This document shows positions 1 to 64,000 of a stretch of 64,000 nt of DNA, in pieces. The first letter of the stretch is position 1. Each line of letters opens with the position of its first letter. The notes beneath the pieces were generated by a model. The model ran no database searches. It had not been told where the DNA came from and saw only the letters and a list, made by a program, of their open reading frames with translations. The translations under genes were made by a program, and so were the position numbers. This stretch comes from Clostridia bacterium (GTDB lineage Bacteria > Bacillota > Clostridia > Christensenellales > CAG-138), in assembly GCA_017394835.1 (NCBI GenBank), contig JAFPXD010000057.1:1-64000 (forward strand), read 5' to 3'.

Positions 1-1
1 C

Positions 2-325
2 CGCGTCGTCGGCGACTATGATACATCGGCGCTTAAGGGCAGCTTTATAAGCTCCGATAACGAGGCGTATCAAATTGGGGAAAACAGTCTGGGCAGGCCG
101 GTGTTTAGGGATACGGAAAAAGCATGGGAAGCGTTCATTAAGGACTATGCTGTAGGGGTATCGGCGATCCAAGCTGCGTTTAACCTTGATCTCATATCAA
201 AACAGGACTACAGGTTTTATTCGACATACGGTCTGGATATGCCGGAAGGATTAGATGCTGACATTGAGGAACAATGTAAGGATGTGTCATACTTCCTGCA
301 GATCTACAAAAACAGCTTCCGGTAA
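2..325 (+). CDS. 3' end of an unrecognised protein (5' truncated by window edge)
   Basis: The reading frame is open from base 2 to a TAA at 323-325 with no stop, giving a C-terminal fragment of about 107 residues; the true start lies outside the window. A GTG at 101 is an internal codon and has no ribosome binding site, so I do not treat it as the start. The fragment is hydrophilic, rich in acidic and aromatic residues, with no membrane segment or motif I recognise. It is followed by a good intrinsic terminator, consistent with the end of a real transcription unit. Function unknown. Confidence 0.5.
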   Translation, partial: RVVGDYDTSALKGSFISSDNEAYQIGENSLGRPVFRDTEKAWEAFIKDYAVGVSAIQAAFNLDLISKQDYRFYSTYGLDMPEGLDADIEEQCKDVSYFLQIYKNSFR

Positions 326-364
326 AAACGAAAGCTAAATTCCTAAATATTCCGCAAATACAAT

Positions 365-400
365 AGGGGTTTCGCATAAATCGTGAGCGAAACCTCTTTT
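365..400 (+). terminator. Intrinsic terminator
   Basis: A hairpin with arms GGGGTTTCGC and GCGAAACCTC (two G-T pairs) around an 11-base loop runs into TTTT. It lies 40 bases after the stop of the plus-strand gene and 42 bases before the end of the minus-strand operon, so it probably serves both convergent units. Confidence 0.7.
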
Positions 401-441
401 ATATGCTTATAGTATAAGGTTCTTATTAACCTCTGCTCGTT

Positions 442-1200
442 TCAATATCCATTGGAGACAAGCCGTGCATAGATTTCATCATACGCTTTTTTATCCGCGT
501 CCTGCCATGACATGCCTTGATTGCGATAACGCAGAGCAAGAGGCTTTAGCTCGTTCCTATAGTATCCCTCGCACTCGTTAGGACGATCGTAAGCAACTAT
601 CACCATGCGTTGCTTATTGACAGTGATACGAAAATCGGTCCCTACACTGTCACCGGAATTCGGATCGTCATCCGGAATAAGGGTAGTTACATAAACATCC
701 ACAGTGATCTCGGACTCAGATTCACTTATGATCCTTTGTATTCCCGACTCTCCGCGATTTACTTCGAGTACGTTTCGATGCTGCCCATAGAGGTTTATTC
801 TGTCTATCTCAAGCTGGTTATCATAATAGAACAGGTCGGTTTCCTCGTTTCTGTCCATAATGTTAGAGTAATCCTCAAGCTCGTGAGTGAGATAAATGCC
901 TGTATAATACCGGCGCATAAGCTCCATCGCGAGCCATTCGACCGTAACGGTATCGGGCCTCTCATTCGGATCCGGTGTAGGTTCCGCGGTCGGCTCCGCT
1001 GTAGGTGCTTCGGTAGGTGCTTCCGTTGCAATTGCCGTTGGAACTAAGGTGTTACTAACAGGAGCGGTTGTATCTGAAACCGGCACAGGGGTATTCTCTG
1101 TAACATTCTGCTCTGATTCTTTCCCTTTGCATGACGTAAGGCAGAGAATCGCAGCAAAGCTCACAGCGAAAACGATTATAAAAGCTATGATTCGTTTCAT
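442..1200 (-). CDS. Putative lipoprotein sharing a domain with the neighbouring anti-sigma-like protein
   Basis: A 252-residue protein. I start it at 1200, where GGGAG precedes ATG and a classic lipoprotein signal begins (basic MKR, hydrophobic stretch, lipobox LTSC); an upstream in-frame ATG at 1335 would run through the previous gene and bury the signal. A Thr/Pro/Ala/Glu-rich linker with repeated TEAPTAEPT-like units follows, then a globular C-terminal domain from about residue 85. That domain resembles the last 150 residues of the protein encoded just upstream: both have E-LA-ELM-RY, NIM-RNE-TDLF, and a C-terminal Y--LKPLA--Y---G-SWQ-A-----D. It is the last gene of the sigma-factor operon, 22 bases after its paralogue. 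Probably displayed on the outer face of the membrane. Biochemical function unknown. Confidence 0.7.
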   Translation of the reverse strand: MKRIIAFIIVFAVSFAAILCLTSCKGKESEQNVTENTPVPVSDTTAPVSNTLVPTAIATEAPTEAPTAEPTAEPTPDPNERPDTVTVEWLAMELMRRYYTGIYLTHELEDYSNIMDRNEETDLFYYDNQLEIDRINLYGQHRNVLEVNRGESGIQRIISESESEITVDVYVTTLIPDDDPNSGDSVGTDFRITVNKQRMVIVAYDRPNECEGYYRNELKPLALRYRNQGMSWQDADKKAYDEIYARLVSNGY

Positions 1201-1222
1201 CTTTTTATCTCCCTTCTGCTTT

Positions 1223-2662
1223 TCAATGATTGGACAGCCATTCAGCATCGCGGATGATCTGCTCGTGCAGAACGTCGTATGCCATCTGTCCTGCTTCCTG
1301 CCATGAACAGCCGGCAGCCTTATACTGTCTTGCAAGCGGCTTTAGACTGTATGTGTAAAATCCGTCTCCGACGTCCCTGTCAAAGCCGATTATCATAGGC
1401 CCCGCGTCATCCTTTCGGATCGTCAGTATGATCTCTTCGCCGACGCCCTGACTTATGCCGTCGGTGATCTCGGTGTGGACATAGAAACGCGCTTCGATAA
1501 GCCCATCTGTATCCTCTATAATTTCAAGGATCTGGGCCGTGCCCAATTCAACCGATTCCAAAGGTCTGAGCTCGCCCAGCTTAACTTTCTCCGCTTCGAG
1601 AATCGCATCCCAGAAAAACAGATCGGTGTTCTCGTTTCTCTCCATAATATCGGTGAAATCGCAAACCTCTCCCGTCTTTCCGCCAAGCCAGTAGCGATAC
1701 ATCAGTTCAGACGCGAGCTGTTCAGCGGAGATAACTTCGGGAGTGATCTCTGCCTCTGCTTTCCCAAGCTCAGTCTTAATGAGCGCTGTTCTGATTGCCA
1801 TTTCATCGGAGGATGCGTTGACACGGTCAAGCTCTGCAAGCATGCGTTCCAGACGATCCACCCTCTGCCTGGCACCTTCCTGTTCGGCAATAACACTTAC
1901 ATAACTCAAATACGATGTGTCGAGCGGAATCAGATCAAGGCTTGCCCCATGGGTGGGAACGGTTCCGAAGACCGTCTCGTACATGGAGACAAAAGATTCA
2001 TAATCTGTTGAGCTGAAACCGATATTCTCTATGAATAAGCCCTTTGTGTTTTCCCATAATTGAACAGTACAATCCTCGGTATTCTTCTTCGTGCCGTCCC
2101 TCGAAATAAGATTCAGCGTTACATGAGCTGTGTATCTGAAAGCCTTCTGTTCCGCTTGCAAATCTGCGATTTCGATGCTTGCGGCATTCGCGCCGTCTGG
2201 GAAAAAGTCTCCGAATGCAACAAGATAGTTAAGATATGCCGCGGAAAGGTAATTGCTTCGATCAGTCATGCTGTTTCCGCGGAAGCAGCGAGACGCAGCT
2301 TCATAATCGCAGGAAGAAAGCGAACGAAAGGCATCGTTTAAAAGGGCTTCGATCCTTTCGAGGTCGGGATCGTTCACAGCTTTTTGAGGAGACACAGCAT
2401 ATACGATGCTGCTTACCCCGGGAACCTCCGCCGCAAGCGCGGGACGGGCACCGAAGACTGCCGCGGACGTAATAAACAGCGCTGTGATAATGGCCGCGAA
2501 TGCAATAATGTATCTCCCGAAACTGTTTCCGCGTTTTGAAGCTGAGGGAGTCCTCGCCCTGAGCTCCGCAACAGTGCCTTCGATCATTTGCGTATAGCTT
2601 TCGGGTACAGGCGGAATGAAAGCATCGATCTGTTCCTTGATTTTCGTATCTATTGTAGTCAT
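1223..2662 (-). CDS. Membrane-anchored anti-sigma-like protein
   Basis: A 479-residue protein whose start overlaps the stop of the ECF sigma gene by 4 bases (ATGA), the usual arrangement for sigma/anti-sigma pairs. Residues 1-48 are a hydrophilic cytoplasmic segment, one transmembrane helix follows at about 49-72, and the rest is extracytoplasmic. The outer part holds an alpha-helical region (about 100-230), a probable coiled coil rich in Leu, Glu and Arg (about 265-305), and a C-terminal domain (about 320-470) also found in the lipoprotein encoded downstream. The topology and position suggest it holds the sigma factor at the membrane and senses an envelope signal. No zinc-binding anti-sigma motif is visible, so the anti-sigma role rests on context. 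Confidence 0.65.
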   Translation of the reverse strand: MTTIDTKIKEQIDAFIPPVPESYTQMIEGTVAELRARTPSASKRGNSFGRYIIAFAAIITALFITSAAVFGARPALAAEVPGVSSIVYAVSPQKAVNDPDLERIEALLNDAFRSLSSCDYEAASRCFRGNSMTDRSNYLSAAYLNYLVAFGDFFPDGANAASIEIADLQAEQKAFRYTAHVTLNLISRDGTKKNTEDCTVQLWENTKGLFIENIGFSSTDYESFVSMYETVFGTVPTHGASLDLIPLDTSYLSYVSVIAEQEGARQRVDRLERMLAELDRVNASSDEMAIRTALIKTELGKAEAEITPEVISAEQLASELMYRYWLGGKTGEVCDFTDIMERNENTDLFFWDAILEAEKVKLGELRPLESVELGTAQILEIIEDTDGLIEARFYVHTEITDGISQGVGEEIILTIRKDDAGPMIIGFDRDVGDGFYTYSLKPLARQYKAAGCSWQEAGQMAYDVLHEQIIRDAEWLSNH

Positions 2663-3138
2663 CGTTTTTCTCCTTTAAGACTTAAACCTATAAGCTCCCT
2701 TGCGCGGGCAAGCCTGCTCATCACTGTACCGCGAGGGATATCGAGAATTTGGGCGATCTCGCCGGTCGAATAGCCGATCTTGTAATAAAGCACCACGATC
2801 TCACGAAGCTCCTCGCTTAAACCGCCGACTGCGATACTCAAGTCAATGCTTGTCTCCAGGTCCTTTTGCTCAGCAGGGATATCCTCCGTGATCGGCGAAA
2901 AACGCCTTCTGAAACGCATCGAAAGTAAGGATTCGTTTCGCAGTATTCTGAACAGCCACGGCCTGAACTTCGCTCTGCTTCTGAGCTTTGGCAGATTGTC
3001 AAACGCTTTTATGACCGCGTTATGGACGGCGTCCTCGGCATCCTCGCGCGATTTTGTGATACTGAAAGCATAGGCGAACATATCGCCCTGCATAGCCGTT
3101 ATGCTGTTGAAAAACCAATCGGTCTTTTTCTGTGTCAT
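2659..3138 (-). CDS. ECF-type RNA polymerase sigma factor
   Basis: 159 residues, the usual length of a group 4 sigma factor with only regions 2 and 4. Region 2 (about 15-75) includes DAEDAVHNAVIKAF and FRPWLFRILRNE, typical of core-binding and -10 recognition helices. Region 4 (about 105-155) has L--ELREIVVLYY followed by the helix-turn-helix with GEIAQILDIPRGTVMSRL-RAR, which reads the -35 element. It lies 8 bases after the DHHW-protein gene and overlaps the anti-sigma-like gene, so it is embedded in the middle of an operon. A tandem GGAAC repeat upstream of the operon (5446-5472) could be its own promoter element. Confidence 0.92.
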   Translation of the reverse strand: MTQKKTDWFFNSITAMQGDMFAYAFSITKSREDAEDAVHNAVIKAFDNLPKLRSRAKFRPWLFRILRNESLLSMRFRRRFSPITEDIPAEQKDLETSIDLSIAVGGLSEELREIVVLYYKIGYSTGEIAQILDIPRGTVMSRLARARELIGLSLKGEKR

Positions 3139-3146
3139 GTAGTATC

Positions 3147-4166
3147 CTATCCGGGATTTTTGATTATCATCGCGAGAAAGCCCACGTTGCTTCCCGTATT
3201 TACGGCAACTACGCTGTTTGCGAAAAGCAGATCGTCCGCATGGACTTCCCGGGCAAAGTCTATAATGTTTCCGTCCCAGTAACGATAGTCTATGATGTAG
3301 ATCGTCGAATAGTGGTCACAGAGGAATGCCGGCAGGGGATTCCCGAAGCTCTCCTTGACAAGGATCAAAACGGATCCATCAGTCACAGCGGGGTTTTCGA
3401 GCACCGCGAAGGGATTATTCCCTCCTGCAAAGGTCGTGTACTTCGCTGAGGCTGGCAGATCGCTCACGTCCGCGACGATGGGCCGAACCTCGGTTTTACC
3501 GTTCTCGTCCGTGACTGTGAGCGTCACATCATCGGACACGGGATAGAACGCTTCGACAATTTCCTCCGGCAGGAGCTTTTCGTCGCCGCCGCTTTCCGTA
3601 TAGAACGATCCGAGAAATCCGGGGAAGCTCACAGCGCAATGCTCACCGAGAGGTTTGGGAGAAATTCCCTTCGCTTCGCAGAATGCCTCGTAGCCAAGAT
3701 ATGCCCCTCGAGCTGTCCAATGGTGGTCTGTGCGGAAATAGATGAAGTCGTCCCGGTGATCCATGAGCTTGTCCCAAACGGCAACCCTCGTGACGCTTCC
3801 CGGCATTGCAGTATAAACGGCGGAGATGCCGGCCTGAGTATCAACATAATTTGGGACGATCTCCTTTGCTGCTTCCGGCAGCATTATACCGTATGCTGTC
3901 GGTATTATGAGAGAGTAGACCCGCGTTTCACCTTGAAGGGCCTCAGCAGCTTCTCCAATGAGCTCCGCGTATTTCATAGCCGTGTTCTCGTTATAGGCAA
4001 TCGATTCATACGCCCGATTCCCAACTCGGAAAAGCTTACCCCCGCTGTAAGCGGCATAATCAACAGGCTTCAGTTTTTCTCCGCTGCATCCTATGGAAAA
4101 CAGCATTATCAGCAGTAAAAACCAAATCCCGTATTGTGTTTTCGTTTTTCTTCCCGTTCCGTTCAT
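3147..4166 (-). CDS. DHHW family lipoprotein (AlgX/AlgJ-like SGNH fold)
   Basis: 339 residues with an N-terminal signal ending in a lipobox-like SIGC near residue 27. Around residue 145 it carries FRTDHHWTARGAYLGYEAF, the hallmark of the DHHW family related to AlgJ/AlgX/DltD-type enzymes, which help O-acetylate exported polysaccharides. The segment VLILVKESFGNPLPAFL near residue 270 fits the second conserved block. Such proteins normally sit beside a membrane-bound O-acyltransferase (MBOAT), but none is present here. The start overlaps the stop of the DUF4358-like gene by 4 bases. Assignment to the family is firm; a role in acyl transfer is inferred. Confidence 0.85.
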   Translation of the reverse strand: MNGTGRKTKTQYGIWFLLLIMLFSIGCSGEKLKPVDYAAYSGGKLFRVGNRAYESIAYNENTAMKYAELIGEAAEALQGETRVYSLIIPTAYGIMLPEAAKEIVPNYVDTQAGISAVYTAMPGSVTRVAVWDKLMDHRDDFIYFRTDHHWTARGAYLGYEAFCEAKGISPKPLGEHCAVSFPGFLGSFYTESGGDEKLLPEEIVEAFYPVSDDVTLTVTDENGKTEVRPIVADVSDLPASAKYTTFAGGNNPFAVLENPAVTDGSVLILVKESFGNPLPAFLCDHYSTIYIIDYRYWDGNIIDFAREVHADDLLFANSVVAVNTGSNVGFLAMIIKNPG

Positions 4167-4651
4167 GATCCACTTAAGATTGCTTCCGCGGTTTCTGTAT
4201 CGCCTGTTATGCAGACGATAACATACAACCCTCTTTCACACCAGACCGCGTTATCGTACTTCGAGACCTCAATCGGATCATATCGCTCGGCGTCATGCCT
4301 GCGCGACGCAATGTACTCCTTCAGCGCATCTCGGATTCCAGGGAGATCAGAGGCTTCGTTCGCTTTACACATGATGACCGTATCCGCATGACCGCCTCCG
4401 CAGGAGTACATCTTGATTTCCACACCCCCAGGCATGCCGGCAAAAGCATATTCGGCATAGTCGCTTGCATCCTCAAGGTCAGCCGCATATTTTACTTCTG
4501 CAAGAAGCCTCGTTAGTGTTTCCTCAGCATCAAACGGCTCATCCGTCTTCGGTGCGCAGGCGGGTATCAATAAGATAATGCATACGCATACGGCCAGCAG
4601 CGTTATAGCATTAGCAAATATTATTATATCACGGCGGAAAAGAGTCTTCAC
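4163..4651 (-). CDS. DUF4358-like lipoprotein
   Basis: 162 residues. A hydrophobic signal near residues 12-30 ends in a lipobox LIPAC. The mature part has the features I associate with DUF4358: a glycine-rich strand followed by DTVIMCKANEASDLPGIRDA, then Y-ASR, a short YDPIEVSKYDNAV segment and a C-terminal YVIVCITGD strand. GGGAG lies upstream of the ATG. DUF4358 proteins are usually found with DHHW and MBOAT proteins in Clostridia, which matches the next gene. Function in the complex is not known. Confidence 0.75.
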   Translation of the reverse strand: MKTLFRRDIIIFANAITLLAVCVCIILLIPACAPKTDEPFDAEETLTRLLAEVKYAADLEDASDYAEYAFAGMPGGVEIKMYSCGGGHADTVIMCKANEASDLPGIRDALKEYIASRRHDAERYDPIEVSKYDNAVWCERGLYVIVCITGDTETAEAILSGS

Positions 4652-4671
4652 GATGAAAGTCTCCCTGTTTA

Positions 4672-4752
4672 TTAATACTTGACAAGCAGTATTGCAAGCA
4701 GAACAAATGGAATCCTCTTGATAAGTGGATGAAGTCTATTCGTCCTGCTCAC
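4672..4752 (-). CDS. Possible 26-residue hydrophobic small protein
   Basis: A GTG-initiated frame preceded by AATCAGGGGG encodes a basic N-terminus (SRTNRLHPLIKR) and a short hydrophobic C-terminal segment (IPFVLLAILLVKY). It overlaps the end of another tiny frame, as in translational coupling, and ends just upstream of the ribosome binding site of the DUF4358-like gene. The G-run is too close to the GTG to be a good ribosome binding site. Could be a small membrane peptide or chance. Confidence 0.3.
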   Translation of the reverse strand: MSRTNRLHPLIKRIPFVLLAILLVKY

Positions 4753-4831
4753 CCCCCTGATTGCTCAAAGGAGTGATCATAGGACCTTCATATCCACAGA
4801 CTGTACATATGTATGCTTGTTGAATCAGCAT
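4736..4831 (-). CDS. Possible 31-residue small protein with one Cys-X2-Cys knuckle
   Basis: ATG at 4831 follows AAAAGGCTGA and opens a 31-codon frame with the motif YICTVCGYEGP, which looks like the first metal-binding knuckle of rubredoxin or zinc-ribbon proteins; no second knuckle is present. The frame overlaps the next tiny frame by 17 bases. It lies 46 bases after the end of the upstream gene, in the same orientation. It may be a genuine microprotein, or the remnant of a longer zinc-ribbon protein. Confidence 0.4.
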   Translation of the reverse strand: MLIQQAYICTVCGYEGPMITPLSNQGGEQDE

Positions 4832-4877
4832 TCAGCCTTTTTCATCTCGAAGGCAGTATCGCAAAGATCATCGATGA

Positions 4878-5402
4878 TTAAAAGCAAAGATCCTGAGGAA
4901 GAGATCCCTTAGCATCTTCATAATTGCCCAATCGAGTTAAAGTAAGGGCAACAGCATCGGGAAGCAGAGCATCATCTTCCACTTTTTTAAACCTCCAGAA
5001 AGTGAGTGAGTCGTCCTTAAAGTCATAAGAACAGGAAAAAACCGGTTCCGAAAACTCTGCGACCTCTGATTCAAATACAAGCTCTTTCCTGCCGTTTCTC
5101 TGATTCATAGTAAACGCCGCCCATTTATCTCCGATTCGGAAAAAGGCAGTTATCGTGCAGATCCTATCTGCATTCTGATTATCGCAAATGAGGAATGCGT
5201 CGTTATCTTTTGAAGCCCATATTGAAGGCTCCGGGTTCCAGGGGCCCTCATCGCGCATCTTTTCAGAAAGCTTATGCACACTATTTTGATGCAGCACAAT
5301 CGCTGTGACGATGCTGCCCGAAATAAGCATTATTGCGATAATCAAGATGATTAGTACAATAATGATGGGTTTTACTTTTTTTGCTGTGATAAGATTCATC
5401 AT
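4878..5402 (-). CDS. Hypothetical single-pass membrane protein
   Basis: 174 residues starting at an ATG with an excellent GGAGGAACC ribosome binding site. Residues 1-10 are basic, one long transmembrane helix covers about 11-37 (isoleucine and leucine rich), and the remainder is a soluble, probably extracytoplasmic domain with strands such as DRICTITAFFRIGDKWAAF and LTFWRFKKVEDD. No known family recognised. It appears to be the first gene of the minus-strand operon that ends at 442, so it may belong to the same envelope system as the sigma factor. The lack of a lipobox argues for a type II membrane anchor. Confidence 0.65.
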   Translation of the reverse strand: MMNLITAKKVKPIIIVLIILIIAIMLISGSIVTAIVLHQNSVHKLSEKMRDEGPWNPEPSIWASKDNDAFLICDNQNADRICTITAFFRIGDKWAAFTMNQRNGRKELVFESEVAEFSEPVFSCSYDFKDDSLTFWRFKKVEDDALLPDAVALTLTRLGNYEDAKGSLPQDLCF

Positions 5403-5445
5403 GGTTCCTCCAATCCGAAGTTGTTTCTTACATGAGCAACTTGAT

Positions 5446-5472
5446 ATTGTTCCTTTCTAATTGTTCCTTTCT
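5446..5472 (-). promoter_or_regulatory. Tandem GGAAC repeat upstream of the operon, possible ECF promoter elements
   Basis: The 13-base sequence AGAAAGGAACAAT (minus strand) occurs twice with a 14-base period, 45-70 bases upstream of the first gene. GGAAC is the typical -35 core read by many ECF sigma factors. I see no convincing sigma-A promoter here. The role is inferred. Confidence 0.35.
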
Positions 5473-6266
5473 TCTTAAATGATATTTTGGAGAGGCGTTC
5501 TATTCACTAAAAGTCAGCATAAATCAAATATATCATTTTGAACGGGGAAAAGCGTGCAATTAGGTTGCACCCTTTTTTCTTATACTCGCAATCAGGGGCG
5601 ACCCACGAAACAAATATATTTATTTGGAGCCGGACTTTCAAAGGCTATTTTCAAGCACAAATTCAGAGATCAACCGGATCGAAGAATGGGAAAAGCCGAG
5701 CAAATCAAAGCAAAAGAAATAGGACTTTCAAAGTCCTGTTAAGGGTGGGGCAACGGGGCTATTATCGATCTGAAAGTCATCAATGCAAGCGAACCTTAAA
5801 AACATAATATCGATTCCAAACGGAGAAATAGCGCCGAATAACGAAAATATATTTAATAATATATGCAACCCACGGGGGTTGCACGTTTTTTATCACATTT
5901 GGGGCCTAAAAATCAACATATGGTGGTCGGCAGTATGCTTGCGTCTACATATTGCGATTTGAGGCCGAAATTTTGGCAACCCCCGTGGGTTGCCGATTTT
6001 GGAGCAAAAAAAGTGTATGATGCGGGCGAAAACTTTATCAAAAGGTTTATTTCAAGCTCCGGTTTTCACTAATGGAAACTAGTACCACTTTTTCAAAAGC
6101 GTGGTTCCCGTTATTTGTTAACTACCCCCAGTTTTGATTTCATTGCCGCCGTTACTTGATAACTGTATCAACTTTTATCGATTCCCGGCGCATTCGGAAT
6201 ATGAATGCCGCTCCCGATTTGATCGTGAGGGAGCGGTGTATCACTCAGGAAAGGAGGAAAACTCAC
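5473..6266. other. Gene-poor region with palindromes, left flank of element A
   Basis: About 800 bases without a credible gene. It contains a 17-base palindrome AGGACTTTCAAAGTCCT at 5721-5737, with a half-copy GGACTTTCAAAG at 5632-5643, and two inverted hairpins at 5864-5883 and 5975-5994. Short frames here have no ribosome binding site. The left boundary of the mobile element should lie in this region, but I cannot place it. Confidence 0.5.
5864..5994. repeat. Inverted pair of GCAACCC/GGGTTGC hairpins
   Basis: TGCAACCCACGGGGGTTGCA (5864-5883) is a near-palindrome followed by CGTTTTTT. At 5975-5994 the same 18-base core occurs as its reverse complement, again palindromic and followed by GATTTT. 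Between them an ATTTGRGGCC motif is also repeated. Each hairpin could terminate transcription on the plus strand; together they could form one large stem. Confidence 0.6.
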
Positions 6267-7262
6267 ATGAACGATCTTATCAACATGAACGACGTGGTGA
6301 CCGAAGAGGTCGCATGGCTGTGGCCCGGCTACATCCCCGCGGGCAAGCTTACCATCGTCCGAGGCAACCCGGGCGAAGGGAAGACCATGCTCATGATGCA
6401 CGTCATTTCAAGGCTGACGCAGGGAAAGCCCCTTCCCGGCGAGCCCGAAGACACATTCCGCGATCCCGTCAACTGCATCTATCAGACGGCGGAGGACGGT
6501 CTCGGCGACACCATCAAGCCAAGGCTCGAAGCGAACGGCGCGGACTGTTCGAGGGTGTTCGTTATCGACGAAACGAAGGATCCGCTCTCGTTCTCGGACG
6601 AGCGCATCGAGGCGGCTATCCGTGAGACCCAAGCGAAGCTGTTCATACTCGATCCCCTGCAAGCGTATCTCGGAGCGGGCGTGGACATGTACCGCGCGAA
6701 CGAAGTTCGTCCCCAGTTCCACACTCTGAAAGTCATAGCGGAGCGCACAGGCTGCGCGATCGTGCTCATCGAGCATCTGAACAAGATGAAGGGCATGAAG
6801 GCGATCAGCCGGGGTCTTGGCTCCATGGACATCACCGGCGCGGCAAGGAGCGTGCTGCTGCTCGCAAAGCCGAACCCGAAGGAAGCTTCAGTATTCCTTG
6901 CTCCCGTGAAGAGCAATCTCACTGCGCTGAGCCCCACGCTCGTATTCACCGTAGAGGACAACCGCATGTTCCTCGAGGGCACGAGCGAGATGACGGCTGA
7001 TGAACTCTTGGAGAGCACGAAGGGCGAGTACAAGAAGACGAAGCTCCCGCTTGCCGAAGAGCTCATATCGGGCCTTATGGCATTGGGGAAGGAAGTATCC
7101 GCATCAAGCGTTTACGGCCTTCTGAAGGCTCACGGTATCAGCGAACGCACGGCAAACGAGGCGAAGAAGAATCTCGGTATCGATTCCAAGAAGCAGAAGG
7201 ACGGCAGCTGGGCCTGGCTCCCGCCGAAGCAGGAGACCGAACAGCTCTCCATTCAGGACTAA
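6267..7262 (+). CDS. RepA-like AAA ATPase (mobile element replication or partition helper)
   Basis: 331 residues. ATG at 6267 is chosen because AAGGAGG lies 11 bases upstream; the frame extends to 6156 without a ribosome binding site. Walker A is GNPGEGKT (33-40) and Walker B LFILDP (125-130), followed by a conserved LIEHLNK segment and ITGAARSVL, as in the RecA-like AAA_25/RepA ATPases of plasmids and integrative elements. The C-terminal 80 residues look like a winged helix (ISGLMALGKEVSASSVYGLL, then SERTANEAKKNLGI). It is the first gene of element A and precedes the mobilisation genes. A role in autonomous replication after excision, or in gene control, is inferred. Confidence 0.8.
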   Translation: MNDLINMNDVVTEEVAWLWPGYIPAGKLTIVRGNPGEGKTMLMMHVISRLTQGKPLPGEPEDTFRDPVNCIYQTAEDGLGDTIKPRLEANGADCSRVFVIDETKDPLSFSDERIEAAIRETQAKLFILDPLQAYLGAGVDMYRANEVRPQFHTLKVIAERTGCAIVLIEHLNKMKGMKAISRGLGSMDITGAARSVLLLAKPNPKEASVFLAPVKSNLTALSPTLVFTVEDNRMFLEGTSEMTADELLESTKGEYKKTKLPLAEELISGLMALGKEVSASSVYGLLKAHGISERTANEAKKNLGIDSKKQKDGSWAWLPPKQETEQLSIQD

Positions 7263-7278
7263 GATTGCAAAATTGAAA

Positions 7279-7328
7279 TTTGCAACCTTGCAAACATCTG
7301 CGTACGCACAATTTTGCAACCTTGCAAA
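7279..7328. repeat. Two palindromic TTTGCAA-CC-TTGCAAA sites
   Basis: The 16-base near-palindrome TTTGCAACCTTGCAAA occurs at 7279-7294 and again at 7313-7328, centres 34 bases apart, directly after the ATPase gene. The spacing of about three helical turns suggests two operator or iteron sites bound on one face of the DNA. Confidence 0.6.
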
Positions 7329-7370
7329 ATCGGTCGTATGCGTTAAGCACCCATGGCGCCAAAAGCGCCG

Positions 7371-7418
7371 GATTTGGCATCACGAAGCCAAGTGATCGCT
7401 TCTGTGTGATGCCAAATC
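7371..7418. promoter_or_regulatory. 13-base perfect inverted repeat
   Basis: GATTTGGCATCAC (7371-7383) and GTGATGCCAAATC (7406-7418) are exact inverted copies separated by 22 bases. The structure sits just upstream of the AGGAGG that serves the leader frame at 7445, so it may be an operator or a leader hairpin controlling the mob operon. Confidence 0.55.
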
Positions 7419-7444
7419 AAATAACCCAATTACAGGAGGTTTTA

Positions 7445-7585
7445 ATGAACAAAATCAACCAAAAACCCAAATCATGCACGGGTGAATGTCTTTGCAAGCA
7501 TCGCCTTTTTGTACCAAAAACGCCTTGCTTGTCGGGGACAGTCCCCGAACCCCTATGCCGCTTACCGCGGGAGGTGGCGCCATGA
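7445..7585 (+). CDS. Leader peptide frame overlapping mobC
   Basis: 46 codons starting at ATG 7445, 5 bases after a perfect AGGAGG. The stop overlaps the mobC start as ATGA, so translation of mobC could be coupled to it. The peptide is Cys-rich (SCTGECLCKHRLF) and its frame runs right through the candidate oriT hairpins. Element B has an open frame with a similar LCKHRL...PLCR segment also ending as ATGA on its mobC. This could be a real coupling peptide, or a consequence of the conserved DNA. Confidence 0.45.
   Translation: MNKINQKPKSCTGECLCKHRLFVPKTPCLSGTVPEPLCRLPREVAP
7494..7561 (+). other. Candidate origin of transfer (oriT), copy 1
   Basis: Three signals in order: an imperfect hairpin GCAAGCATCGCC...GCCTTGCTTG, a perfect inverted repeat TCGGGGAC-A-GTCCCCGA (7532-7548), and the core CCCCTATGCCGC (7550-7561), 20 bases before mobC. 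The first hairpin and the core recur upstream of mobC in element B and at 21100-21164. Position and hairpins are typical of oriT, but the nick site is inferred. Confidence 0.5.
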
Positions 7586-7902
7586 AGAAAACAACGCATC
7601 AATATCACCTGTGGATGAGCGACGAAGAAAACCGCGAGCTGGAGAGATTGTGCGAAAGCACCGGTCTCTCTAAAGCCAACCTCATCCGAAAGCTCATCAT
7701 GAGCAAGCCCGTAAGGGAAAGGCCGAACGCTGACTTCACCGAGCTCCGCACCTCGATCGACCGGATCGGCGTCAACTTCAATCAGCTCGTGCACAGAGCC
7801 AACTCCGAGGGCTTTGTCACAAACGACGACTTCCGCATGGCGCGTATCGCCTTCGAACGGATACTCGCCCTCATGCGGGAATGGGAGGCAGTATGGCGGT
7901 AA
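7582..7902 (+). CDS. mobC: MobC-type relaxosome accessory protein
   Basis: 106 residues, starting at ATG 7582 after GGGAGGTGG. The N-terminal YHLWMSDEENRELERLCE and the helix-turn-helix-like TGLSKANLIRKLIM fit ribbon-helix-helix accessory proteins that bind oriT and help the relaxase; the PNADFTELRTSIDRIGVNFNQ block is the MobC signature. A relative is encoded at 19154-19474 in element B. The end overlaps the relaxase start by 10 bases, so the two are co-translated. Confidence 0.85.
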   Translation: MKKTTHQYHLWMSDEENRELERLCESTGLSKANLIRKLIMSKPVRERPNADFTELRTSIDRIGVNFNQLVHRANSEGFVTNDDFRMARIAFERILALMREWEAVWR

Positions 7903-9257
7903 CAAAGGTACTCTCAAGACACATGCGTCCCGATCAGCTGATAAGCTATGTTGCCAATCCCATGAAGACCGAGGAGCATACGCTTGTCAGCTGCTTCCAC
8001 TGCGAGCTGGATACCGCCGCGAGGCAGATGCTCGAAACCAAGGCCCGCTGGGGCAAGGAGGGCGGAATAGAGATGTTCCACGGTATTCAGTCCTTCGATC
8101 CCGGAGAGGTCTCTCCAGAGCTTGCTCACGACATCGGGCGGCAGTTCATAGAGGAGCACTTCAAGGGTTACGAAGTAGTCCTTGCCACACATATCGACAA
8201 GGATCATATCCATAACCATATGGCGGTAAACTCGGTGAGCTTCCTTACCGGCAAGAAATACCACAGCACGGCGGAATCGTATTACGTTCAGGTCCGCGGC
8301 ACTTCGGACAGGCTCTGCCGGGAAAACGGTCTTTCGGTCATCGAGAACCCGGGCCGCCGCGGCAAGAGCTACGCCCTTTGGCGGGCGAACAAACTCGGGT
8401 ATCCGACGCTCCGCGAAATGCTCGATAAGGACGCGGAAGAGGTCCTTGCGATCGCCCTCAGTGCGGGCGACGTTTACCGCCTTATGGAAGCCCGTGGGTA
8501 TGAGGTAGAGCACAACAGCAAATATCCGACCTTCAAGCCCAAGGGAGCGGAGCACGGGTTCCGATTGAAGCATGACGGCAAATCGCTTTCGGAGGACGAT
8601 ATCACCGCTTTGATCGAGGGCGACCTCCTCGATACGACAACGGACACCGTTATCAAACCGAGGGAGCGCATCCCGTTCGTGCCGTTCAAAAAGCTTCACG
8701 GCTTCAGGGCTCTGGTCGCACACTACATGTACATTCTGGGAATGTTCGCCGAGAGAAAGCAGGTCCCGTACAAGGTCAAACCTGAGGATCTCAAACTGTT
8801 CCGTCGTTTACAGGAAGAGCTTATCTTTCTCGGAAAATACGAGATACACAACGATGACGCGCTCAACGCCCGAGAGACTGCGGTCGAAGCCGAGATGGAC
8901 AAGCTCACGAAGACCCGTACGATCCTCAACAGCAAGAAAAAACGGAACAAAAAGCTCTACGACGCGCTCGCCGACGCGGAGTATTACGCCGGCGTTCCGG
9001 AGGATTACGCCGAGGAGCACGCTCGTCTTTATGAAGCACAGTGCCTACTGGAAGGGAGGGATATCACCGCCCTCAACAAAGAAAAGACCGAGCTGTATGA
9101 AAAGCTGATCGCGGTCAACAAACGGCTGCGGGAGCTTCGCAGCGAAAAGAGGATCATCTCGAATACGAGGGTCGATATGCTCCATATCACGGAGACCATG
9201 GACGATCCTGCCGTAAACAGGCAGGAAGCCATGAGAGAGCTCATGGAAGAACGATAA
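7893..9257 (+). CDS. MobP-type relaxase
   Basis: 454 residues. I take ATG 7893, since GGAGGCAGT precedes it, rather than the ATG at 7881. A conserved tyrosine in LISYVANP (about residue 19) fits the nicking Tyr, and HIDKDHIHNHMAVNSV (about 100-115) is the metal-binding three-His motif of HUH relaxases of the MobA/VirD2 type. The C-terminal third is charged and helical, consistent with a coiled coil. The enzyme should nick at oriT and pilot the strand into a recipient through another element's secretion system; no type IV secretion genes occur here, so element A is mobilisable, not self-transmissible. Confidence 0.9.
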   Translation: MAVTKVLSRHMRPDQLISYVANPMKTEEHTLVSCFHCELDTAARQMLETKARWGKEGGIEMFHGIQSFDPGEVSPELAHDIGRQFIEEHFKGYEVVLATHIDKDHIHNHMAVNSVSFLTGKKYHSTAESYYVQVRGTSDRLCRENGLSVIENPGRRGKSYALWRANKLGYPTLREMLDKDAEEVLAIALSAGDVYRLMEARGYEVEHNSKYPTFKPKGAEHGFRLKHDGKSLSEDDITALIEGDLLDTTTDTVIKPRERIPFVPFKKLHGFRALVAHYMYILGMFAERKQVPYKVKPEDLKLFRRLQEELIFLGKYEIHNDDALNARETAVEAEMDKLTKTRTILNSKKKRNKKLYDALADAEYYAGVPEDYAEEHARLYEAQCLLEGRDITALNKEKTELYEKLIAVNKRLRELRSEKRIISNTRVDMLHITETMDDPAVNRQEAMRELMEER

Positions 9258-9291
9258 CTTAAAAAACACAATATTTACAAGGAGATTTTCA

Positions 9292-10152
9292 ATGACAGAA
9301 AAACAAGAAACCAAAACGATAAAGGACCTGAGCATCGGGAAGCTCAAGCCCTTTACCGGCCATCCCTACAGGGTGGTCGACGATGACGAGATGGACAGGC
9401 TCGTCGAAAGCATCAAAGAGCATGGCGTGATGACGCCGATATACGTCCGTCCGATCGACGGCGGATACGAGGTCATATCCGGGCACAGGCGCATACACGC
9501 CGCGAAGCGCGCGGGGTTCGATACCGTTCCCGTGATCGAGATGGATATGACAAGGGACGAAGCGGCAATAGCCCTTGTCGACAGCAATCTGCACCGTGAG
9601 CGGCTATTGCCGAGCGAGAAGGCGTTTGCCTACAAGCTGAAGCTCGAAGCGCTCTCGAGGCGGGCAGGACGGCCTCCGAAAAATTCGTGCCAAGTTGGCG
9701 CGAATTATCGAGCAGACGAAGCCGCTGCGGAAAACATGGACGAGAGCGCCCGTCAGATCCAGCGCTACATCCGCCTGACAAACCTGATCCCACCGCTGCT
9801 CAAGCTGGTGGATGAGGGCAGTATCGCCTTCACTCCGGCTGTCGAGCTCTCGTATCTCACGCCCGAGGAACAGGAGCTGTTATTCTCGGAGATCGGCTTC
9901 GCGCAAGCGACGCCGTCCCTTTCCCAGGCATGCCATATGAAAAGGCTCAGCGCCGAGGGCAAGCTCACCGAGGACGCGATCATGGAGATAATGGCCGAGG
10001 AGAAGCCCAATCAGAGGGAGCGCGTCAGCATCCCCGTGAGCGACCTCTCGAAGTATCTGCCCGATACGAGCCCGGACCGCGCCAAGGCATTCATACTCAA
10101 GGCCTGTGAGTTCTACAGGAACCACCTTGAGCGTCAGCGCGAGGAACGCTGA
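9292..10152 (+). CDS. ParB/Srx-fold nuclease-like protein of element A
   Basis: 286 residues with AAGGAGA upstream. The N-terminal ParB domain holds LKPFTGHPYRVVDDDEMDRL, VISGHRR (CTP/phosphate-binding box) and EAAIALVDSNLHRE, followed by a helical domain with the HTH-like ESARQIQRYIRLTNLIP. A related protein is encoded in element B at 16819-17649, with the same neighbours in the same order. In mobile elements such ParB-like proteins serve partition or regulation; no parA lies next to it here. A GC-rich insert near residues 125-150 (RRAGRPPKNSCQVGANYR) differs from the element B copy. Confidence 0.85.
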   Translation: MTEKQETKTIKDLSIGKLKPFTGHPYRVVDDDEMDRLVESIKEHGVMTPIYVRPIDGGYEVISGHRRIHAAKRAGFDTVPVIEMDMTRDEAAIALVDSNLHRERLLPSEKAFAYKLKLEALSRRAGRPPKNSCQVGANYRADEAAAENMDESARQIQRYIRLTNLIPPLLKLVDEGSIAFTPAVELSYLTPEEQELLFSEIGFAQATPSLSQACHMKRLSAEGKLTEDAIMEIMAEEKPNQRERVSIPVSDLSKYLPDTSPDRAKAFILKACEFYRNHLERQREER

Positions 10153-10170
10153 GGAAGGGAGGCGTGTTTG

Positions 10171-10371
10171 ATGAACGATAACACCAAAACCGACTACGCA
10201 AGCCTTCTCCGCATCCTGCCCTTCCCATATGACAGCTTTGAAGAAGTGAATGAGGAGGACCGTTTTTCCGTGATCATCGGCAGCACGGAATATGAGATCC
10301 GCAATCATTTCGACCCTTCCGGAAAGCAGAGCGTATTCGATCAACTGAAAAAGCTCCTGCTTTCCGACTGA
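10171..10371 (+). CDS. tnpW: TnpW-like small transposon protein, element A
   Basis: 66 residues from ATG 10171, 8 bases after GGGAGG. The C-terminus (STEYEIRNHFDPSGKQS then [10 protein letters not shown]) fits the TnpW family of Tn4451-type elements, and its last 20 residues are nearly identical to the element B copy. TnpW is of unknown function. It lies between parB and the recombinase gene in both elements. Confidence 0.75.
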   Translation: MNDNTKTDYASLLRILPFPYDSFEEVNEEDRFSVIIGSTEYEIRNHFDPSGKQSVFDQLKKLLLSD

Positions 10372-10390
10372 CCGCACATTTGAGTTTATG

Positions 10391-10434
10391 CATCGGGCAT
10401 GGTATTGTCAATTATGCCTTTACTGTGCCCGATG
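10391..10434 (+). promoter_or_regulatory. Hairpin upstream of the recombinase, element A
   Basis: CATCGGGCA (10391-10399) and TGCCCGATG (10426-10434) form a 9-base perfect stem, ending 3 bases before the AAAGGAG of the recombinase gene. The same structure, with one changed pair, precedes the recombinase of element B (16576-16618). Could control recombinase translation or be part of a recombination site. Confidence 0.55.
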
Positions 10435-10448
10435 TGGAAAGGAGCCAT

Positions 10449-12115
10449 ATGAAAAACAAATCATCCGGGCAGGAAAAGATAACGGCCCTGTATTGCCGCC
10501 TCAGTCAGGACGACGGCAGAGAGGGCGAAGCAACTCCATCTCCAATCAAAAGGAGATATTACAGGCGTACGCCAAGAAGAACGGACTTCTGCATCCCAGG
10601 TTCTTCGTCGACGACGGTTTCTCCGGGACCACATTCAATCGTCCGGCCTTCCGCGAGATGGACGCTATGGCGGAGAACGGAGAGATCGGTACGATCGTTG
10701 TAAAGGACCTCTCCCGCTTCGGCAGGAACTACCTCGAAGTCGGCCAATATCTCGAGATCAAGTACCCGACCCTCGGTATCCGCTTTATAGCCATACAGGA
10801 TAACGTGGATTCCGAAAGCAGCACCGGCACCGAACTCATGCCGTTCTCCAATATCTTCAACGAATGGCACGCAGCGTCTACCTCAAAGAAGGTTCGCGCC
10901 GTGTGGGCGTCGAAGGCGGCTCAGGGAAAGCGTGTCGGAACGACGGTCCCGTACGGCTATATCCGCGACGAAAAGGATAAGGAGATCTGGCACGTCGACG
11001 AGCCGGCTGCGGAGGTGGTCCGCAGGATCTTCTCACTCAGCCTTGCAGGAATCGGGCCGACCAAGATCGCCCGCATACTGGAAGCTGACAGGATACCGAC
11101 GCCTACCGAGTATTTCCTTTCTATGGGACGCAAGGCGTCCAATCCTCCTCCAGCCATCCCCTGCGGTTGGTCCGGTGATGCGGTTGCCGATATTCTCGAT
11201 AATCGTCACTACACCGGCTGTGCTGTGAATTTCAAAACAACGACGGTGAGCTACAAGGTGCACAAAGTCATTCCCACTCAAGAGGACGAACTGCAGATCA
11301 TTCCCAATAAGCAGGAGGCGATCATCCCCGAGGAGCTTTGGCTGAGGGTTCATGAGCTCAGACAGAACAAGCGGCGAAATTCACCGACAGGCCGTGTCAG
11401 CCTATTCTCCGGTCTGCTGTATTGTGCAGACTGCGGTGCTAAGCTGTACTTCTGCGCATCCAAACGCTTTACGGAAAAGCAGGAGCACTACGTCTGCTCC
11501 AATTACAAATCCGGCAGAGGACCGTGCTCCGCGCACTATATCCGTAATGTGGTCCTTGAACGGATCGTCCTCGAAAGCATCAGCCGCTTCGTCGATTTCG
11601 TCCGTTCGTATGAGACCGTCTTCATGTACATGATGGAGCAGAAGCGAGAGCAGTCCCGTTTCGTCGACCTCAAGCGCATGGAGAAGGCGATCGTGAATAA
11701 CCGTAAGCGCATCAAGGAGATCGACCGTCTGATAGAACGCATCTACGAGGATAACGTCAACGGCAAGCTCTCCGACGAACGCTTCATCACCATGAGCGGC
11801 AATTACGAAGCGGAACAGCATTCGCTGAAGGCTGAGACCGAAGCGCTTGAAACAGAGCTCGCGAAAGAGGAAAAGAAGAAGACCGATCTTCGTCTTCTCC
11901 TCAAAACGGTCAGAGAACAGACGGACGTAAAGCAGCTCACTCCGGAGCTTGTGAATACGCTCATCCGCCGTATCGAGATCCACTCTCCCGTGAAGGTCAA
12001 CGGACACAAGACCGTCGCAGTCGACATCTACTTCACCGGGATCGGCCTCTTCACCGTCCCCGAGGCAGAAGAACTCAGATCCCTCATCTCGGAATTATCC
12101 GAGAGATCAGCGTAA
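10449..12115 (+). pseudogene. tnpX: Large serine recombinase (TnpX-like), frameshifted
   Basis: The gene starts at ATG 10449 after AAAGGAG and reads [20 protein letters not shown], containing the catalytic serine (residue 19). Near 10528 one A is missing (GGCGAAGC here, GGCGAAAGC in element B), so the frame shifts and continues in another frame to 12115. Restoring one base gives exactly 555 codons, the same length as the intact copy at 14894-16561, about three-quarters identical. The downstream frame alone lacks the catalytic serine. Later parts hold the resolvase domain ([19 protein letters not shown]), recombinase domain, zinc-ribbon (CADCGAKLYF ... YVCSNY) and a coiled coil. A sequencing or assembly error is possible. 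Confidence 0.85.
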
Positions 12116-12121
12116 GAAAAC

Positions 12122-12180
12122 GGTGCAGCCCACCATGGACTGCACCATTCCCTCAAAACTTCCTTATGCGGAGCGCCCGT
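12122..12180 (+). other. Conserved tail after recombinase, probable right end of element A
   Basis: A hairpin GGTGCAG...CTGCACC (12122-12146) directly follows the stop, then CCCTCAAAACTTCCTTATGCGGA. After the recombinase of element B a GTGCAGGC...GCCTGCAC hairpin and CCCTCAAAAAGTATCCTTATACGGA occur in the same order. The shared block probably marks the element end and may contain the crossover site; the exact base is unknown. Confidence 0.5.
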
Positions 12181-12205
12181 TTTGCTGTCTTTTTGTTTGT
12201 ATAAG

Positions 12206-12250
12206 AGCGCGTAAAAGTGCACCATAGCATAGAAAGAACGCCAAAAAGAC
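12206..12250 (+). repeat. Diverged direct repeat, left copy
   Basis: AGCGCGTAAAAGTGCACC..CATAGAAAGAACGCCAAAAAG resembles the sequence at 13597-13641 in the same orientation. The pair brackets three small minus-strand genes. Confidence 0.4.
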
Positions 12251-12266
12251 ATTCCTTCAACAATCA

Positions 12267-12614
12267 CTATATCCTTAATCTTTTATTACCAAATATGGAT
12301 TTGCACTCCACTCTGAAACCGATATCATACGATTTGACCCAAGAGGCAATTCTTCCACATAATTCGACAAGCAATGCGCTTGGTTTTTTGTCTAAGCTTA
12401 AAACAATACAACTGCTTCCTTTTGAACAGGCGGGATGGTTACGGGAAAACTCATCACTTAATACATACCCGATATAGTTTTCCACTTTATCCATAAGCAG
12501 AGTTTGCTGCTCTGCACTGTCGTCAAACTTTCCGTGTGAAATGATGTACAACTCAACGACGCCATCTTTTCTTTCTGCTTCAATATCAAGGTTGTTCGCG
12601 TCAAAAATAGCCAT
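12267..12614 (-). CDS. Hypothetical protein, possibly DUF6572-like
   Basis: 115 residues starting MAIFDANNLDIEAERKDG, with GGAG 11 bases upstream of the ATG. The pattern of an N-terminal strand followed by VELYIISHGKF and LLMDKVENYIGYV recalls the small DUF6572 family, often found near immunity-type genes, but I cannot confirm this. The protein has no signal or membrane segment. It is part of the cargo between the two mobile elements and is AT-richer than its neighbours. Confidence 0.5.
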   Translation of the reverse strand: MAIFDANNLDIEAERKDGVVELYIISHGKFDDSAEQQTLLMDKVENYIGYVLSDEFSRNHPACSKGSSCIVLSLDKKPSALLVELCGRIASWVKSYDIGFRVECKSIFGNKRLRI

Positions 12615-12704
12615 GTAATAATCAGCTCCATAAAGACATTTTCAGATATCGAGATGTATCTCGAGACAGATGGATTCAAACTCATGGTAATGAAAAGCAG
12701 TAGA

Positions 12705-13127
12705 TTACAGAAGAATGCAGCCAATAACCGGTCCTAGAAATATCGCCACATAGATCAAGCTGATCCATGGTTGATAGTCTATATAGAATTCCTTGAACGA
12801 CAGGCTCCAGGGGTGCTTGATAATCACCCATCCGAAAACATCAAAGACAATGCAGATACCCGCCCAGATTGCACCTGTGATGAGCGCGTCATAAAGCGAA
12901 GGATCCGCCACCCCACGCATGTACAGCCAGCCAAACAGACCAAAAAGAATAATGTTATAGAGGGGATGCCAGGGCTTTGTTTTTTCGTACCCTTCACCCA
13001 TCGACGTCCCGTCCATCGGCTTCATGTGAAGCACATAGATATTGAAAACCGTATGGGCGATACCCAAGATCGTTACGGCTGCATACGCTACCCAAAACCA
13101 CAGCATGGACATTCCAAAATTCTTCAT
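12705..13127 (-). CDS. Hypothetical membrane protein with four predicted helices
   Basis: 140 residues with four hydrophobic segments (about 7-30, 54-72, 83-103, 118-139) and short loops; the first loop contains YEKTKPWHPLYN. GGGAG lies 13 bases upstream. I do not recognise the family. It sits in the cargo block between two small minus-strand genes, outside the conserved genes of either mobile element. Confidence 0.6.
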   Translation of the reverse strand: MKNFGMSMLWFWVAYAAVTILGIAHTVFNIYVLHMKPMDGTSMGEGYEKTKPWHPLYNIILFGLFGWLYMRGVADPSLYDALITGAIWAGICIVFDVFGWVIIKHPWSLSFKEFYIDYQPWISLIYVAIFLGPVIGCILL

Positions 13128-13169
13128 CGCATGTTTTCTCCCGATCCACTTTATGCTCCACCGATTGCC

Positions 13170-13532
13170 TTATTTCATCTCAGTATTGTCTTTTGCAGTA
13201 TTGATTGATGCAATCGGGATTTGTTTGATTTCAAGGCAATCGTTCAATAAAGAAGAAGCCATATTGTCATCCAAATAGTCAGACTTTTGCAATATGTGCA
13301 GCCAGTACTCCGTTTCCGCTGTTTCTTTTAGTGCGATATGGAGCTTGGCAATAAAGTCTGCTTTGCTGTTCCCATACTGCGCTTCGTTGATATTTGCGCC
13401 GATTGAAGTTCCGCTGCGCAGGATTTGCTTCGATAACACTGCTTCGCGTTTTGCTTTGACAAGATAACGGTACAGCTTCGCGATTCGGGCGCTGAAGTCT
13501 ATGGATTTGTCAATTAATATGTTCTCTTTCAT
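13170..13532 (-). CDS. Four helix bundle protein (TIGR02436/S23-like)
   Basis: 120 residues from ATG 13532; the frame extends to 13574 but the promoter overlaps that part. The sequence SIDFSARIAKLYRYLVKAKREA, broken by SKQILRSGTSIGANI, then KADFIAKLHIALKETAETEYWL, is the standard pattern of the S23-like four helix bundle family, related to the Avd accessory proteins of diversity-generating retroelements. No reverse transcriptase or variable repeat is nearby, so it is a stand-alone member. It has its own good promoter (13548-13576). Function of stand-alone members is unknown. Confidence 0.85.
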   Translation of the reverse strand: MKENILIDKSIDFSARIAKLYRYLVKAKREAVLSKQILRSGTSIGANINEAQYGNSKADFIAKLHIALKETAETEYWLHILQKSDYLDDNMASSLLNDCLEIKQIPIASINTAKDNTEMK

Positions 13533-13547
13533 ATCATCACCAACTGT

Positions 13548-13576
13548 ATTATAACGGAATTTGTCAGATATCACAA
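13548..13576 (-). promoter_or_regulatory. Sigma-A type promoter of the four helix bundle gene
   Basis: On the minus strand TTGTGA (13571-13576) and TATAAT (13548-13553) are separated by 17 bases, ending 15 bases before the ATG at 13532. Confidence 0.7.
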
Positions 13577-13596
13577 TTATTATTCATTTGGGAAAA

Positions 13597-13641
13597 AGCG
13601 TGTAAAAGGTACAAAACGACAGAAAGACCGCCTAAAAGTAC
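13597..13641 (+). repeat. Diverged direct repeat, right copy
   Basis: AGCGTGTAAAAGGTAC..CGACAGAAAGACCGCCTAAAAG matches the copy at 12206-12250 at roughly seven of ten positions. Confidence 0.4.
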
Positions 13642-13721
13642 ACCGGGGGACCTCAGCAAACGGGAACCTTTCCGGCTTGCATTCTTTGCATCGCATCTTG
13701 ATAAAGAATCGAACGGGCAGC

Positions 13722-14642
13722 CTAGTCGATGAAACGCAGGATCTCGCCGAACACAGCGGGATCGGGCTCCATCATCCTCTTGGCGGGCTTGTCTTTGAAA
13801 AACGCTCTTTTCTCCGATGCTGTATTCAGTTTCTTTTCGTTCACCGCGCGATAGTATTCGCCGATCCAAGCGTTCATGGTATCCAGCGCCTCATAGGTAT
13901 ACTGCGGCATATGCTTTTTGTTTTCGACCGTTATAACGCGCACATTTGGATTACCGAGCTTCATTGCTTGCGCGGCGTTGTTCTTGTAACTGACCACCGG
14001 GTCGTCTGTCGAATGGATCCACAGGATGTTATCATGCGTGGACGCAAGATAGGCTCGATTGTCTAAAGCTCCAAAGCGTGGGACGAACCTCTTTTCATAT
14101 CTTTTTACGCAGTTGGCAAGGATGCGCAGCTTCACAAAATCCATCATTTCGTCAGCAATATTCATAAATCCCGAGATGATAACCGCCCGCCTCATATCAG
14201 GCAGGTAATTCGCGAGATTCAGTGCAGTATAGCCGCCGAGCGAGTGGCCTACCGGGATGATCTCCTCCTTCGGGTCAAGAAGCTCCAGCAGTTCCAATGC
14301 GTCTTGCGTCGGTGCATTGACGGAAGTCAGGCGTTCTCCGCCTGAAGCGCCGCAGCCGGCATAATCAAAAGCTGCGACCCTGAATCCGGCTCGGCATAAT
14401 TGCTCGATATCGACCGTATATGGAGTATGTCCGGGACCGAGGCCATGACAGAACAGGATCAGGGTATCCTTTCTGTAATCCGCATAATAATAGATACAAT
14501 AACGGATCATTAAGCCGCCCGAATTCTGAAACGAACCCGGCTCACAGACAAGACCCGGATAATCCGCATAACCGGGAAATGGAATACCTTCATCCATATC
14601 ATAGCGTTTCATGAAGCTTTCTTTATACTTCTTAACGATCAT
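13722..14642 (-). CDS. Alpha/beta hydrolase
   Basis: 306 residues, AGGAG 11 bases before the ATG. The fold is shown by FCHGLGPG (oxyanion loop), FDYAGCGASGG, the nucleophile elbow GHSLGGY with the catalytic serine near residue 163, an acid in HSTDDPV and a histidine in ENKKHMPQYT. There is no signal peptide, so it is cytosolic. The substrate (ester, lactone or peptide) cannot be deduced. It lies in the cargo between the two convergent mobile elements and points away from element B. Confidence 0.85.
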   Translation of the reverse strand: MIVKKYKESFMKRYDMDEGIPFPGYADYPGLVCEPGSFQNSGGLMIRYCIYYYADYRKDTLILFCHGLGPGHTPYTVDIEQLCRAGFRVAAFDYAGCGASGGERLTSVNAPTQDALELLELLDPKEEIIPVGHSLGGYTALNLANYLPDMRRAVIISGFMNIADEMMDFVKLRILANCVKRYEKRFVPRFGALDNRAYLASTHDNILWIHSTDDPVVSYKNNAAQAMKLGNPNVRVITVENKKHMPQYTYEALDTMNAWIGEYYRAVNEKKLNTASEKRAFFKDKPAKRMMEPDPAVFGEILRFID

Positions 14643-14827
14643 GTCCGCTGCTTCTCCTTTGCAAAACTCGGTTTATCGCGATTATTTTACCCGAAAAGCA
14701 TTTATTTTTCAATAGATTATTAAAGTAATGATGCCGGCGAAACAAATTGCCGCGCCGTTGGTGAAATCCGTCCACACACCGCTTCGCACTCGCCCTGCGG
14801 CGCAAAACCCGGCCGCGGAAAACGCAA

Positions 14828-14888
14828 CACGGTGCATTCCGTATAAGGATACTTTTTGAGGGTTGGTGCAGGCGGTTAATGCCTGCAC
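14828..14888 (-). other. Conserved tail after recombinase, probable end of element B
   Basis: On the minus strand the recombinase stop is followed by GTGCAGGC-7 bases-GCCTGCAC, then CCCTCAAAAAGTATCCTTATACGGA. It is the counterpart of 12122-12180 in element A, in inverted orientation, and may also serve as a terminator. Confidence 0.5.
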
Positions 14889-14893
14889 AATTT

Positions 14894-16818
<1,925 letters not shown>

Positions 16819-16832
<14 letters not shown>

Positions 16833-17649
16833 CGCTATTACGCTCCTTTCGCTTGAGATAATCCGAATAATGCTCACATGCTTTTCTGATAAACGCCTTC
16901 ATCTCGGATGGAGTGCCGTTTGGCACGTACCCGCGAAGCTCATCCGCGGATATGCTGACCTTTTCCTTCTGATTCGGCTTTTCTTCCGCCATGATTTTAT
17001 CGATCATTTCCTCGCTGATAGAGCCGTCGTTCACGGCCTTGTGCATCCGGCAAGCCTGGGCATATGACGGCGTACAGTCGTTCAGATAAATAGCGGTCAT
17101 GAGCGCTGCCTGCAGATCGCTGTCAAGGAATGAAAGTTCAACACCGACGGAAAACGCGATACGTCCGTCATCTACCATATCGAGAAGAGCGGGGATAAGG
17201 TGTGTTAGGCGGATATAACGATGTATCTGACGCTCACTTTCATTTGCATCCTCACTTATCTTTGAAACGCTCCACTTCTCGCCAAGTTGGCGAGAAGTTC
17301 CTTGATGGGCAAGAGCTTCCATCTTCAACTTATAAGCAAACGCCTTCTCGCTCGGCAGCAAATGTTCGCGGTGCAGATTACTGTCAACAAGCGCTATTGC
17401 GGCCTCGTCCCTTGTCATTTCCATCTCGATTACCGGCACGGTCTCGAGCCCCGCCAGCTCCGCCGCGTGTGCGCGCCTGTGCCCGGATATGATCTCATAC
17501 CAATTATCGCTGATCCGCCGCACGATCAGCGGCGTCATTATCCCGCGCTGCCGTATGCTCTCTATCAGAGAGTCCATCTCTTCATTGTCAATAACCTTGT
17601 ACGGGTGCCCCTCAAAGGGCTTCAAATCACAGATCCTTATTTCTTTCAA
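16819..17649 (-). CDS. ParB/Srx-fold protein of element B
   Basis: 276 residues, starting at a TTG after AAGGGAAAGCA. It shows the same motifs as the element A protein: LKPFEGHPYKVIDNEEMDSL, EIISGHRRAHAAE and EAAIALVDSNLHREHLLPSEKAFAYKLK, then ESERQIHRYIRLTHLIPALLD. The two copies differ most around residues 115-135. It lies after the VapE gene and overlaps tnpW. Likely a DNA-binding partition or regulatory protein of the excised circle. Confidence 0.85.
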
Positions 17650-17666
17650 TGCTTTCCCTTTCTCGT

Positions 17667-17697
17667 CCCCCTGTTACAGCGGCAGCGTAACAAGGGG
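17667..17697 (-). promoter_or_regulatory. Hairpin upstream of parB, element B
   Basis: CCCCTTGTTAC and GTAACAGGGGG on the minus strand form a 10- to 11-base stem with one mismatch and a 9-base loop, 18 bases before the parB start. It may be an attenuator, or a ParB or regulator binding site. The rest of the 137-base gap to vapE shows only TGTAACAGTTACA, another short palindrome. Confidence 0.5.
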
Positions 17698-17786
17698 CTT
17701 AAAAACTCTCTCTCTTCTATTAACCCCATAAAAATCTTTTTTGGTGCTTGTAACAGTTACAGTAACATAGGAATAACCCCTTAGGC

Positions 17787-19163
17787 TTACTGGGAGGAAG
17801 GCTTATCATCGAATAGACCCTCAGGCAATTCACACTGTATTTCGGTGAATCCAAGGTCGTCCGTGATACGCTCCCAGCCGCGTTGGATGCCGAACTCACG
17901 GAAACGACGGGGCTTGTCGAATTTCTTCCAGCCAACTATTTCCTTTGATGCTATGCCTGCGTTCATGACCTCGTTTATCTCCATCAGATCCCGTTTTTGC
18001 GGCTCGCCAAATTGGCCGAATGCATCGCGGTAGAGCATACGGGAGCAGACGCTGGATTCGCTCGTTTTATCAAGGAAGCCCTGTATCATACCAAGGCGGT
18101 CGTCCTCCGGCATGAAAGCGCGCTGTATGTTAACGAGTTCCTTTTCATACTCCCTCGGGAGCTTGAGCGGGGGCTTTTGCAGGAAATAGATATGCATCGC
18201 TTCGGCCCATAGCTGAAGGATATAGCGCTCGCTCTCGGCTTCGTCCTCGAGGATATGCACCTCGGACTTGGACATATCGATCAGTATCGGAAGGAAACGT
18301 CGATTGCCCGACCGATCGAGCGGAAAAAATGCCACGCGGTTACTGCTTCCGCCGAATATGCACTGGCGAGGCCTGTCCTTCGGAAAACGGTCATACGGGA
18401 CCTTGTAGGTATCCTTAGAGCGGGAGATGAACGCCTTAGTCTCTTCGATCGTGCGTGTATTCGCAATGGCGCTCATCTCCGGCATTTCGATGATGAAATG
18501 CCCCTCCAGCTTGCGGTAGATGTTTTCGTCGTCGAGGCGTTTGATATCATCGGTGAACCACTCATCCTTGAGAGCCAGCTTTCGGAAGAAGGACGATTTG
18601 CCCGCACCCTGGTCGCCGATAAGGCAGAGCATGTAATCGAACTTGCAGCCGGGATTGAATATGCGGGCAACGCCACCGAGCAAAAACAACTTCATGCACT
18701 CGTAATTGAAATCGTTGATCTCTGCGCCGAGAAAATGATGGAGCACGTACCGTATGCGTTCCTTGCCGTCCCACTGAGGGGGAAAGAGCACGTCCTTAAT
18801 TGGGTGATACCGTTTTTCGTTTGCGACGATGTCGATTGCGGAAACAGTTTGCTTTTCTGCCGAGATGCCGTAAGTCCTGTCAAGGTAAAACCGAATGTTA
18901 TTGACATCCGTGTCCGTAAGCGGACCGTTCTCATCCCTCGCCCAGCCAAGCTCTTTTGTTATATGGACCCTGCCGCTCATTTCGTTGAGCCGGATCGCGC
19001 CGAATAGCTGCGGATCGTGCTGAAGGATCGTCACGTAATTCTGCAGAGTGTTCATGACGATCCCGTCCTTCGTCGTTTTGAGCATAGCCCTGACCTGCTT
19101 GACCGTTTTGATCTGCGGGGCATATGCAGGTACAGTATTCTTGTTTTTCTTTTTCACATCCAA
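17787..19163 (-). CDS. VapE/VirE-type P-loop ATPase (phage or plasmid primase-helicase)
   Basis: 458 residues. Walker A is GDQGAGKSS (183-191) after MLCLI; further blocks are FTDDIKRLDDENIYRKLEGHFIIEMPE (Walker B-like), TYKVPYDRFPKDRPRQCIFGGSSN and RSGNRRFLPI with an arginine finger, the standard pattern of virulence-associated protein E domains. These proteins replicate satellites, phages and integrative elements. No primase domain is visible N-terminally. The start overlaps mobC by 10 bases, exactly where element A has its relaxase. This substitution suggests a modular exchange at the 3' end of mobC. Confidence 0.88.
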   Translation of the reverse strand: MDVKKKNKNTVPAYAPQIKTVKQVRAMLKTTKDGIVMNTLQNYVTILQHDPQLFGAIRLNEMSGRVHITKELGWARDENGPLTDTDVNNIRFYLDRTYGISAEKQTVSAIDIVANEKRYHPIKDVLFPPQWDGKERIRYVLHHFLGAEINDFNYECMKLFLLGGVARIFNPGCKFDYMLCLIGDQGAGKSSFFRKLALKDEWFTDDIKRLDDENIYRKLEGHFIIEMPEMSAIANTRTIEETKAFISRSKDTYKVPYDRFPKDRPRQCIFGGSSNRVAFFPLDRSGNRRFLPILIDMSKSEVHILEDEAESERYILQLWAEAMHIYFLQKPPLKLPREYEKELVNIQRAFMPEDDRLGMIQGFLDKTSESSVCSRMLYRDAFGQFGEPQKRDLMEINEVMNAGIASKEIVGWKKFDKPRRFREFGIQRGWERITDDLGFTEIQCELPEGLFDDKPSSQ

Positions 19164-19474
19164 ATCTCCTTTTTCCAGTAAAGCCTTTTTCTGATCTCTG
19201 TTACCAACCGTTTTGCTTCCGCGGCTTCCTCCGCGGTGATGCCGCCCTGTGCGTTAGCGTGATGCGCGATCTGATTCACGTTAATACACAGATGGTCGAT
19301 CGTGCTTATCAGATCAATGAAATCGACGTTGGGACGTTCCTTGATCTCCGTACCCATGATGAGCTTTCGCAGCACAACAGAGCGAGTGACGCCCGCTTTT
19401 TGTGCCAGCTCACCGAGCTTGCGGTACTCCGCTTCGTTCAGCCGCAGGTGCATGTCGTACTCTCTGTTTCTCAT
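19154..19474 (-). CDS. mobC: MobC-type relaxosome accessory protein, element B
   Basis: 106 residues from ATG 19474 with a perfect AGGAGG upstream. Motifs MHLRLNEAEYRKLGELAQKA, TRSVVLRKLIM, and RPNVDFIDLISTIDHLCINVNQIAHHAN match the element A copy block by block. No relaxase follows, so it would have to work with a relaxase supplied in trans, or act as a regulator. An upstream open frame ends as ATGA on its start codon. Confidence 0.83.
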   Translation of the reverse strand: MRNREYDMHLRLNEAEYRKLGELAQKAGVTRSVVLRKLIMGTEIKERPNVDFIDLISTIDHLCINVNQIAHHANAQGGITAEEAAEAKRLVTEIRKRLYWKKEIWM

Positions 19475-19512
19475 TCAATCCTCCTCGTTAATATCGTTCC
19501 TTCTCCCGCTGT

Positions 19513-19671
19513 GCGGCATAGGGGCTTGGGGCTCGCCTCGACAAGCGGATTTGGGGACACAAATCCCATGCTTGCAAGGACAATTGCACGCATGCAGCCT
19601 TCGTGAACACAAAGGCGATGCTTGCAAAGTCCGACGCAAGCTGCCTTTGTCATGACAAAGGCGATGCTTGC
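19513..19671 (-). other. Candidate oriT, copy 2, with three hairpin units
   Basis: On the minus strand three GCAAGCAT-led hairpin units follow each other (19671-19636, 19625-19590, 19575-19541). The first contains the perfect 20-base palindrome GCCTTTGTCATGACAAAGGC (19643-19662). They are followed by the core CCCCTATGCCGC (19524-19513), 39 bases before mobC. This matches the single-unit copy in element A. Confidence 0.5.
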
Positions 19672-19715
19672 GGGGACACCCTAGAATAAACCCATGAACT
19701 TTTTTGCATTTATGC

Positions 19716-19744
19716 TTGACAATCGCCTGCGGTTCAAGTATAAT
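19716..19744 (+). promoter_or_regulatory. Sigma-A promoter of the XRE regulator
   Basis: TTGACA (19716-19721), a 17-base spacer and TATAAT (19739-19744): a full consensus promoter, about 100 bases upstream of the regulator gene. Confidence 0.85.
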
Positions 19745-19764
19745 ATGCATGATAGTTCAATAAT

Positions 19765-19795
19765 GTTCAACGGTGATTGTATCACGGCGTTGAAC
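19765..19795 (+). promoter_or_regulatory. Probable operator of the XRE regulator
   Basis: GTTCAACGGTGAT and ATCACGGCGTTGAAC form an inverted repeat with one extra base in the right arm, placed just downstream of the promoter. Further GTTCA(A/T) half-sites lie on both sides (19755, 19809, 19814). Autorepression by the regulator encoded at 19850 is the simplest reading. Confidence 0.6.
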
Positions 19796-19849
19796 TATTG
19801 TCAATAGGGTTCATTGAACTTTTATGAATAATTTTAAGGTGGTGTTCCA

Positions 19850-20284
19850 ATGAAGACCTTTTCTGAGAAAGTGAAGGAAGCGAGGGTGTCCCTCGGCATA
19901 TCTCAGCCGCAGCTTGGGAAAAAGATCGGCTTGTCGGTTCGTTCCGTTATCGCATATGAGAAAGGCGAAAAAAAGCCCCGCCCGGCTTCTATGTTGAAGC
20001 TGGCGAAGGCTTTGGGCGTTTCAGTCAAATTCCTTTCCGACGATGAGTGCGAAGATCCGATGGCCGATATCGAAAAAGACGATTACATTGCAGAAGCGCG
20101 TGAGCGCTACGGTTCAACCGGAGCAAAGAATATGGATGAGCTTCTGTCCGCCAATACCGCGCTGTTCGCAGGCGGTGAACTCTCTCAGGAGCAGAAGGAC
20201 GCTTTCTTTGAGGCCGTCATGAAGGCATACATCACCTGCAAGGAAGAAGCCCGAAGGAAGTTCGGTAAAAAGGATCAGGATTGA
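19850..20284 (+). CDS. XRE-family transcriptional regulator
   Basis: 144 residues. An HTH_3 domain fills residues 5-58: VKEARVSLGISQPQLGKKIG, then LSVRSVIAYEKGEKKPRPASMLKLAKALGV. The C-terminal half is helical and acidic, a likely oligomerisation or protease-sensing part. AAGGTGGTG precedes the ATG. It stands divergently from the mobC-vapE operon of element B and is followed by an ImmA-like protease, like the ImmR/ImmA pair of ICEBs1, in which the protease cleaves the repressor to switch on excision. This parallel is inferred. Confidence 0.87.
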   Translation: MKTFSEKVKEARVSLGISQPQLGKKIGLSVRSVIAYEKGEKKPRPASMLKLAKALGVSVKFLSDDECEDPMADIEKDDYIAEARERYGSTGAKNMDELLSANTALFAGGELSQEQKDAFFEAVMKAYITCKEEARRKFGKKDQD

Positions 20285-20331
20285 CTTTCGGATATATTTG
20301 TCCGGGAAAGAAGTGAGTACCATTTTTTGTA

Positions 20332-20359
20332 TTGCGGATTTGGGTGAATGCAGTATAAT
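20332..20359 (+). promoter_or_regulatory. Promoter of the ImmA-like gene
   Basis: TTGCGG (20332-20337), 16 bases, TATAAT (20354-20359), 36 bases before the ATG. The protease gene may therefore be expressed separately from the repressor. Confidence 0.6.
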
Positions 20360-20394
20360 ATCGGCGGAAAACCTATGCGAAAGGGGTGAAGATA

Positions 20395-20949
20395 ATGGCA
20401 TACGATGATATCGTTCGTTCTGTCGCAAAGATCAAATCAAAGTGCGGCGGGACGGATCTCTTTGCTTTATGTTCCCTTCTCGGAATCCCGGTATGCTATT
20501 CCTCTATGGGCAAGGGAAAGGATGCCATAAAGGGCTTCTTCGTCAAGAGCAACCGCATCAAGGTCATAACGGTCAACTCCGATCTGCCCTACATGATCCA
20601 GCGCATAATCACCGCGCATGAGCTTGGGCACGCTATTCTGCACGCTGATTCCGGCATGCAAGCTTTCCATGAGCTTGCACTCTTTGATGACAGCAGCCGC
20701 TGTGAAAAGGAAGCGAACCTCTTCGCCTCAGAGCTGCTGATCTCCGACGATGATTTCTTCGCAGCTCTGGAGAATGGGCAGGCTTTCTGTCAGGCCGCTT
20801 CATCGTTGAACGTTCCGCCTGAGCTTCTTGATTTCAAGGCAAGGCTCATGAAAGAAAAGGGCTGTACACTCGCCAATTCACCGATAACGGCAAATAACAA
20901 GTTCCTCAAAAGCATGGCCGTTCCCGATTACGGCGAGTATGGTTGCTGA
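20395..20949 (+). CDS. ImmA/IrrE-type zinc metallopeptidase
   Basis: 184 residues from ATG 20395 after AAGGGGTGA. The zinc motif HELGH is at about 75-79 within IITAHELGHAILHAD, with the downstream glutamate in CEKEANLFASELL (about 103-115): the M78 (IrrE/ImmA) pattern. In known systems it cleaves the adjacent XRE repressor when the cell is stressed. The preceding gene is such a repressor, so the same role is likely for element B or a neighbouring element. Confidence 0.87.
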   Translation: MAYDDIVRSVAKIKSKCGGTDLFALCSLLGIPVCYSSMGKGKDAIKGFFVKSNRIKVITVNSDLPYMIQRIITAHELGHAILHADSGMQAFHELALFDDSSRCEKEANLFASELLISDDDFFAALENGQAFCQAASSLNVPPELLDFKARLMKEKGCTLANSPITANNKFLKSMAVPDYGEYGC

Positions 20950-20992
20950 CGAGGATCCAATACACCCCCTATACAATTTGGTTAATGCCTTT

Positions 20993-21055
20993 GTTACTTT
21001 CTGCGAAAGTAACGCAAAAGCACTTTTGACGGAACGAGTCCATCAAAAGTGCTTT
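20993..21055. repeat. Two adjacent perfect hairpins
   Basis: GTTACTTTC-TGC-GAAAGTAAC (20993-21013) and AAAGCACTTTTGA...TCAAAAGTGCTTT (21017-21055, 13-base arms). Located directly after the ImmA-like gene, they may terminate its transcription, or be part of an element end. Confidence 0.6.
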
Positions 21056-21099
21056 ACGCTCTGCGAGGCCATATGAATTACCGATGGGTTAATGTCCCT

Positions 21100-21164
21100 G
21101 CAAGCATCGCCTTTTTATACCCAAAGGCCGCTTGCAAGGGCTGTGCCCTCTGACCCTATGCCGC
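21100..21164 (+). other. Candidate oriT, orphan copy 3
   Basis: GCAAGC (21100-21105) and GCTTGC (21130-21135) bracket a hairpin resembling the ones upstream of both mobC genes, and CCCTATGCCGC follows at 21154-21164. No mobC follows; the next gene is a lipoprotein unrelated to transfer. Probably the remnant of a third element. Confidence 0.5.
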
Positions 21165-21238
21165 GTCGCGGTAAAGAACCTTTTGCAGTTAACACTGATG
21201 CAGTAAGCATCCGCAGTAAAACTCCGCCTTGTTTTCTC

Positions 21239-21267
21239 TTGTGCGGAAGCATTAAAAACGGTATAAT
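21239..21267 (+). promoter_or_regulatory. Promoter of the phosphatase-like lipoprotein gene
   Basis: TTGTGC (21239-21244), 17 bases, TATAAT (21262-21267). Confidence 0.6.
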
Positions 21268-21301
21268 AACGTCAGTAATAATTTAGCTGAGGTGTTTCGC
21301 T

Positions 21302-22438
21302 GTGAAAACGTTCAAACAGGCCATTTGCATCCTGCTTGCTGCCATGTCCGTGCTGCTTTTGTTTTCGGGCTGCAATAAAGCCGCTAAGCCCTTTGTCGTG
21401 GAGATCGCGAACATCAAGAAGTCCGGAAACGTGATGCTGGACACGACGTTCGACGAGTTGAAGGCAAACGGAATTGAAATCGGCGATATCGTCACTATTA
21501 AGATCGCGGACCGTGAATACGAGCTTCCCGTCGGAACGTCCTACTCTGACGTCGACTCTGGGTGCATGATAATGAGATACGATCCCGAGGACGACGATAT
21601 CACCCTCGCGATCAATATGGGGTCGTTCGCTCAGGAAACCGGTATCGGCGAAAAGCGGACTATTGAAGAGGATCCGGGCTATGAATGGGATCAGTCCGTC
21701 ACCGAGGTCGCTATTACGCTGAAAGAAAAGCATGGCTATCTTGACGAATACAACGCCCGCAACCTTGAAAGGACGAACGAACGCGAGGATTATGCCGATC
21801 TATCGGACGAGGATTTTGCGAATTTCAGAGCGGTCGCGGTCTCGGGAATGAGGGAAGGCGTTCTCTATCGCAGCAGCTCGCCGATCGATCCGGATCTCGG
21901 CAGGAACGAGTTCGCCATGCAGGCGATGGAAAAAGCGGGGATCCGATCGGTGATAAACCTCGGCGACCCGGCTGACGGGATGAATGAGTTCGATGCTTTC
22001 CCCGGAAGCTATTACAGCGATTGTACGATAGCAAATATCGAAATGAGCTATGATTTCGCCTCGGCGGAGTTCGGCGAAAAGGTCCGGGAGTGCGTGCTGT
22101 TTATCATCGGGAACGACGGACCGTATCTTATCCACTGCAAGGAGGGCAAGGACCGCAGCGGCATCCTGTGCGCGATCCTCGAATGCTTCGTCGGCGCAGA
22201 CTATGATGAGGTCGCGGCAGATTATATGCTCACTTACCGAAACTTTTATCACGTCGGGCCCGACGACGCAACGTATGCGATCATCCTCAGGAACAACCTT
22301 ATTAAGACGCTTTCCGCTCTGTTTGGAACGTACGATCTTGAGACGGCCGACATGAAGGAAGCAGCAGCAGAATACCTGCTTTCGATCGGGCTCAGCCGCG
22401 AACAGCTCGATGCGCTGACCGCAAGGCTGGGGAAGTAA
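21302..22438 (+). CDS. Tyrosine phosphatase-like lipoprotein
   Basis: 378 residues with a GTG start and GAGGTG upstream. A lipoprotein signal ends at FSGC (residue 24). Residues 55-120 (GIEIGDIVTIKI, DVDSGCMI, LAINMGSFAQETGIG) resemble the C-terminal domain of SAM hydroxide adenosyltransferases. Residues 165-378 are a DSP/PTP-type phosphatase: GVLYRSSSPI, SVINLGDP and the active-site loop HCKEGKDRSG with Cys279 and Arg285. It should act outside the membrane, on phosphotyrosine, phosphoinositides or another phosphoester. The domain pairing recurs in Clostridia as far as I recall. No partner kinase is nearby. Confidence 0.8.
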   Translation: MKTFKQAICILLAAMSVLLLFSGCNKAAKPFVVEIANIKKSGNVMLDTTFDELKANGIEIGDIVTIKIADREYELPVGTSYSDVDSGCMIMRYDPEDDDITLAINMGSFAQETGIGEKRTIEEDPGYEWDQSVTEVAITLKEKHGYLDEYNARNLERTNEREDYADLSDEDFANFRAVAVSGMREGVLYRSSSPIDPDLGRNEFAMQAMEKAGIRSVINLGDPADGMNEFDAFPGSYYSDCTIANIEMSYDFASAEFGEKVRECVLFIIGNDGPYLIHCKEGKDRSGILCAILECFVGADYDEVAADYMLTYRNFYHVGPDDATYAIILRNNLIKTLSALFGTYDLETADMKEAAAEYLLSIGLSREQLDALTARLGK

Positions 22439-22466
22439 AGCCCGGTAAAGTCAAAGGAGCTGAAAA

Positions 22467-23033
22467 ATGATACTTTTCATTGACGCCTGTGTTCGTGAAG
22501 CCTCCCGGACGAGGCGACTCGCGCTCCGCCTGCTTGATGTTCTCGGCGGTGCTTACGAGCACGTAAACCTTGAAAAATGCGATTTTCCGAAGGTCGACGA
22601 GGCTTTCCTTCAAAAACGAGACCGTCTTTTGCAGGAAGGGGATCTTGCGGATCCGATGTTCGGCTATGCAAGGCAGTTTGTACAAGCGGATGCGATCGTT
22701 ATCGCCGCTCCGTTCTGGGATCTCTCGTTCCCGGCGGCATTAAAGACCTATTTTGAGCAGATCAACGTGGTCGGTATAACCTTCCGATACACGCCGGAGG
22801 GCGTGCCGGTCGGAATGTGCCGTGCGAAGAAGCTGTATTACGTCACGACAGCCGGAGGGGACTTCTTCCCGGAGGAATACGGGTTTGGATACGTCAGGGC
22901 GCTTGCGCAGAATTTCTACGGGATCGAGACCGTTGAGCTGATAAAGGCCGTCGGGCTCGATATTGAAGGCGCCCCGGTCGAGGAAATATTGCGCGAATGC
23001 GAAGAGGAGATCGAAAGAAGATTCCGCAAATAA
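22467..23033 (+). CDS. Flavodoxin-fold NAD(P)H oxidoreductase (AzoR-like)
   Basis: 188 residues, AAAGGAGC upstream. The start ILFIDACVREASRTRRLA is the phosphate-binding loop of flavodoxin-2 proteins, and APFWDLSFPAALKTYFEQINVVGITF followed by YVTTAGGDFFPE are typical FMN-contact segments of FMN-dependent NADH-azoreductases. Its likely job is two-electron reduction of quinones or azo compounds in the cytosol. It follows the lipoprotein gene by 28 bases and ends before a terminator, so the two may be cotranscribed. Confidence 0.87.
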   Translation: MILFIDACVREASRTRRLALRLLDVLGGAYEHVNLEKCDFPKVDEAFLQKRDRLLQEGDLADPMFGYARQFVQADAIVIAAPFWDLSFPAALKTYFEQINVVGITFRYTPEGVPVGMCRAKKLYYVTTAGGDFFPEEYGFGYVRALAQNFYGIETVELIKAVGLDIEGAPVEEILRECEEEIERRFRK

Positions 23034-23078
23034 AGTTGTGACAGTACGTGTTGCCGATAAGGCTCTAAACCACCCGGT

Positions 23079-23103
23079 GGCGGAATTGCTTCCGCCGCTT
23101 TTT
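23079..23103 (+). terminator. Intrinsic terminator after the oxidoreductase gene
   Basis: GGCGGAA-TTGC-TTCCGCC stem followed by GCTTTTT. Confidence 0.75.
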
Positions 23104-23143
23104 CGCATAACTTCCCAAATTATTTTGAAGCCGCCCGTGTTTG

Positions 23144-23173
23144 TTGGACATTTGCTGGACACGGCGTTATAAT
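23144..23173 (+). promoter_or_regulatory. Promoter of the symporter gene
   Basis: TTGGAC (23144-23149), 18 bases, TATAAT (23168-23173), about 30 bases before the start. TTGGACA/CTGGACA half-sites 12 bases apart lie in the spacer region. Confidence 0.5.
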
Positions 23174-23204
23174 ATAAAGAATTCGGAAAGCGAGGATGAT
23201 GAGA

Positions 23205-24830
23205 ATGATATTCTTTCAGGATACGAAAAAACTGACGAACGAAGTAATCGATTCATGGTCGGAAAATGCCGTCAATGCGTACCGGGAATACGCCGGCAAA
23301 CGAGCGGAAAGCACGGTAAAGCTGCGGCTTACCATTGAGGAGCTGCTTTTGCGTTTTCGTGATCTGTACGGAACAGATGAGCCATGCACCATTAAAGGTA
23401 TTCGCAGGTTCGGGAGCATCTCGTTTGAACTGTCGCAAAAGGGCGCTCCGCGAAATCCTCTTGAGACAGATCCGGAAGCAAGCTTATCGTATAGCATTCT
23501 TGCCAAACTCAATCTTGATCCGCAATATGCCTACCGCCAGAACCGCGGTCTTAACGTCGTAACGGTCCCGGCGCCCCTAAGGAAACGAAAAAACTCGATG
23601 CTGATCGGGATTCTTCTTGCAGCAGTGCTGTCGGTCGTCACCTGGCTCGTATCGGGACTTCTCCCCGAGGCAGCTCTTAATGATTATATGATCCCGCTCG
23701 TTTCGGGGCTGTTCACCAAGCTTTCCGCCGTCTTTTCGGCTCTGGCAACTCCGCTGGTGTTCTGTGCGGTAATTCTTGGGATAAGCGGGATCGGTGACGT
23801 TTCCTCTTTTGGAAAACTCGGCGGAAGACTCCTGAAAAGAATGATGGTGACCTATGGGATCGCTATGATCGCTATGATCGCCGTTGGTCTGCCAATGGGC
23901 ATCATCTCCCCGACCTCATCGGCGGGCGGAGGAAACGTATTCGGCGACCTCACAAATCTCATCCTCGATATCATCCCCGGCAACCTCATCGAGCCCTTCC
24001 GTATAGACAACGACCTGCAGGTCATAGTTATCGCCGTCTTCATAGGCGTGATCATGCTCGGCCTTGGCGACAAGGTGGGACATCTACGCACGTTCATCGA
24101 CGAAGCCGGAACGCTCGTTAACCGTATGATGGCGGCGGTCTGCAAGCTGCTTCCGCTGTTCGTTTACCTCGGCTTTACGAATCTGCTTTTGAGCGGAAAG
24201 CTTTCGGAGCTGGGCGGCGTATCCAAGATCGTCATCATTTGCCTCGGCGCCTCCGCAATTACCGTCGCTGTGACTTTGGTCCGGGCTCTGATCGTCACAA
24301 AGCGTCCGTTCAAAGAGCTTTTCTCCGCACAGCTTCCGGCGCTTATCATCAACCTTACCACCAGCTCGCAGGTTTCGGCTCTTCCCGAGAGCATGAAATG
24401 CTGCAAGCAAAAATGGGGTATCGACGAAAAGTTTGTCAATTTCGGACTGCCGCTCGGCATCGTCATATATATGCCCTGCGGCGCGATAATGCTCGGCTCG
24501 ATAGTTTGGGTCCTCACATATATGTCCGCAGGATCGGTCGACACGATTATGCTTGCAAAGCTGGTTTTCGTTTCGGTCATTGTTGCTATTGCCGCTCCGC
24601 CCATCCCAGGCTCGGCCTTTGCGGTCTTGCCGATCATGTTCTCATCCTGCGGAACGGATCTTTCCATGATGCCGCTCGCAGTCATCATCGGTTCCACGGT
24701 GGGATATCTGATGCCCGCACTGAACGGCTACTGCATGCAGCTCGAGCTTCTCATGAGCGCGCAAAAGTCCGGATGCATCAAAAAGGATCAAGCGCCTGAA
24801 ACGGCTATCGAAGCCGCGGCTGACCTGTAA
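23205..24830 (+). CDS. Dicarboxylate/amino acid:cation symporter with N-terminal cytosolic domain
   Basis: 541 residues. GAGG is 9 bases from ATG 23205, which is preferred to the ATG pair at 23196. Residues 130-530 form the multi-helix DAACS fold, with the re-entrant loop equivalent TTSSQVSALPESMKCC (instead of the usual serine-rich loop) and FGLPLGIVIYMPCGAIM. It should import dicarboxylates or acidic amino acids with sodium or protons. The first 125 residues are extra: RLTIEELLLRFRDLYG and LDPQYAYRQNRGLNVVTVP resemble edges of a GHKL/anti-sigma-type ATPase domain, but the ATP-binding core motifs are not visible. It may regulate transport. Confidence 0.85.
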   Translation: MIFFQDTKKLTNEVIDSWSENAVNAYREYAGKRAESTVKLRLTIEELLLRFRDLYGTDEPCTIKGIRRFGSISFELSQKGAPRNPLETDPEASLSYSILAKLNLDPQYAYRQNRGLNVVTVPAPLRKRKNSMLIGILLAAVLSVVTWLVSGLLPEAALNDYMIPLVSGLFTKLSAVFSALATPLVFCAVILGISGIGDVSSFGKLGGRLLKRMMVTYGIAMIAMIAVGLPMGIISPTSSAGGGNVFGDLTNLILDIIPGNLIEPFRIDNDLQVIVIAVFIGVIMLGLGDKVGHLRTFIDEAGTLVNRMMAAVCKLLPLFVYLGFTNLLLSGKLSELGGVSKIVIICLGASAITVAVTLVRALIVTKRPFKELFSAQLPALIINLTTSSQVSALPESMKCCKQKWGIDEKFVNFGLPLGIVIYMPCGAIMLGSIVWVLTYMSAGSVDTIMLAKLVFVSVIVAIAAPPIPGSAFAVLPIMFSSCGTDLSMMPLAVIIGSTVGYLMPALNGYCMQLELLMSAQKSGCIKKDQAPETAIEAAADL

Positions 24831-24874
24831 CGCCATTCATAGAGCTGAGTACCAAGTCGGCACATGAATAAATT

Positions 24875-24901
24875 AAAGCACCGTTCTTTGCGGTGCTTTT
24901 T
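24875..24901. terminator. Bidirectional terminator
   Basis: AAAGCACCG-TTCTTTG-CGGTGCTTTTT, between convergent genes; A-rich on one side and T-rich on the other. Confidence 0.8.
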
Positions 24902-24937
24902 GCGTGAATATAATTGTACGGAATCGCTCCGCTTCCG

Positions 24938-25423
24938 TTATCGTTTCAGATACGCGGAAGCGACCGGGAACTCGAAATACGTGTTCGGGTATGGCTCGTT
25001 CTCAAGCGTGAAATGCCACCATTCGCAGTCAAGGGGCTTGAAGCCGTTTCGGACCATCGCTCTTTGGAGTATCATGCGGTTGTTATACTGTTCTTCGGTG
25101 ATAGCTTTGCAATAGGGATGCGATACCTCACCGAAGAAATCGAAGGGGCTGCCCATGCGTTGTTCTGATTGGTAAGCTTGGTATAAAAACTGAACGGTCG
25201 CATTGCTGCCCTCCGTGCACCGAACGAGCATGATCTGGCGAACGCCGTCGTCCTTGCGGTAGTACTGAAGCCTTTCACGCCAGTACGCCTGGTTTTCGAC
25301 GTTGAAAGCATACTCGTCCTCCTGCGGCCCGGTACCGCCTTTGGCATCATTTTTCGGAGCGCAGCCCCAAAGCATTGCGCTTGCAAGAAGCAGCGCGATG
25401 ATCGCATAATAAAGCTTTTTCAT
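24938..25423 (-). CDS. Lipoprotein with C-terminal half of a VanX-type (M15D) peptidase, probably inactive
   Basis: 161 residues from ATG 25423, where a lipoprotein signal (AMLWGC lipobox) begins; the frame extends to 25465. The last 80 residues match the C-terminal half of D-Ala-D-Ala dipeptidases: MGSPFDFFGEVSHPY, NRMILQRAMVRNGF and the EWWHFT block with the catalytic Glu and a zinc His. The first zinc motif (S-HSRG-A-D) is missing. Instead residues 50-90 (ERLQYYRKDDGVRQIMLVRC) look like the N-terminal part of an L,D-transpeptidase. The gene is therefore either a remnant fusion of two cell-wall enzymes or a divergent family; hydrolase activity is doubtful. Confidence 0.65.
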   Translation of the reverse strand: MKKLYYAIIALLLASAMLWGCAPKNDAKGGTGPQEDEYAFNVENQAYWRERLQYYRKDDGVRQIMLVRCTEGSNATVQFLYQAYQSEQRMGSPFDFFGEVSHPYCKAITEEQYNNRMILQRAMVRNGFKPLDCEWWHFTLENEPYPNTYFEFPVASAYLKR

Positions 25424-25528
25424 AATAACCTCCGCAAAGACCGACGATCGATCTGAATGTATCATAAACGTTCTTCTTTTTCAAGAAAAACGGGGAATAA
25501 CAGCCGCCGGCGGCGCTTTCTCTTCCTG

Positions 25529-25558
25529 TTGACAGCAGCAGTTGGGGCATAGTATAAT
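25529..25558 (+). promoter_or_regulatory. Sigma-A promoter of the DUF3089 hydrolase gene
   Basis: TTGACA (25529-25534), 18 bases, TATAAT (25553-25558), 46 bases before the ATG. Confidence 0.8.
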
Positions 25559-25603
25559 AACGTCGCTGTCAAATTAGACCTATCCGCCCCGGAGGAACAG
25601 AGA

Positions 25604-26710
25604 ATGAGAAAAGCCGTCTTACTGCTTGCTTTTATAATGCTGCTGGTGTTCGCCCTGCCCGTTTTCGCAGAACCCGACGATAGCGTGCCGTCTTTTGCCG
25701 GGCCGCTCGATTATTCCGACGCTGCCAACTGGGCGTATTTCAGCGAGGGCGGGGACAAGCCCGCGGATCTTTTCATCGTTTGTCCGACGGTGGATACGAG
25801 AAGCTACGCTAACTCCGAGGACCTCAACGATAAGCTCAAGGGCCGGTTCTTGAGTGCGCTCGACGCAGAGAAGGGCATTTATGCGGACGCCTGCCGTCTT
25901 TATTCGCCCTACTACCGCCAGATGTCCATAAACGCGTACACGCTCGACGCGAATGACTTCGATAAAGCAACGAAAAACGCTTTTCTCGACGTATCTGCGG
26001 CATTCAGGTATTATCTCGATAACGAGAACGACGGCCGCCCGATCGTGCTCGCCGGCTTCTCCCAAGGCGCTCAGATGTGCATAGAGCTTCTGAAGGAATA
26101 CTTCGGCAATACCGCCGAGGGAAAAAAGCTTGCAGGTCAGCTCGTCGCCGTATACGCGATCGGTTGGCGGATCACGGACGAGGATATAAAGGGGTACCCG
26201 CAGATAGTCCCCGCGAAAGGCGAAAGCGATATCGGCTCCGTCATCTGCTATGAGTGCGAGGACGGCACCGTGACCGGCTCCATCATAATCCCCGAAGGCT
26301 TAAAGACTCATTCCATCAATCCGCTGAACTGGAAGACCGACGGCACTAAGGCCGAAAGCTCGCTCAACAAGGGCGCGGTTTTCTCCGAGGAGGAAGGGCC
26401 GATACCCGGCTTCTGCGGCGCTTATATCGACGAATCCCGCGGCTCGCTGATCGTCCCCGGCGTCAGCACGGAGGATTATCCCAAGGTGCTCGACGTGTTC
26501 CCGGACGGCTGTTTTCACCTCTACGATAACATGTTCTTCTATACGAATCTCAAGGAAAACGTACCGCTCCGCGTGAACGCTTTCGTCGAGGCTCAGCAAA
26601 AGGCGCATCGCAATACCGTTGTATGGATCGTTGCTGCCTCTGCAGCTGTGCTCGTACTGTGCATCGGCGGAGGACTGCTTATCCGCCGGAAAAAGCAAGC
26701 CGGAGCGTGA
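25604..26710 (+). CDS. Exported DUF3089-type alpha/beta hydrolase with C-terminal anchor
   Basis: 368 residues, GGAGGAAC upstream. A signal peptide (residues 1-22, ending VFAE) leads into a DUF3089-like body: DLFIVCPTVDTRSYAN, LYSPYYRQMS, then the nucleophile elbow AGFSQGAQM with serine near 149. A transmembrane helix (about 342-362) followed by RRKKQ forms a C-terminal anchor, so the domain faces outward. DUF3089 proteins are lipase or esterase-like; substrate unknown. It stands alone between its own promoter and terminator. Confidence 0.83.
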   Translation: MRKAVLLLAFIMLLVFALPVFAEPDDSVPSFAGPLDYSDAANWAYFSEGGDKPADLFIVCPTVDTRSYANSEDLNDKLKGRFLSALDAEKGIYADACRLYSPYYRQMSINAYTLDANDFDKATKNAFLDVSAAFRYYLDNENDGRPIVLAGFSQGAQMCIELLKEYFGNTAEGKKLAGQLVAVYAIGWRITDEDIKGYPQIVPAKGESDIGSVICYECEDGTVTGSIIIPEGLKTHSINPLNWKTDGTKAESSLNKGAVFSEEEGPIPGFCGAYIDESRGSLIVPGVSTEDYPKVLDVFPDGCFHLYDNMFFYTNLKENVPLRVNAFVEAQQKAHRNTVVWIVAASAAVLVLCIGGGLLIRRKKQAGA

Positions 26711-26783
26711 ATCCCGATAGTGAATACAAAGGAACTCCGCATTAAAGGCAGATGAAGCAACGAACACATCGCGCTTGATGACC

Positions 26784-26810
26784 GCCCCCGTACTGTTTTG
26801 GTACGGGGGC
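26784..26810 (+). terminator. Strong intrinsic terminator
   Basis: GCCCCCGTAC-TGTTTTG-GTACGGGGGC perfect 10-base stem, followed by ATATTTATTATTAT. Confidence 0.8.
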
Positions 26811-26829
26811 ATATTTATTATTATCAGTT

Positions 26830-26994
26830 TTATTCGACCACCGTCTGCTCGGTCTCGGAGATGGCGAAAACGGTTAGGAACAGATCCGCAAGATCGGTCT
26901 CGTTCGTCCAAACGCGGTAATAATACCTGCCGACGGGGATTATGAGCTTGTGCTCGGCGGCATCCTCCTCATATTCATATCCTCCATTCTTGTC
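26830..26994 (-). pseudogene. C-terminal gene remnant
   Basis: On the minus strand a 54-codon frame free of stops ends in TAA at 26830 and begins directly after a TGA, with no start codon or ribosome binding site at its head. It reads KNGGYEYEEDAAEHKLIIPV, then RYYYRVWTNETDLADLFLTV, with the codon use and balance of real protein. It is probably the 3' end of a deleted gene. The source family is not recognised. Confidence 0.45.
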
Positions 26995-26999
26995 TCAGG

Positions 27000-27487
27000 A
27001 AACATGATACCAGACCGAATTCGTTTTGACGAATATGCGAAATGTTTTCAAAAAAGAAAACCGAGATAAGCTCAATGCCTACCTCGATTTTTCTTTGCCT
27101 TTTCTGTGCCTTAATTCTTGTTTCTTTGTGTATCCTTATCAGGAATGCCCCACCGGATGGTTTGCTTATCCGCCCTTCAAATCCCTTCTGCTGTATGCAG
27201 ATGGAGAGATTTGGTTTTGACCCTATCGCACATTTTGTCTAACTATTTGGGTTCAGATCAACTTTTGTATATGTGTTTTTTCGTTCATACTTATCCCGAC
27301 AAATATTCCGATTATTGTTTGTTGGATCGTCTTATAATGTTACACTCAAAACAGGAAGTGAAGAGTTCGTTTGAGACCACTTGATAATGCCTGTATTCTT
27401 GCATTTTCATAAACTTGAGTTGGCTTTGTGAGCCTTACTCCTTTCGAACAAGAATATTTCTTCCTCTGATTAACTGTTCTATTGCCA
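27000..27487. other. AT-rich intergenic region
   Basis: About 490 bases with only short overlapping frames lacking ribosome binding sites. The one notable item is the dispersed repeat copy at 27094-27190. No RNA gene recognised. Confidence 0.5.
27094..27190. repeat. Dispersed repeat, copy 1
   Basis: TTTGCCTTTTCTGTGC, then TCCTTATCAGGAATGCCCCACCGG, then GCTTATCCGCCCTTCAAATCCCTTC (quoted in pieces) matches in order and orientation the sequence at 33898-33980 next to the tRNA-Tyr gene. Confidence 0.5.
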
Positions 27488-28411
27488 CTATTTCATCTTC
27501 GCCAATCTTGCCAGCTTGCCGACGACGATGACCGAGCACAGTATGGCGATGACGGCAACGGCGGCGAGAACGGAGATCCACCATTTGGAGAGCGTTTGTT
27601 GCTTTTTCTGCTCCTGGGCGATTCGCTCCCCGTCCTCGTCTGAGATCTTCTCCGGCTCTGTGATAGTGCAGCTGACGGGAGTTGTGACCGTCTTGACCTC
27701 ACCGCTTTCGTCTTCATATGTAAGGACGAGCTCTCCTCCCGTCGGCCCATAGCCGCCGGAGAGGGTAATAACGAACACGTTGAGCTCCTTCACCTCCTGC
27801 GCGCCGGGCGCCAGCTCCGGGAAGAAGACGGAAGCGCATACCAGACCGTCAACGTTGAGGGCGGCATGGACATTATACGCCGGCGCGCACGACGGGTTAT
27901 AAACGCTGATAAGCCGCGTAAAAGAGCTCCCGCTCTGCACGAACGCGGGCAGATCAATGGGATCCATACGTATCTCGACCGGCTGAACGATCGCCGCGCG
28001 GAAGACCGCATCGCAGGAATATCCCACGCCGCTCCCATCCTCATACGCCGCTTCGACGTGCAGAAGGTATTCGCCGCTTACGGAGCGCGGGCTTACGCGG
28101 AACGAGAATGTGAATTCGCGAGTCTTGCCCGATGAAAGCCTCTGCACGAACTCCCCGTTCAGATCCGAGGCGAGGGTGAAAAACTCGCTTTCCGAATAAG
28201 CCTTCACGCTCAAATATCGGGCGTCCGCCTTGCCTATGTTCTTGATGACGACGGTAAGCTCGATATCCTCGCCGCCCGAAGCGGCTTCAGGAGCGACCGT
28301 GCCGCTTTCGATAATGAGGCGTGGGCGCTTTTGTTCATCTCCCGAGGCTAGCCCCGATATCGGCAGGGTAATTAACAGCAGACATATAAGCAATGCAATT
28401 ATCTTTTTCAT
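27488..28411 (-). CDS. Membrane-anchored protein with CARDB-like repeats
   Basis: 307 residues. A signal peptide (MKKIIALLICLLLI..GLAS) is followed by two Ig-like domains: residues 45-145 (DIELTVVIKNIGKADARYL, FTFSFRVSPRSVSGEYLLHV) and 150-250, the pattern of CARDB/COG1361 adhesion-type modules. A C-terminal helix (about 277-300) anchors it, with ISVLAAVAVIAILCSVIVVG. It is the last gene of the sigma-ABC operon, 9 bases after the ATPase gene, and could be the extracytoplasmic partner of the transporter. Exact role unknown. Confidence 0.75.
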   Translation of the reverse strand: MKKIIALLICLLLITLPISGLASGDEQKRPRLIIESGTVAPEAASGGEDIELTVVIKNIGKADARYLSVKAYSESEFFTLASDLNGEFVQRLSSGKTREFTFSFRVSPRSVSGEYLLHVEAAYEDGSGVGYSCDAVFRAAIVQPVEIRMDPIDLPAFVQSGSSFTRLISVYNPSCAPAYNVHAALNVDGLVCASVFFPELAPGAQEVKELNVFVITLSGGYGPTGGELVLTYEDESGEVKTVTTPVSCTITEPEKISDEDGERIAQEQKKQQTLSKWWISVLAAVAVIAILCSVIVVGKLARLAKMK

Positions 28412-28420
28412 TTTTCATCC

Positions 28421-29071
28421 TCACAGTAATGTCATAACGCCGGCGTCCATCTCGCAGACGGTGTCGCAGAGCGCGTCTATATCCGCGATATTGTGCGAGG
28501 CAAGCAGTATCGTCCGCCCCTCGTTTTTGAGCGAAAGGAACAGCTCGCGCATTTCGGCGACGCCGTGCTTATCGAGGCCGTTCATGGGCTCGTCGAGTAT
28601 TAGGAGCGACGGTTCTTCCATTATCGCCTGCGCTATGCCGAGCCTTTGGCGCATGCCGAGCGAGTATTTGCCCACCGGCTTGGAGCTAATTGGATCCAGT
28701 CCGACTCTTCTAATGGCGTCGGCGGCCTGCTTAAGGCCAATCTTTTTCTTGAGTGACGCGAGTATCTCCAGATTGCGTATTCCCGACAAGCGCGGAAGAA
28801 AACCCGGCGTTTCGATAATGAGGCCGATATCCTCCGGGAAATCCGTGTCGCGGCCTATCCTTTTGCCGTCGACGAGCACGAATCCTTCCGTCGGCTGAAG
28901 GAAACCGCAGATGCATTTGAACATTACCGTCTTGCCGGAGCCGTTGTTGCCGACGACGCCGTGTATCTTCCCGCGCTCGAAATCGCGGTCGACGCCCTTT
29001 AATACCGTATCCTGCCCGAACCTTTTGACGAGGCCGTGCAGCTCTATCGCATTATCCGTTTTTGTGTCCAT
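28421..29071 (-). CDS. ABC transporter ATP-binding protein
   Basis: 216 residues. Walker A GNNGSGKT (about 40-47), Q-loop around IIETPG, signature YSLGMRQRLGIAQAIM, Walker B LLILDEPMNGLD and the H-loop in LASHNIAD are all intact. It resembles the DrrA/BcrA type of ATPases that pair with ABC-2 permeases; the neighbouring permease gene, 9 bases upstream, is its obvious partner. Being compact (216 residues), it lacks the C-terminal extension of larger DrrA proteins. Confidence 0.93.
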   Translation of the reverse strand: MDTKTDNAIELHGLVKRFGQDTVLKGVDRDFERGKIHGVVGNNGSGKTVMFKCICGFLQPTEGFVLVDGKRIGRDTDFPEDIGLIIETPGFLPRLSGIRNLEILASLKKKIGLKQAADAIRRVGLDPISSKPVGKYSLGMRQRLGIAQAIMEEPSLLILDEPMNGLDKHGVAEMRELFLSLKNEGRTILLASHNIADIDALCDTVCEMDAGVMTLL

Positions 29072-29080
29072 GCTCTCTCC

Positions 29081-30829
29081 TTATTCATTTTCCGTGCCTG
29101 TGAAATCGAAATTGAACCGCCGCATCGCCCGCAAAATCAGCAGCATCAGCAGGATCGAAGCCAAGCCGAAGATCAAATACGTCTGCCAAAGCTTCGGAAG
29201 GTTATCGTAGCCGAAGCTGTGCATGTGATAGGTCGCGTGGTTGAGGGGCGAAAGCCAGCCGGCGGCGACGTTGGCCTTATACATCTGCTCGTCCGAAAGC
29301 CCAAGCACCTGCTTTATAAGCTTGGGATCGAGCAGGAAGCCCCAAAGCGAGAACACGAACGCGGAGGCGATGCCCGCGGCCTTTCCGCGCCGCACCTTCA
29401 TAAGCAGCATCACGAGCGAGAGCACGAGCGAGTACATGAGCATCAGCAGGAAAACCGCCAAGGCGCATTTATACGGGCGGCTCATTTCAAGCGTCCTCAA
29501 AAGCACGGGCAGCACTATCTTTTCGCCCGCGCCGGAATAGCCGAGTATCGCCGCCGTTTCCGACCACATATTGCCTATGAAGCTTTTCTTTACGCACAAG
29601 AGCGTCGTGACCGCGAATACGAACAGCATGAATAACGCCGTTGCGGCAATAGTGTAGATAAGCTGACCCATGCCCCAAGTCCGCCGCTTCATCCTTACAA
29701 TATAGTACGGCGCGCCTGGGTCGAGATACGGCATATCGGCAAACAGCAGTATCAACAGCAGCGACATAAGGAGAATGGAGCCCGCGTCGCCGAAGGTCCA
29801 GATGAAGGGCTCGAACGCCTGCATGGCTGTTCCCGCGGAAAATGCGAACGAAGCCGCCTTATCGGAGAGCATGAAGCAGAGTATGAACGCGAGCGCAAAA
29901 GTCAGCGGGATCCTCGCATTGCCCCGCCACATCTTAAAATTATAAGCGGCGACGGAAAGCGCCTGTCCTGCTTCGCTCGGTTTATGGGTGCGCTTGCCCC
30001 TTCTCCGCTCGCTCTTTGCGATCCGGGCGGCAATGCGTTTTTCCTTGGACATGCGATTTGAAAAGGCGGTATCTCGGCCTCTTTCCCGCAGCCGTCCCGA
30101 AGCGACGAGAAAGAATATCGGCAGGCACGCAAGGCAAAGCACGAATATCAGGATATGCGCGCCCCATCCTTCAAGCGGCCAATCGCCCGCAAGCGTCAGC
30201 CAATTCCGGGGATTCACCATGAATTCACCGCGCAGATATCTTTCCTGAAGGATGATGAGCAGATAACAGGATATGAACGGGGCGGCATAGGCAAGATAAA
30301 CGTTGCTAAAGAGCGCGGATGCGATGAGCCCGACGCCCGCCCACAGGCAGCCGCAAAGGAAGAAGAGGAGGATGTATTTCAGCACCTTGGGCATGAGCGA
30401 CACGACCGCCCTTTGCCCGAAGTATTCGACGGGCGAGAGCACGAGGAACAGCATAAAAAAGGCCGCCAATATCCCAAGCAGGATTGCAAGCCCGCCGGAA
30501 AGCATGGAAGCCATACCCTTGCCCCACATGTATGAGCCGGTATCCGTTCGAGTCAGGTACTGCTTGAGAAAGCCCGACCTTTTATCCTCTGCAAAGGACG
30601 CGGAAAAGGGGATCGCGGCAAGTATCGGCACGGCAAGGAGCATCACGTCGCTTTTCAGCGCGTTCAAAAGGATCACCCTGTGCGCGCCGAACATATCCCC
30701 GCCCACGGTGAATACCGCGAACACGTCCGAAAACGCGCCGATCAGCACGCAGACCGCCGCGCCTATGGATGCGATCGCGAACGGCCGCCCGGTCAAGGCG
30801 CGTTTAAGCTCTGCGAAAACCGTTATCAT
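29081..30829 (-). CDS. ABC-2 type permease, double-length
   Basis: 582 residues from ATG 30829, which overlaps the stop of the previous gene as ATGA; the longer frame to 30976 is antisense-like and not used. It has about 12 predicted helices in two halves of six, each half starting with a cytosolic segment and a helix (LTGRPFAIASIGAAVCVLIG; NARIPLTFALAFILCF), with a basic linker KEKRIAARIAKSERRRGKR in between. This looks like two ABC-2 permeases fused. With the ATPase it would form a complete exporter. Substrate unknown. Confidence 0.8.
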   Translation of the reverse strand: MITVFAELKRALTGRPFAIASIGAAVCVLIGAFSDVFAVFTVGGDMFGAHRVILLNALKSDVMLLAVPILAAIPFSASFAEDKRSGFLKQYLTRTDTGSYMWGKGMASMLSGGLAILLGILAAFFMLFLVLSPVEYFGQRAVVSLMPKVLKYILLFFLCGCLWAGVGLIASALFSNVYLAYAAPFISCYLLIILQERYLRGEFMVNPRNWLTLAGDWPLEGWGAHILIFVLCLACLPIFFLVASGRLRERGRDTAFSNRMSKEKRIAARIAKSERRRGKRTHKPSEAGQALSVAAYNFKMWRGNARIPLTFALAFILCFMLSDKAASFAFSAGTAMQAFEPFIWTFGDAGSILLMSLLLILLFADMPYLDPGAPYYIVRMKRRTWGMGQLIYTIAATALFMLFVFAVTTLLCVKKSFIGNMWSETAAILGYSGAGEKIVLPVLLRTLEMSRPYKCALAVFLLMLMYSLVLSLVMLLMKVRRGKAAGIASAFVFSLWGFLLDPKLIKQVLGLSDEQMYKANVAAGWLSPLNHATYHMHSFGYDNLPKLWQTYLIFGLASILLMLLILRAMRRFNFDFTGTENE

Positions 30830-32193
30830 CGTGATTGCGGCACGACCACCCTCGTGCCGTCTATCGCGTTGAAGGCGACCGTGGACCGGCTTGCCAACTG
30901 CTGCTCGCCCGGGAAGTAAAACGCCGAATATCCCTCGTCTTCCGCGGAGTGATACAGGCCGATCACGCACACCCATGCGGGCATCATATAGGCGTCGCTT
31001 GAATCCTTTTTGCCCGTAGGCAGAACCGTCAGCGTCATTTCATCGATACGGAAGTATAGGGGCGACCAGAAATCGGGATCGCTTAGATTTGCGGTAAAGT
31101 ACCTTTTAATTATCTTTGTGAGCTCATCAAACTCCATGAGCTGCACGTTTTCATTGGCTATCCCCTTGTCCTCCAAAGGACCGAGCCAATCAAAGAATTC
31201 GACTCCGTTTTCCGAAACGTAGATATCTATCCATTCGCACTTCCATGCATAGCTGAACTCGGTATCCCCCGCGACCCTGCCAATGGGATCCTTCGCCGCG
31301 TCGTTTTCAAACGAGTTCACCGCGGCATATCCGAAGGAGCGCACGAGCTTTATTTCCCACCCGGTGCTCATCAATTCAAGCGTGCTGCTGTTCAAGAGGC
31401 GCGCCTGCTCATATTCCGCGGGTACAAATCCCTCTGCGCCGATCTCCTTGAGGAAGGCTTGGGCTTCCGCTATAGCCTGTTCAAGAGAAATTGCCGCGAT
31501 GACGACGGCGTTCTTCTCACCCTCATACATGCTTCCCCATCTTTCGACCTCGGTTTTCAACTGAGGGTTCGAGTACATACAGCGACTCATTGCAAGCTCC
31601 GATCCGGTGAAAGCGATCTGGCCCGTCAGTCCGCCGCTTTGACGGATAACGTAATCGAATCGCGAATCGCCTCCGAAGCTCTCCTCCGTAAAGGAATCGG
31701 CGTCTGTATATCCCTCATCCCTTACCACGGCGCCCAAAAGCAGGTCTTCAAGCCAGTCCATCTGGACTTTTTTCGATTCATCGGGAAGACCGGAGCCCGC
31801 GACAACCTTGAGCGCTCTTTCGCAGTCCTCGGCGGTGAATCCGCAACCCTTCTGATACCCTGTCATTTCCGTAAAGAACGCGTTTGCGGCACGTGCCATC
31901 TCCTCTGATGAAAACTTATGCCTGCCCACAAGATGCACAGGGTATTTCTCCTGCCCCGCGGTGATGATATCGGCGTCGATCACCATCTCGCCTTTATCCG
32001 TCTTGATATCATCCTCCCAATGCCCGGGGAAAACAGGCTGAATTACGGCCTCCGACGGCGCGGCGGTCGCTTCGATCGCCTCTCCCGCCTTGTCGTCGCC
32101 CTTATTAACAACGTACTCCTTCTCCGGAGTGGGCACGCAGCCGCAGAGGAGAAAAGCCAATATGCAGATGGCACAAACTATCCTTCTTTTCAT
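30826..32193 (-). CDS. DUF6034-like lipoprotein
   Basis: 455 residues. ATG 32193 follows GGAGCGGAAA and overlaps the previous stop as ATGA, so I prefer it to 32205. The lipobox is LLCGC, followed by VPTPEKEYVVNKGDDKAGEA, the opening typical of DUF6034 proteins. The body is a mixed alpha/beta protein with a late YFPGEQQLASRSTVAFNAIDG block. It is surface anchored and encoded between the anti-sigma-like gene and the transporter, which suggests a binding or sensing part of the same envelope system. Confidence 0.75.
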   Translation of the reverse strand: MKRRIVCAICILAFLLCGCVPTPEKEYVVNKGDDKAGEAIEATAAPSEAVIQPVFPGHWEDDIKTDKGEMVIDADIITAGQEKYPVHLVGRHKFSSEEMARAANAFFTEMTGYQKGCGFTAEDCERALKVVAGSGLPDESKKVQMDWLEDLLLGAVVRDEGYTDADSFTEESFGGDSRFDYVIRQSGGLTGQIAFTGSELAMSRCMYSNPQLKTEVERWGSMYEGEKNAVVIAAISLEQAIAEAQAFLKEIGAEGFVPAEYEQARLLNSSTLELMSTGWEIKLVRSFGYAAVNSFENDAAKDPIGRVAGDTEFSYAWKCEWIDIYVSENGVEFFDWLGPLEDKGIANENVQLMEFDELTKIIKRYFTANLSDPDFWSPLYFRIDEMTLTVLPTGKKDSSDAYMMPAWVCVIGLYHSAEDEGYSAFYFPGEQQLASRSTVAFNAIDGTRVVVPQSR

Positions 32194-32966
32194 TTTCCGC
32201 TCCATTTCGTTCTTAATGCTATATCTTCGATTATATCGGCGCCCTGTTCACCGACGAACAGATAGCTCGTGAACCCGCTGTCGAATCTCGCGTAGCTGCA
32301 TTCGGAGCCTTCCCCGACTATGATCCCGAAGCGGTACGCCATGGCATACTCGTCATCTGTAAGGATACGGTTTTCGGTGGCGACGCCCTCCGGCACGTTC
32401 GAGATGCGGTCTATCGCAAGCAGCATGGGCTTTTTGTTCACGCGGTATTCGCATTTTATATATGCGCTGTCCTTGTCGCCCTCCGATACGGCGGATATGA
32501 AATACACTCCCTTCAGGAAGCCCGGCAGGAGCAGCTCATCCCCAAAGAAGGCTTTGAGCTCCTCCTCCGATTTGAACTCATGCCTCTCGCCCGATCTGCG
32601 TGGGATGGTCTCGGTAAACCGGGGGGATCCGTCATCATTCACCGTCGAACGCTCAACATCCCAATACAGGGAACCGAACAGGAGCGGCCGACCGTAGGCA
32701 AGCGAAACTATGCTTGAAGCAAGCACCGCGGCGACAAGCGCGGCGATAAGCGCGATCTTGACCGGCTTACCCATGCGCGATCCTTTTGAGCGGGAGCTTG
32801 TTTCAAAAAGCCTTTGTTCGCAATAGCTTATCGTTTCCCCGCATTCCTTGATGAGCTCTTCATCGCGGGACGCTTCCGGCTTTTTCTTTTCTTCCGTGAT
32901 AATGCTTTTCAAGCTTCGTGCGTATTGTTTGTATTCGCTTCTGGATGCGGCCTCCGGGATTCGCAT
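32190..32966 (-). CDS. Anti-sigma-like membrane protein (DUF4367-like)
   Basis: 258 residues from ATG 32966, preceded by AAAGGAGAG; an alternative at 32984 overlaps the sigma gene but has a poor ribosome binding site. A cytosolic N-terminal part of about 65 residues is followed by one transmembrane helix (VKIALIAALVAAVLASSIVSLA) and an outer domain ending with YLFVGEQGADIIEDIAL. The layout and position directly after the sigma gene suggest a regulator of that sigma factor. The outer domain resembles DUF4367, which is common in clostridial anti-sigma proteins. Confidence 0.7.
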   Translation of the reverse strand: MRIPEAASRSEYKQYARSLKSIITEEKKKPEASRDEELIKECGETISYCEQRLFETSSRSKGSRMGKPVKIALIAALVAAVLASSIVSLAYGRPLLFGSLYWDVERSTVNDDGSPRFTETIPRRSGERHEFKSEEELKAFFGDELLLPGFLKGVYFISAVSEGDKDSAYIKCEYRVNKKPMLLAIDRISNVPEGVATENRILTDDEYAMAYRFGIIVGEGSECSYARFDSGFTSYLFVGEQGADIIEDIALRTKWSGK

Positions 32967-32980
32967 GCGGTTCTCTCCTT

Positions 32981-33538
32981 TCATTCCTTTTCAAAATAGC
33001 GTCTTACCATTTCCGTGACCTTGTCGGTAAGCCTCGAAAGCTTCACCCTAACGGCGTCCTTGGATCGCCCGAGGTGCTCTGCTGTTTCGCCAAGAGGGAG
33101 CTTTTGTTCGTAGAAGAGCTCCATGAGCTCCCTGTCGCCGGGTGGAAGATCTCCTAATATCTCCTCCTTGATGCGCCCTATATCCTCTTCGTTCAATTCG
33201 TTTTCGGGCTCGAACAGATCCATTACAAACGCCTGCTCCCTGTCAAAGAACGGTGCTTCTCCGCGCTCCGCAAGGCTCTCCAACGATACGTTCCTTTTTG
33301 CGTATTCCTTTCGTTCCCGCAGCTTTTCATGGATCACGTTACCTGCCGTGCGCCTGAGCCAGCCCGCAATATTCGGATGATCCGGCGGATCTCCGAGCTT
33401 TTCAGCGCGCAGGAAAGCTTCGGCAGCGCATTCGCCTGCCAGCTGTTCATCCCCGCCGCTCCTTTTGAGGCAGTACTTGTACAGCGCATCGTACTCTCTC
33501 TCGGCGATCTCGTTCAGGGTTTTGGATCCTTCCTTCAA
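32981..33538 (-). CDS. ECF-type RNA polymerase sigma factor
   Basis: 185 residues, TTG start with GGAG six bases upstream. Region 2 covers about 12-80 (YDALYKYCLKRSGGDEQLAG, IAGWLRRTAGNVIHEKLRE), region 4 about 115-180 (LPPGDRELMELFYEQKL, ETAEHLGRSKDAVRVKLSR). It is the first gene of a six-gene operon with an anti-sigma-like protein and an ABC exporter, and has its own sigma-A promoter (33578-33606). The long, acidic linker between regions 2 and 4 is unusual. Confidence 0.88.
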   Translation of the reverse strand: MKEGSKTLNEIAEREYDALYKYCLKRSGGDEQLAGECAAEAFLRAEKLGDPPDHPNIAGWLRRTAGNVIHEKLRERKEYAKRNVSLESLAERGEAPFFDREQAFVMDLFEPENELNEEDIGRIKEEILGDLPPGDRELMELFYEQKLPLGETAEHLGRSKDAVRVKLSRLTDKVTEMVRRYFEKE

Positions 33539-33577
33539 TACACGCTCCGTTCGGCGAAAAAAGCGCCTTTTCGAAGT

Positions 33578-33606
33578 ATCATATCATAACTGCCGCAGCC
33601 GTTCAA
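33578..33606 (-). promoter_or_regulatory. Sigma-A promoter of the second ECF operon
   Basis: On the minus strand TTGAAC (33601-33606), 17 bases, TATGAT (33578-33583). The leader then contains the small hairpin CGAAAAGGCGCTTTTTTCG. Confidence 0.65.
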
Positions 33607-33690
33607 TTCCGCAAGGATCAACTGCCGCTCACATTAATATGACGAAAAAGACGAAAACGAACAGCCTCCGGAAAAATATATTTAGAGTGA

Positions 33691-33834
33691 CGATCTTCTC
33701 CTGCCGTTATAGGTCCGCGATTGACCGCGCCCGCGTTCATGGGCTTCTTCACAACGGCGGTGCCGGCGGTTATCGGATGGTTCAGCAAAAATACGGACAG
33801 GACATACAGGAGCAGCAAGCTTGAAATGAATTGA
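33691..33834 (+). pseudogene. C-terminal remnant of a membrane-protein gene
   Basis: A 47-codon frame bounded by a TGA upstream and ending in TGA at 33834. It has no start codon near its head and encodes LTAPAFMGFFTTAVPAVIGW followed by a polar tail. This could be the last transmembrane helix of a lost gene. PAVIG occurs twice within it. The rest of the 690-base gap (33539-34025) has no other coding signal. Confidence 0.35.
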
Positions 33835-33897
33835 GCACCGGAGGACCGACTCCGATGCTCATTTCTTTATACCAGTATTCTATGGACTTTGCCTTTA

Positions 33898-33980
33898 CTG
33901 TGCAATCAATACCACGAAAGCTTCCTTATCAGGAACGCTCCACTGTTGCGTTTCCTTATCGCGGCTTCGAGTCCCTTCGT
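33898..33980. repeat. Dispersed repeat, copy 2, next to tRNA-Tyr
   Basis: Shares TTTGCCTTTACTGTGC, TTCCTTATCAGGAACGCTCCACTG and CTTATCGCGGCTTCGAGTCCCTTC with copy 1 at 27094-27190. It lies 45 bases beyond the 3' end of the tRNA gene. Confidence 0.5.
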
Positions 33981-33987
33981 CAATATC

Positions 33988-34026
33988 AAATAACAGAGGG
34001 TACCCGCTGGATACCCTCTGTTATTT
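33988..34026 (-). terminator. Long perfect hairpin after tRNA-Tyr
   Basis: AAATAACAGAGGGTA and TACCCTCTGTTATTT (15 bases each, perfect) with a 9-base loop. On the minus strand the stem starts at the last base of the CCA end. The TTATTT arm supplies a short U-rich tail. Confidence 0.75.
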
Positions 34027-34110
34027 GGTGGACGGGGATGGATTCGAACCATCGTAGTCTGTGACAACGGATTTACAGTCCGCTCCCTTTGGCCGCTCGG
34101 GAACCCGTCC
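34026..34110 (-). tRNA. tRNA-Tyr (GTA)
   Basis: 85 bases including an encoded CCA. Acceptor arms GGACGGG and CCCGTCC pair fully, the anticodon loop reads CTGTAAA with anticodon GTA, the T arm is GGTTCGAATCC, and a long variable arm is present as expected for a class II bacterial tRNA-Tyr. Confidence 0.96.
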
Positions 34111-34124
34111 GAGTTAACATATCT

Positions 34125-34152
34125 ATTATACACCAAATTTCGAGCTTGTCAA
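34125..34152 (-). promoter_or_regulatory. Promoter of tRNA-Tyr
   Basis: On the minus strand TTGACA (34147-34152), 16 bases, TATAAT (34125-34130), 14 bases before the mature 5' end. Confidence 0.8.
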
Positions 34153-34178
34153 CCTTTTCGCAACATTTTTTATTACTA

Positions 34179-34206
34179 TTGTATTTTCCGCCCGGTATGT
34201 TATAAT
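34179..34206 (+). promoter_or_regulatory. Promoter of the gene at 34237
   Basis: TTGTAT (34179-34184), 16 bases, TATAAT (34201-34206), diverging from the tRNA promoter. Confidence 0.65.
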
Positions 34207-34236
34207 CATTTGTGATAAAAAAGCTTTGGAGGCAGT

Positions 34237-35130
34237 ATGAAGGAGCTCTTCGGGATCAACGTCACATACGATAAAACCAACGAGACAGCAGACGGAGGTC
34301 CTATCGCCTCCGCCTATATTTCCGAGGAGCTTGAAGATCAGCTTCGAAAGCTCTCCGATGAGGCTGTAAACGCCGCGCTAAAGGACTCCCTTCCCGGCGC
34401 TAAAACGCCCTTGCCGCTGAAGCTTTTAAGTATTGCGCTTTTTTGCGGAGTTCCGCTTCTTTTAAGCCTTGCAGTGAAAGCTTACGATAAGCTGTCTTCC
34501 CCTGCCGATCCCGGCTTTTCCCTTTCCGGGCTGTTTTCAAAGGCTCCCCTGCCCCTTATAGGCGCCGGAGCGCTGTTCCTCCTTTGGATAGGCTCGCTTA
34601 TCCTTATCCATTTCCTGAAGCGCAGGGGTAAAAACGACTCCGCTGCAGAAGAAATAGACGCGCAGATAGGCCGGCTTACAGAGCGCTGTTATGCCGAACT
34701 CGGAGTTCCTTCGGACGCCGTCAGCATAGACGTGCTTTCCTACAATTACAGGGAAGCGGGCTCACATAACGAGGTTGTCCCAAACGCGCTCTGCACATAC
34801 CTTTCTTCCATTTATAAGGCGTTTATCGAAGACGGCCGGCTGTGTATTGCAGGCGGCGGGATGCGGCACGATATTCCCCTTGAAAGCATCCGTTCTGCAG
34901 TCATACGCCCCGCAAACGGCACCATGACATGGCATCACGATGAAAAGCCATCCGAAGGGCGTTTTGAGAAGGCGGTCTCTTCCGGAACGGATTCGTTTGG
35001 AAGGGTCAGGCTGAAATCCTGTCTGGACGTTGAATTCAATGCCGGGAGCGACGTTTTCCGCCTGTTGCTGCCCGCTTATGAAGCCCGCGTTTTCGAAGGA
35101 TTGACGGGCTTGAAGCCTGCCGTTTTATGA
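34237..35130 (+). CDS. Hypothetical membrane protein, two helices
   Basis: 297 residues, TTGGAGGCAG upstream of ATG. Two hydrophobic segments lie at about 63-83 and 106-126, separated by a short Pro-rich loop; the C-terminal 160 residues are soluble and, by the positive-inside KRRGK after helix 2, probably cytosolic. Strand-like LCTYLSSIYKAFIEDGRLCI and DIPLESIRSAVIRPANGTM suggest a beta-rich domain, perhaps PH-like. No family recognised. Confidence 0.7.
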   Translation: MKELFGINVTYDKTNETADGGPIASAYISEELEDQLRKLSDEAVNAALKDSLPGAKTPLPLKLLSIALFCGVPLLLSLAVKAYDKLSSPADPGFSLSGLFSKAPLPLIGAGALFLLWIGSLILIHFLKRRGKNDSAAEEIDAQIGRLTERCYAELGVPSDAVSIDVLSYNYREAGSHNEVVPNALCTYLSSIYKAFIEDGRLCIAGGGMRHDIPLESIRSAVIRPANGTMTWHHDEKPSEGRFEKAVSSGTDSFGRVRLKSCLDVEFNAGSDVFRLLLPAYEARVFEGLTGLKPAVL

Positions 35131-35140
35131 TCATTCGGGG

Positions 35141-35169
35141 TTTACAAACGTCATAATTTGCGCTATAAT
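35141..35169 (+). promoter_or_regulatory. Promoter of the pantothenate kinase gene
   Basis: TTTACA (35141-35146), 17 bases, TATAAT (35164-35169). Confidence 0.75.
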
Positions 35170-35206
35170 AGATTGGTTATTTCTTTTCACCGAAAGGAAG
35201 CTTAAG

Positions 35207-36043
35207 ATGGGTATTATTCTCGGTATCGACGTCGGCGGTTCGACGACCAAAATTGTCGGCATGAAACCCGACGGCACCCTCATTTCCACAATGCTTGTAA
35301 AGGCATACGATCAGCTTACCTCGCTGTACGGCGCTCTCGGCAATTATATGGATACTAACAGGCTGGAGCTCTCAAGCGTTCAGGATATTTACATTACAGG
35401 AGTCGGCAGCTCATATCTCAACGGAAATATTTACGGCATTCCCACCCACAGGGTAGAGGAATTTTCCGCAATTGGCATGGGCGGCCTTTTTCTTGCGGGC
35501 ATCGATCAGGCAATAGTCATAAGTATGGGCACCGGCACCGCGTTCGTTCAGGCGAACAAGGGCTCATATAAGCACATCGGCGGCAGCGGCGTAGGCGGCG
35601 GCACTCTAATCGGCCTCGGCTGCAGGATGACGGGCGCGGACGATTTCGATTCGCTCTGCCGTCTTGCCGATAAAGGCAGCCTCAAGAACGTCGATCTTAC
35701 GATCGGCGCCATTTCAAAGAAGAATATCTCCACCCTTAACGCCGAGATCACAGCCGCAAACTTTGCCAATCTCAACAGCTACACGACCGAAGCCGATATT
35801 GCGCTCGGCCTTGTAAACATGGTACTGCAGACTATATTCACCCTCGGCGTTTTTGCCGCGAGGGGTACGGATACTCCCGACGGGCCCATCATTCTGACGG
35901 GTTCGCTCACCGTGCTCAACCAGATAGACGAAACGCGCGATGCGTTCTCCGCGCTCTATCCAAACCGATTCATTCTTCCTCATGACGCCGCCTTCGCAAC
36001 GGCGATAGGCGCCGCGCTTCACGGATGCGGTTCGCTGATGTGA
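35207..36043 (+). CDS. coaW: Type II pantothenate kinase
   Basis: 278 residues. The N-terminal phosphate-binding loop GIDVGGSTTKIVG, the central YITGVGSSYL, the ISMGTGTAFV block and the glycine-rich IGGSGVGGGTLIGLG identify an ASKHA-fold type II pantothenate kinase, as in Staphylococcus CoaW and eukaryotic PanK. It phosphorylates pantothenate in the first step of coenzyme A synthesis. Type II kinases are usually insensitive to CoA feedback. It has its own promoter and GAAAGGAAG ribosome binding site. Acyl-carrier protein, which needs CoA for its prosthetic group, is encoded elsewhere in this window. Confidence 0.92.
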   Translation: MGIILGIDVGGSTTKIVGMKPDGTLISTMLVKAYDQLTSLYGALGNYMDTNRLELSSVQDIYITGVGSSYLNGNIYGIPTHRVEEFSAIGMGGLFLAGIDQAIVISMGTGTAFVQANKGSYKHIGGSGVGGGTLIGLGCRMTGADDFDSLCRLADKGSLKNVDLTIGAISKKNISTLNAEITAANFANLNSYTTEADIALGLVNMVLQTIFTLGVFAARGTDTPDGPIILTGSLTVLNQIDETRDAFSALYPNRFILPHDAAFATAIGAALHGCGSLM

Positions 36044-36130
36044 TCCGGCCGAGCCTTTCGATCTGAAGGAATAATCGGCCCTGCCGGCATATAGGATAAC
36101 ACCGATCATTATTCACCTAAGGAGCGGGTA

Positions 36131-37741
36131 ATGTTAAAATTTTTCAGACTGCTGATCGCCGCGATAGTATGCGCTTCCGCGGCTTTGACCGCCGCAAAGG
36201 TCATAGATAAGAATGATACGGGTATGCAGAAGATACTCGATGCTTTTACCGCCGCGATCGAAAGCAAGCGGAACGAGCTTATTTCGGCGAGCGTATTTCT
36301 CGACGGCGTGACCGTAAACGGCGTTTCCGTAAGCGGTATGACCATGAGCGAGGCCAAGGAGGCGCTCGTCCCCGTTGAGGAGGAGCTTAAGAGCCGCGTC
36401 CATTATACCGTCGAGTACGGCAAGGATAAGGATAAGCATCTTGAGATCGGCGAAGAGTATTTCACCTTCAGCTTCGATACCGAAAGCGTACTTCTCGACG
36501 CGATAATGCTCTGCAGCGAAGGCACGGCGGAAGAGATCGAAAACCGCAAGGCGGAGATTGCAAGGGATGGGCTCGATTTTGAGATCGCGTGCACTGTTTC
36601 AATGGATAAGGACGCCGTTGCGAAAGCCGTCCGAGAAGCGGGAAAATCCGCAACCAGCTCCGCAAAGAACGCTTCCGTCAAGGTCGTTCCCGAAAGCGTG
36701 TATAACGGCGGCGACCGCTTCGTTTTCACTCCCGAAAAGAAGGGCTACCGCACCGATCCCGATAAAGCCATAGAGAAGATAAACAAGCTCTTCAATGAGG
36801 GCGAATACGGCAAGGTCACGATGTACGGCCATATCATACAGCCCGATGTGAAGGTCTCCGATCTTGAGGGCAAGATAGTTCGCCGCTCCTACTACAAGAG
36901 CAGTTATTCACACGAACCCTACAACGCGCCCAACCGCGTTGCGAACATAATCAAAGCCTGCGGGATAATAAACGGATACGTGCTTTCCCCCAAGAGCTCA
37001 GGCGAAAACTATCTTTTCTCCTGCAACAAGGTATTGGGCCCCCGCACCGCGGAAGGCGGTTGGCTGCCCGCTCCCGGATTTGTTGACAGCGGCGCGAGAA
37101 GCGTCGATTCCCCCGGCGGCGGCGTCTGCCACGTCTCCTCCACCCTCTATAACGCCGTAATAAAGGCCGATCTTGAGATCGCTTACAGGATCAATCATTC
37201 CTCGCACGTTGGGTACGTTCCCTGGGGGCTTGACGCCACCATCGATACCAACGGCCCCGATTTCAAGTTCATAAACAATACCGAGCACGATATTTACATA
37301 TTCATTTGGGTCAACACCGGTAAGCAGACCGTCAACTGCGAGATATGGGGCGATCCCTTCCCCGAAGAATTCGACAAGATCGATTTCTATGCCGAATTGC
37401 TTGAGGAGGTCCCCCCGACCGAAACTGAATATATAGTTGACAAGAAGCTTCAGGAGCCCTATTGGTACGTTAAGAATACCGCAAAGACGGGCTACAAGTA
37501 TCAGTCCTTCAAGCAGTACAAGAAGAACGGCGAGCCCGTAGGCGATCCCGTTCCGGTAGCAAGATCCGTTTACAGGATGCACCCCCTGCGCATATGCGTT
37601 TGGGAAGGCTACAGGCCCGGTTATGATATGCTCCACCGCCAATACAGGCTCGATCCCAATGAGATCTTCGGGACGCCGCAGCCTACCGCGTCCCCCGCGC
37701 CCACTCCCGCGCCTACGCCCGCACCGACCGGTGATAATTGA
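36131..37741 (+). CDS. VanW family protein with G5-like and Pro-rich C-terminus
   Basis: 536 residues, AAGGAGC upstream. A signal or anchor helix fills residues 5-25. Residues 55-230 contain two putative peptidoglycan-binding-type repeats (VTVNGVSVSGMTMSEAKEAL is the first). The VanW domain follows (about 255-420): NRVANIIKACGIINGYVLSP, GGGVCHVSSTLYNAVIKA, and the HSSHVGYVPWGLDATI block. Residues 425-500 look like a G5 domain, and the tail is PTPAPTPAPT. VanW proteins accompany cell-wall remodelling, but their reaction is unknown. The gene ends without any gap against the convergent spoVAE gene. Confidence 0.87.
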   Translation: MLKFFRLLIAAIVCASAALTAAKVIDKNDTGMQKILDAFTAAIESKRNELISASVFLDGVTVNGVSVSGMTMSEAKEALVPVEEELKSRVHYTVEYGKDKDKHLEIGEEYFTFSFDTESVLLDAIMLCSEGTAEEIENRKAEIARDGLDFEIACTVSMDKDAVAKAVREAGKSATSSAKNASVKVVPESVYNGGDRFVFTPEKKGYRTDPDKAIEKINKLFNEGEYGKVTMYGHIIQPDVKVSDLEGKIVRRSYYKSSYSHEPYNAPNRVANIIKACGIINGYVLSPKSSGENYLFSCNKVLGPRTAEGGWLPAPGFVDSGARSVDSPGGGVCHVSSTLYNAVIKADLEIAYRINHSSHVGYVPWGLDATIDTNGPDFKFINNTEHDIYIFIWVNTGKQTVNCEIWGDPFPEEFDKIDFYAELLEEVPPTETEYIVDKKLQEPYWYVKNTAKTGYKYQSFKQYKKNGEPVGDPVPVARSVYRMHPLRICVWEGYRPGYDMLHRQYRLDPNEIFGTPQPTASPAPTPAPTPAPTGDN

Positions 37742-38110
37742 TCAAAGCTTGGTCTTGGGCCTGAACAACAAAGCAATAACGTAACCGAACACGATCGCCG
37801 CAGTTATCCCCGCGGCGGTCGCTTTTATTCCGCCCGTCAGCGCACCGAGGAGCCCCTTCTCCCCCGCTCCCTCTATCGCGCCTTTGGCAAGCGTATAGCC
37901 AAAGCCCGTAAGGGGTACTGTCGCACCGGCTCCCGCAAGCTTTACAAGGGGTTCGTAAACGCCGATCCCCGTGAGTATAGCTCCCGCAGTCACGAATATA
38001 ACGAGCACACGGGCGGGAGTCAGTCTTGTAAGGCTTATTAAAAGCTGTCCCACCGTGCACAGCGCCCCGCCCACGGCGAAGCAGATAAGAAGATCTGTAA
38101 ACGAGCTCAT
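37742..38110 (-). CDS. spoVAE: Stage V sporulation protein AE
   Basis: 122 residues with four hydrophobic helices and glycine-rich turns (LLICFAVGGALCTVGQLLI, GAGATVPLTGFGYTLAKG). SpoVAEb is part of the SpoVA channel that moves dipicolinic acid and calcium across the spore inner membrane. It overlaps the end of spoVAD as ATGA. The short length distinguishes it from the longer SpoVAEa and SpoVAC; SpoVAC is a possible alternative because the families are similar. Confidence 0.85.
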   Translation of the reverse strand: MSSFTDLLICFAVGGALCTVGQLLISLTRLTPARVLVIFVTAGAILTGIGVYEPLVKLAGAGATVPLTGFGYTLAKGAIEGAGEKGLLGALTGGIKATAAGITAAIVFGYVIALLFRPKTKL

Positions 38111-39144
38111 ACGCTCCTCCTTTCAAGCACAGCGGCGTGCGCGATGGAAGGGATACTCTCGCCCTGTAAGCTCGACAAAGGGCTCAGAAGCGCTCCTGTG
38201 GCCACAAAAAGGACCCTTTCGTAATTGCCGTTCTCAAGCTCGGGAAGTATGTGCGCCGAAAGCACCGAAGCGCAGCAGCCGCAGCCTGAGCCGCCGCATA
38301 CCGTCTTCTGTTCCTTTGAAAATATCATTACGCCGCAGTCATCGTGAACTCGCTCTATTTCCCAGCCCTTTGCGCGGCAGAGCTCATACAAAAGCTCCGA
38401 CCCGAATATGCCGAGATCTCCCGTTATGATGCGCGAATAATACTCGGGAACGAGGCCGTTTTCTTCAAGGTGCGCACAGATGGTCGATGCGGCGGCCGGA
38501 GCCATTGCCGCGCCCATATTGGAAGCGTCCGTAATGCCGTAATCGCAAACCCTTCCGACTGTTCCGCCCGTCATTACGATATTCGAATAGACGGGTTTTT
38601 TGACCGTTTCATCGCCCGCCGTCACAACTACGGCTCCCGCTCCCGTAACTGTCCTTTGCGCTGTCGGCGGGGACTGAGTGCCCATCTCGAGGGGGTATCT
38701 GAATTCCCTTTCAGATGAGGAAAAATGACTGCTCGCACCGCAGACCGCAACGCGCGAAAAGCCGCCGTCTGTTATCATGGCGGCTGTTATAAGGCTTTCC
38801 GCCATGGTGGAGCAGGCTCCGTACATACCTATGAACGGCGCTCTAAGCTCGCGCGCGGCAAAGCCCGCGGAGATTATCTGGCTTAAAAGATCGCCTCCGA
38901 AAAAAAGATCTATATCGTCCGGTGTTTTATCGAGCTTCGCAAGCGAAAGCCTTACGGCGCTTTCGAGCATGCGGCTTTCCGCCTGTTCCCAACTGTCGAG
39001 CCCAAGCGTATCGTCCTTCAATACGGTATCAAATGAACCGCCCAGGGGGCCTTCCCCCTCCTTGCGCCCCACAAACGCCGCGGACGATACTATTCGCGGC
39101 TGAGACGGAAGGACGAACGAACGCTCTCCCTTCTTTTTATTCAT
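38107..39144 (-). CDS. spoVAD: Stage V sporulation protein AD
   Basis: 345 residues with the thiolase-like fold of SpoVAD: GGDLLSQIISAGFAAREL, then YGACSTMAESL with Cys111, the HFSSSEREFRYPLEMG block and the C-terminal GGSGCGCCASVL. In Bacillus SpoVAD binds dipicolinic acid and is part of its spore uptake channel. The ribosome binding site lies inside a hairpin (39149-39186) that also resembles a terminator for the upstream gene. spoVAC, normally the neighbour, is not found upstream. Confidence 0.94.
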   Translation of the reverse strand: MNKKKGERSFVLPSQPRIVSSAAFVGRKEGEGPLGGSFDTVLKDDTLGLDSWEQAESRMLESAVRLSLAKLDKTPDDIDLFFGGDLLSQIISAGFAARELRAPFIGMYGACSTMAESLITAAMITDGGFSRVAVCGASSHFSSSEREFRYPLEMGTQSPPTAQRTVTGAGAVVVTAGDETVKKPVYSNIVMTGGTVGRVCDYGITDASNMGAAMAPAAASTICAHLEENGLVPEYYSRIITGDLGIFGSELLYELCRAKGWEIERVHDDCGVMIFSKEQKTVCGGSGCGCCASVLSAHILPELENGNYERVLFVATGALLSPLSSLQGESIPSIAHAAVLERRSV

Positions 39145-39186
39145 AAAAAAGCCTCCCGTTTTTTTATTATTTTGAACGGAAGGCTT
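39145..39186 (-). terminator. Terminator-like hairpin that covers the spoVAD ribosome binding site
   Basis: On the minus strand AAGCCTTCCGTT and AACGGGAGGCTT pair (12 bases, one G-T), followed by TTTTTT and immediately ATG of spoVAD. GGGAGG in the right arm is the spoVAD ribosome binding site, at ideal distance from ATG. The structure ends transcription from the KDPG aldolase gene and may also hide the spoVAD start in read-through RNA. Confidence 0.7.
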
Positions 39187-39212
39187 GTTTTTTATGTGGT
39201 TTTTCGGTCGGC

Positions 39213-39851
39213 TTACGAATCGAGCGCGGAATAGAAACGCAGCGCCGCATTCCTTATCCTTTCGCTGTCGAACGAGGCGACGGCCTCTTTTACAAACAGG
39301 CTGCTGCTTATTCCGAACGCGCAGGCGCCTGCCGTTTGGAAAGCTTTTATGTTGGATGCGTCTATCCCCGCAACGGCCGCCATGGGGATATGCTTCAAGG
39401 GCGCGCGCAGTGCCTTGAAATACTCGACTCCAAGCACGCCCGCAGGGAATACCTTAACTATATCCGCCCCGCAGGAATATGCGAAAGCGATCTCAGTGGG
39501 AGTCATTGCGCCGGGTATCGAAACAAGGCCCAATTCCTTTGTGCGGCGTATAACGCTTTCATCCGTATTGGGCGAGATCGCAAATCGGGCACCCGCATTT
39601 GCGGCAAGCTCAGCCTGCTCGGCGTTCATGACGGTGCCCGCGCCTACCGCACAGTCTTCGGGGAGGGTGTTTACAAGCTGCATGACGGCTTCACAGGTTT
39701 TATTCGGGTGCTCGCCCTGCTCAAAGGTGACTTCGAAAGCCCTCACTCCTCCGTCATAAAGCGCCTTTGCGGCGTTTATCAGCTCGCTGCCGTAATTGCC
39801 GCGGGAGATGGCTATTATCTTCGATGCTTTAATTATCTCAACGGTATCCAT
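39213..39851 (-). CDS. 2-keto-3-deoxy-6-phosphogluconate/4-hydroxy-2-oxoglutarate aldolase
   Basis: 212 residues, TIM-barrel class I aldolase. E40 in FEVTFEQG, the VGAGTV loop, SPNTDESVI, IPGAMTPTEI and the Schiff-base lysine K133 in VKVFPAG are in place. It cleaves KDPG to pyruvate and glyceraldehyde-3-phosphate, serving sugar acid catabolism. No KDG kinase gene is adjacent, so its pathway partners lie elsewhere. It follows trmL after 12 bases and could be cotranscribed with it. Confidence 0.92.
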   Translation of the reverse strand: MDTVEIIKASKIIAISRGNYGSELINAAKALYDGGVRAFEVTFEQGEHPNKTCEAVMQLVNTLPEDCAVGAGTVMNAEQAELAANAGARFAISPNTDESVIRRTKELGLVSIPGAMTPTEIAFAYSCGADIVKVFPAGVLGVEYFKALRAPLKHIPMAAVAGIDASNIKAFQTAGACAFGISSSLFVKEAVASFDSERIRNAALRFYSALDS

Positions 39852-39863
39852 TTTTCCTCCGTA

Positions 39864-40325
39864 TCAATTCATGCCGGGAAAGCCCAACTGCCTGAACGCT
39901 TCATAGACCGCTATCGCGACCGAATTGGAAAGATTGAGCGATCGCTCGTTCGGGCGCATGGGGATCCTTACCGTCATATCCTTATGCGATGAAAGCAGCC
40001 TTTCGCCGAGGCCCGCCGTCTCCTTGCCGAATACAAGGAAATCCCCTTCCTTAAAGGATATTTCGGCATAGCTCCTTTCGGCGTGGGTGCTGAAAAGGAA
40101 GAAGCGTGCGCCGGGATGCGCCTCCTCCACCTCCTCGAAAGAATCGTAATAATGAATGCTCAGATCCTTCCAGTAGTCGAGCCCGGCACGCTTCAACTGC
40201 CTGTCATCGACTGAAAACCCCAGCGGACGAACGAGGTGCAGATCGCACCCCGTTACCGCGCAGGTCCTTGATATGTTGCCGGTGTTCTGCGGGATCTCCG
40301 GCTCCACAAGCACAATGTTGAACAT
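39864..40325 (-). CDS. trmL: tRNA (cytidine(34)-2'-O)-methyltransferase, SPOUT family
   Basis: 153 residues. The start PEIPQNTGNISRTCAVTGC, FGKETAGLGERLL and PMRPNERSLNLSNSVAIAVYEA are the three SPOUT motifs that form the knotted SAM-binding site in TrmL. It methylates the wobble base of tRNA-Leu species. ATG 40325 shares one base with the stop of the upstream gene (TGATG), indicating coupling. Confidence 0.95.
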   Translation of the reverse strand: MFNIVLVEPEIPQNTGNISRTCAVTGCDLHLVRPLGFSVDDRQLKRAGLDYWKDLSIHYYDSFEEVEEAHPGARFFLFSTHAERSYAEISFKEGDFLVFGKETAGLGERLLSSHKDMTVRIPMRPNERSLNLSNSVAIAVYEAFRQLGFPGMN

Positions 40326-41833
40326 CAATAGTATTTTATCGCTTTGAAGAAGCAGTCGTCGTCAATGGTGCAGTAATAGACCATGTAATCATACCAATCA
40401 TGCCCGAGACTCTTCGCACGGAAGAACAGCACCTTTTTGGGGAGAGTCGGCCCGTGTTCCTGCATGACGTAGCGCGCATTGTCGATCGCCTTTTGGGTCG
40501 GGGCATACTGCGACGACATGAGCGTTTCCTCATCCACGAACTGGTTATGCTGGAAGAGCACGCCCTTTACCGTGTTCGGGAAATGATGCGTCTCATTCAT
40601 GACCCTGTTTATAACGACGCTCGCTATCGCCCTCTGCCCCTTGTTTGAAGCACAGCGCGCCTCATGGGTGATGAGCCTTGCGACGAGCTTGACCTCATAA
40701 TCGGTGAACTGCCCCTCGCTTATCTGGTAATACGCGGATGAAGTGGGCTTTGGCGTGGGAGTCGGAGTGGGCTTGGGAGTCTTTGTCGGCTTCGGCGTGG
40801 GAGTAGGAGTGGGCTTGGGAGTCTTTGTCGGCTTCGGAGTCGGCGTCTTTGTCGGCTTAGGAGTGGGAGTCGGCTTAGGAGTGGGAGTCGGCGTGGGCCT
40901 CGGAGTGGGGGTCGGGCGGACGTATTCGCCCATAGTAATGAATTCCTTGGCCACAAAGCCCGTCTGTTCGCCTATCTCTACCCTGTACCATTCCTCCGTC
41001 CTGCCCGTAACAACGACGGGAGTTCCCTTTGAGAGCTTGCCCATAGATGGGCTCGTTTTCGAGGGAGCCTCGCGGAAATTGACGCCGTAGCTGTTTATGT
41101 GAGCTTTAGTGCGCTCTATGCTTTCGACCGGTATCGGCGTGGGCGAGGGGGTGGGCATTACGCCTTCTTTCACGAAGCGGCTTGCAACGTAGCCTTCTTT
41201 GCCGTTTGCTTCGATCCTGTACCAATCGCCCCATTCGCCCGTAAGCTTCACTGTATCGCCCCTTGAGAAGCGGCACAGCACTTCCGATTCGGTATTGGGC
41301 TCGCTTCGCATATTTACGCCGTTTCCGTCAATGAACGCCGCCTTGCCGTCTATATCCTTGAATGGGATCGGCGTGGGAGCCGGGGTGGGAGCTTCGCCCG
41401 CAGTCACGTACTTTTCGGCAACGTAGCCTTCCGTACCCGCATAGATTATCCTGAACCATTCTTCGCCCTCGCCTATTACCGCGACGGAGCTGCCCTTATC
41501 GAATACGCCGAGTACCTCCGCTTCCCTGCTGGGCCCGGATCTGAAATTGACCCTGCTGCCGTTTATATAGGCGGCATAGCTTTCAACGGGGACAATATCG
41601 GCGCCTTCCGGCTCGGGAGTGCCCGAAGGATCCTCCTCGGGATCGGTATAGTATTGCGTGCCCTCGGGAGCCATGTCAGTCGGCTCCGCAGGATCTCCCG
41701 CCGTTGGAATGGGCAAACGGTCTCCGGCGCCCAGGTCTATAACGACCGGCTCGGACGCCTCTTCCTTTCTGCATGCGGCGGCAAACCCCAGAAGCATGCA
41801 CAGTATCAAGATAACAGCCGCTGTTTTTTTCAT
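40325..41833 (-). CDS. Lipoprotein with three SH3 domains and a SleB-type cell wall hydrolase domain
   Basis: 502 residues. Lipobox FAAAC at about 21; three bacterial SH3 domains at about 85-150, 158-222 and 232-300 (each has VNFR or VNMR near its start and GYVA or GFVA at its end). Then a 65-residue linker of PTP and KPTKT repeats, and a SleB/CwlJ hydrolase_2 domain (about 375-502) with the catalytic Glu in [14 protein letters not shown] and [11 protein letters not shown]. Such enzymes cleave peptidoglycan, often spore cortex. The lipid anchor and three SH3 domains would hold it at the wall. It lies downstream of hslU. Confidence 0.9.
40740..40920. repeat. Low-complexity tandem repeat encoding Pro-Thr-rich linker
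   Basis: Repeats of GGCGTGGGAGT and CTTTGTCGGCTTCGG-like units on the plus strand encode the [11 protein letters not shown] linker of the hydrolase. The DNA repetition is near-perfect, so copy number is likely to vary between strains. Confidence 0.8.
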
Positions 41834-41869
41834 ATCAGCGTCCTTCCTTTTTTTTGAGATTTTACTCCC

Positions 41870-43255
41870 TCATACGATGTACTTATTCAGATCCTCGGAC
41901 GAGCTCGCCAATTTAAGATGGGACTCGACATAATCCTTGTTTATAACAACATCTATAAGGGGATGCTCTCCCGTTGCGTTATAGGAGATATCCTCGAGTA
42001 AGTTCTCAATGATGGTGTGCAGACGCCTTGCGCCTATGTTCTCGCTCGTTTCGTTGGCGCGGAAGGCCGCTTCGGCAATGGCGCGCTTGGCTCCTTCGTC
42101 AAATGAGAGCCGGACGTTATCCGCCATAAGAAGCGCTTCATACTGCTTGGTCACTGCATTTTCGGGCTGAGTCAATATGCGCTCGTAATCTTCAACGGTG
42201 AGCGCATCGAGCTTGACCCTTATGGGGAACCTGCCCTGGAGCTCCGGAATGAGATCGGAGACCTTCGAAACGTGGAATGCGCCAGCGGCGATGAAGAGCA
42301 TGTAATCCGTCTTTACGGGGCCGTATTTGGTGGTAACGGTCGAGCCTTCGACTATGGGAAGAATATCCCTCTGCACGCCCTCGCGTGAGACGTCCACGCC
42401 CGAAACGTTGCCCGCCGCGGCGATCTTATCGATCTCGTCTATGAATATTATGCCGTCCTGCTCCGCCCGCTGTATCGCGCGGTCTATGACCTCATCCATA
42501 TCTATGAGCTTATCGGATTCTTCGGCGATAAGTATGCGCCTTGCCTCGGAAACGGGCACCTTGCGCTGTTTTTTCTTTTTGGGCATCATGCCGCCGAACA
42601 TCTCGTTAAGATCCAAGTCGATCCCCATGGCTACCATGGCGTCGCTGCCCTTGCCGGATTCGGTCACTTCAACGGTAACTATCCTGTCCTCCAGCTCGCC
42701 CTTCCTCAGCGATTCAAGAGTCATTTCGCGCTTCTGTTTTTTTGAAAGCTTCTCCTCTTCGGTAAGCTGAGGCTCGGCATGATCATCCGGATTATGGGGA
42801 ATGAGCAGACCGAAGATGTTCACGGCCTTCGACTGCTTTGCGGTGGGATCGGCTGTAATAAGATCCACAAGCCTCTGTTCCGCCGCCGCTTCCGCCATCA
42901 TGCGGACGCGGTCATACTCATTCTGCTTACAGAGGCGCACGGAAGCTTCAACAAGATCGCGCACCATGGAATCCACGTCGCGCCCGACGTAGCCGACCTC
43001 CGTGAATTTGGTCGCCTCCACCTTTACGAACGGCGCCTCGACGAGCTTTGCAAGCCGCCTTGCGATCTCTGTTTTGCCGACGCCCGTGGGGCCCATCATG
43101 ATAATGTTTTTGGGAGTTATCTCCTCACGGAGCTCCGGGGAGAGCCTTGAACGGCGATACCTGTTGCGAAGCGCTATCGCAACGTGCTTTTTGGCGTCAT
43201 CCTGCCCGACTATGTATCTGTTGAGCTGATCTACTATCTGTTTGGGCGTTAGCAT
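41870..43255 (-). CDS. hslU: ATP-dependent protease ATPase subunit HslU (ClpY)
   Basis: 461 residues. N-terminal VDQLNRYIVGQDDAKKHVAI, Walker A GPTGVGKTE, an intermediate domain (about 110-240) with the IIIPKKKKQ-like basic segment, Walker B IIFIDEIDKIA and the second region of homology with ENIGARRLHTIIENLLEDI. It unfolds substrates for the HslV peptidase. It is 3 bases after hslV, in the usual order. The final residues DLNKYIV fit the C-terminal tail that docks into HslV. Confidence 0.97.
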   Translation of the reverse strand: MLTPKQIVDQLNRYIVGQDDAKKHVAIALRNRYRRSRLSPELREEITPKNIIMMGPTGVGKTEIARRLAKLVEAPFVKVEATKFTEVGYVGRDVDSMVRDLVEASVRLCKQNEYDRVRMMAEAAAEQRLVDLITADPTAKQSKAVNIFGLLIPHNPDDHAEPQLTEEEKLSKKQKREMTLESLRKGELEDRIVTVEVTESGKGSDAMVAMGIDLDLNEMFGGMMPKKKKQRKVPVSEARRILIAEESDKLIDMDEVIDRAIQRAEQDGIIFIDEIDKIAAAGNVSGVDVSREGVQRDILPIVEGSTVTTKYGPVKTDYMLFIAAGAFHVSKVSDLIPELQGRFPIRVKLDALTVEDYERILTQPENAVTKQYEALLMADNVRLSFDEGAKRAIAEAAFRANETSENIGARRLHTIIENLLEDISYNATGEHPLIDVVINKDYVESHLKLASSSEDLNKYIV

Positions 43256-43258
43256 CCG

Positions 43259-43795
43259 TCAGACCTCCTCCACTATGATATTGCCGTTTGTATAAACGCA
43301 GATATCCGAAGCGATTCGGAGCGCCTTTTCGGCTATCTCGCTTGCGGAAAGCTCTGTATTCTGCTTCAGCGCCCTTGCGGCAGCGAGCGCGTACATGCCG
43401 CCGGAGCCTATCGCGGCGACGCCGTCATCGGGCAGTATGACCTCGCCCGTGCCGGAAACTATGAGCAGTTCATCCTGATCGGCGCAAATGAGCAGCGCCT
43501 GGAGCTGGCGCATGACCTTATCGCTTCGCCAATCCTGCGCGAGCGCGACGGCGGCTCTTGAAAGCCCCCCGCCGAACTGCTCAAGCTTCTGTTCGAACCT
43601 GTCGCAAAGGGTGAAAGCATCCGCAACACCGCCCGCAAAACCCACAACGACCTTCCCGTTATAGATCCTGCGAACTTTTCTCGCGGTGTTTTTCATTATC
43701 GCGGCTTCGCCCATCGTCACCTGACCGTCGCCCGCGATGGCGCAGCCGGTTTCCGATTTGACGGCAACTATGGTCGTACCTCTGAATTCTTCCAT
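43259..43795 (-). CDS. hslV: ATP-dependent protease peptidase subunit HslV (ClpQ)
   Basis: 178 residues. The proteasome-like core begins with FRGTTIVAV: a short propeptide of six residues would leave Thr7 as the catalytic N-terminus. [33 protein letters not shown] and [15 protein letters not shown] are conserved. It forms the double ring degraded-substrate chamber with HslU. ATG 43795 shares one base with the trmFO stop. Confidence 0.97.
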
Positions 43796-45105
43796 TATAA
43801 ACCTCCGTTTTCCGCGATTTCGCGGATATGCGCAAGCGACCTTTCCGCTATCGCGGCGCAGCGCTCGCGTTTGTTCCTCGGGGCTTTTTCAAGCCCCCGC
43901 ATTATGCCGAAAGTAACGTTCATCGGCTGGAAATCCGAGCCGTTATAGCACGAAACGTATTTCCCCAAAGCTCCGGCGGCGGTAATATCGGTAAGCTCTG
44001 CGGGCTCTTTGCCCATCAGCCTTTGCGCCATGGCAATGCCCGCGACGAGGCCGGAGCTCGCACTTTCGACGTAACCTTCAACGCCCGTGATCTGCCCTGC
44101 GAAGAAGAGCCCATTCCTTGCATAAAGCTCATAGCACGGGCTGAGCTTCTTCGGGGATTCGAGATAGGAGTTCCTGTGCATGACTCCGTAGCGGACGAAC
44201 TCGGCGTTTTCAAGCCCCGGAATGAGGCCGAATACGCGCCTCTGCTCGGGAAACTTCAGATTGGTCTGGAAGCCCACTATATTATAGAGGGTCCCTTCCG
44301 CATTATCACGGCGGAGCTGCACAACCGCAAAGGGCATTTTGCCCGTTCGCGGATCGGTGAGGCCGACAGGCTTCAAGGGTCCGTAGCAAAGGGTCAGATC
44401 TCCCCTTTTCGCCATTGCCTCCACTGGCATACAGCCCTCGAACACCTTTGGAGTCTCGAATTCGTGAAGCGGCGCGGTCTCGGCATTAACGAGCCCCCTT
44501 ACGAAGGTGAAGTATTCCTCCGCATTCATTGGGCAGTTGAGATAATCCGAGCCGCCCTTATCGTAACGCGAGGATTCGAAAACCTTGGTCATATCGAGGG
44601 AGCTCTTTGCGACTATGGGAGCCGCGGCGTCATGGAAATGGAGCGCCGCTCCCGTGACTTTCTCAATATCTTCAAGCAATGCGCCTTCCGTCAAGGGCCC
44701 GGTGGCTATCACGCAGGGGCCTTCGGGGATGGCGGTCACTTCCTCATGAACTATCGTTATGAGCGGGTCTTCCTCGATCCTTTGGGTGACAAGGCGGGAA
44801 AAGCCTTCCCTATCGACCGCAAGGGCTCCGCCTGCGGGGATACGCGTCCTGTCCGCACATTCCATTATGAGCGAGCCCATGAGCCGCATCTCTTCCTTGA
44901 GCAGACCGACGGCGTTCGTTATGCTGTCGGACCTCAGTGAATTGGAGCAGACGAGCTCCGAAAAGGTCCCCAGCTTGTGCGCGGGCGAGAACTTTACGGG
45001 CTTCATCTCGTAAAGCAGCACGGGAATGCCCCTTTTCGCAAGCTGATGAGCCGCTTCACATCCGGCAAGGCCGGCGCCTATGACCTTTACGGGAGCCGCG
45101 ATCAT
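43795..45105 (-). CDS. trmFO: Methylenetetrahydrofolate-tRNA-(uracil-5-)-methyltransferase
   Basis: 436 residues. FAD motif [16 protein letters not shown] at the N-terminus, then [20 protein letters not shown], and the late [20 protein letters not shown]-binding end. It makes m5U54 in tRNA using folate and FAD, typical of Firmicutes. The start overlaps the stop of topA as ATGA. In many Firmicutes a xerC/codV recombinase follows before hslV; it is absent here. Confidence 0.97.
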
Positions 45106-47210
45106 TCGCCGTCATCCACCTTCTTGGCGTTGGGGCTGCGCATCACGTAGCCGCAGTTTTCCGTATCGGAGCACTGCTTATAGCTGCCGTTCTTGCCTAT
45201 CTTCTGCACCATGTATTTGCCGCACTTGGGGCAGTTTTCGCCCGCCGGCTTCTGCCATGACACGAAATCGCATTCGGGATGCCTTTCGCACCCGTAGAAC
45301 GCCCTGCCCTTTTTGGAATGGAGCTTTATAAGCTCCGCGCCGCACTTGGGGCATTTTACGCCTATCTTTTCCACTATGCGCTTGGTATTTTGGCACTTGG
45401 GATAATTTGGGCAGGCAAGGAACCTTCCGAATTTGCCGACCTTATAGACCATCATAGCGCCGCATTTATCGCATACGACGTCCGAGACCTCATCGGGGAT
45501 CTTTACGTGCTCCACGTTCTTGAACGCTTCCTCAACGGAGTGCTCGAAGGGGCCGTAGAAATCGGAAATGACCTCTCGCCACTGCTTGCTGCCTTCTTCC
45601 ACTTCGTCAAGCTTGGATTCCATATCCGCGGTGAAGGTAACGTCAACGATGTCGCTGAAATTATCCTTCATAAGCTGAGTCACGACGAAGCCAAGTTCGG
45701 TCGGGATGAGCTGCTTCTTCTCACGGCTGACGTAGCCGCGGTCGATTATGGTGGATATGGTGGGCGAATAGGTGCTCGGCCTGCCGATGCCCTTTTCTTC
45801 CAGCGCCTTAACGAGCGAGGCTTCCGTGAACCTTGCGGGAGGCTGTGTAAAATGACGGGCGGGCACTATTTCGGAAGCGGTAAGCTCCATGCCCTCGGTA
45901 AGCTCGGGAAGGCTGCCCTCCTTCTCTTCTGAATCGTCGGTGGATTCGGTATAGACCTTCGTATAGCCTTCAAACACCGTCTTAACGCCGCTCGCCTTAT
46001 AGGTGCAGCCGTTCGCGTCGAAAGTGAGCTGAGTCGTTTCATAGACGGCCTGGTTCATCTGGCTCGCAAGGAAGCGCTCATATATGAGCTTATAGAGCCT
46101 GAAGAGGCTCGAACGGAGATACTCCTTTATCATTGCGGGCTCAAGCAGTATGTTGGTAGGCCTTATCGCCTCATGAGCATCCTGCGCGCTGCTGCGTCCC
46201 TTGTAAATATTGGGTTTGGAGGGAACATAATCTTCGCCGAAGGTATCCCTTATATGCTCGAGAGCTATCGCCTGTGCTTCGGAAGAGACCCTTACGGAGT
46301 CCGTCCTGATATAGGTGATGAGCGCCACCGAGCCCTTGCCGCCGAGCTCCACGCCCTCATAGAGCTGCTGAGCCAGGCTCATGGTCATTTTGGGAGTGAG
46401 CCCGAGCTTTCTCGAAGCTTCCTGAAGCATACTGCTCGTTGTAAAGGGAGCGGGCGCGTGGCGGAGCTTTTCGGCGACCTTCTTTTCCGTGAGCATGAAG
46501 GGGGCGCCTTCGGACTGCTCCAGCACCTTATTTGCCGATGTTTCATCGGGAATATCGGTCTTCTGGCCGTTATAGCCGTAAAAGCGCGCCTCAATGGCCT
46601 TTCTTGCACGGGGAGCGTTGAGATGAGCGGTGATAGTCCAATACTCCTCCTGCTCAAAATCGTTTATTTCCTGCTCACGGTCGCAGATCATGCGGGTGGC
46701 GACGGACTGTACGCGTCCCGCGGAAAGGCCCTTCCTGACCTTTGCCCAGAGCAGGGGGCTGATCTTATATCCCACAAGACGGTCGAGCACGCGCCTTGCC
46801 TGCTGAGCGTCAACGAGCTTTTCGTCTATGGGGCGGGCCTTCTTTATGGAAGCCTGCAGCACGGACTTCGTTATCTCGTTGAATACGACGCGGCAGTTCG
46901 CCGCGGGATCCATCTTCAAGGCCTCCGCGAGGTGCCAGGAGATCGCCTCTCCCTCGCGGTCGGGGTCGGTTGCGAGCAGGACTTTTTTCGCCTGCTTAGC
47001 TTCCTTCTTGATCTTTTCCAAAACCTCTCCCCTGCCGCGGAGGGTTATGTATTTGGGCTCGAATTCATGCTCAACGTCGATCCCGAGCTGGGACTTGGGC
47101 AGATCCCTGATATGGCCGTTCGATGCGATGACCTTATACTTGGAGCCCAGATATTTTGCGATGGTCTTCGCCTTTGCAGGCGACTCAACAATAACAAGAG
47201 TGTCAGTCAT
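45102..47210 (-). CDS. topA: DNA topoisomerase I
   Basis: 702 residues. The Toprim domain begins with [12 protein letters not shown] and holds [15 protein letters not shown]; the active-site tyrosine is in [12 protein letters not shown] (about 315). The C-terminus has three zinc-ribbon type topo-IA repeats ([24 protein letters not shown], each followed by C-x3-PxC or similar). It relaxes negative supercoils. It lies between dprA and trmFO in the conserved Firmicutes order. Confidence 0.98.
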
Positions 47211-47281
47211 TTGTTTCTGAATAGATCCTTTCGGTAAGCGTTTCTTTCCACGTTTTCGCGCGGAGCGTTATAAAATCGGCT

Positions 47282-48400
47282 TCAAACGGAGTAAAGCCCG
47301 TTCGGTAATTGCCTTATTATTCCCGATAATTCCATTTCTGTCAAGCAGATATTTATTTCCGCCGCGTCGAGCCCGGAGATCTCGCACAGCGCGTCAACTG
47401 TTTTTTCGCCCGTTTTGAGCAGCTCGAACAGCTTCCTTTCGTTCGCGTCGAGCCCCGAAATATCGGCGTTATGGATGGGCGAAGGCGGCTCCGCAAGGAA
47501 TATCCCGTATTCGTAAAGCACGTCGTCAACGCCGAATACCGCCTTTGCTTCGCCGCTCTTTATCATAAGATTGGTGCCGGCGCTCAAGGGATCGGTTATC
47601 CTGCCGGGGACGGCGAACACGTCCCTGCCCTGTTCGTGTGCGAAATCGACCGTTATCCTCGTGCCGCTCTTGGCTGCGGCTTCAACTACGAGTATTCCCT
47701 TCGACAGGCCGCTTATTATCCTGTTCCTTTGAGGAAAGCTTTCCCTTGTAGGGCGAAGCCCGGGCCTCATTTCGGTGATTACAGCGCCCCTTTCGGCTAT
47801 CATGTCATACAGCCGCTTGTTCGACTGCGGATAGATCACGTCGATCCCGCTGCCAAGCACCGCAAGGGTCGGATATTCGGAAGATCTTGACCTAAGGGCG
47901 CCTATCGCGGCGGATGCGTCGCACCCCAGCGCCATGCCGGAGATCACGCAGGCGCCGTGTTCCGCAAGCTCGAAGCCGAAATGCATCGCGGCTTCCCTGC
48001 CGTAATCGGAGCATTTTCTTGAGCCTATCACAGCTATCGGCAGGGCTGTATCCGCATGAAGGCGGCCTTTTACGTAGAGCACGGTGGGCGGATCGTAGAT
48101 CTCGCGCAGGAGGCGCGGATAATCCTCGCTGTCGCGGGTGACGGCATGGAAGCCGCCCCTTTCGAGGGAATCTTTGAACGAGGCGAGCTCGCCTTCGCGG
48201 AAGCGCTTCATGAGCGCCGCCTTCTGCCTGGGCGTTACAGCTTCGGGAAGGGATAAAGGCTCGCCCTTTCTTGCCTTTTCATAAACGGCGGAAGCGCCTC
48301 CGTTGAGCACGACGAGCCTTTCGGTGAGCTTCACGCTCGTTCCGAGAACTGTATTCAGCCAAAGCCAGCCAAGCTCTTTTTCGGAGTATTCCATTGCCAT
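47282..48400 (-). CDS. dprA: DNA processing protein DprA
   Basis: 372 residues. I start it at ATG 48400 behind AAGGTGACGCT; the frame extends to 48457 within the upstream gene. The Rossmann core has VIGSRKCSDYGREAA, ISGMALGCDASA, VLGSGIDVIYPQSN and SGTRITVDFAHEQGRDVFAVPG, and the C-terminus is a winged helix (residues 310-372). DprA loads RecA on incoming single-stranded DNA in transformation, and it pairs with ComM encoded 4 bases upstream. Confidence 0.96.
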   Translation of the reverse strand: MAMEYSEKELGWLWLNTVLGTSVKLTERLVVLNGGASAVYEKARKGEPLSLPEAVTPRQKAALMKRFREGELASFKDSLERGGFHAVTRDSEDYPRLLREIYDPPTVLYVKGRLHADTALPIAVIGSRKCSDYGREAAMHFGFELAEHGACVISGMALGCDASAAIGALRSRSSEYPTLAVLGSGIDVIYPQSNKRLYDMIAERGAVITEMRPGLRPTRESFPQRNRIISGLSKGILVVEAAAKSGTRITVDFAHEQGRDVFAVPGRITDPLSAGTNLMIKSGEAKAVFGVDDVLYEYGIFLAEPPSPIHNADISGLDANERKLFELLKTGEKTVDALCEISGLDAAEINICLTEMELSGIIRQLPNGLYSV

Positions 48401-48404
48401 AGCG

Positions 48405-49931
48405 TCACCTTGAGCCCCAGTATTTTTCATCAAGTCCGCGGTACTGCACCGCTTCAAGAACGTGGGACTTTGAAATAGTCTCCTCGCCCGCTATATCGGC
48501 GATCGTGCGGGCGACCTTTATGACCCTTGTATAAGCCCTTGCCGAAAGCTTGAGCCGCTCGTAAGCGGTGTGCAAAAGCTCCTCCGCATCGGGCTCCATG
48601 CGGCAGTATTTACGCATGAGAGGGGTATTGAGCTGTGAGTTGAATAGAATGCCGTCCGCTTCGTAACGCGCCTTCTGGAGCTTTCTGGCCCTTGTGACAC
48701 GCTCACGCACGGAAGCGGAGCTTTCACCCGCGGCTTTTGAGGTAAGATCGCTGAAGTTTACCTCCGTCATCTCGATATGGATATCGAGCCTGTCTAAAAG
48801 CGGGGAGCTTATCCTGTTCCTGTAACGCTCTATCTGCGCGGGCGTGCAGCGGCATTCCTTTGTTTTGGAGCCGAAATTGCCGCAGGGACAGGGATTCATA
48901 GCCGCAACGAGCATGAAATCCGCGGGGTAGGTCGTCTTTGCCGCGGCTCTCGTAATGGTAACTACGCCGTCTTCAAGGGGCTGGCGGAGCGCCTCCAAAA
49001 CGTTGGTCGGGAACTGCGGAAATTCATCCATGAACAGCACGCCGTAATGCGCGAGGCTTATCTCCCCGGGGAGGGCCTTTGAGCCTCCTCCGACGAGCGC
49101 CGGGATCGACGCGGAGTGATGCGGCGCGCGGAAGGGCCTTTCGGTGACGATGCCGCCCTTCAATTCCCCCGCTACGGAATGTATGCGGGTTATTTCAAGG
49201 GATTCCTGCATGGTGAGCTCCGGCAGTATAGAGGGGATGCTCCTTGCAAGCATGGTCTTTCCCGAACCGGGACTGCCTATCATGAGCAGATTATGATTCC
49301 CCGCGACGGCTATTTCCGCCGCGCGTTTGGCATGCTGCTGGCCCTTTATTTCCGAAAAATCATTGACGTAATGGGACTTATGCTCATGCCATTCGAGCTG
49401 AGGGAAGGGCTCTATGGGGTTAGTGCCCCTGAAATGCCCCACCGCTTCGTTAAGGTTCCTTACGGGGATCACTGTAAGCTCCGAAAAGAAGGAAGCTTCC
49501 TCCGCATTCTCATACGGGAGCATAACGTGGCGGAAGCCGCGCTCATACGCGTCTATCACCATCGGAAGGACTCCCGTAACGGAGCGCACCCTGCCGTCCA
49601 GCGCAAGCTCGCCCACGATTATGTAATCATCGGCGGCGTGGAGCGGGAATATGCCCCTTGCGGCAAGTATGCCGAGTGCGATGGGCAGATCGTAAACCGT
49701 GCCCTCCTTCTTTATATCGGCGGGAGCGAGATTGACGAGCACGCGCATTTCGGGATAGGAATAGCCGCTGTTGCAGATGGCGGAACGCACCCTCTCCTTC
49801 GACTCTTTTACGGCGTTATCGGGCAGACCGACGGTATCGACCTTCTGCATGCCGAAGGAAAGATCGACCTCCACGTTGACGGGGATGCCGTTTATTCCTA
49901 TAAGACCGTAACTGTTGAGCTTTGCGAGCAT
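48405..49931 (-). CDS. comM: ComM/YifB family Mg chelatase-like ATPase
   Basis: 508 residues. An N-terminal Lon-like domain (VDLSFGMQKVDTVGLPDNAV) precedes the AAA+ module with Walker A GSPGSGKTM (about 218-226), Walker B GVLFMDEFPQF, and a PCPCG...CRCTP zinc-like segment. The C-terminal domain ends with VARTIADIAGEETISKSHVL. ComM is a hexameric helicase that promotes branch migration in natural transformation. It lies upstream of dprA. Confidence 0.95.
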   Translation of the reverse strand: MLAKLNSYGLIGINGIPVNVEVDLSFGMQKVDTVGLPDNAVKESKERVRSAICNSGYSYPEMRVLVNLAPADIKKEGTVYDLPIALGILAARGIFPLHAADDYIIVGELALDGRVRSVTGVLPMVIDAYERGFRHVMLPYENAEEASFFSELTVIPVRNLNEAVGHFRGTNPIEPFPQLEWHEHKSHYVNDFSEIKGQQHAKRAAEIAVAGNHNLLMIGSPGSGKTMLARSIPSILPELTMQESLEITRIHSVAGELKGGIVTERPFRAPHHSASIPALVGGGSKALPGEISLAHYGVLFMDEFPQFPTNVLEALRQPLEDGVVTITRAAAKTTYPADFMLVAAMNPCPCGNFGSKTKECRCTPAQIERYRNRISSPLLDRLDIHIEMTEVNFSDLTSKAAGESSASVRERVTRARKLQKARYEADGILFNSQLNTPLMRKYCRMEPDAEELLHTAYERLKLSARAYTRVIKVARTIADIAGEETISKSHVLEAVQYRGLDEKYWGSR

Positions 49932-49934
49932 TTA

Positions 49935-50468
49935 TTATGCTTCTCCCTTCTGTTCGGTCCCCTTGAACACGAACAGCTTGTTCAGAATGAAGTTGACCGG
50001 TATGCAGATGCAGGTTGCAAGCAGTGAGCAGAACAGCTCGCCCGTTATGACCTTTGTAAGCCACGCGGGCAGCCCGAGCCCCATCCACCATTCGTTCAGA
50101 TGCATTACGTTCTTGAACAGGAATATGAGCCCGAACGATATGAGCAGCACTGCGATATTGACTGCGATGAAGCCCATTACCTCTCGCTTATCCTTACGGT
50201 GCTCCTCACGGAAGGTCCAGCGGGAATTGAGAATGTAGCTGTTCAGTATGCCGCAGCCATAACCGACCGCCTTGCAGAGATAGACTATCCAACTGCCGCT
50301 GAAAAAGAGGTTCAGAACGTAGGAAAGCCCCGTGTTCACTATCATATCGACGATCGTATTGCTTGCGCCGACTATCGCGAACTTTATGAGCTGTATAAGG
50401 CTCTTCCCCTTCTTTTTGGCGGCGGGGGCGGCGGCCGCCTCCTCCGCTTTTATGCTTTTGTTCCCCAT
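49935..50468 (-). CDS. GtrA family membrane protein
   Basis: 177 residues with four hydrophobic helices and the GtrA opening IKFAIVGASNTIVDMIVN, plus ILNSRWTFREEHR after helix 2 and NFILNKLFVFK at the end. GtrA proteins are thought to flip or handle lipid-linked sugars. A cytosolic Ala/Lys-rich N-terminus precedes helix 1. It follows the GT39-type gene after 10 bases, so the pair probably acts together in glycosylating surface polymers. Confidence 0.9.
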   Translation of the reverse strand: MGNKSIKAEEAAAAPAAKKKGKSLIQLIKFAIVGASNTIVDMIVNTGLSYVLNLFFSGSWIVYLCKAVGYGCGILNSYILNSRWTFREEHRKDKREVMGFIAVNIAVLLISFGLIFLFKNVMHLNEWWMGLGLPAWLTKVITGELFCSLLATCICIPVNFILNKLFVFKGTEQKGEA

Positions 50469-50478
50469 TTAACGCTCC

Positions 50479-53298
50479 TTAACGCTGAATTATGGTGGTG
50501 GGCGGATTTGCGGGCTCGTAGTCCAAGAAGCGCCAGCCCATCCTGTAAGTCTTTATGACCTTGCCCGCGGAATCCTGTATCTCCCACTTGTGGAAGGGCA
50601 CCCACTGCAGCGCAGCGATGTATTCCCTGGGCACTTCAAGGCCGGATATGACGGGATAGAACACTATGAAGAGCACGCCTGCGATCGCCATCCAAACGTA
50701 TTTGATCTTGCCTATATTGCCGGGCTTCAAACCCTTTTCCTCACGCTTGCAGGCGTCAACATCCTCAATATAGCCTATGAGATAGCCCGCAGCGAGGGTG
50801 ATGTAAGGCACCGTCGCAAAGAAATGATAAGCATAGGTGCTTCTCGGAACGAGCACCCACGGCAGGAACGAGGAGGCCATGCATACGAACAGGAACCACG
50901 CTTCGAGCGTGAACTTCTTCCTGTGGAATATGAGCACGAATATGAGCGCGGCGGTCGCGATCGTGCAGGCCGTCCACGTAGCGGGATTACCGAAAGTACT
51001 TATCGTTCCGACCCAGCCGTGCGGGTTGCCGTAGCCGCCCACGTAGAACCAAGTCGGGCGCAGGTCGAAGAGCCACATCCACCACGGAGAGGAAGCCGAA
51101 TGATCGGACTTCAGCTTGCTGTGGTAGTTGTACATATCCTTCTGGTTGCTTACAACGCCCTTGATGTAGGTATCGACCGCATCGCTCAAGCTGAGCTTCA
51201 CCTCATCCGCGGAGGCGTATTCGGAGGTGTTCGCCGCATAGATCTGAGCCTGACGAGCGGGCTTCCACTGAGCGGTGTAGTACCTGAAGTAGGCGGCGGA
51301 ATAGATGATGACGGGCACTATCACGAAGAATATAAGGCACCATGAGCAGAGCATGCCCGCTCTCTGCCAGAATTTCTTAACGAGCTTCGCATCATTAAAC
51401 TTCTTGAGCTTTGCGAGCTTATAGCTCTTCACGCCCATTGTTATGAGCTTTACGAAGAACAGCACCGCAAGCGCCGCGCCCGTATAGATGTCTATCCATT
51501 TCGAGGCGCAGCCCAATCCGAAGAACAGGCCGGAAAGCGCCAGCGACTTCAGCATCTTTTTGGGATCGTCCCCTATATCCATGCTGATGAAATCATACAT
51601 GAAATAGGTCATGAGCAGTATGAAGAACACGCCGTAAACGTCTATGGTCGAGATCCTCGTCTGCGTGAAATGCATGAAGTCGAACGTGAACAGGAAGGTC
51701 GAGAAGAGCGCGAGCTCCGACCTTTTTAGAAGCTTCTTGCCGAAGCAGTACATTATGGGGACCATAGCAATGCCGAACATCACGCCCATTATTCGCCAGC
51801 CGAAGGGCTTCATGCCGAATATGAGTATGCCGAGGGCGATGAAGAGCTTGCCGAGCGGCGGATGGGTCCATTCGTAAACGGTCTGATTGTTGATATGCTC
51901 CCAAGCGGTGCGGCCGTGATAGAGCTCATCGAAATACATGCCGTTCATGTAGCTGGAATAGGCGGGAACGGTACCCTGTTCGTCAACCGCAGCGGCGCCC
52001 GCGCCTTCTGCGGTCACTCCCTCAACGAGTTTGCCTTCTTCATCGAAGAATGCGATCTCAAGAAGGACAAGATCGGGATCCTTGGGTCTGCCCGTATCGC
52101 CGCCGATCACCGTGAGAGTAACGCCCGTGGTGGCCTTGGCTTTTGCCGTTTCGGACTTGTTTACGGAAGTCCAGCGGAACATGTGACCGTATTCTGCGCG
52201 TTCCTTGGAGTTGAAAGCGATCTCGTCGCCGCTGTCGGTCACTATCTTGTAATTGGTGAAGGAAATGCCGGAATTCTGCCAAATATCGGAAAGCTTTACC
52301 GATCTGCCGAATTCTATCCTGACCGAATCGCCGGTGTTAGCCGCCCAATAGCTCGTGGGGAATTTGAGGGTGCCGAGCCTGAACAGAGCGATCGCGCCGT
52401 AAACGAGGGTCAGCACGAGAACGTATATGCGGTCGCGCTTGGTGAAATGAAGCTTAATATCGGTGGGGACGGGAATTGAATCGCCGCTCATATCAAAGAA
52501 CGAACGCCCCTTTACCGCGGCCATGCCGGTGAGCTTCCTCGCCTTATCGTTTGCATAGCTTTCGGGCGCGGGTAGCGGCTTGTTTTCGCCGCTGCGGCGC
52601 TTCCTCAAAATGAAGAACACGGCGGCAGCGCAGACGGCGGCGGCGAGTATGAGCAGTATCACCGTGAGAAGCCCGCCGGAGGAGCTTTCTTTATCCTCGG
52701 TTTCGGGCTGTGTGTTCTCTTCGTAGAAGGGCATATAGTCGCCTTCGGCGTTTTCGAGCTTTTCGACTTTGAAATCATCGAACCAGGCGTCGCCGTAAGC
52801 GACGGCGCTGTAACCGCCTATGCGGCACGAAACGGTGAGCGAGGTCTGGTTGGGGCCCGTTCTGCCGGTAAGGGTCACGAGAGTCCAATCGTTATCGCCG
52901 TATATGGGATCGCTCGTGGCTATGATCTCACGCAAAGCGATGTTGGCCCCGGCGCCTTCCATGACTCCCTGAGTCTTCACCCAGCAGCTCAGCTTATAAA
53001 CGGAAAGCGGCTCAACGGGAACGGTCTGATAAACGGCGGCGTCATCACTCGAAAGTACGCTTATATGGAGCACCATGCCGCGGCCGTCCTCCACCTCGCA
53101 GTAAGCGGAGGAGTTGCCGTAGTTTTCTTTATACTCGGCTTCGTATGAATGGAAGTTCCATGCTTCGGGGAAATAATCCTCCTCCCCACAGCTTTCGAAG
53201 CCGCCGTTGATCGGGAAAGCCGCCCCTTCCGCGAATACGGGAAGGCAGATAAGAACGGCGAGCAGTATTGCCAATGTGATCGTGACAATTCTTTTCAC
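50479..53298 (-). CDS. Carbohydrate-binding/protein O-mannosyltransferase-like fusion
   Basis: 939 residues. Signal peptide 1-23; residues 30-185 form a CBM4_9-like jelly roll (FPINGGFESC, YKLSCWVKTQGVMEGAGANI, AWFDDFKVE). After one helix and a basic segment (RKRRSG) comes a GT39/PMT-type membrane enzyme of about ten helices: DELYHGRTAWEHI with the acidic first loop and EWTHPPLGKLFIALGI are typical of dolichyl or polyprenyl-phosphate mannosyltransferases. A second beta-rich module at about 310-430 precedes the acceptor loop. It would transfer a sugar from a lipid carrier to an exported protein or polymer. Length is about double a basic PMT. Confidence 0.87.
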   Translation of the reverse strand: MKRIVTITLAILLAVLICLPVFAEGAAFPINGGFESCGEEDYFPEAWNFHSYEAEYKENYGNSSAYCEVEDGRGMVLHISVLSSDDAAVYQTVPVEPLSVYKLSCWVKTQGVMEGAGANIALREIIATSDPIYGDNDWTLVTLTGRTGPNQTSLTVSCRIGGYSAVAYGDAWFDDFKVEKLENAEGDYMPFYEENTQPETEDKESSSGGLLTVILLILAAAVCAAAVFFILRKRRSGENKPLPAPESYANDKARKLTGMAAVKGRSFFDMSGDSIPVPTDIKLHFTKRDRIYVLVLTLVYGAIALFRLGTLKFPTSYWAANTGDSVRIEFGRSVKLSDIWQNSGISFTNYKIVTDSGDEIAFNSKERAEYGHMFRWTSVNKSETAKAKATTGVTLTVIGGDTGRPKDPDLVLLEIAFFDEEGKLVEGVTAEGAGAAAVDEQGTVPAYSSYMNGMYFDELYHGRTAWEHINNQTVYEWTHPPLGKLFIALGILIFGMKPFGWRIMGVMFGIAMVPIMYCFGKKLLKRSELALFSTFLFTFDFMHFTQTRISTIDVYGVFFILLMTYFMYDFISMDIGDDPKKMLKSLALSGLFFGLGCASKWIDIYTGAALAVLFFVKLITMGVKSYKLAKLKKFNDAKLVKKFWQRAGMLCSWCLIFFVIVPVIIYSAAYFRYYTAQWKPARQAQIYAANTSEYASADEVKLSLSDAVDTYIKGVVSNQKDMYNYHSKLKSDHSASSPWWMWLFDLRPTWFYVGGYGNPHGWVGTISTFGNPATWTACTIATAALIFVLIFHRKKFTLEAWFLFVCMASSFLPWVLVPRSTYAYHFFATVPYITLAAGYLIGYIEDVDACKREEKGLKPGNIGKIKYVWMAIAGVLFIVFYPVISGLEVPREYIAALQWVPFHKWEIQDSAGKVIKTYRMGWRFLDYEPANPPTTIIQR

Positions 53299-53334
53299 AG
53301 TGAGTATCCTTTCTTTGACCGGAATAAGATCGGC

Positions 53335-55338
53335 TCAGCCATTGTACCCGCGATGAGGCTTATTGCGGATAACGAGCACTAGGGTGAGCATTGTGAACCA
53401 GATAAACAGCACCACGTTTGCGAGCGAGCACCAGAATACTATCCTGTCATCCCAATAGAGGCCGTATTCAAAGAGCTTGCTGTAATAGAACGCCGATATG
53501 CAGTTGACGAGCATCGTCGCCGCATAGGCAAGATACGTGACGAGCAGACGCCTGTCGTTATAGAAGATGTAAGCGAACATTATGAGCATCAGAGCGGGGA
53601 ATATGTAACGCTCATGCATATAATGGCCGAAGGTGAATATCGAGGCGAGCATCCATGCCATCGTGAGCGGAAGCGCGCCCTTGCATTTGCCGTGACGGAG
53701 CACCGCGAAAAGGTACATCGCAATGCCGCCGACAACGGAAAGTGCCATTGCGATAGTTCCCCATTTGCCGTAGGTAAGGCCCATGAAGGGGACGTCGACC
53801 TTCTTCCAGTTGGCGCCTATGAGCGCCCAGAAATTATAGGCGTTGACGGTCGCATACTCATAGGAGGTGGCGGTGCCGTAATACTTTTCAAAGAGCCAGA
53901 ACGCGCCCTGTTCGCCCTTGAAGGGGGCGGCGACGGCGAATATGACCGCAAACGCGGCGATTACCGCAAGCACCGTTTCGAGAAGGCGGAGGCCGGGAGT
54001 ATCCTTCTTGGCCTTTATGAGCCTTGCCGTGCCGCGGTCGAGCTTTGCGGGCTCATAGGGATTGCCCTTTATGACGTACATGAGATACGCCGCCGCAAAC
54101 AGCGGCCCGCACATGAGCGCCTGCGGCTTCATAATGATGCCTATGCCGTAAACGAGGCCTGCCCAGATCGGCTTTCTCTTATACAGTAAGAGTATGGGCA
54201 CTATGAGCATCACTGTGAGCATCTGATCTATCTGCCCCCATGCGGAGGAGACGTAAGCCATTACGGGGGTGAACGCAACGAGAGTCATAAGCGCGAGCGC
54301 CGCGCCGCGGTTCATGGTCTTCCTCGCATAGCGGTAAACGAGATATGCGCAGAACAGATCCGCTATTATGCAGGGAAGCTTTATTATGAGCGAATTCGCT
54401 TCCATGCTGCCGCCGCCGAAAATATCGTTTATAAAGCTCATGGCTCCGAGCACGAGCATGTATCCGGGAGGATAATCGCACCACTCGTCATAGAAATGAG
54501 CGGGGCCCTTTGAAATAACGCGCTTGCCCCAGAATATGAAGCAGTTTATATCCGTCTTGTGTCCGTGGAAAATGAGAGACAAAGCGACCCTTACGGCAAG
54601 CGCCGCAAGAAGTATCGCTATGACGGCTATTACGTTGTCCTTTGCCTGAAGGTTCCTCGGCGAGCGGCCCTTTATGATGTGCCACGCCCATATAAGGAGA
54701 GTCAGCGCCGTCGCCAATACGGAGGCGATAAGTATGGGCTGAGTGGGGAATTCCGTGGGAGCCCCATTATCTTCAGCCGTCTTTTTCACTGCGGAGCTGC
54801 CGAGAACGGGGCCCGTGCTGCCCTTCGGGGCAAGCTCTATATTCAGCCCGTCGAAAAAGGCCTTGCCGGAGCTCGTTTCACCGTGACCGCCAACGCCGAC
54901 CGTCAAGGGAAGGGTCTCCTGCCCGGAGGCGGTGACGCCCGTAAGCTCGATAAGGGTCCAATCGGTATCGCCCGTTACGGGTTCGGAATGGAGCGCCTGG
55001 CCGTAAACGCCTATATTCGCGCCCGCGCCTCCCGTGACGCCTTCCGTTTTGACGTAGCAGGTTATGCGGTAAGCCGTTTCGGGGCTTACCTTCAGTTCCT
55101 GCATGAGGCGCACGTCGTTTTCGCTTTCGGCAAACACCTCGGCGACCGAACCGCGTACGGGATCGGTCACTATTTCAATGCTCGACCCTTCTTCAATATA
55201 GACCTTCTTCTCCCAGCCGGCGAGCCCGTTTTCGAAATCGGGGTTTGAAACGGCGGGCAGAACGGAGCCCTTCGAGCACCCGCAGAGCAGGAGAAGAGCG
55301 GCAAGAGCAAATAAAAGAATACTTTTTTTGAGTTTCAT
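53335..55338 (-). CDS. Lipoprotein-like carbohydrate-binding/GT39-type membrane glycosyltransferase fusion
   Basis: 667 residues. Signal ends at LLLCGC. Residues 30-165 are a CBM-like domain similar to the one in the neighbouring protein (NPDFENGLAGWEKKV, YRITCYVKTEGVTGGAGANI, AFFDGLNIEL). Then a helix (about 205-225) and a GT-C membrane region with INCFIFWGKRVISKGPAHF and DYPPGYMLVLGAM, typical of ArnT/PMT-like mannosyltransferases. About ten more helices follow. No lipid-carrier synthase is encoded near. It probably works with the downstream fusion and GtrA. AT-rich promoter with TATAAT at 55369-55374. Confidence 0.85.
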   Translation of the reverse strand: MKLKKSILLFALAALLLLCGCSKGSVLPAVSNPDFENGLAGWEKKVYIEEGSSIEIVTDPVRGSVAEVFAESENDVRLMQELKVSPETAYRITCYVKTEGVTGGAGANIGVYGQALHSEPVTGDTDWTLIELTGVTASGQETLPLTVGVGGHGETSSGKAFFDGLNIELAPKGSTGPVLGSSAVKKTAEDNGAPTEFPTQPILIASVLATALTLLIWAWHIIKGRSPRNLQAKDNVIAVIAILLAALAVRVALSLIFHGHKTDINCFIFWGKRVISKGPAHFYDEWCDYPPGYMLVLGAMSFINDIFGGGSMEANSLIIKLPCIIADLFCAYLVYRYARKTMNRGAALALMTLVAFTPVMAYVSSAWGQIDQMLTVMLIVPILLLYKRKPIWAGLVYGIGIIMKPQALMCGPLFAAAYLMYVIKGNPYEPAKLDRGTARLIKAKKDTPGLRLLETVLAVIAAFAVIFAVAAPFKGEQGAFWLFEKYYGTATSYEYATVNAYNFWALIGANWKKVDVPFMGLTYGKWGTIAMALSVVGGIAMYLFAVLRHGKCKGALPLTMAWMLASIFTFGHYMHERYIFPALMLIMFAYIFYNDRRLLVTYLAYAATMLVNCISAFYYSKLFEYGLYWDDRIVFWCSLANVVLFIWFTMLTLVLVIRNKPHRGYNG

Positions 55339-55393
55339 TTACACTACTCCCAGCATAAAAGTATTTTAATTATACCATATACTTACCTATATT

Positions 55394-55420
55394 AAAAGAG
55401 GCAATTTAATTTATTGCCCC
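55394..55420 (-). terminator. Terminator after yraN
   Basis: On the minus strand GGGGCAAT and ATTGCCTC pair and TTTT follows; the stem includes the yraN stop codon. It separates the housekeeping block from the glycosyltransferase unit, whose promoter starts right after it. Confidence 0.75.
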
Positions 55421-55776
55421 GAAAACGCGTTTTTTATATAGTTTATGCGGCCTTTTACGGGCACTTCGGCTATATCGAAGCGTATGATCCGCCCCTCGGC
55501 GCCGTTTTGCATGCACCAGCCCTTTGCCGCCTGAATTACGTTATACCGCTTCTTCTCCGTAACGGACGCCTGCGGCGCGACGCTCATATCGGCCCTTGTC
55601 TTTACCTCCACGAAAGCGATCACGCTCCCCTTTGAGGCGATTATATCTATCTCCTTATGCCCGAAGGTGTAATTCCTTTCGAGTATCCTGTAACCGCGCA
55701 GCATCAGGTAAAACGCGGTGCGGCGTTCGCCCCTGTCGCCTGTCCTGCGCTGCTTCGTCTTGCGGGGTCTGCTCAT
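55411..55776 (-). CDS. yraN: YraN/UPF0102 endonuclease-like protein
   Basis: 121 residues. RTGDRGERRTAFYLMLRGY, then NYTFGHKEIDIIASKGSVIAFVEVKTR: the GEIDLI-like and EVKTR residues are the PD-(D/E)XK catalytic pattern. YraN is a widespread nuclease-fold protein of unclear role, commonly beside rnhB. It overlaps rnhB by 4 bases (ATGA). Confidence 0.93.
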   Translation of the reverse strand: MSRPRKTKQRRTGDRGERRTAFYLMLRGYRILERNYTFGHKEIDIIASKGSVIAFVEVKTRADMSVAPQASVTEKKRYNVIQAAKGWCMQNGAEGRIIRFDIAEVPVKGRINYIKNAFSGQ

Positions 55777-56414
55777 TGCGGCAAGCCCTCCGGAAAGAAG
55801 TTTTTTATAAAGCTCCTTCTGTGGATGGGACAGGGCCCCAGCTCCTTTAGCGCGGCGATATGCTCCGCAGTGCCGTATCCCTTGTTTTTGGCAAAGCCGT
55901 AACCGGGATAGAGCTCGTCCATCTTTACCATGAACCTGTCCCTCCTGACCTTTGCCATTATGGAGGCGCAGGCGATCGTATAGGAAAGCGCGTCGCCATG
56001 GATGAGCGGGATGCGGCGGGGCGGGATCTCCAGCCCTTCGACCGCGTCTATGAGCGCTGCGTCCGCCGGAACGCCCATATCGAAATACGCATCGCGGAAC
56101 GCTTCCTTGGTGGCGTTCAGGATGTTGATCTCATCTATTCGCGCCTCGTTCCTTATTCCGAAGCCGATCGCCGCAGCGCCGGCGCTTATCTCATCAAAGA
56201 GCCTTTCGCGCTTCTTTTCGGCGAGCTTTTTGGAATCGTTCACGCCCTCTATAAGAGGCTCCCGGGGCATTATGAGACAGCATACCACAACGGGCCCCGC
56301 AAGAGGGCCTCTGCCGACTTCATCCATGCCGCAGACCGTAAGCCCCTCTTCCCAAAGCTCCCGTTCATAGCGCGTCAGCTCGAAAAGACGCTCCTGTTCG
56401 TTACGCCTTGCCAT
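55773..56414 (-). CDS. rnhB: Ribonuclease HII
   Basis: 213 residues from ATG 56414, overlapping rbgA by 14 bases; the frame extends to 56591 within rbgA. The catalytic core GMDEVGRGPLAGPVVV gives the Asp-Glu pair; LIDAVEG and HGDALSYTIACASIMAKVRRD follow. It removes misincorporated ribonucleotides and RNA primers. The rbgA-rnhB-yraN order is the usual one in Firmicutes. Confidence 0.97.
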   Translation of the reverse strand: MARRNEQERLFELTRYERELWEEGLTVCGMDEVGRGPLAGPVVVCCLIMPREPLIEGVNDSKKLAEKKRERLFDEISAGAAAIGFGIRNEARIDEINILNATKEAFRDAYFDMGVPADAALIDAVEGLEIPPRRIPLIHGDALSYTIACASIMAKVRRDRFMVKMDELYPGYGFAKNKGYGTAEHIAALKELGPCPIHRRSFIKNFFPEGLPQ

Positions 56415-57285
56415 TCGTATCCTCCGGATGCTCGAAAGTGACCTTCGCGATCTTGCCTGCACGGAATTCATCGAGCACAATGCGGGAAGCGCGTTCGGTA
56501 TCGTAAACCCCGCCGGAAAGAATAAACCCGCGGCTGCGGCATACGCCCTCGAGCATGGCCTCGATGCTTTGCCTTTCCTCCACGGCGGCAAGCTTCGGAT
56601 ACCTGGCGTTCAGCGCTTCGGGGCAGAGCCCGTCAAGATCTATAAGAAGGGAACCCGCGACCTCTTCAACGTTCATTATATCGTCGCGTATTGAGCCGAT
56701 ATATGCCAGATGCCTTGCGCGTTCCTGATCGTCGAGCTTTGCCCAGAGCAGGCCGGGAGTATCCATAAGCTCGAGATAGGGCGAGATCTTTACCCACTGC
56801 TTGCCGCGGGTAACGCCGGGCTTATCGCCGACCTGCGCTCTCGTGACGCCGGCAAGCTTGTTTATGAAGGTGGATTTGCCCACGTTCGGGATGCCTGCGA
56901 CCATCGCCCTCAGGGTCTTGGAAACGCCCTTATCGCGATACTTTTTGAGCACGGGCTCCCCAGCCCTCTCTATCAAAGCGACGGCATTCTTTCGGGCTGA
57001 GGAGTTGATGGATACGTATTCCATCGCAGAAACTCCGTGAGCTTTGAAATAAGCCGCCCATTCCTTGTTGGCGGCGGGAGAAGCCAGATCGCTCTTGTTA
57101 AGGAGCATCACCCTTATTTTGTTTTTGAAAAGCGATTCGAAATCCGGGTTTCGGCATGCGAGCGGAGCTCTGGCGTCAACGATCTCAACGATCACGTCAA
57201 TGAGCTTGAGATCCTCCTCGAGCATCCTCTTTGCCTTTGCCATGTGGCCGGGATACCAGTTGATCGCGGTTCTTCTTTCTTCCAT
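56401..57285 (-). CDS. rbgA: Ribosome biogenesis GTPase RbgA (YlqF)
   Basis: 294 residues, circularly permuted GTPase: NKSDLAS (G4) comes first at about 60, then GIPNVGKSTFINKLAG (G1) at about 135, and DTPGLLW (G3). It starts with INWYPGHMAKAKRMLEEDL, the invariant RbgA opening. It is needed for late 50S subunit assembly. It follows rplS after a terminator. Confidence 0.97.
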   Translation of the reverse strand: MEERRTAINWYPGHMAKAKRMLEEDLKLIDVIVEIVDARAPLACRNPDFESLFKNKIRVMLLNKSDLASPAANKEWAAYFKAHGVSAMEYVSINSSARKNAVALIERAGEPVLKKYRDKGVSKTLRAMVAGIPNVGKSTFINKLAGVTRAQVGDKPGVTRGKQWVKISPYLELMDTPGLLWAKLDDQERARHLAYIGSIRDDIMNVEEVAGSLLIDLDGLCPEALNARYPKLAAVEERQSIEAMLEGVCRSRGFILSGGVYDTERASRIVLDEFRAGKIAKVTFEHPEDTNGKA

Positions 57286-57304
57286 GATGTTTACCTAAAG
57301 AAAT

Positions 57305-57331
57305 GCCCCCAATACCTATGGCATCGGGGGC
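57305..57331 (-). terminator. Terminator after rplS
   Basis: GCCCCCGAT...ATTGGGGGC on the minus strand, followed by ATTTCTTT. It lies between rplS and rbgA, so rbgA depends on read-through or its own promoter. Confidence 0.7.
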
Positions 57332-57344
57332 GGAGTGAACATTA

Positions 57345-57698
57345 TTACTTGGTAACGATGCGCTCCTTGATCTTGGCGGCCTTACCTACGCGATCGCGGA
57401 TGTAATAAAGCTTCGCGCGGCGTACAACACCGTGACGGACGACTTCGATGCGGCCGATGGCGGGGCTGTGATAGGGGAAGGTACGCTCAACGCCGATGCC
57501 GTAGCTCATACGGCGAACGGTGAAGGTCTTGCGGATGCCGCCGCCCTGCATCTTGATAACGATGCCCTCAAAGTTCTGAAGACGCTCACGGGTGCCTTCA
57601 ACTACCTTGACGAATACGCGAACGGTATCACCGATCTGAAGCTTGGGCAGATCCGTGCGGAGCTGCTCCTTTTCGAGTTCCTGAATGATGTTTGCCAT
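57345..57698 (-). CDS. rplS: 50S ribosomal protein L19
   Basis: 117 residues, the usual length. [34 protein letters not shown] and [20 protein letters not shown] are L19 hallmarks. AGAAAGGGTC precedes the ATG. It has its own promoter (57770-57798) downstream of trmD. Confidence 0.98.
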
Positions 57699-57769
57699 TT
57701 TATTTGACCCTTTCTTATAGACGTTCTTTAACAGATTCCCTGCCAGCGGACCGTCGCATTAACTTAAAT

Positions 57770-57798
57770 ATTTTAGCACGGGAAAAGCCCCTTGTAAA
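57770..57798 (-). promoter_or_regulatory. Promoter of rplS
   Basis: On the minus strand TTTACA (57793-57798), 17 bases, TAAAAT (57770-57775). The -35 lies inside a small CCCCTT-TAC-AAGGGG hairpin that probably ends trmD transcription. A leader of about 70 bases precedes rplS; no known leader structure recognised. Confidence 0.7.
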
Positions 57799-57828
57799 GG
57801 GGTAAAATCAAGAAAAAGCGATATATTT

Positions 57829-58557
57829 TCACGCTTTTTCCCAGCCGTGCTCCCTGAGGAAGGCGATATCCGCCTTTGAAAGCTCTGCCCGTTCAAGCAG
57901 CTCGGGCCTCATTTCAAGAGTTTTCAAAAGCGACATGCGCCTTCTCCATTTGTTGATCTCCGCATGGTTGCCGTTCAGGAGCACCTCGGGAACGAGGCGG
58001 CCTCTGAAATCGGCGGGGCGGGTGTATTGGGGGTATTCGAGCAGCCCGTCGTTTGAAAAGCTCTCATCCTCTGCGGATTCGGCGCATCCCAATACGCCGG
58101 GGATGAATCTCGAAAGGCAATCCACAAGCACCATAGCGGGCAGCTCGCCGCCCGTCAGCACGTAATCGCCTATTGAGATCTCCTCGTCTATAAGCTCCGA
58201 AATACGCTCGTCCAGCCCCTCGTAATGACCGGCGAGGATCACTATGCGTTCCTCTTTCGAAAGCTCCCTTGCAAGCTCGGGAGTGAGCGTCTTCCCGCGG
58301 GGACTCATAAGAATGCGCCTTGCGGAGCCGCCTTCGAGCACCGCTTCCATGCAGTCGAATATGGGCTGAGCCATCATCACCATTCCGGCGCCGCCTCCGA
58401 AGGCGTAATCATCGGTATTATGGTGTTTGTTTTGGGACCAGTCGCGGATGTTGTGAACGCGGAATTCGAGTATCCCGTTCGCTTCGGCGCGGCCGAGCAT
58501 GCTCGTATGGAGCACGCCGCCGAACATTTCGGGGAAGAGGGTAAGAATATCAATCCT
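57829..58557 (-). CDS. trmD: tRNA (guanine(37)-N1)-methyltransferase
   Basis: 242 residues. I start it at TTG 58557 (RIDILTLFPEMFGG, the conserved opening), 8 bases after GGAGGTGGG, overlapping rimM by 8 bases; the frame to 58593 is not supported. The SPOUT motifs SPRGKTLTPELAREL, LAGHYEGLDERI and GDYVLTGGELPAMVLVD are intact. It methylates G37 to prevent frameshifting. Confidence 0.97.
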   Translation of the reverse strand, partial: RIDILTLFPEMFGGVLHTSMLGRAEANGILEFRVHNIRDWSQNKHHNTDDYAFGGGAGMVMMAQPIFDCMEAVLEGGSARRILMSPRGKTLTPELARELSKEERIVILAGHYEGLDERISELIDEEISIGDYVLTGGELPAMVLVDCLSRFIPGVLGCAESAEDESFSNDGLLEYPQYTRPADFRGRLVPEVLLNGNHAEINKWRRRMSLLKTLEMRPELLERAELSKADIAFLREHGWEKA

Positions 58558-59068
58558 CAAAAAGACCCACCTCCGAGAGCACTTCGGCGTCAAGCTCTAT
58601 GCGTTTGTTTGAAACGTCAACGCTGCGAAGGAGTTTCTTCAGAGCGGGGACCATGAGCCTCCTCTGCCCCTCTATAACGTAAACGTCGTTCGCATTGGTC
58701 TCAAGCACTTCGCGAACCTGCCCCAAAGCCGACCCATCGGTCGAAAACACCTCGCACCCGATAATATCGGCAACGAAGTAAGTCCCCTCGGGGAGCTTTA
58801 CGGCATGAGCCCGGTCAACGCACAGATATAGCCCGCGGAGCTTTTCGGCTTCCTCGGGAGAAGTCACGCCCTCTATCGAAATAACGGCGGAGCCCGAAAC
58901 GAATTTGCAGCCCGTAACGACAACGGCTTCGTACTGCCCTTCCCGCTCCGTGTAAGCTTCCTTCAATCGCTTGAAGCGCGACATATCATCGGTAAGAGGA
59001 TAAAGCTTTACCTCTCCCTTGACGCCGTGCGGGCGGAGTATTTGGGCAATACGAAAGCGCTCTGTCAT
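58550..59068 (-). CDS. rimM: Ribosome maturation factor RimM
   Basis: 172 residues with N-terminal RimM domain (FRIAQILRPHGVKGEVKLYP) and C-terminal PRC-barrel domain (EVFSTDGSALGQVREVLET, LMVPALKKLLRSVDV). It binds S19 during 30S maturation. It overlaps trmD, and its ATG shares one base with the khpA stop. Confidence 0.97.
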   Translation of the reverse strand: MTERFRIAQILRPHGVKGEVKLYPLTDDMSRFKRLKEAYTEREGQYEAVVVTGCKFVSGSAVISIEGVTSPEEAEKLRGLYLCVDRAHAVKLPEGTYFVADIIGCEVFSTDGSALGQVREVLETNANDVYVIEGQRRLMVPALKKLLRSVDVSNKRIELDAEVLSEVGLFED

Positions 59069-59325
59069 CAGACTATATCAACGGTGAACTTGGTTTCGGA
59101 TTTTACGGAAGCGGCGCGGACGACAGTCCTTATCGCCTTGGCGATGCGCCCCTGCTTGCCGATCACCTTGCCCATATCGTCCTTCGCGACGGTGAGCTCG
59201 ATGATAACGGAATCCTCGCCCTGCTTGGTCACGACCTTGACGGAATCGGGATCGTCAACAAGGTTCCTTGCGATGTACTCGACAAGGGAGACCATGCTTT
59301 CGGTGGTTACTGCGGATTCTTCCAT
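59068..59325 (-). CDS. khpA: KH domain RNA-binding protein KhpA
   Basis: 85 residues from ATG 59325, five bases after the rpsP stop; a longer frame to 59403 overlaps rpsP. The KH motif is GKVIGKQGRIAKAIRTVVRA. KhpA acts with KhpB as an RNA chaperone that affects cell elongation. Order rpsP-khpA-rimM-trmD is standard. Confidence 0.95.
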   Translation of the reverse strand: MEESAVTTESMVSLVEYIARNLVDDPDSVKVVTKQGEDSVIIELTVAKDDMGKVIGKQGRIAKAIRTVVRAASVKSETKFTVDIV

Positions 59326-59330
59326 CTTTA

Positions 59331-59573
59331 TCAGTCGATGGCGCCGGACTTCCTGAGAAGAGACCTGACGGTGTCGGTGGGCTGAGCGCCGTTCTTCATC
59401 CACTCGCGAGCCTTCTCGTTGTCGATCTTGAGCTCTACGGGTTCCTTGATGGGATTGTAGTAGCCGATCTCCTCAACGAAAGCGCCGTTGCGGGGAGCGC
59501 GGGAATCCGCGACAACGATACGGTAGAAGGGAGCCTTCTTGGCGCCCATGCGGCGAAGCCTGATCTTTAACAT
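59331..59573 (-). CDS. rpsP: 30S ribosomal protein S16
   Basis: 80 residues: [21 protein letters not shown] and [18 protein letters not shown] are S16 signatures. GGAGGAAAAAA precedes the ATG. The 76-base gap to ffh holds only a small CGGCC hairpin. Confidence 0.98.
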
Positions 59574-59649
59574 GATTTTTTCCTCCTGAGAAAAATATGG
59601 TTTTTCAAATTTATCAACACGGCCGTAAGGCCGAAGCCGAACTTTATGT

Positions 59650-60990
59650 TCAGAACCCGAAGAAGCCTTTTTTGCCCTTCTTGCCCTTCTTGAATCTGCC
59701 GCCGGTGAACTGCTTCATCATCTGGCGGGTGGATTCAAACTGATTGAGAAGCCTGTTTACCTCCTGTACGGAGGTGCCGCTGCCCCTTGCCACGCGGCGC
59801 TTGCGGCTCGCGTTCAGGAGATCCGGCTTTGCCCTTTCGGCGGGGGTCATCGATTTTATGATCGCCTCCATACGGCCGACGGCTTTGGTATCGACCTGAG
59901 CGCCCTTGAGCTGGGAAGCGTTTATGCCGGGGATCATTCCCACGAGATCTTCGAGCGAGCCCATCGATTTGACCTGTTCGAACTGCTCAAGGAAATCATC
60001 GAGAGTGAATTCATCGCGGCGGAGCTTTTGGGTAAGCTCCTGAGCCTTCTTTTCATCGAACGCCTTTTCCGCCTTTTCGATGAGGGTGAGCATATCGCCC
60101 ATGCCGAGTATCCTCGAGGCCATGCGGTCGGGATGGAATACCTCGATATCGGTGAGCTTTTCGCCCGTGCCGGAGAACTTGATGGGACTTCCCGTGACTT
60201 CCCTTACGGAAAGCGCCGCGCCGCCCCTTGTATCGCCGTCGAGCTTGGTGAGGATCACGCCCGTGAGCCCCAGCTTTTCGTGGAAGGATTTTGCGACGTT
60301 GACAGCATCCTGACCGGTCATTGCGTCAACCACCAGAAGGATCTCGGAAGGATCAGTCGCTTCCTTAATGGCGGCTATCTCATCCATCATGGCCTCATCT
60401 ATATGAAGGCGGCCGGCGGTATCGATTATTACAACGTCGAGGAAATTCTTTTCGGCGAATTCGACGCCGAGCTTAGCAGTCTCAACGGGATCGGCCTGGC
60501 CCCTTTCGAACACCTTGACGCCCGCTCTTTCGCCCACTACCTGGAGCTGCTTGACGGCCGCGGGACGGTAAACGTCGCACGCGACGAGCAAAGTCTCCTT
60601 TGACTGATGCTTTTTAAGATACGCGGCGAGCTTGCCGGCCATGGTGGTCTTACCTGCGCCCTGCAGACCGCAGAGCAGGAACACCGAGGGCTTTTTGGAG
60701 CCGTAATCGAGTTTTGCGGCTGAACCGCCCATGAGCTTTGTGAGCTCTTCGTTGACTATTTTTATTACCTGCTGCGCGGGAGTGAGGCTTTCCAATACCT
60801 CGCTGCCGACGGCGCGCTCGGTCACGAGCCCGACGAACTTTTTTACTACGGCGTAGTTAACGTCCGCTTCGAGCAGCGCGAGCCTTACCTCGCGAAGGGC
60901 CTCCTTGACTTCCTTTTCGGTCAGCTTGCCCTTATTGCCGAGCTTTTTGAATATGTTTTGAAGCTTTGTTGCAAGTCCTTCGAATGCCAT
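59650..60990 (-). CDS. ffh: Signal recognition particle protein Ffh
   Basis: 446 residues. The NG domain has [34 protein letters not shown]; the M domain (about 300-430) has the [21 protein letters not shown] helix and the terminal Gly-Lys-rich tail. It binds 4.5S RNA (not in this window) and signal sequences. It is followed by rpsP and preceded by ylxM. Confidence 0.98.
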
Positions 60991-61015
60991 TGCTTTATCT
61001 CCGTTAAGACTTCGT

Positions 61016-61354
61016 TCAGCGAATGAGCTCCGCGAGCTCTTCCGCAGCGGCGGAAGCCGCTTTTTTCAGCCGCTCCGTTTCGCCTGATAACACGGCCTCT
61101 TCGAGCGAGGAGGCGACCGCTCTTATGCGCCTGTCGCGCTCCGCCAGGCCGAGCTTTGTTTCGTATTCGGCAAGCTCACGCGCGGATCTGCTCAAGGCAT
61201 CGCGCACCGCCTGCCTTGAAATGCCGACCTCATCCGCTATTTCCGAAAGGGACATATCAAGATCAGCGCTCATCGCCATGAGCTCCCTCTGCCTTTCGGT
61301 AAGGAAGGCGCCGTAATAATCGAGAAGAAGCGAAAGCTCCGCTTTATCTGACAT
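61016..61354 (-). CDS. ylxM: YlxM family SRP-associated HTH protein
   Basis: 112 residues. LLLDYYGAFLTERQRELMAM and LSLSEIADEVGISRQAVRDALSR show the sigma-region-4-like helix-turn-helix of YlxM, which associates with Ffh. It starts with GGAGGTCCC and lies 25 bases before ffh. A helical tail of about 40 residues follows. Confidence 0.94.
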   Translation of the reverse strand: MSDKAELSLLLDYYGAFLTERQRELMAMSADLDMSLSEIADEVGISRQAVRDALSRSARELAEYETKLGLAERDRRIRAVASSLEEAVLSGETERLKKAASAAAEELAELIR

Positions 61355-61386
61355 TCCGGGACCTCCTTTGCCTGCGGTGTACGGCG

Positions 61387-61446
61387 GGTGTAAAGCACAA
61401 AAGCTTTACACCTTCCCTATTATACACGGGAAAGCGCCGAAGTCAA
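61387..61446 (-). promoter_or_regulatory. Promoter and leader inverted repeat of ylxM-ffh
   Basis: On the minus strand TTGACT (61441-61446), 16 bases, TATAAT (61419-61424). Starting 6 bases downstream of the -10, GGTGTAAAGC and GCTTTACACC (61403-61412 and 61387-61396) form a perfect 10-base inverted repeat with a 6-base loop. It could be an operator or a leader hairpin. Confidence 0.75.
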
Positions 61447-61468
61447 CCGTTTTTTTGAATATATTTGA

Positions 61469-61497
61469 TTGTATTTGCGTAAAAAGGGTTGTATAAT
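61469..61497 (+). promoter_or_regulatory. Promoter of plsX
   Basis: TTGTAT (61469-61474), 17 bases, TATAAT (61492-61497), diverging from the ylxM promoter. Confidence 0.65.
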
Positions 61498-61521
61498 ACG
61501 TTGATACCAAAGGAGGCCTGT

Positions 61522-62532
61522 ATGAAGCTTGTTATCGACGCGTACGGCGGGGACAACGCGCCCGCCGCTGTTATAGAAGGAGTATGCCGCGCTCTTCGCG
61601 AGTGGGGCGATTTCGAAGTCATACTCACCGGCGATGAGGAGGGCATCCGCAAAGAGCTTGAAAAGCGCCCCGAAGCCGATATGAGCAGGATCTTAATAGT
61701 GCACGCGCCGGAGATCATCACCTGTGACGAACAGCCGACCGTCGCCGTAAAGAGAAAAAAGAATTCCTCCATCGTCGCGGCGATGAATATAATGGCTTCG
61801 CACGAGGCGGACTGCCTCATTTCCGCGGGCTCCACCGGCGCCGTGCTTACGGGAGCGACGCTCATAGTCCGCAGGATACCCGGCGTCAAGCGCCCCGCTC
61901 TCGCGCCCGTCATGCCCACTGCCGGCAAGCCCTTCCTGCTTCTCGACTGCGGAGCCAATTCCGACTGCAAGCCCGAATACTTGCGCCAGTTCGCCGTTAT
62001 GGGCTCTGCCTACATGCAGGGCGTTATGGGGATCTCCTCCCCCGCCGTCGGCCTTGTGAACAACGGCGCGGAGGAGGCGAAGGGCTCGGAGCTTACCAAG
62101 GCGGCGCATGCGCTGCTCAAGCAGACGCCCGTCGATTTCAAGGGCAACTGCGAAGCGCGCGAGATATTCTCCGGCGATTACGACGTTATAGTGACCGACG
62201 GTTTCACCGGAAACGTGATACTCAAGGAGGCTGAGGGCCTTGCGGGCACGCTTTTCAAAATGCTCAAGCGCGAGCTGCGCTCCGGCTTCAAAACGAAGCT
62301 CGGCGCATTGTTGGCAAAGCCCGCGTTCAAGCGCGTTAAGGCTACCATGGATTACACCGAATACGGCGGAGCGCCTCTGCTCGGCATCAACGGCGGCATA
62401 ATAAAGGCGCACGGCTCGAGCGACGCAAAGGCCTTCGTTTCCGCAATACGGCAGGCAAGGCAGTACGTCATGGGCGGCGTCACCGAAAAGATAGCGGCGG
62501 GCATTGCGACCCTGCCGGAGGAAAATGATTGA
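61522..62532 (+). CDS. plsX: Phosphate acyltransferase PlsX
   Basis: 336 residues from ATG 61522, 7 bases after AAAGGAGG; the frame from 61489 has no site. IDAYGGDNAPAAVIEGV, SAGSTGAVLTGATLIV and IVTDGFTGNVILKEAEG are PlsX signatures. It converts acyl-ACP to acyl phosphate for phospholipid synthesis. In many Firmicutes it precedes fabD and fabG; here acpP follows directly. Confidence 0.97.
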   Translation: MKLVIDAYGGDNAPAAVIEGVCRALREWGDFEVILTGDEEGIRKELEKRPEADMSRILIVHAPEIITCDEQPTVAVKRKKNSSIVAAMNIMASHEADCLISAGSTGAVLTGATLIVRRIPGVKRPALAPVMPTAGKPFLLLDCGANSDCKPEYLRQFAVMGSAYMQGVMGISSPAVGLVNNGAEEAKGSELTKAAHALLKQTPVDFKGNCEAREIFSGDYDVIVTDGFTGNVILKEAEGLAGTLFKMLKRELRSGFKTKLGALLAKPAFKRVKATMDYTEYGGAPLLGINGGIIKAHGSSDAKAFVSAIRQARQYVMGGVTEKIAAGIATLPEEND

Positions 62533-62557
62533 CAACCGATCGATTATCGGTTACAAT
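62529..62557 (+). promoter_or_regulatory. Promoter of acpP with inverted repeat in the spacer
   Basis: TTGACA (62529-62534), 17 bases, TACAAT (62552-62557). The spacer holds AACCGAT-CGATT-ATCGGTT, a perfect 7-base inverted repeat (62534-62552). A repressor bound there would block the polymerase. The -35 overlaps the plsX stop. Confidence 0.7.
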
Positions 62558-62592
62558 ACGCGATGAATATCCAAGAAAGGCGGTATTTGATA

Positions 62593-62817
62593 ATGTTTGA
62601 AGAGATCCGCAGCGCCATCGCTGCTCAGTTGAACGTCCCCGAGGAGAACATCACCCTCGAGACCCGTTTCGTCGAAGACCTCAAGGCCGATTCTCTCGAC
62701 CTTGTTGAGCTCGTAATGGACCTTGAAGAGCGCTACGGCGTGGAGATCCCCGACGAGCAGCTCGCCGAGGTAAAGACCGTAGGTCAGATCATAGAGCTCA
62801 TCGACAATAACAAATAA
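62593..62817 (+). CDS. acpP: Acyl carrier protein
   Basis: 74 residues from ATG 62593, preceded by GAAAGGCGG; a start at 62563 is less likely. The phosphopantetheine serine is in DSLDLVELVM (about residue 36), with IPDEQLAEVKTVGQII following. It carries growing acyl chains, and provides the substrate for PlsX. Confidence 0.97.
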   Translation: MFEEIRSAIAAQLNVPEENITLETRFVEDLKADSLDLVELVMDLEERYGVEIPDEQLAEVKTVGQIIELIDNNK

Positions 62818-62829
62818 GCTCAACGCATG

Positions 62830-62875
62830 CCAATCGCCTGCATAGGGGCTCCCCGTGCAGGCCCTTGGCTTGTTT
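62830..62875 (+). terminator. Terminator-like hairpin after acpP
   Basis: GCCAATCGCCTGCA and TGCAGGCCCTTGGC pair with an internal mismatch (7-base core), followed by TTGTTTT. It would partly separate rnc-smc from acpP. Confidence 0.55.
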
Positions 62876-62928
62876 TGGAACAGTGCATCACCGCATTTCG
62901 ATTCGGAACCCATCCGCATAAATAAGCT

Positions 62929-63654
62929 ATGAGATTAAACGACAAAAGGCTTGCGGAGCTTGAAGCACTCGAAAGGGATCTCGGCTACCGCTTTAACGAT
63001 AAGGAGCTTTTGAACACGGCTCTTACCCACACTTCATACGTCAAGGGCGAAAACAGGCATACGGGGCATAACGAGCGTCTCGAGTTTTTGGGGGACGCCG
63101 TTTTGGAGCTTACCGTAAGCGAATACCTTTTCATAAACAACCCCGGCATGAACGAGGGGCTTATGACGAGGGTGCGTTCGCGCGCCGTATATGAAAACGC
63201 GCTTTTCGACGCGGCGACGGGCATAAACCTCGGAAACTACCTGCTTTTGAGCCATGGCGAAGAACACACGGGCGGGCGTGAAAAGCCCTCCATCCTTTCG
63301 GATGCGCTCGAAGCCGTAATAGGCGCCATGTATATCGACGGCGGCATTGAGCCCGCAAAAAGGTTCATACTCAGCTTTGCCGTCAGCTTTATAAACGACG
63401 CGATAAGGACCGTCACCGTTAAGGATAACAAGACTCTGCTGCAGGAGTACATCCAGCAGCAGCACGCGGGGTCTCTCGAATATGAGGTCATATCCGTCAC
63501 GGGGCCCGATCATAAGCGCGAATTCACGATAGAGGTTTCCCTGAACGGGAAGCCCTACGGCCGCGGCAAGGGCAGCTCCAAACAGGAAGCGGGACAGAAC
63601 GCCGCCCACGCGACCCTTATTATGCTCGGAGCGGCGGAAGCAAAGGAGAACTAA
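62929..63654 (+). CDS. rnc: Ribonuclease III
   Basis: 241 residues. The signature HNERLEFLGDAVLELTVSEY gives the catalytic acidic residues, DALEAVIGAMYIDGG is the second site, and the C-terminal dsRBD ends with GSSKQEAGQNAAHATLIML. It processes rRNA and double-stranded RNA. No clear ribosome binding site precedes the ATG. Confidence 0.97.
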   Translation: MRLNDKRLAELEALERDLGYRFNDKELLNTALTHTSYVKGENRHTGHNERLEFLGDAVLELTVSEYLFINNPGMNEGLMTRVRSRAVYENALFDAATGINLGNYLLLSHGEEHTGGREKPSILSDALEAVIGAMYIDGGIEPAKRFILSFAVSFINDAIRTVTVKDNKTLLQEYIQQQHAGSLEYEVISVTGPDHKREFTIEVSLNGKPYGRGKGSSKQEAGQNAAHATLIMLGAAEAKEN

Positions 63655-64000
63655 ATGAGATTAACGCAGATAGAGATAAACGGTTTCAAATCCTTTGCGA
63701 AGAAGCAGGAACTCGTCTTTTCGGACGGCATAACCGCCGTCATCGGCCCCAACGGCTGCGGCAAGAGCAACATTGCGGACGCGTTCCGCTTCGTTTTGGG
63801 CGAGCAGAGCGCAAGGGCGCTGCGCGGCAAGAAGGTCGAAGATTTCATATTCGGAGGCACCGAGAAGCGCCGCCCCCTTTCCTATTGCGAAGTATCGCTG
63901 CATTTCGATAATACCGACGGCGAGCTCAAGACCCCCTATCAGGAGGTCTGCATCACGAGGCGCGCCTACCGTTCGGGCGAAAGCGAGTATTACATCAACC
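63655..64000 (+). CDS. smc: Chromosome partition protein SMC, N-terminal part
   Basis: ATG 63655 follows the rnc stop directly, and the frame stays open to the window end (115 codons). It encodes the SMC head: IEINGFKSFAKK, GPNGCGKSNIADAFRFVLGE (Walker A) and the SLHFDNTDGEL segment. Full-length SMC has about 1,180 residues; the rest lies outside. It condenses and segregates the chromosome. Confidence 0.97.
   Translation, partial: MRLTQIEINGFKSFAKKQELVFSDGITAVIGPNGCGKSNIADAFRFVLGEQSARALRGKKVEDFIFGGTEKRRPLSYCEVSLHFDNTDGELKTPYQEVCITRRAYRSGESEYYIN

Follow-up and report, generated by a model that had tools for sequence, protein, structure and literature searches.

Two clostridial membrane glycosyltransferases encoded between yraN and comM are most likely the separated halves of one CBM-bearing enzyme with a PMT-type and an ALG6/PimE-like GT-C module

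This work indicates that proteins A and B, two neighbouring membrane glycosyltransferases encoded in the window (the whole stretch of 64,000 nucleotides analysed here, positions 1 to 64,000 of contig JAFPXD010000057.1 from a Clostridia bacterium of the order Christensenellales), are most likely, as judged by sequence comparison, the separated halves of an enzyme that is one chain in most of the relatives examined. The comparison shows a common ancestry of the split and fused forms, and the module make-up of both proteins is well supported. As to function, we lean, with slightly more trust than doubt, towards a two-step O-glycosylation of secreted or surface proteins by A and B, with GtrB, GtrA and the CBM-fold domain as partners. 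The features of the locus are as follows.

48405-49931, minus strand: comM, downstream of GtrA
49935-50468, minus strand: GtrA-family membrane protein, 177 aa (PF04138 at 89 bits, cut-off 26.1)
50479-53298, minus strand: protein B, 939 aa, GTG start
51958-52365, minus strand: beta domain within B's PMT module, placed in its first outer loop and preceding the DE motif; in relatives it resembles F5/8 type C
52729-53223, minus strand: CBM-fold domain of B, about aa 31-182, from an AlphaFold2 model of the domain alone
53335-55338, minus strand: protein A, 667 aa
54811-55260, minus strand: CBM-fold domain of A, about aa 32-168, placed from the CBM-domain alignment
55339-55410, minus strand: gap between yraN and A, possible site of a separate promoter for A-B-gtrA
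55411-55776, minus strand: yraN, upstream of A

All five genes share one strand, with exact coordinates confirmed in the window, and the labels yraN and comM, given by readers of the sequence, agree with the synteny in relatives. The intergenic gaps are 72 bp (yraN-A), 36 bp (A-B), 10 bp (B-GtrA) and 3 bp (GtrA-comM). Promoter-like matches in 49800-55800 numbered 4 versus a shuffled expectation of 4.2, and terminator-like matches 6 versus 6.1; since these counts equal the expectation, no weight was given to the matches. The first-pass annotation had described the layout accurately, as two membrane glycosyltransferases with related N-terminal domains followed by GtrA between yraN and comM, and the trio that it suggested seeking in other Clostridia was found, as the A-B locus with GtrA, across the order and partly elsewhere in the class. 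Its description of the trio as inserted, in the sense of a local event, does not hold, because in 53 of the order's 73 genomes the locus follows yraN and is followed by comM; a recent local insertion was rejected on this recurrence of the slot throughout the order.

Protein B consists of a signal peptide, the CBM-fold domain, a transmembrane helix (204-235) and a PMT-type GT-C module at about aa 286-901. Against Pfam it scored over cut-off for PMT (55.5 bits, cut-off 22.7), PMT_4TMC (65.2 bits, cut-off 32.4) and PMT_2 (50.8 bits), and PMT and PMT_4TMC also scored in all 38 of 38 fused relatives. The DE motif (D457, E458) lies in the first outer loop and an R-x2-Y motif, R819-Y822, was read from the sequence, both being motifs (DE and R-x2-Y/F) whose roles in PMTs are treated in excerpts of PMC12331936. 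Residues D457, E458, H479, R548, D553, K600, W601, H726 and R819 are kept in 76 of 76 homologues. A PDB sequence search with the whole of B gave one weak match, Pmt4 (E 0.028), and the fold evidence for B's PMT part, as for A, comes from a structure model of the fused relative L096, wherein the B-type module matched Pmt4 at Z 37.1 over 421 residues and Pmt2 at Z 36.3 (overall Z 35-37), chain B of the Pmt1-Pmt2 entry 6p25 being presumably Pmt2. By domain content and by model, B is thus of the PMT/GT39 type with Pmt4 and Pmt2 as nearest structures, and by sequence it is related to the NCBIfam protein O-mannosyltransferase equivalog NF058602 but is not that equivalog itself (91.8 bits versus a cut-off of 800). 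In the loop domain, F5_F8_type_C was detected in 16 of 73 homologues (E 0.05 or better), while a Pfam search of the window's own loop-domain sequence gave no match; the loop-domain profile matched 4a42, an alpha-N-acetylglucosaminidase module that we take to be a CBM32, at E 1.9e-4. No MIR domain was found in B with Pfam.

Protein A comprises a signal- or lipoprotein-like N-terminus, the CBM-fold domain, a transmembrane helix and a GT-C module at about aa 201-660. Its Pfam matches are PMT_2 (32.5 bits, cut-off 26.1), GT87 (25.9 bits, barely over the cut-off of 25) and, besides these, just a weak CBM match; GT87 was also matched at E 0.01 in 28 of 38 fused relatives. The residues D263, W270, DYPPGY, Q369, D371, K404, Q406 and HERY 575-578 each occur in 68-75 of 75 homologues. 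A PDB sequence search with the whole of A gave no match, and the A-type module of the L096 model matched ALG6 (Z 25.4), ALG3 (24.9), GPI mannosyltransferase I (24.0) and PimE (19.3). ALG6-type enzymes are in general glycan-acting transferases, and these fold neighbours suggest that A would transfer sugar to a glycan acceptor. The earlier designation of the pair as twin GT39 enzymes had to be given up: only B is PMT-type, A matches neither PF02366 (PMT) nor PF16192 (PMT_4TMC) at E 1, and BLASTP between the catalytic parts gave nothing significant (best E 0.64). Profile-profile comparison of these parts gave a probability of 40%, and the profiles do cross-match at E 1e-3, as expected for two GT-C enzymes. 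That one protein serves as a dead partner subunit was rejected too, the catalytic residues being near-invariant in both modules.

The N-terminal domains of A and B share 39% identity over 107 aa (E 4e-27), and the motifs reported earlier are indeed present, GAGANI in both, FFDG in A and WFDDF in B. Structure prediction, which had been suggested as a check and was run for the B domain, the only structure model made from the window's proteins, returned a carbohydrate-binding-module fold (mean pLDDT 94.8); the CBM beta-sandwich is assigned to A by homology, and in both proteins the domain is joined to a GT-C module, as had been claimed. The best match by profile (E 6e-11) and by structure (Z 18.8, rmsd 2.5 over 149 residues for the B domain) is the hyaluronan-binding module 4d0q of pneumococcal hyaluronate lyase, presumably a CBM70, from which the domain differs in having 17-19% identity. 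The Pfam families CBM_4_9_1 and CBM_4_9 match 53 and 46 of 91 domain members, respectively (E 0.1 or better); in the window, CBM_4_9_1 stays below its cut-off of 27 (whole B 16.3 bits, whole A 12.3, B domain alone 19.4), as does CBM_4_9 for the B domain (14.3 bits, cut-off 25.9).

That the top sequence and structure matches are binding modules (4d0q, CBM4, CBM16, CBM61), together with the Pfam matches among the domain members, suggests that the CBM-fold domain would bind carbohydrate. It argues against a structural or protein-docking part that holds the halves or the acceptor and is not a working carbohydrate binder, a reading that would fit either function and that we regard as doubtful. Several observations nevertheless accord with such a docking part. 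The near-invariant residues (W22, Y76, G136, G144, F9, D61, V70, G92, A93, W113 and F148) may, in our judgement, be fold-forming; the structure search also found the fold in HpiC1-type cyclases, which to our knowledge bind no sugars, so that the fold does not equal binding; and every one of the 28 split pairs obtained for the window's family has at least one CBM left.

In the CBM tree, whose deep branches are weak, the copies on A and those on B form sister groups within the window's clade (support 90/80). The duplication proposed in the first-pass annotation stands for the CBM but fails for the whole proteins; the form found most often in the order is a single CBM-A-B chain (38 of 73). The CBM copy on each half probably arose by whole-gene duplication with complementary loss. 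Lipobox-like motifs occurred in CBM-bearing A proteins (11 of 24), B proteins (2 of 25) and fused proteins (9 of 41) but in no CBM-only protein (0 of 5), and lipoprotein anchoring of A as a general feature was rejected on these counts.

A and B are fused into a single chain in 41 of the order's 73 genomes, 38 of them with a detected CBM, and mostly in the same yraN/comM slot. The table covers 73 of the 75 locus-bearing genomes (G051 and G088 left out); B is cut by the contig end in L084 and L139, L118 stops ahead of B, and the regions L103, L131 and L141 are truncated, with a diverged CBM possibly missed in L141, and L112 and L100, duplicates of L035 and L037, were dropped from alignments and trees and stay within the count of 73. 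The split form is present in the window's genus. The B tree requires five changes between fused and split states, on a quick tree without bootstrap, and to call these changes splits assumes a fused ancestor; three split lines carry a CBM on both halves. Outside the order, A and B were fused in 27 class loci among the best matches of the fused query, the 30 class loci being taken from these best matches, a choice favouring fused chains; their flanks span about 1.5 kb, the range for which the absence of yraN/comM there is valid. Elsewhere in the class there are also A-B chains in which no CBM was detected, so that the CBM is dispensable in some lineages.

These distributions bear on whether A and B are independent enzymes and merely neighbours. 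L147 and Acetivibrio-type loci (CBM-only plus CBM-B) have the B module but no A, and at least 13 genomes in the class sample have their A-like and B-like matches on separate contigs, so A and B need not be neighbours. We consider independence improbable all the same, given the single chain in most of the order and in loci across the class, the adjoining of split pairs in the fetched regions of the order, and the near-invariant catalytic residues, which speak against a dead module in the fused chain.

At the level of gene content, the locus is associated with GtrA and GtrB. Of the 73 genomes, 50 have a GtrA domain, the proposed flippase of polyprenyl-phosphate sugar, in the region fetched (23 have none, some of these cut by contig ends), and GtrA lies beside the locus in 4 of 27 class loci; the window itself combines GtrA with GT-C (PF04138, directly after B), as three-component systems do. 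The GtrB-type synthase of the window genome is encoded on contig C31, outside the operon, and none of the order's 72 fetched regions contains GtrB, while GtrB homologues (44-50% identity, 48% for L040) adjoin 6 of 27 class and 4 of 5 Acetivibrio-type loci. Of 75 genomes that have the locus, 67 contain a GtrB homologue, versus 5 of 26 that lack it; with the window's family set aside and a single genome taken from every other family, the figures are 16 of 18 versus 1 of 14. The presence of GtrB depends on the threshold of 1e-40, and the sets were taken by hand: a strong match (A at 1e-25 or B at 1e-40) was required for a genome to count as having the locus, and twelve genomes with weaker A-type and three with weak B-type matches, one of them in both sets, count as lacking it. 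Because 8 of 75 locus genomes lack a GtrB match at that threshold and 5 of 26 locus-less genomes have one, GtrB also serves other systems. Among NCBIfam models, the window genome's GtrB matches PgfS best, at 242.7 bits under the equivalog cut-off of 500.

In the favoured two-step O-glycosylation, a GtrB-type enzyme encoded elsewhere in the genome would make the polyprenyl-phosphate sugar and GtrA would flip the lipid-linked sugar. B would then move the sugar onto Ser/Thr of secreted or surface proteins, and A would add a further sugar to B's product. The CBM-fold domain would hold the glycan, a glycosylated linker or the wall near the active sites, a role like the one that MIR may have in eukaryotic PMTs and that the F5/8-like loop domain of B perhaps shares. 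We infer the protein acceptor, the order of the two steps and the sugar identity alike; in the fused-chain model (pTM 0.53) the relative placing of A and B is not reliable. Among 28 dockerin proteins examined, 3 have a Ser/Thr/Pro-rich stretch (18 or more in 30 residues) and 25 have none reaching 18 of 30; S-layer proteins with SLH domains were rejected as acceptors, there being no SLH match in the genome.

More tentatively, and with somewhat less than even confidence, we propose that many Clostridia possess a tandem 'initiate-and-extend' O-glycosyltransferase with two active GT-C cores on one chain, in which the PMT-like core would start on Ser/Thr and the ALG6/PimE-like core would extend, CBM-fold domains taking the place of MIR. 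In the window's genus this enzyme would be separated into two subunits, most genomes keeping a CBM on each, probably through whole-gene duplication and complementary loss, and similar splits would have been repeated. No description of a tandem two-GT-C chain was found in the open-licence literature, which is no proof of absence.

The known enzymes each resemble one part of this arrangement. B is like the PMTs (GT39; yeast Pmt1/Pmt2/Pmt4, mycobacterial PMT) in its PMT and PMT_4TMC domains, DE and R-x2-Y motifs and the fold of the homologous module, but differs in the missing MIR domain, the N-terminal CBM-fold domain, the first-loop beta domain and the second GT-C module paired or fused with it. 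A is like ALG6/ALG3, GPI mannosyltransferase I and PimE (GT87 and relatives) in its GT87 match and the fold of the homologous module, but differs in its own or shared CBM-fold domain and in its fusion or pairing with a PMT. PMTs act on proteins, and B's PMT-like character, with DE motif, PMT_4TMC and R-x2-Y, argues against the main rival, namely that a wall polymer, teichoic-acid-like or of another kind, receives side sugars from A and B in a GtrA/GtrB/GT-C system with the CBM binding the polymer. We judge this decoration of a wall polymer unlikely, even though GtrA, GtrB and GT-C are the classical parts of such systems, A's module is of the ALG6/PimE-like, glycan-acceptor type, and CBM-bearing GT-Cs acting on polysaccharides are known, namely GT136 ORF12, EmbA/B/C and AftD (excerpts of PMC11127046). 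The three-component systems, including that of GT136 ORF12, in which a CBM attached to GT-C was already described (same excerpts of PMC11127046), share with the window a proposed flippase, a lipid-sugar synthase and a GT-C; the window differs by its unlinked GtrB and by two different GT-C modules together, one of them PMT-like.

The closest case with experimental data, a clostridial GT39 bearing a CBM-like loop, also speaks against the wall polymer and for proteins as acceptors, since it acts on secreted proteins: according to excerpts of PMC6151902, Cbes_1864 of C. bescii is a GT39 with a predicted signal peptide and, per its authors, a CBM-like first loop, and its deletion removes detectable protein glycosylation. 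Likened to A and B by that description, it differs in its 556 aa and in being described there with one GT-C part. In the Pgf system of S. mutans (PgfS, PgfM1, PgfE, PgfM2), as given in excerpts of PMC5856776, the GT2 PgfS acts with PgfM1 (PMT_2 type) and the related PgfM2 on surface proteins, in a modification its authors believe to be stepwise, with PgfM1 not predicted by them to be enzymatic. The likeness lies in one GT2 with two related multi-pass membrane proteins, required for surface proteins to be modified; the Pgf membrane proteins differ in being separate genes, and those excerpts mention no CBM.

If the model holds, a widespread clostridial enzyme would carry out two consecutive glycosylation steps within a single chain, a finding that would help in working out which glycans these bacteria attach to surface proteins and dockerin-type enzymes, and the reading of A and B as split halves would make surface protein glycosylation there directly testable. 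The fused, split, CBM-less and CBM-doubled forms could serve as natural variants to probe the role of a binding module on a membrane glycosyltransferase, a question already posed, in excerpts of the respective papers, about the MIR domain in yeast PMTs (PMC7759382) and about the CBMs that EmbC and GT136 ORF12 carry (PMC11127046).

In several class genomes outside the order, for example G273, G334, G203, G293, G200 and G107, there are also A frames whose match extends to the query's CBM part, and the 1313-aa frame of G145 matches this part as well.

The pair of membrane glycosyltransferase genes between yraN and comM encodes, as two separate proteins, a double enzyme that is widespread with its A module and B module on one polypeptide, and this is a larger finding than the twin fusions that the first-pass annotation had claimed. 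We hold this account of the locus anatomy and history with high confidence. The A, B and GtrA genes described by that annotation are real, and the intergenic gaps from yraN to comM are, in order, 72, 36, 10 and 3 bp.

Gene order and coordinates of the locus
55411-55776, minus strand, yraN
53335-55338, minus strand, protein A, 667 aa
50479-53298, minus strand, protein B, 939 aa
49935-50468, minus strand, GtrA-family protein, 177 aa, PF04138 at 89 bits
48405-49931, minus strand, comM

At their N-termini A and B do carry related domains (107 aa aligned at 39% identity, E 4e-27), but their catalytic parts are not twins. In Pfam, B matches PMT, PMT_4TMC and PMT_2, each above the cut-off, whereas A matches PMT_2 above the cut-off and GT87 barely above it, and neither PMT nor PMT_4TMC was matched in A, so that the GT39 label given to both enzymes does not hold for A.

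Relatives of B occur in 78 of 101 related genomes and those of A, many of them weak, in 86. The 72 regions fetched and annotated by profiles cover, together with the window, 73 of the 75 genomes with strong matches.

Architecture of the locus in 73 genomes
CBM-A-B on one chain, 38/73
A-B chain without a detected CBM, 3/73
CBM-A and CBM-B, 12/73
CBM-A and B, 11/73
A and CBM-B, 6/73
A and B, 1/73
B alone, 1/73
Only CBM-A, before a contig end, 1/73

Of the 19 families to which the 73 genomes belong, 16 have fused chains; the window's genus, with 11 members fetched, has split loci throughout. Within 1200 bp of the locus, yraN before and comM after it are both present in 53/73 genomes and at least one of them in 68/73, several of the exceptions being contig ends. 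A wider sample of 291 genomes from the class, a few of which belong to the same order, gave 112 matching genomes at 1e-20. Of the 30 best class loci, which were ranked by their match to a fused query and hence are not a fair sample, 27 came from outside the order, and because all 27 carry both modules on one open frame, the tandem chain extends well beyond the order. No CBM was detected in these 27, and neither yraN nor comM was found in their flanks within a range of about 1.5 kb; the yraN-comM slot is seen only inside the order. In at least 13 lower-ranked genomes of the class sample the A-like and B-like matches fall on separate contigs, and there are A frames that match the query over its CBM part. 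Two fused chains of about 1600 aa from one family (L133 and L146, genomes G071 and G098) contain an additional stretch of about 300 residues around the beginning of the B module, and at L036:6174-7830 the A gene lies in two frames.

The suspected duplication is recovered in the CBM tree, wherein the A copies (100/92) and the B copies (100/95) from the window's clade form two groups that are sisters to each other (90/80). At two other split loci, the A and B domains are likewise each other's nearest kin (L088, 99/92; L106, 90/88). A quick B-module tree requires five changes between the fused and split states, with L088 and L106 each paired with a fused form (SH-aLRT 97 and 99). Given a fused ancestor, this would mean that splitting was recurrent and that, in three of the lines concerned, each half carries a CBM. 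A duplication of the whole gene and then complementary loss could have produced this arrangement, and each of the 28 fetched split pairs of the window's family retains at least one CBM.

The binding-type module suspected at the N-termini is borne out as a fold. Searched singly at E 0.1 or better, 53 of the 91 N-terminal domains aligned from the window and its relatives match CBM_4_9_1 and 46 match CBM_4_9, the window's own two domains falling under the curated cut-offs. A PDB search with the domain profile found 4d0q, the hyaluronan-binding module of pneumococcal hyaluronate lyase (E 6e-11), which we take to be CBM70. The structure predicted for the B domain (mean pLDDT 94.8) has the same entry as its top match (Z 18.8, rmsd 2.5, 149 residues), followed, among others, by CBM16, CBM4 and CBM61 entries at Z 13-15. 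The fold alone is no proof of binding, because HpiC1-type cyclases and pesticidal-protein domains are in the same match list; we give evenly balanced odds that these domains work in carbohydrate binding. A second beta domain of B sits in the first outer loop of the PMT module. This loop domain matches F5/8 type C in 16/73 homologues at E 0.05 or better, with no Pfam match for that of the window's B itself, and its profile finds 4a42, a module of alpha-N-acetylglucosaminidase (E 1.9e-4).

In the catalytic modules, D263, W270, Q369, D371, K404, Q406, H575, R577 and Y578 are conserved in all 75 A sequences, and D457 and E458 (the PMT DE motif), H479, R548, D553, K600, W601, H726 and R819 in all 76 B sequences. 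In mycobacterial PMT, the DE aspartate D74, D176, R441 and Y444 are functionally important (PMC12331936); B has the DE pair and R819-x2-Y822. The model of a fused relative (L096 in genome G024, 1192 aa; mean pLDDT 87.1, pTM 0.53), in which the relative placement of A and B is not to be trusted, resembles Pmt4 (Z 37.1) and Pmt2 (36.3) in its B part, and ALG6 (25.4), ALG3 (24.9), GPI mannosyltransferase I (24.0) and PimE (19.3) in its A part. Since PMTs work on proteins and A-type enzymes on glycans, B would start an O-glycan on Ser/Thr of a surface protein and A would extend it. It is probable that B is a protein O-glycosyltransferase, while the extender role of A is an even call.

Earlier reports describe comparable proteins. 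The C. bescii GT39 Cbes_1864, whose N-terminal region resembles a CBM, is required for detectable protein glycosylation (PMC6151902). In S. mutans, PgfS works together with two related proteins, PgfM1 (PMT_2 type) and PgfM2; the authors propose an early role for PgfM1, which they note is not predicted to be enzymatic, and addition of a last GlcNAc by PgfM2 (PMC5856776). CBMs occur on other GT-Cs, such as GT136 ORF12 and EmbC (PMC11127046), and in a yeast PMT the MIR domain binds mannose and influences processivity (PMC7759382). Searches of open-licence papers turned up neither a two-core GT-C chain, nor this CBM type on one, nor such splitting.

For the donor side, the window genome has four matches to PF00535, the one GT2 model used, including a GtrB-type synthase (contig C31, 310 aa) whose best NCBIfam match is PgfS, under its cut-off. 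GtrB homologues at 1e-40 occur in 67/75 genomes with the locus versus 5/26 without, in 19/21 versus 1/19 outside the window's family, and, taking one genome per family, in 16/18 versus 1/14 (Fisher p 5e-6); deeper kinship is ignored in these comparisons. A GtrB homologue (44-50% identity) adjoins 6/27 class loci and 4/5 Acetivibrio-type loci, while the fifth of these (L042, cut by a contig end) shows just one of lower similarity; no such homologue was found in the 72 regions fetched from the order. GtrA adjoins the tandem gene in 4/27 class loci. In the Acetivibrio-type locus L040, GtrB follows the CBM-PMT gene with a gap of 10 bp and shares 48% identity with that of the window genome, and Acetivibrio mesophilus (L038) has the order GT2, small membrane protein, GtrA, GtrB-type (33% identity), CBM-only, CBM-PMT and closer GtrB. 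Operons of this Acetivibrio type (L038:4798-12689, L040:5655-12682 and L044:5253-12938) encode CBM-PMT, a single-pass protein with the CBM only, two GtrB-type synthases and, except in L040, where none was found, GtrA; they have no A module. In Acetivibrio-type loci the CBM of the CBM-only protein groups with that of the PMT (93/95), and the PMT gene at L044:9033-11938 lies in two frames.

As for acceptors, the window genome, an assembly of 71 contigs in which individual contigs are possibly misplaced, has 43 dockerin matches (42 above cut-off), 11 cohesin matches (10 above cut-off) and no SLH match. Among 28 distinct dockerin proteins on fetched stretches, three contain a 30-residue stretch in which Ser/Thr/Pro number 18 or more (long Thr-Pro repeats in two cases), and in three others the count is 16 or 17, among them a protein with a Pro-Thr-Glu repeat. 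Thr-Pro linkers of such a type in C. bescii CelA are predicted O-glycosylation regions (PMC6151902), and the dockerin linkers are circumstantial evidence for protein acceptors. The dockerin/cohesin set is cellulosome-like (e.g. C22:12613-16149, C59:1880-12321, C36:40475-48165 and C45:22320-28255). Elsewhere in this genome, a GT2 synthase-GtrA fusion of 373 aa (L148:6697-7818, contig C62), with homologues in 60/101 genomes at 1e-25, lies right after mreC/mreD/PBP2-like genes (by eye), and at L149:7098-9790 (contig C22) another stand-alone GtrA lies right before a 733-aa protein with a dockerin and, by eye, a CotH kinase and a binding domain.
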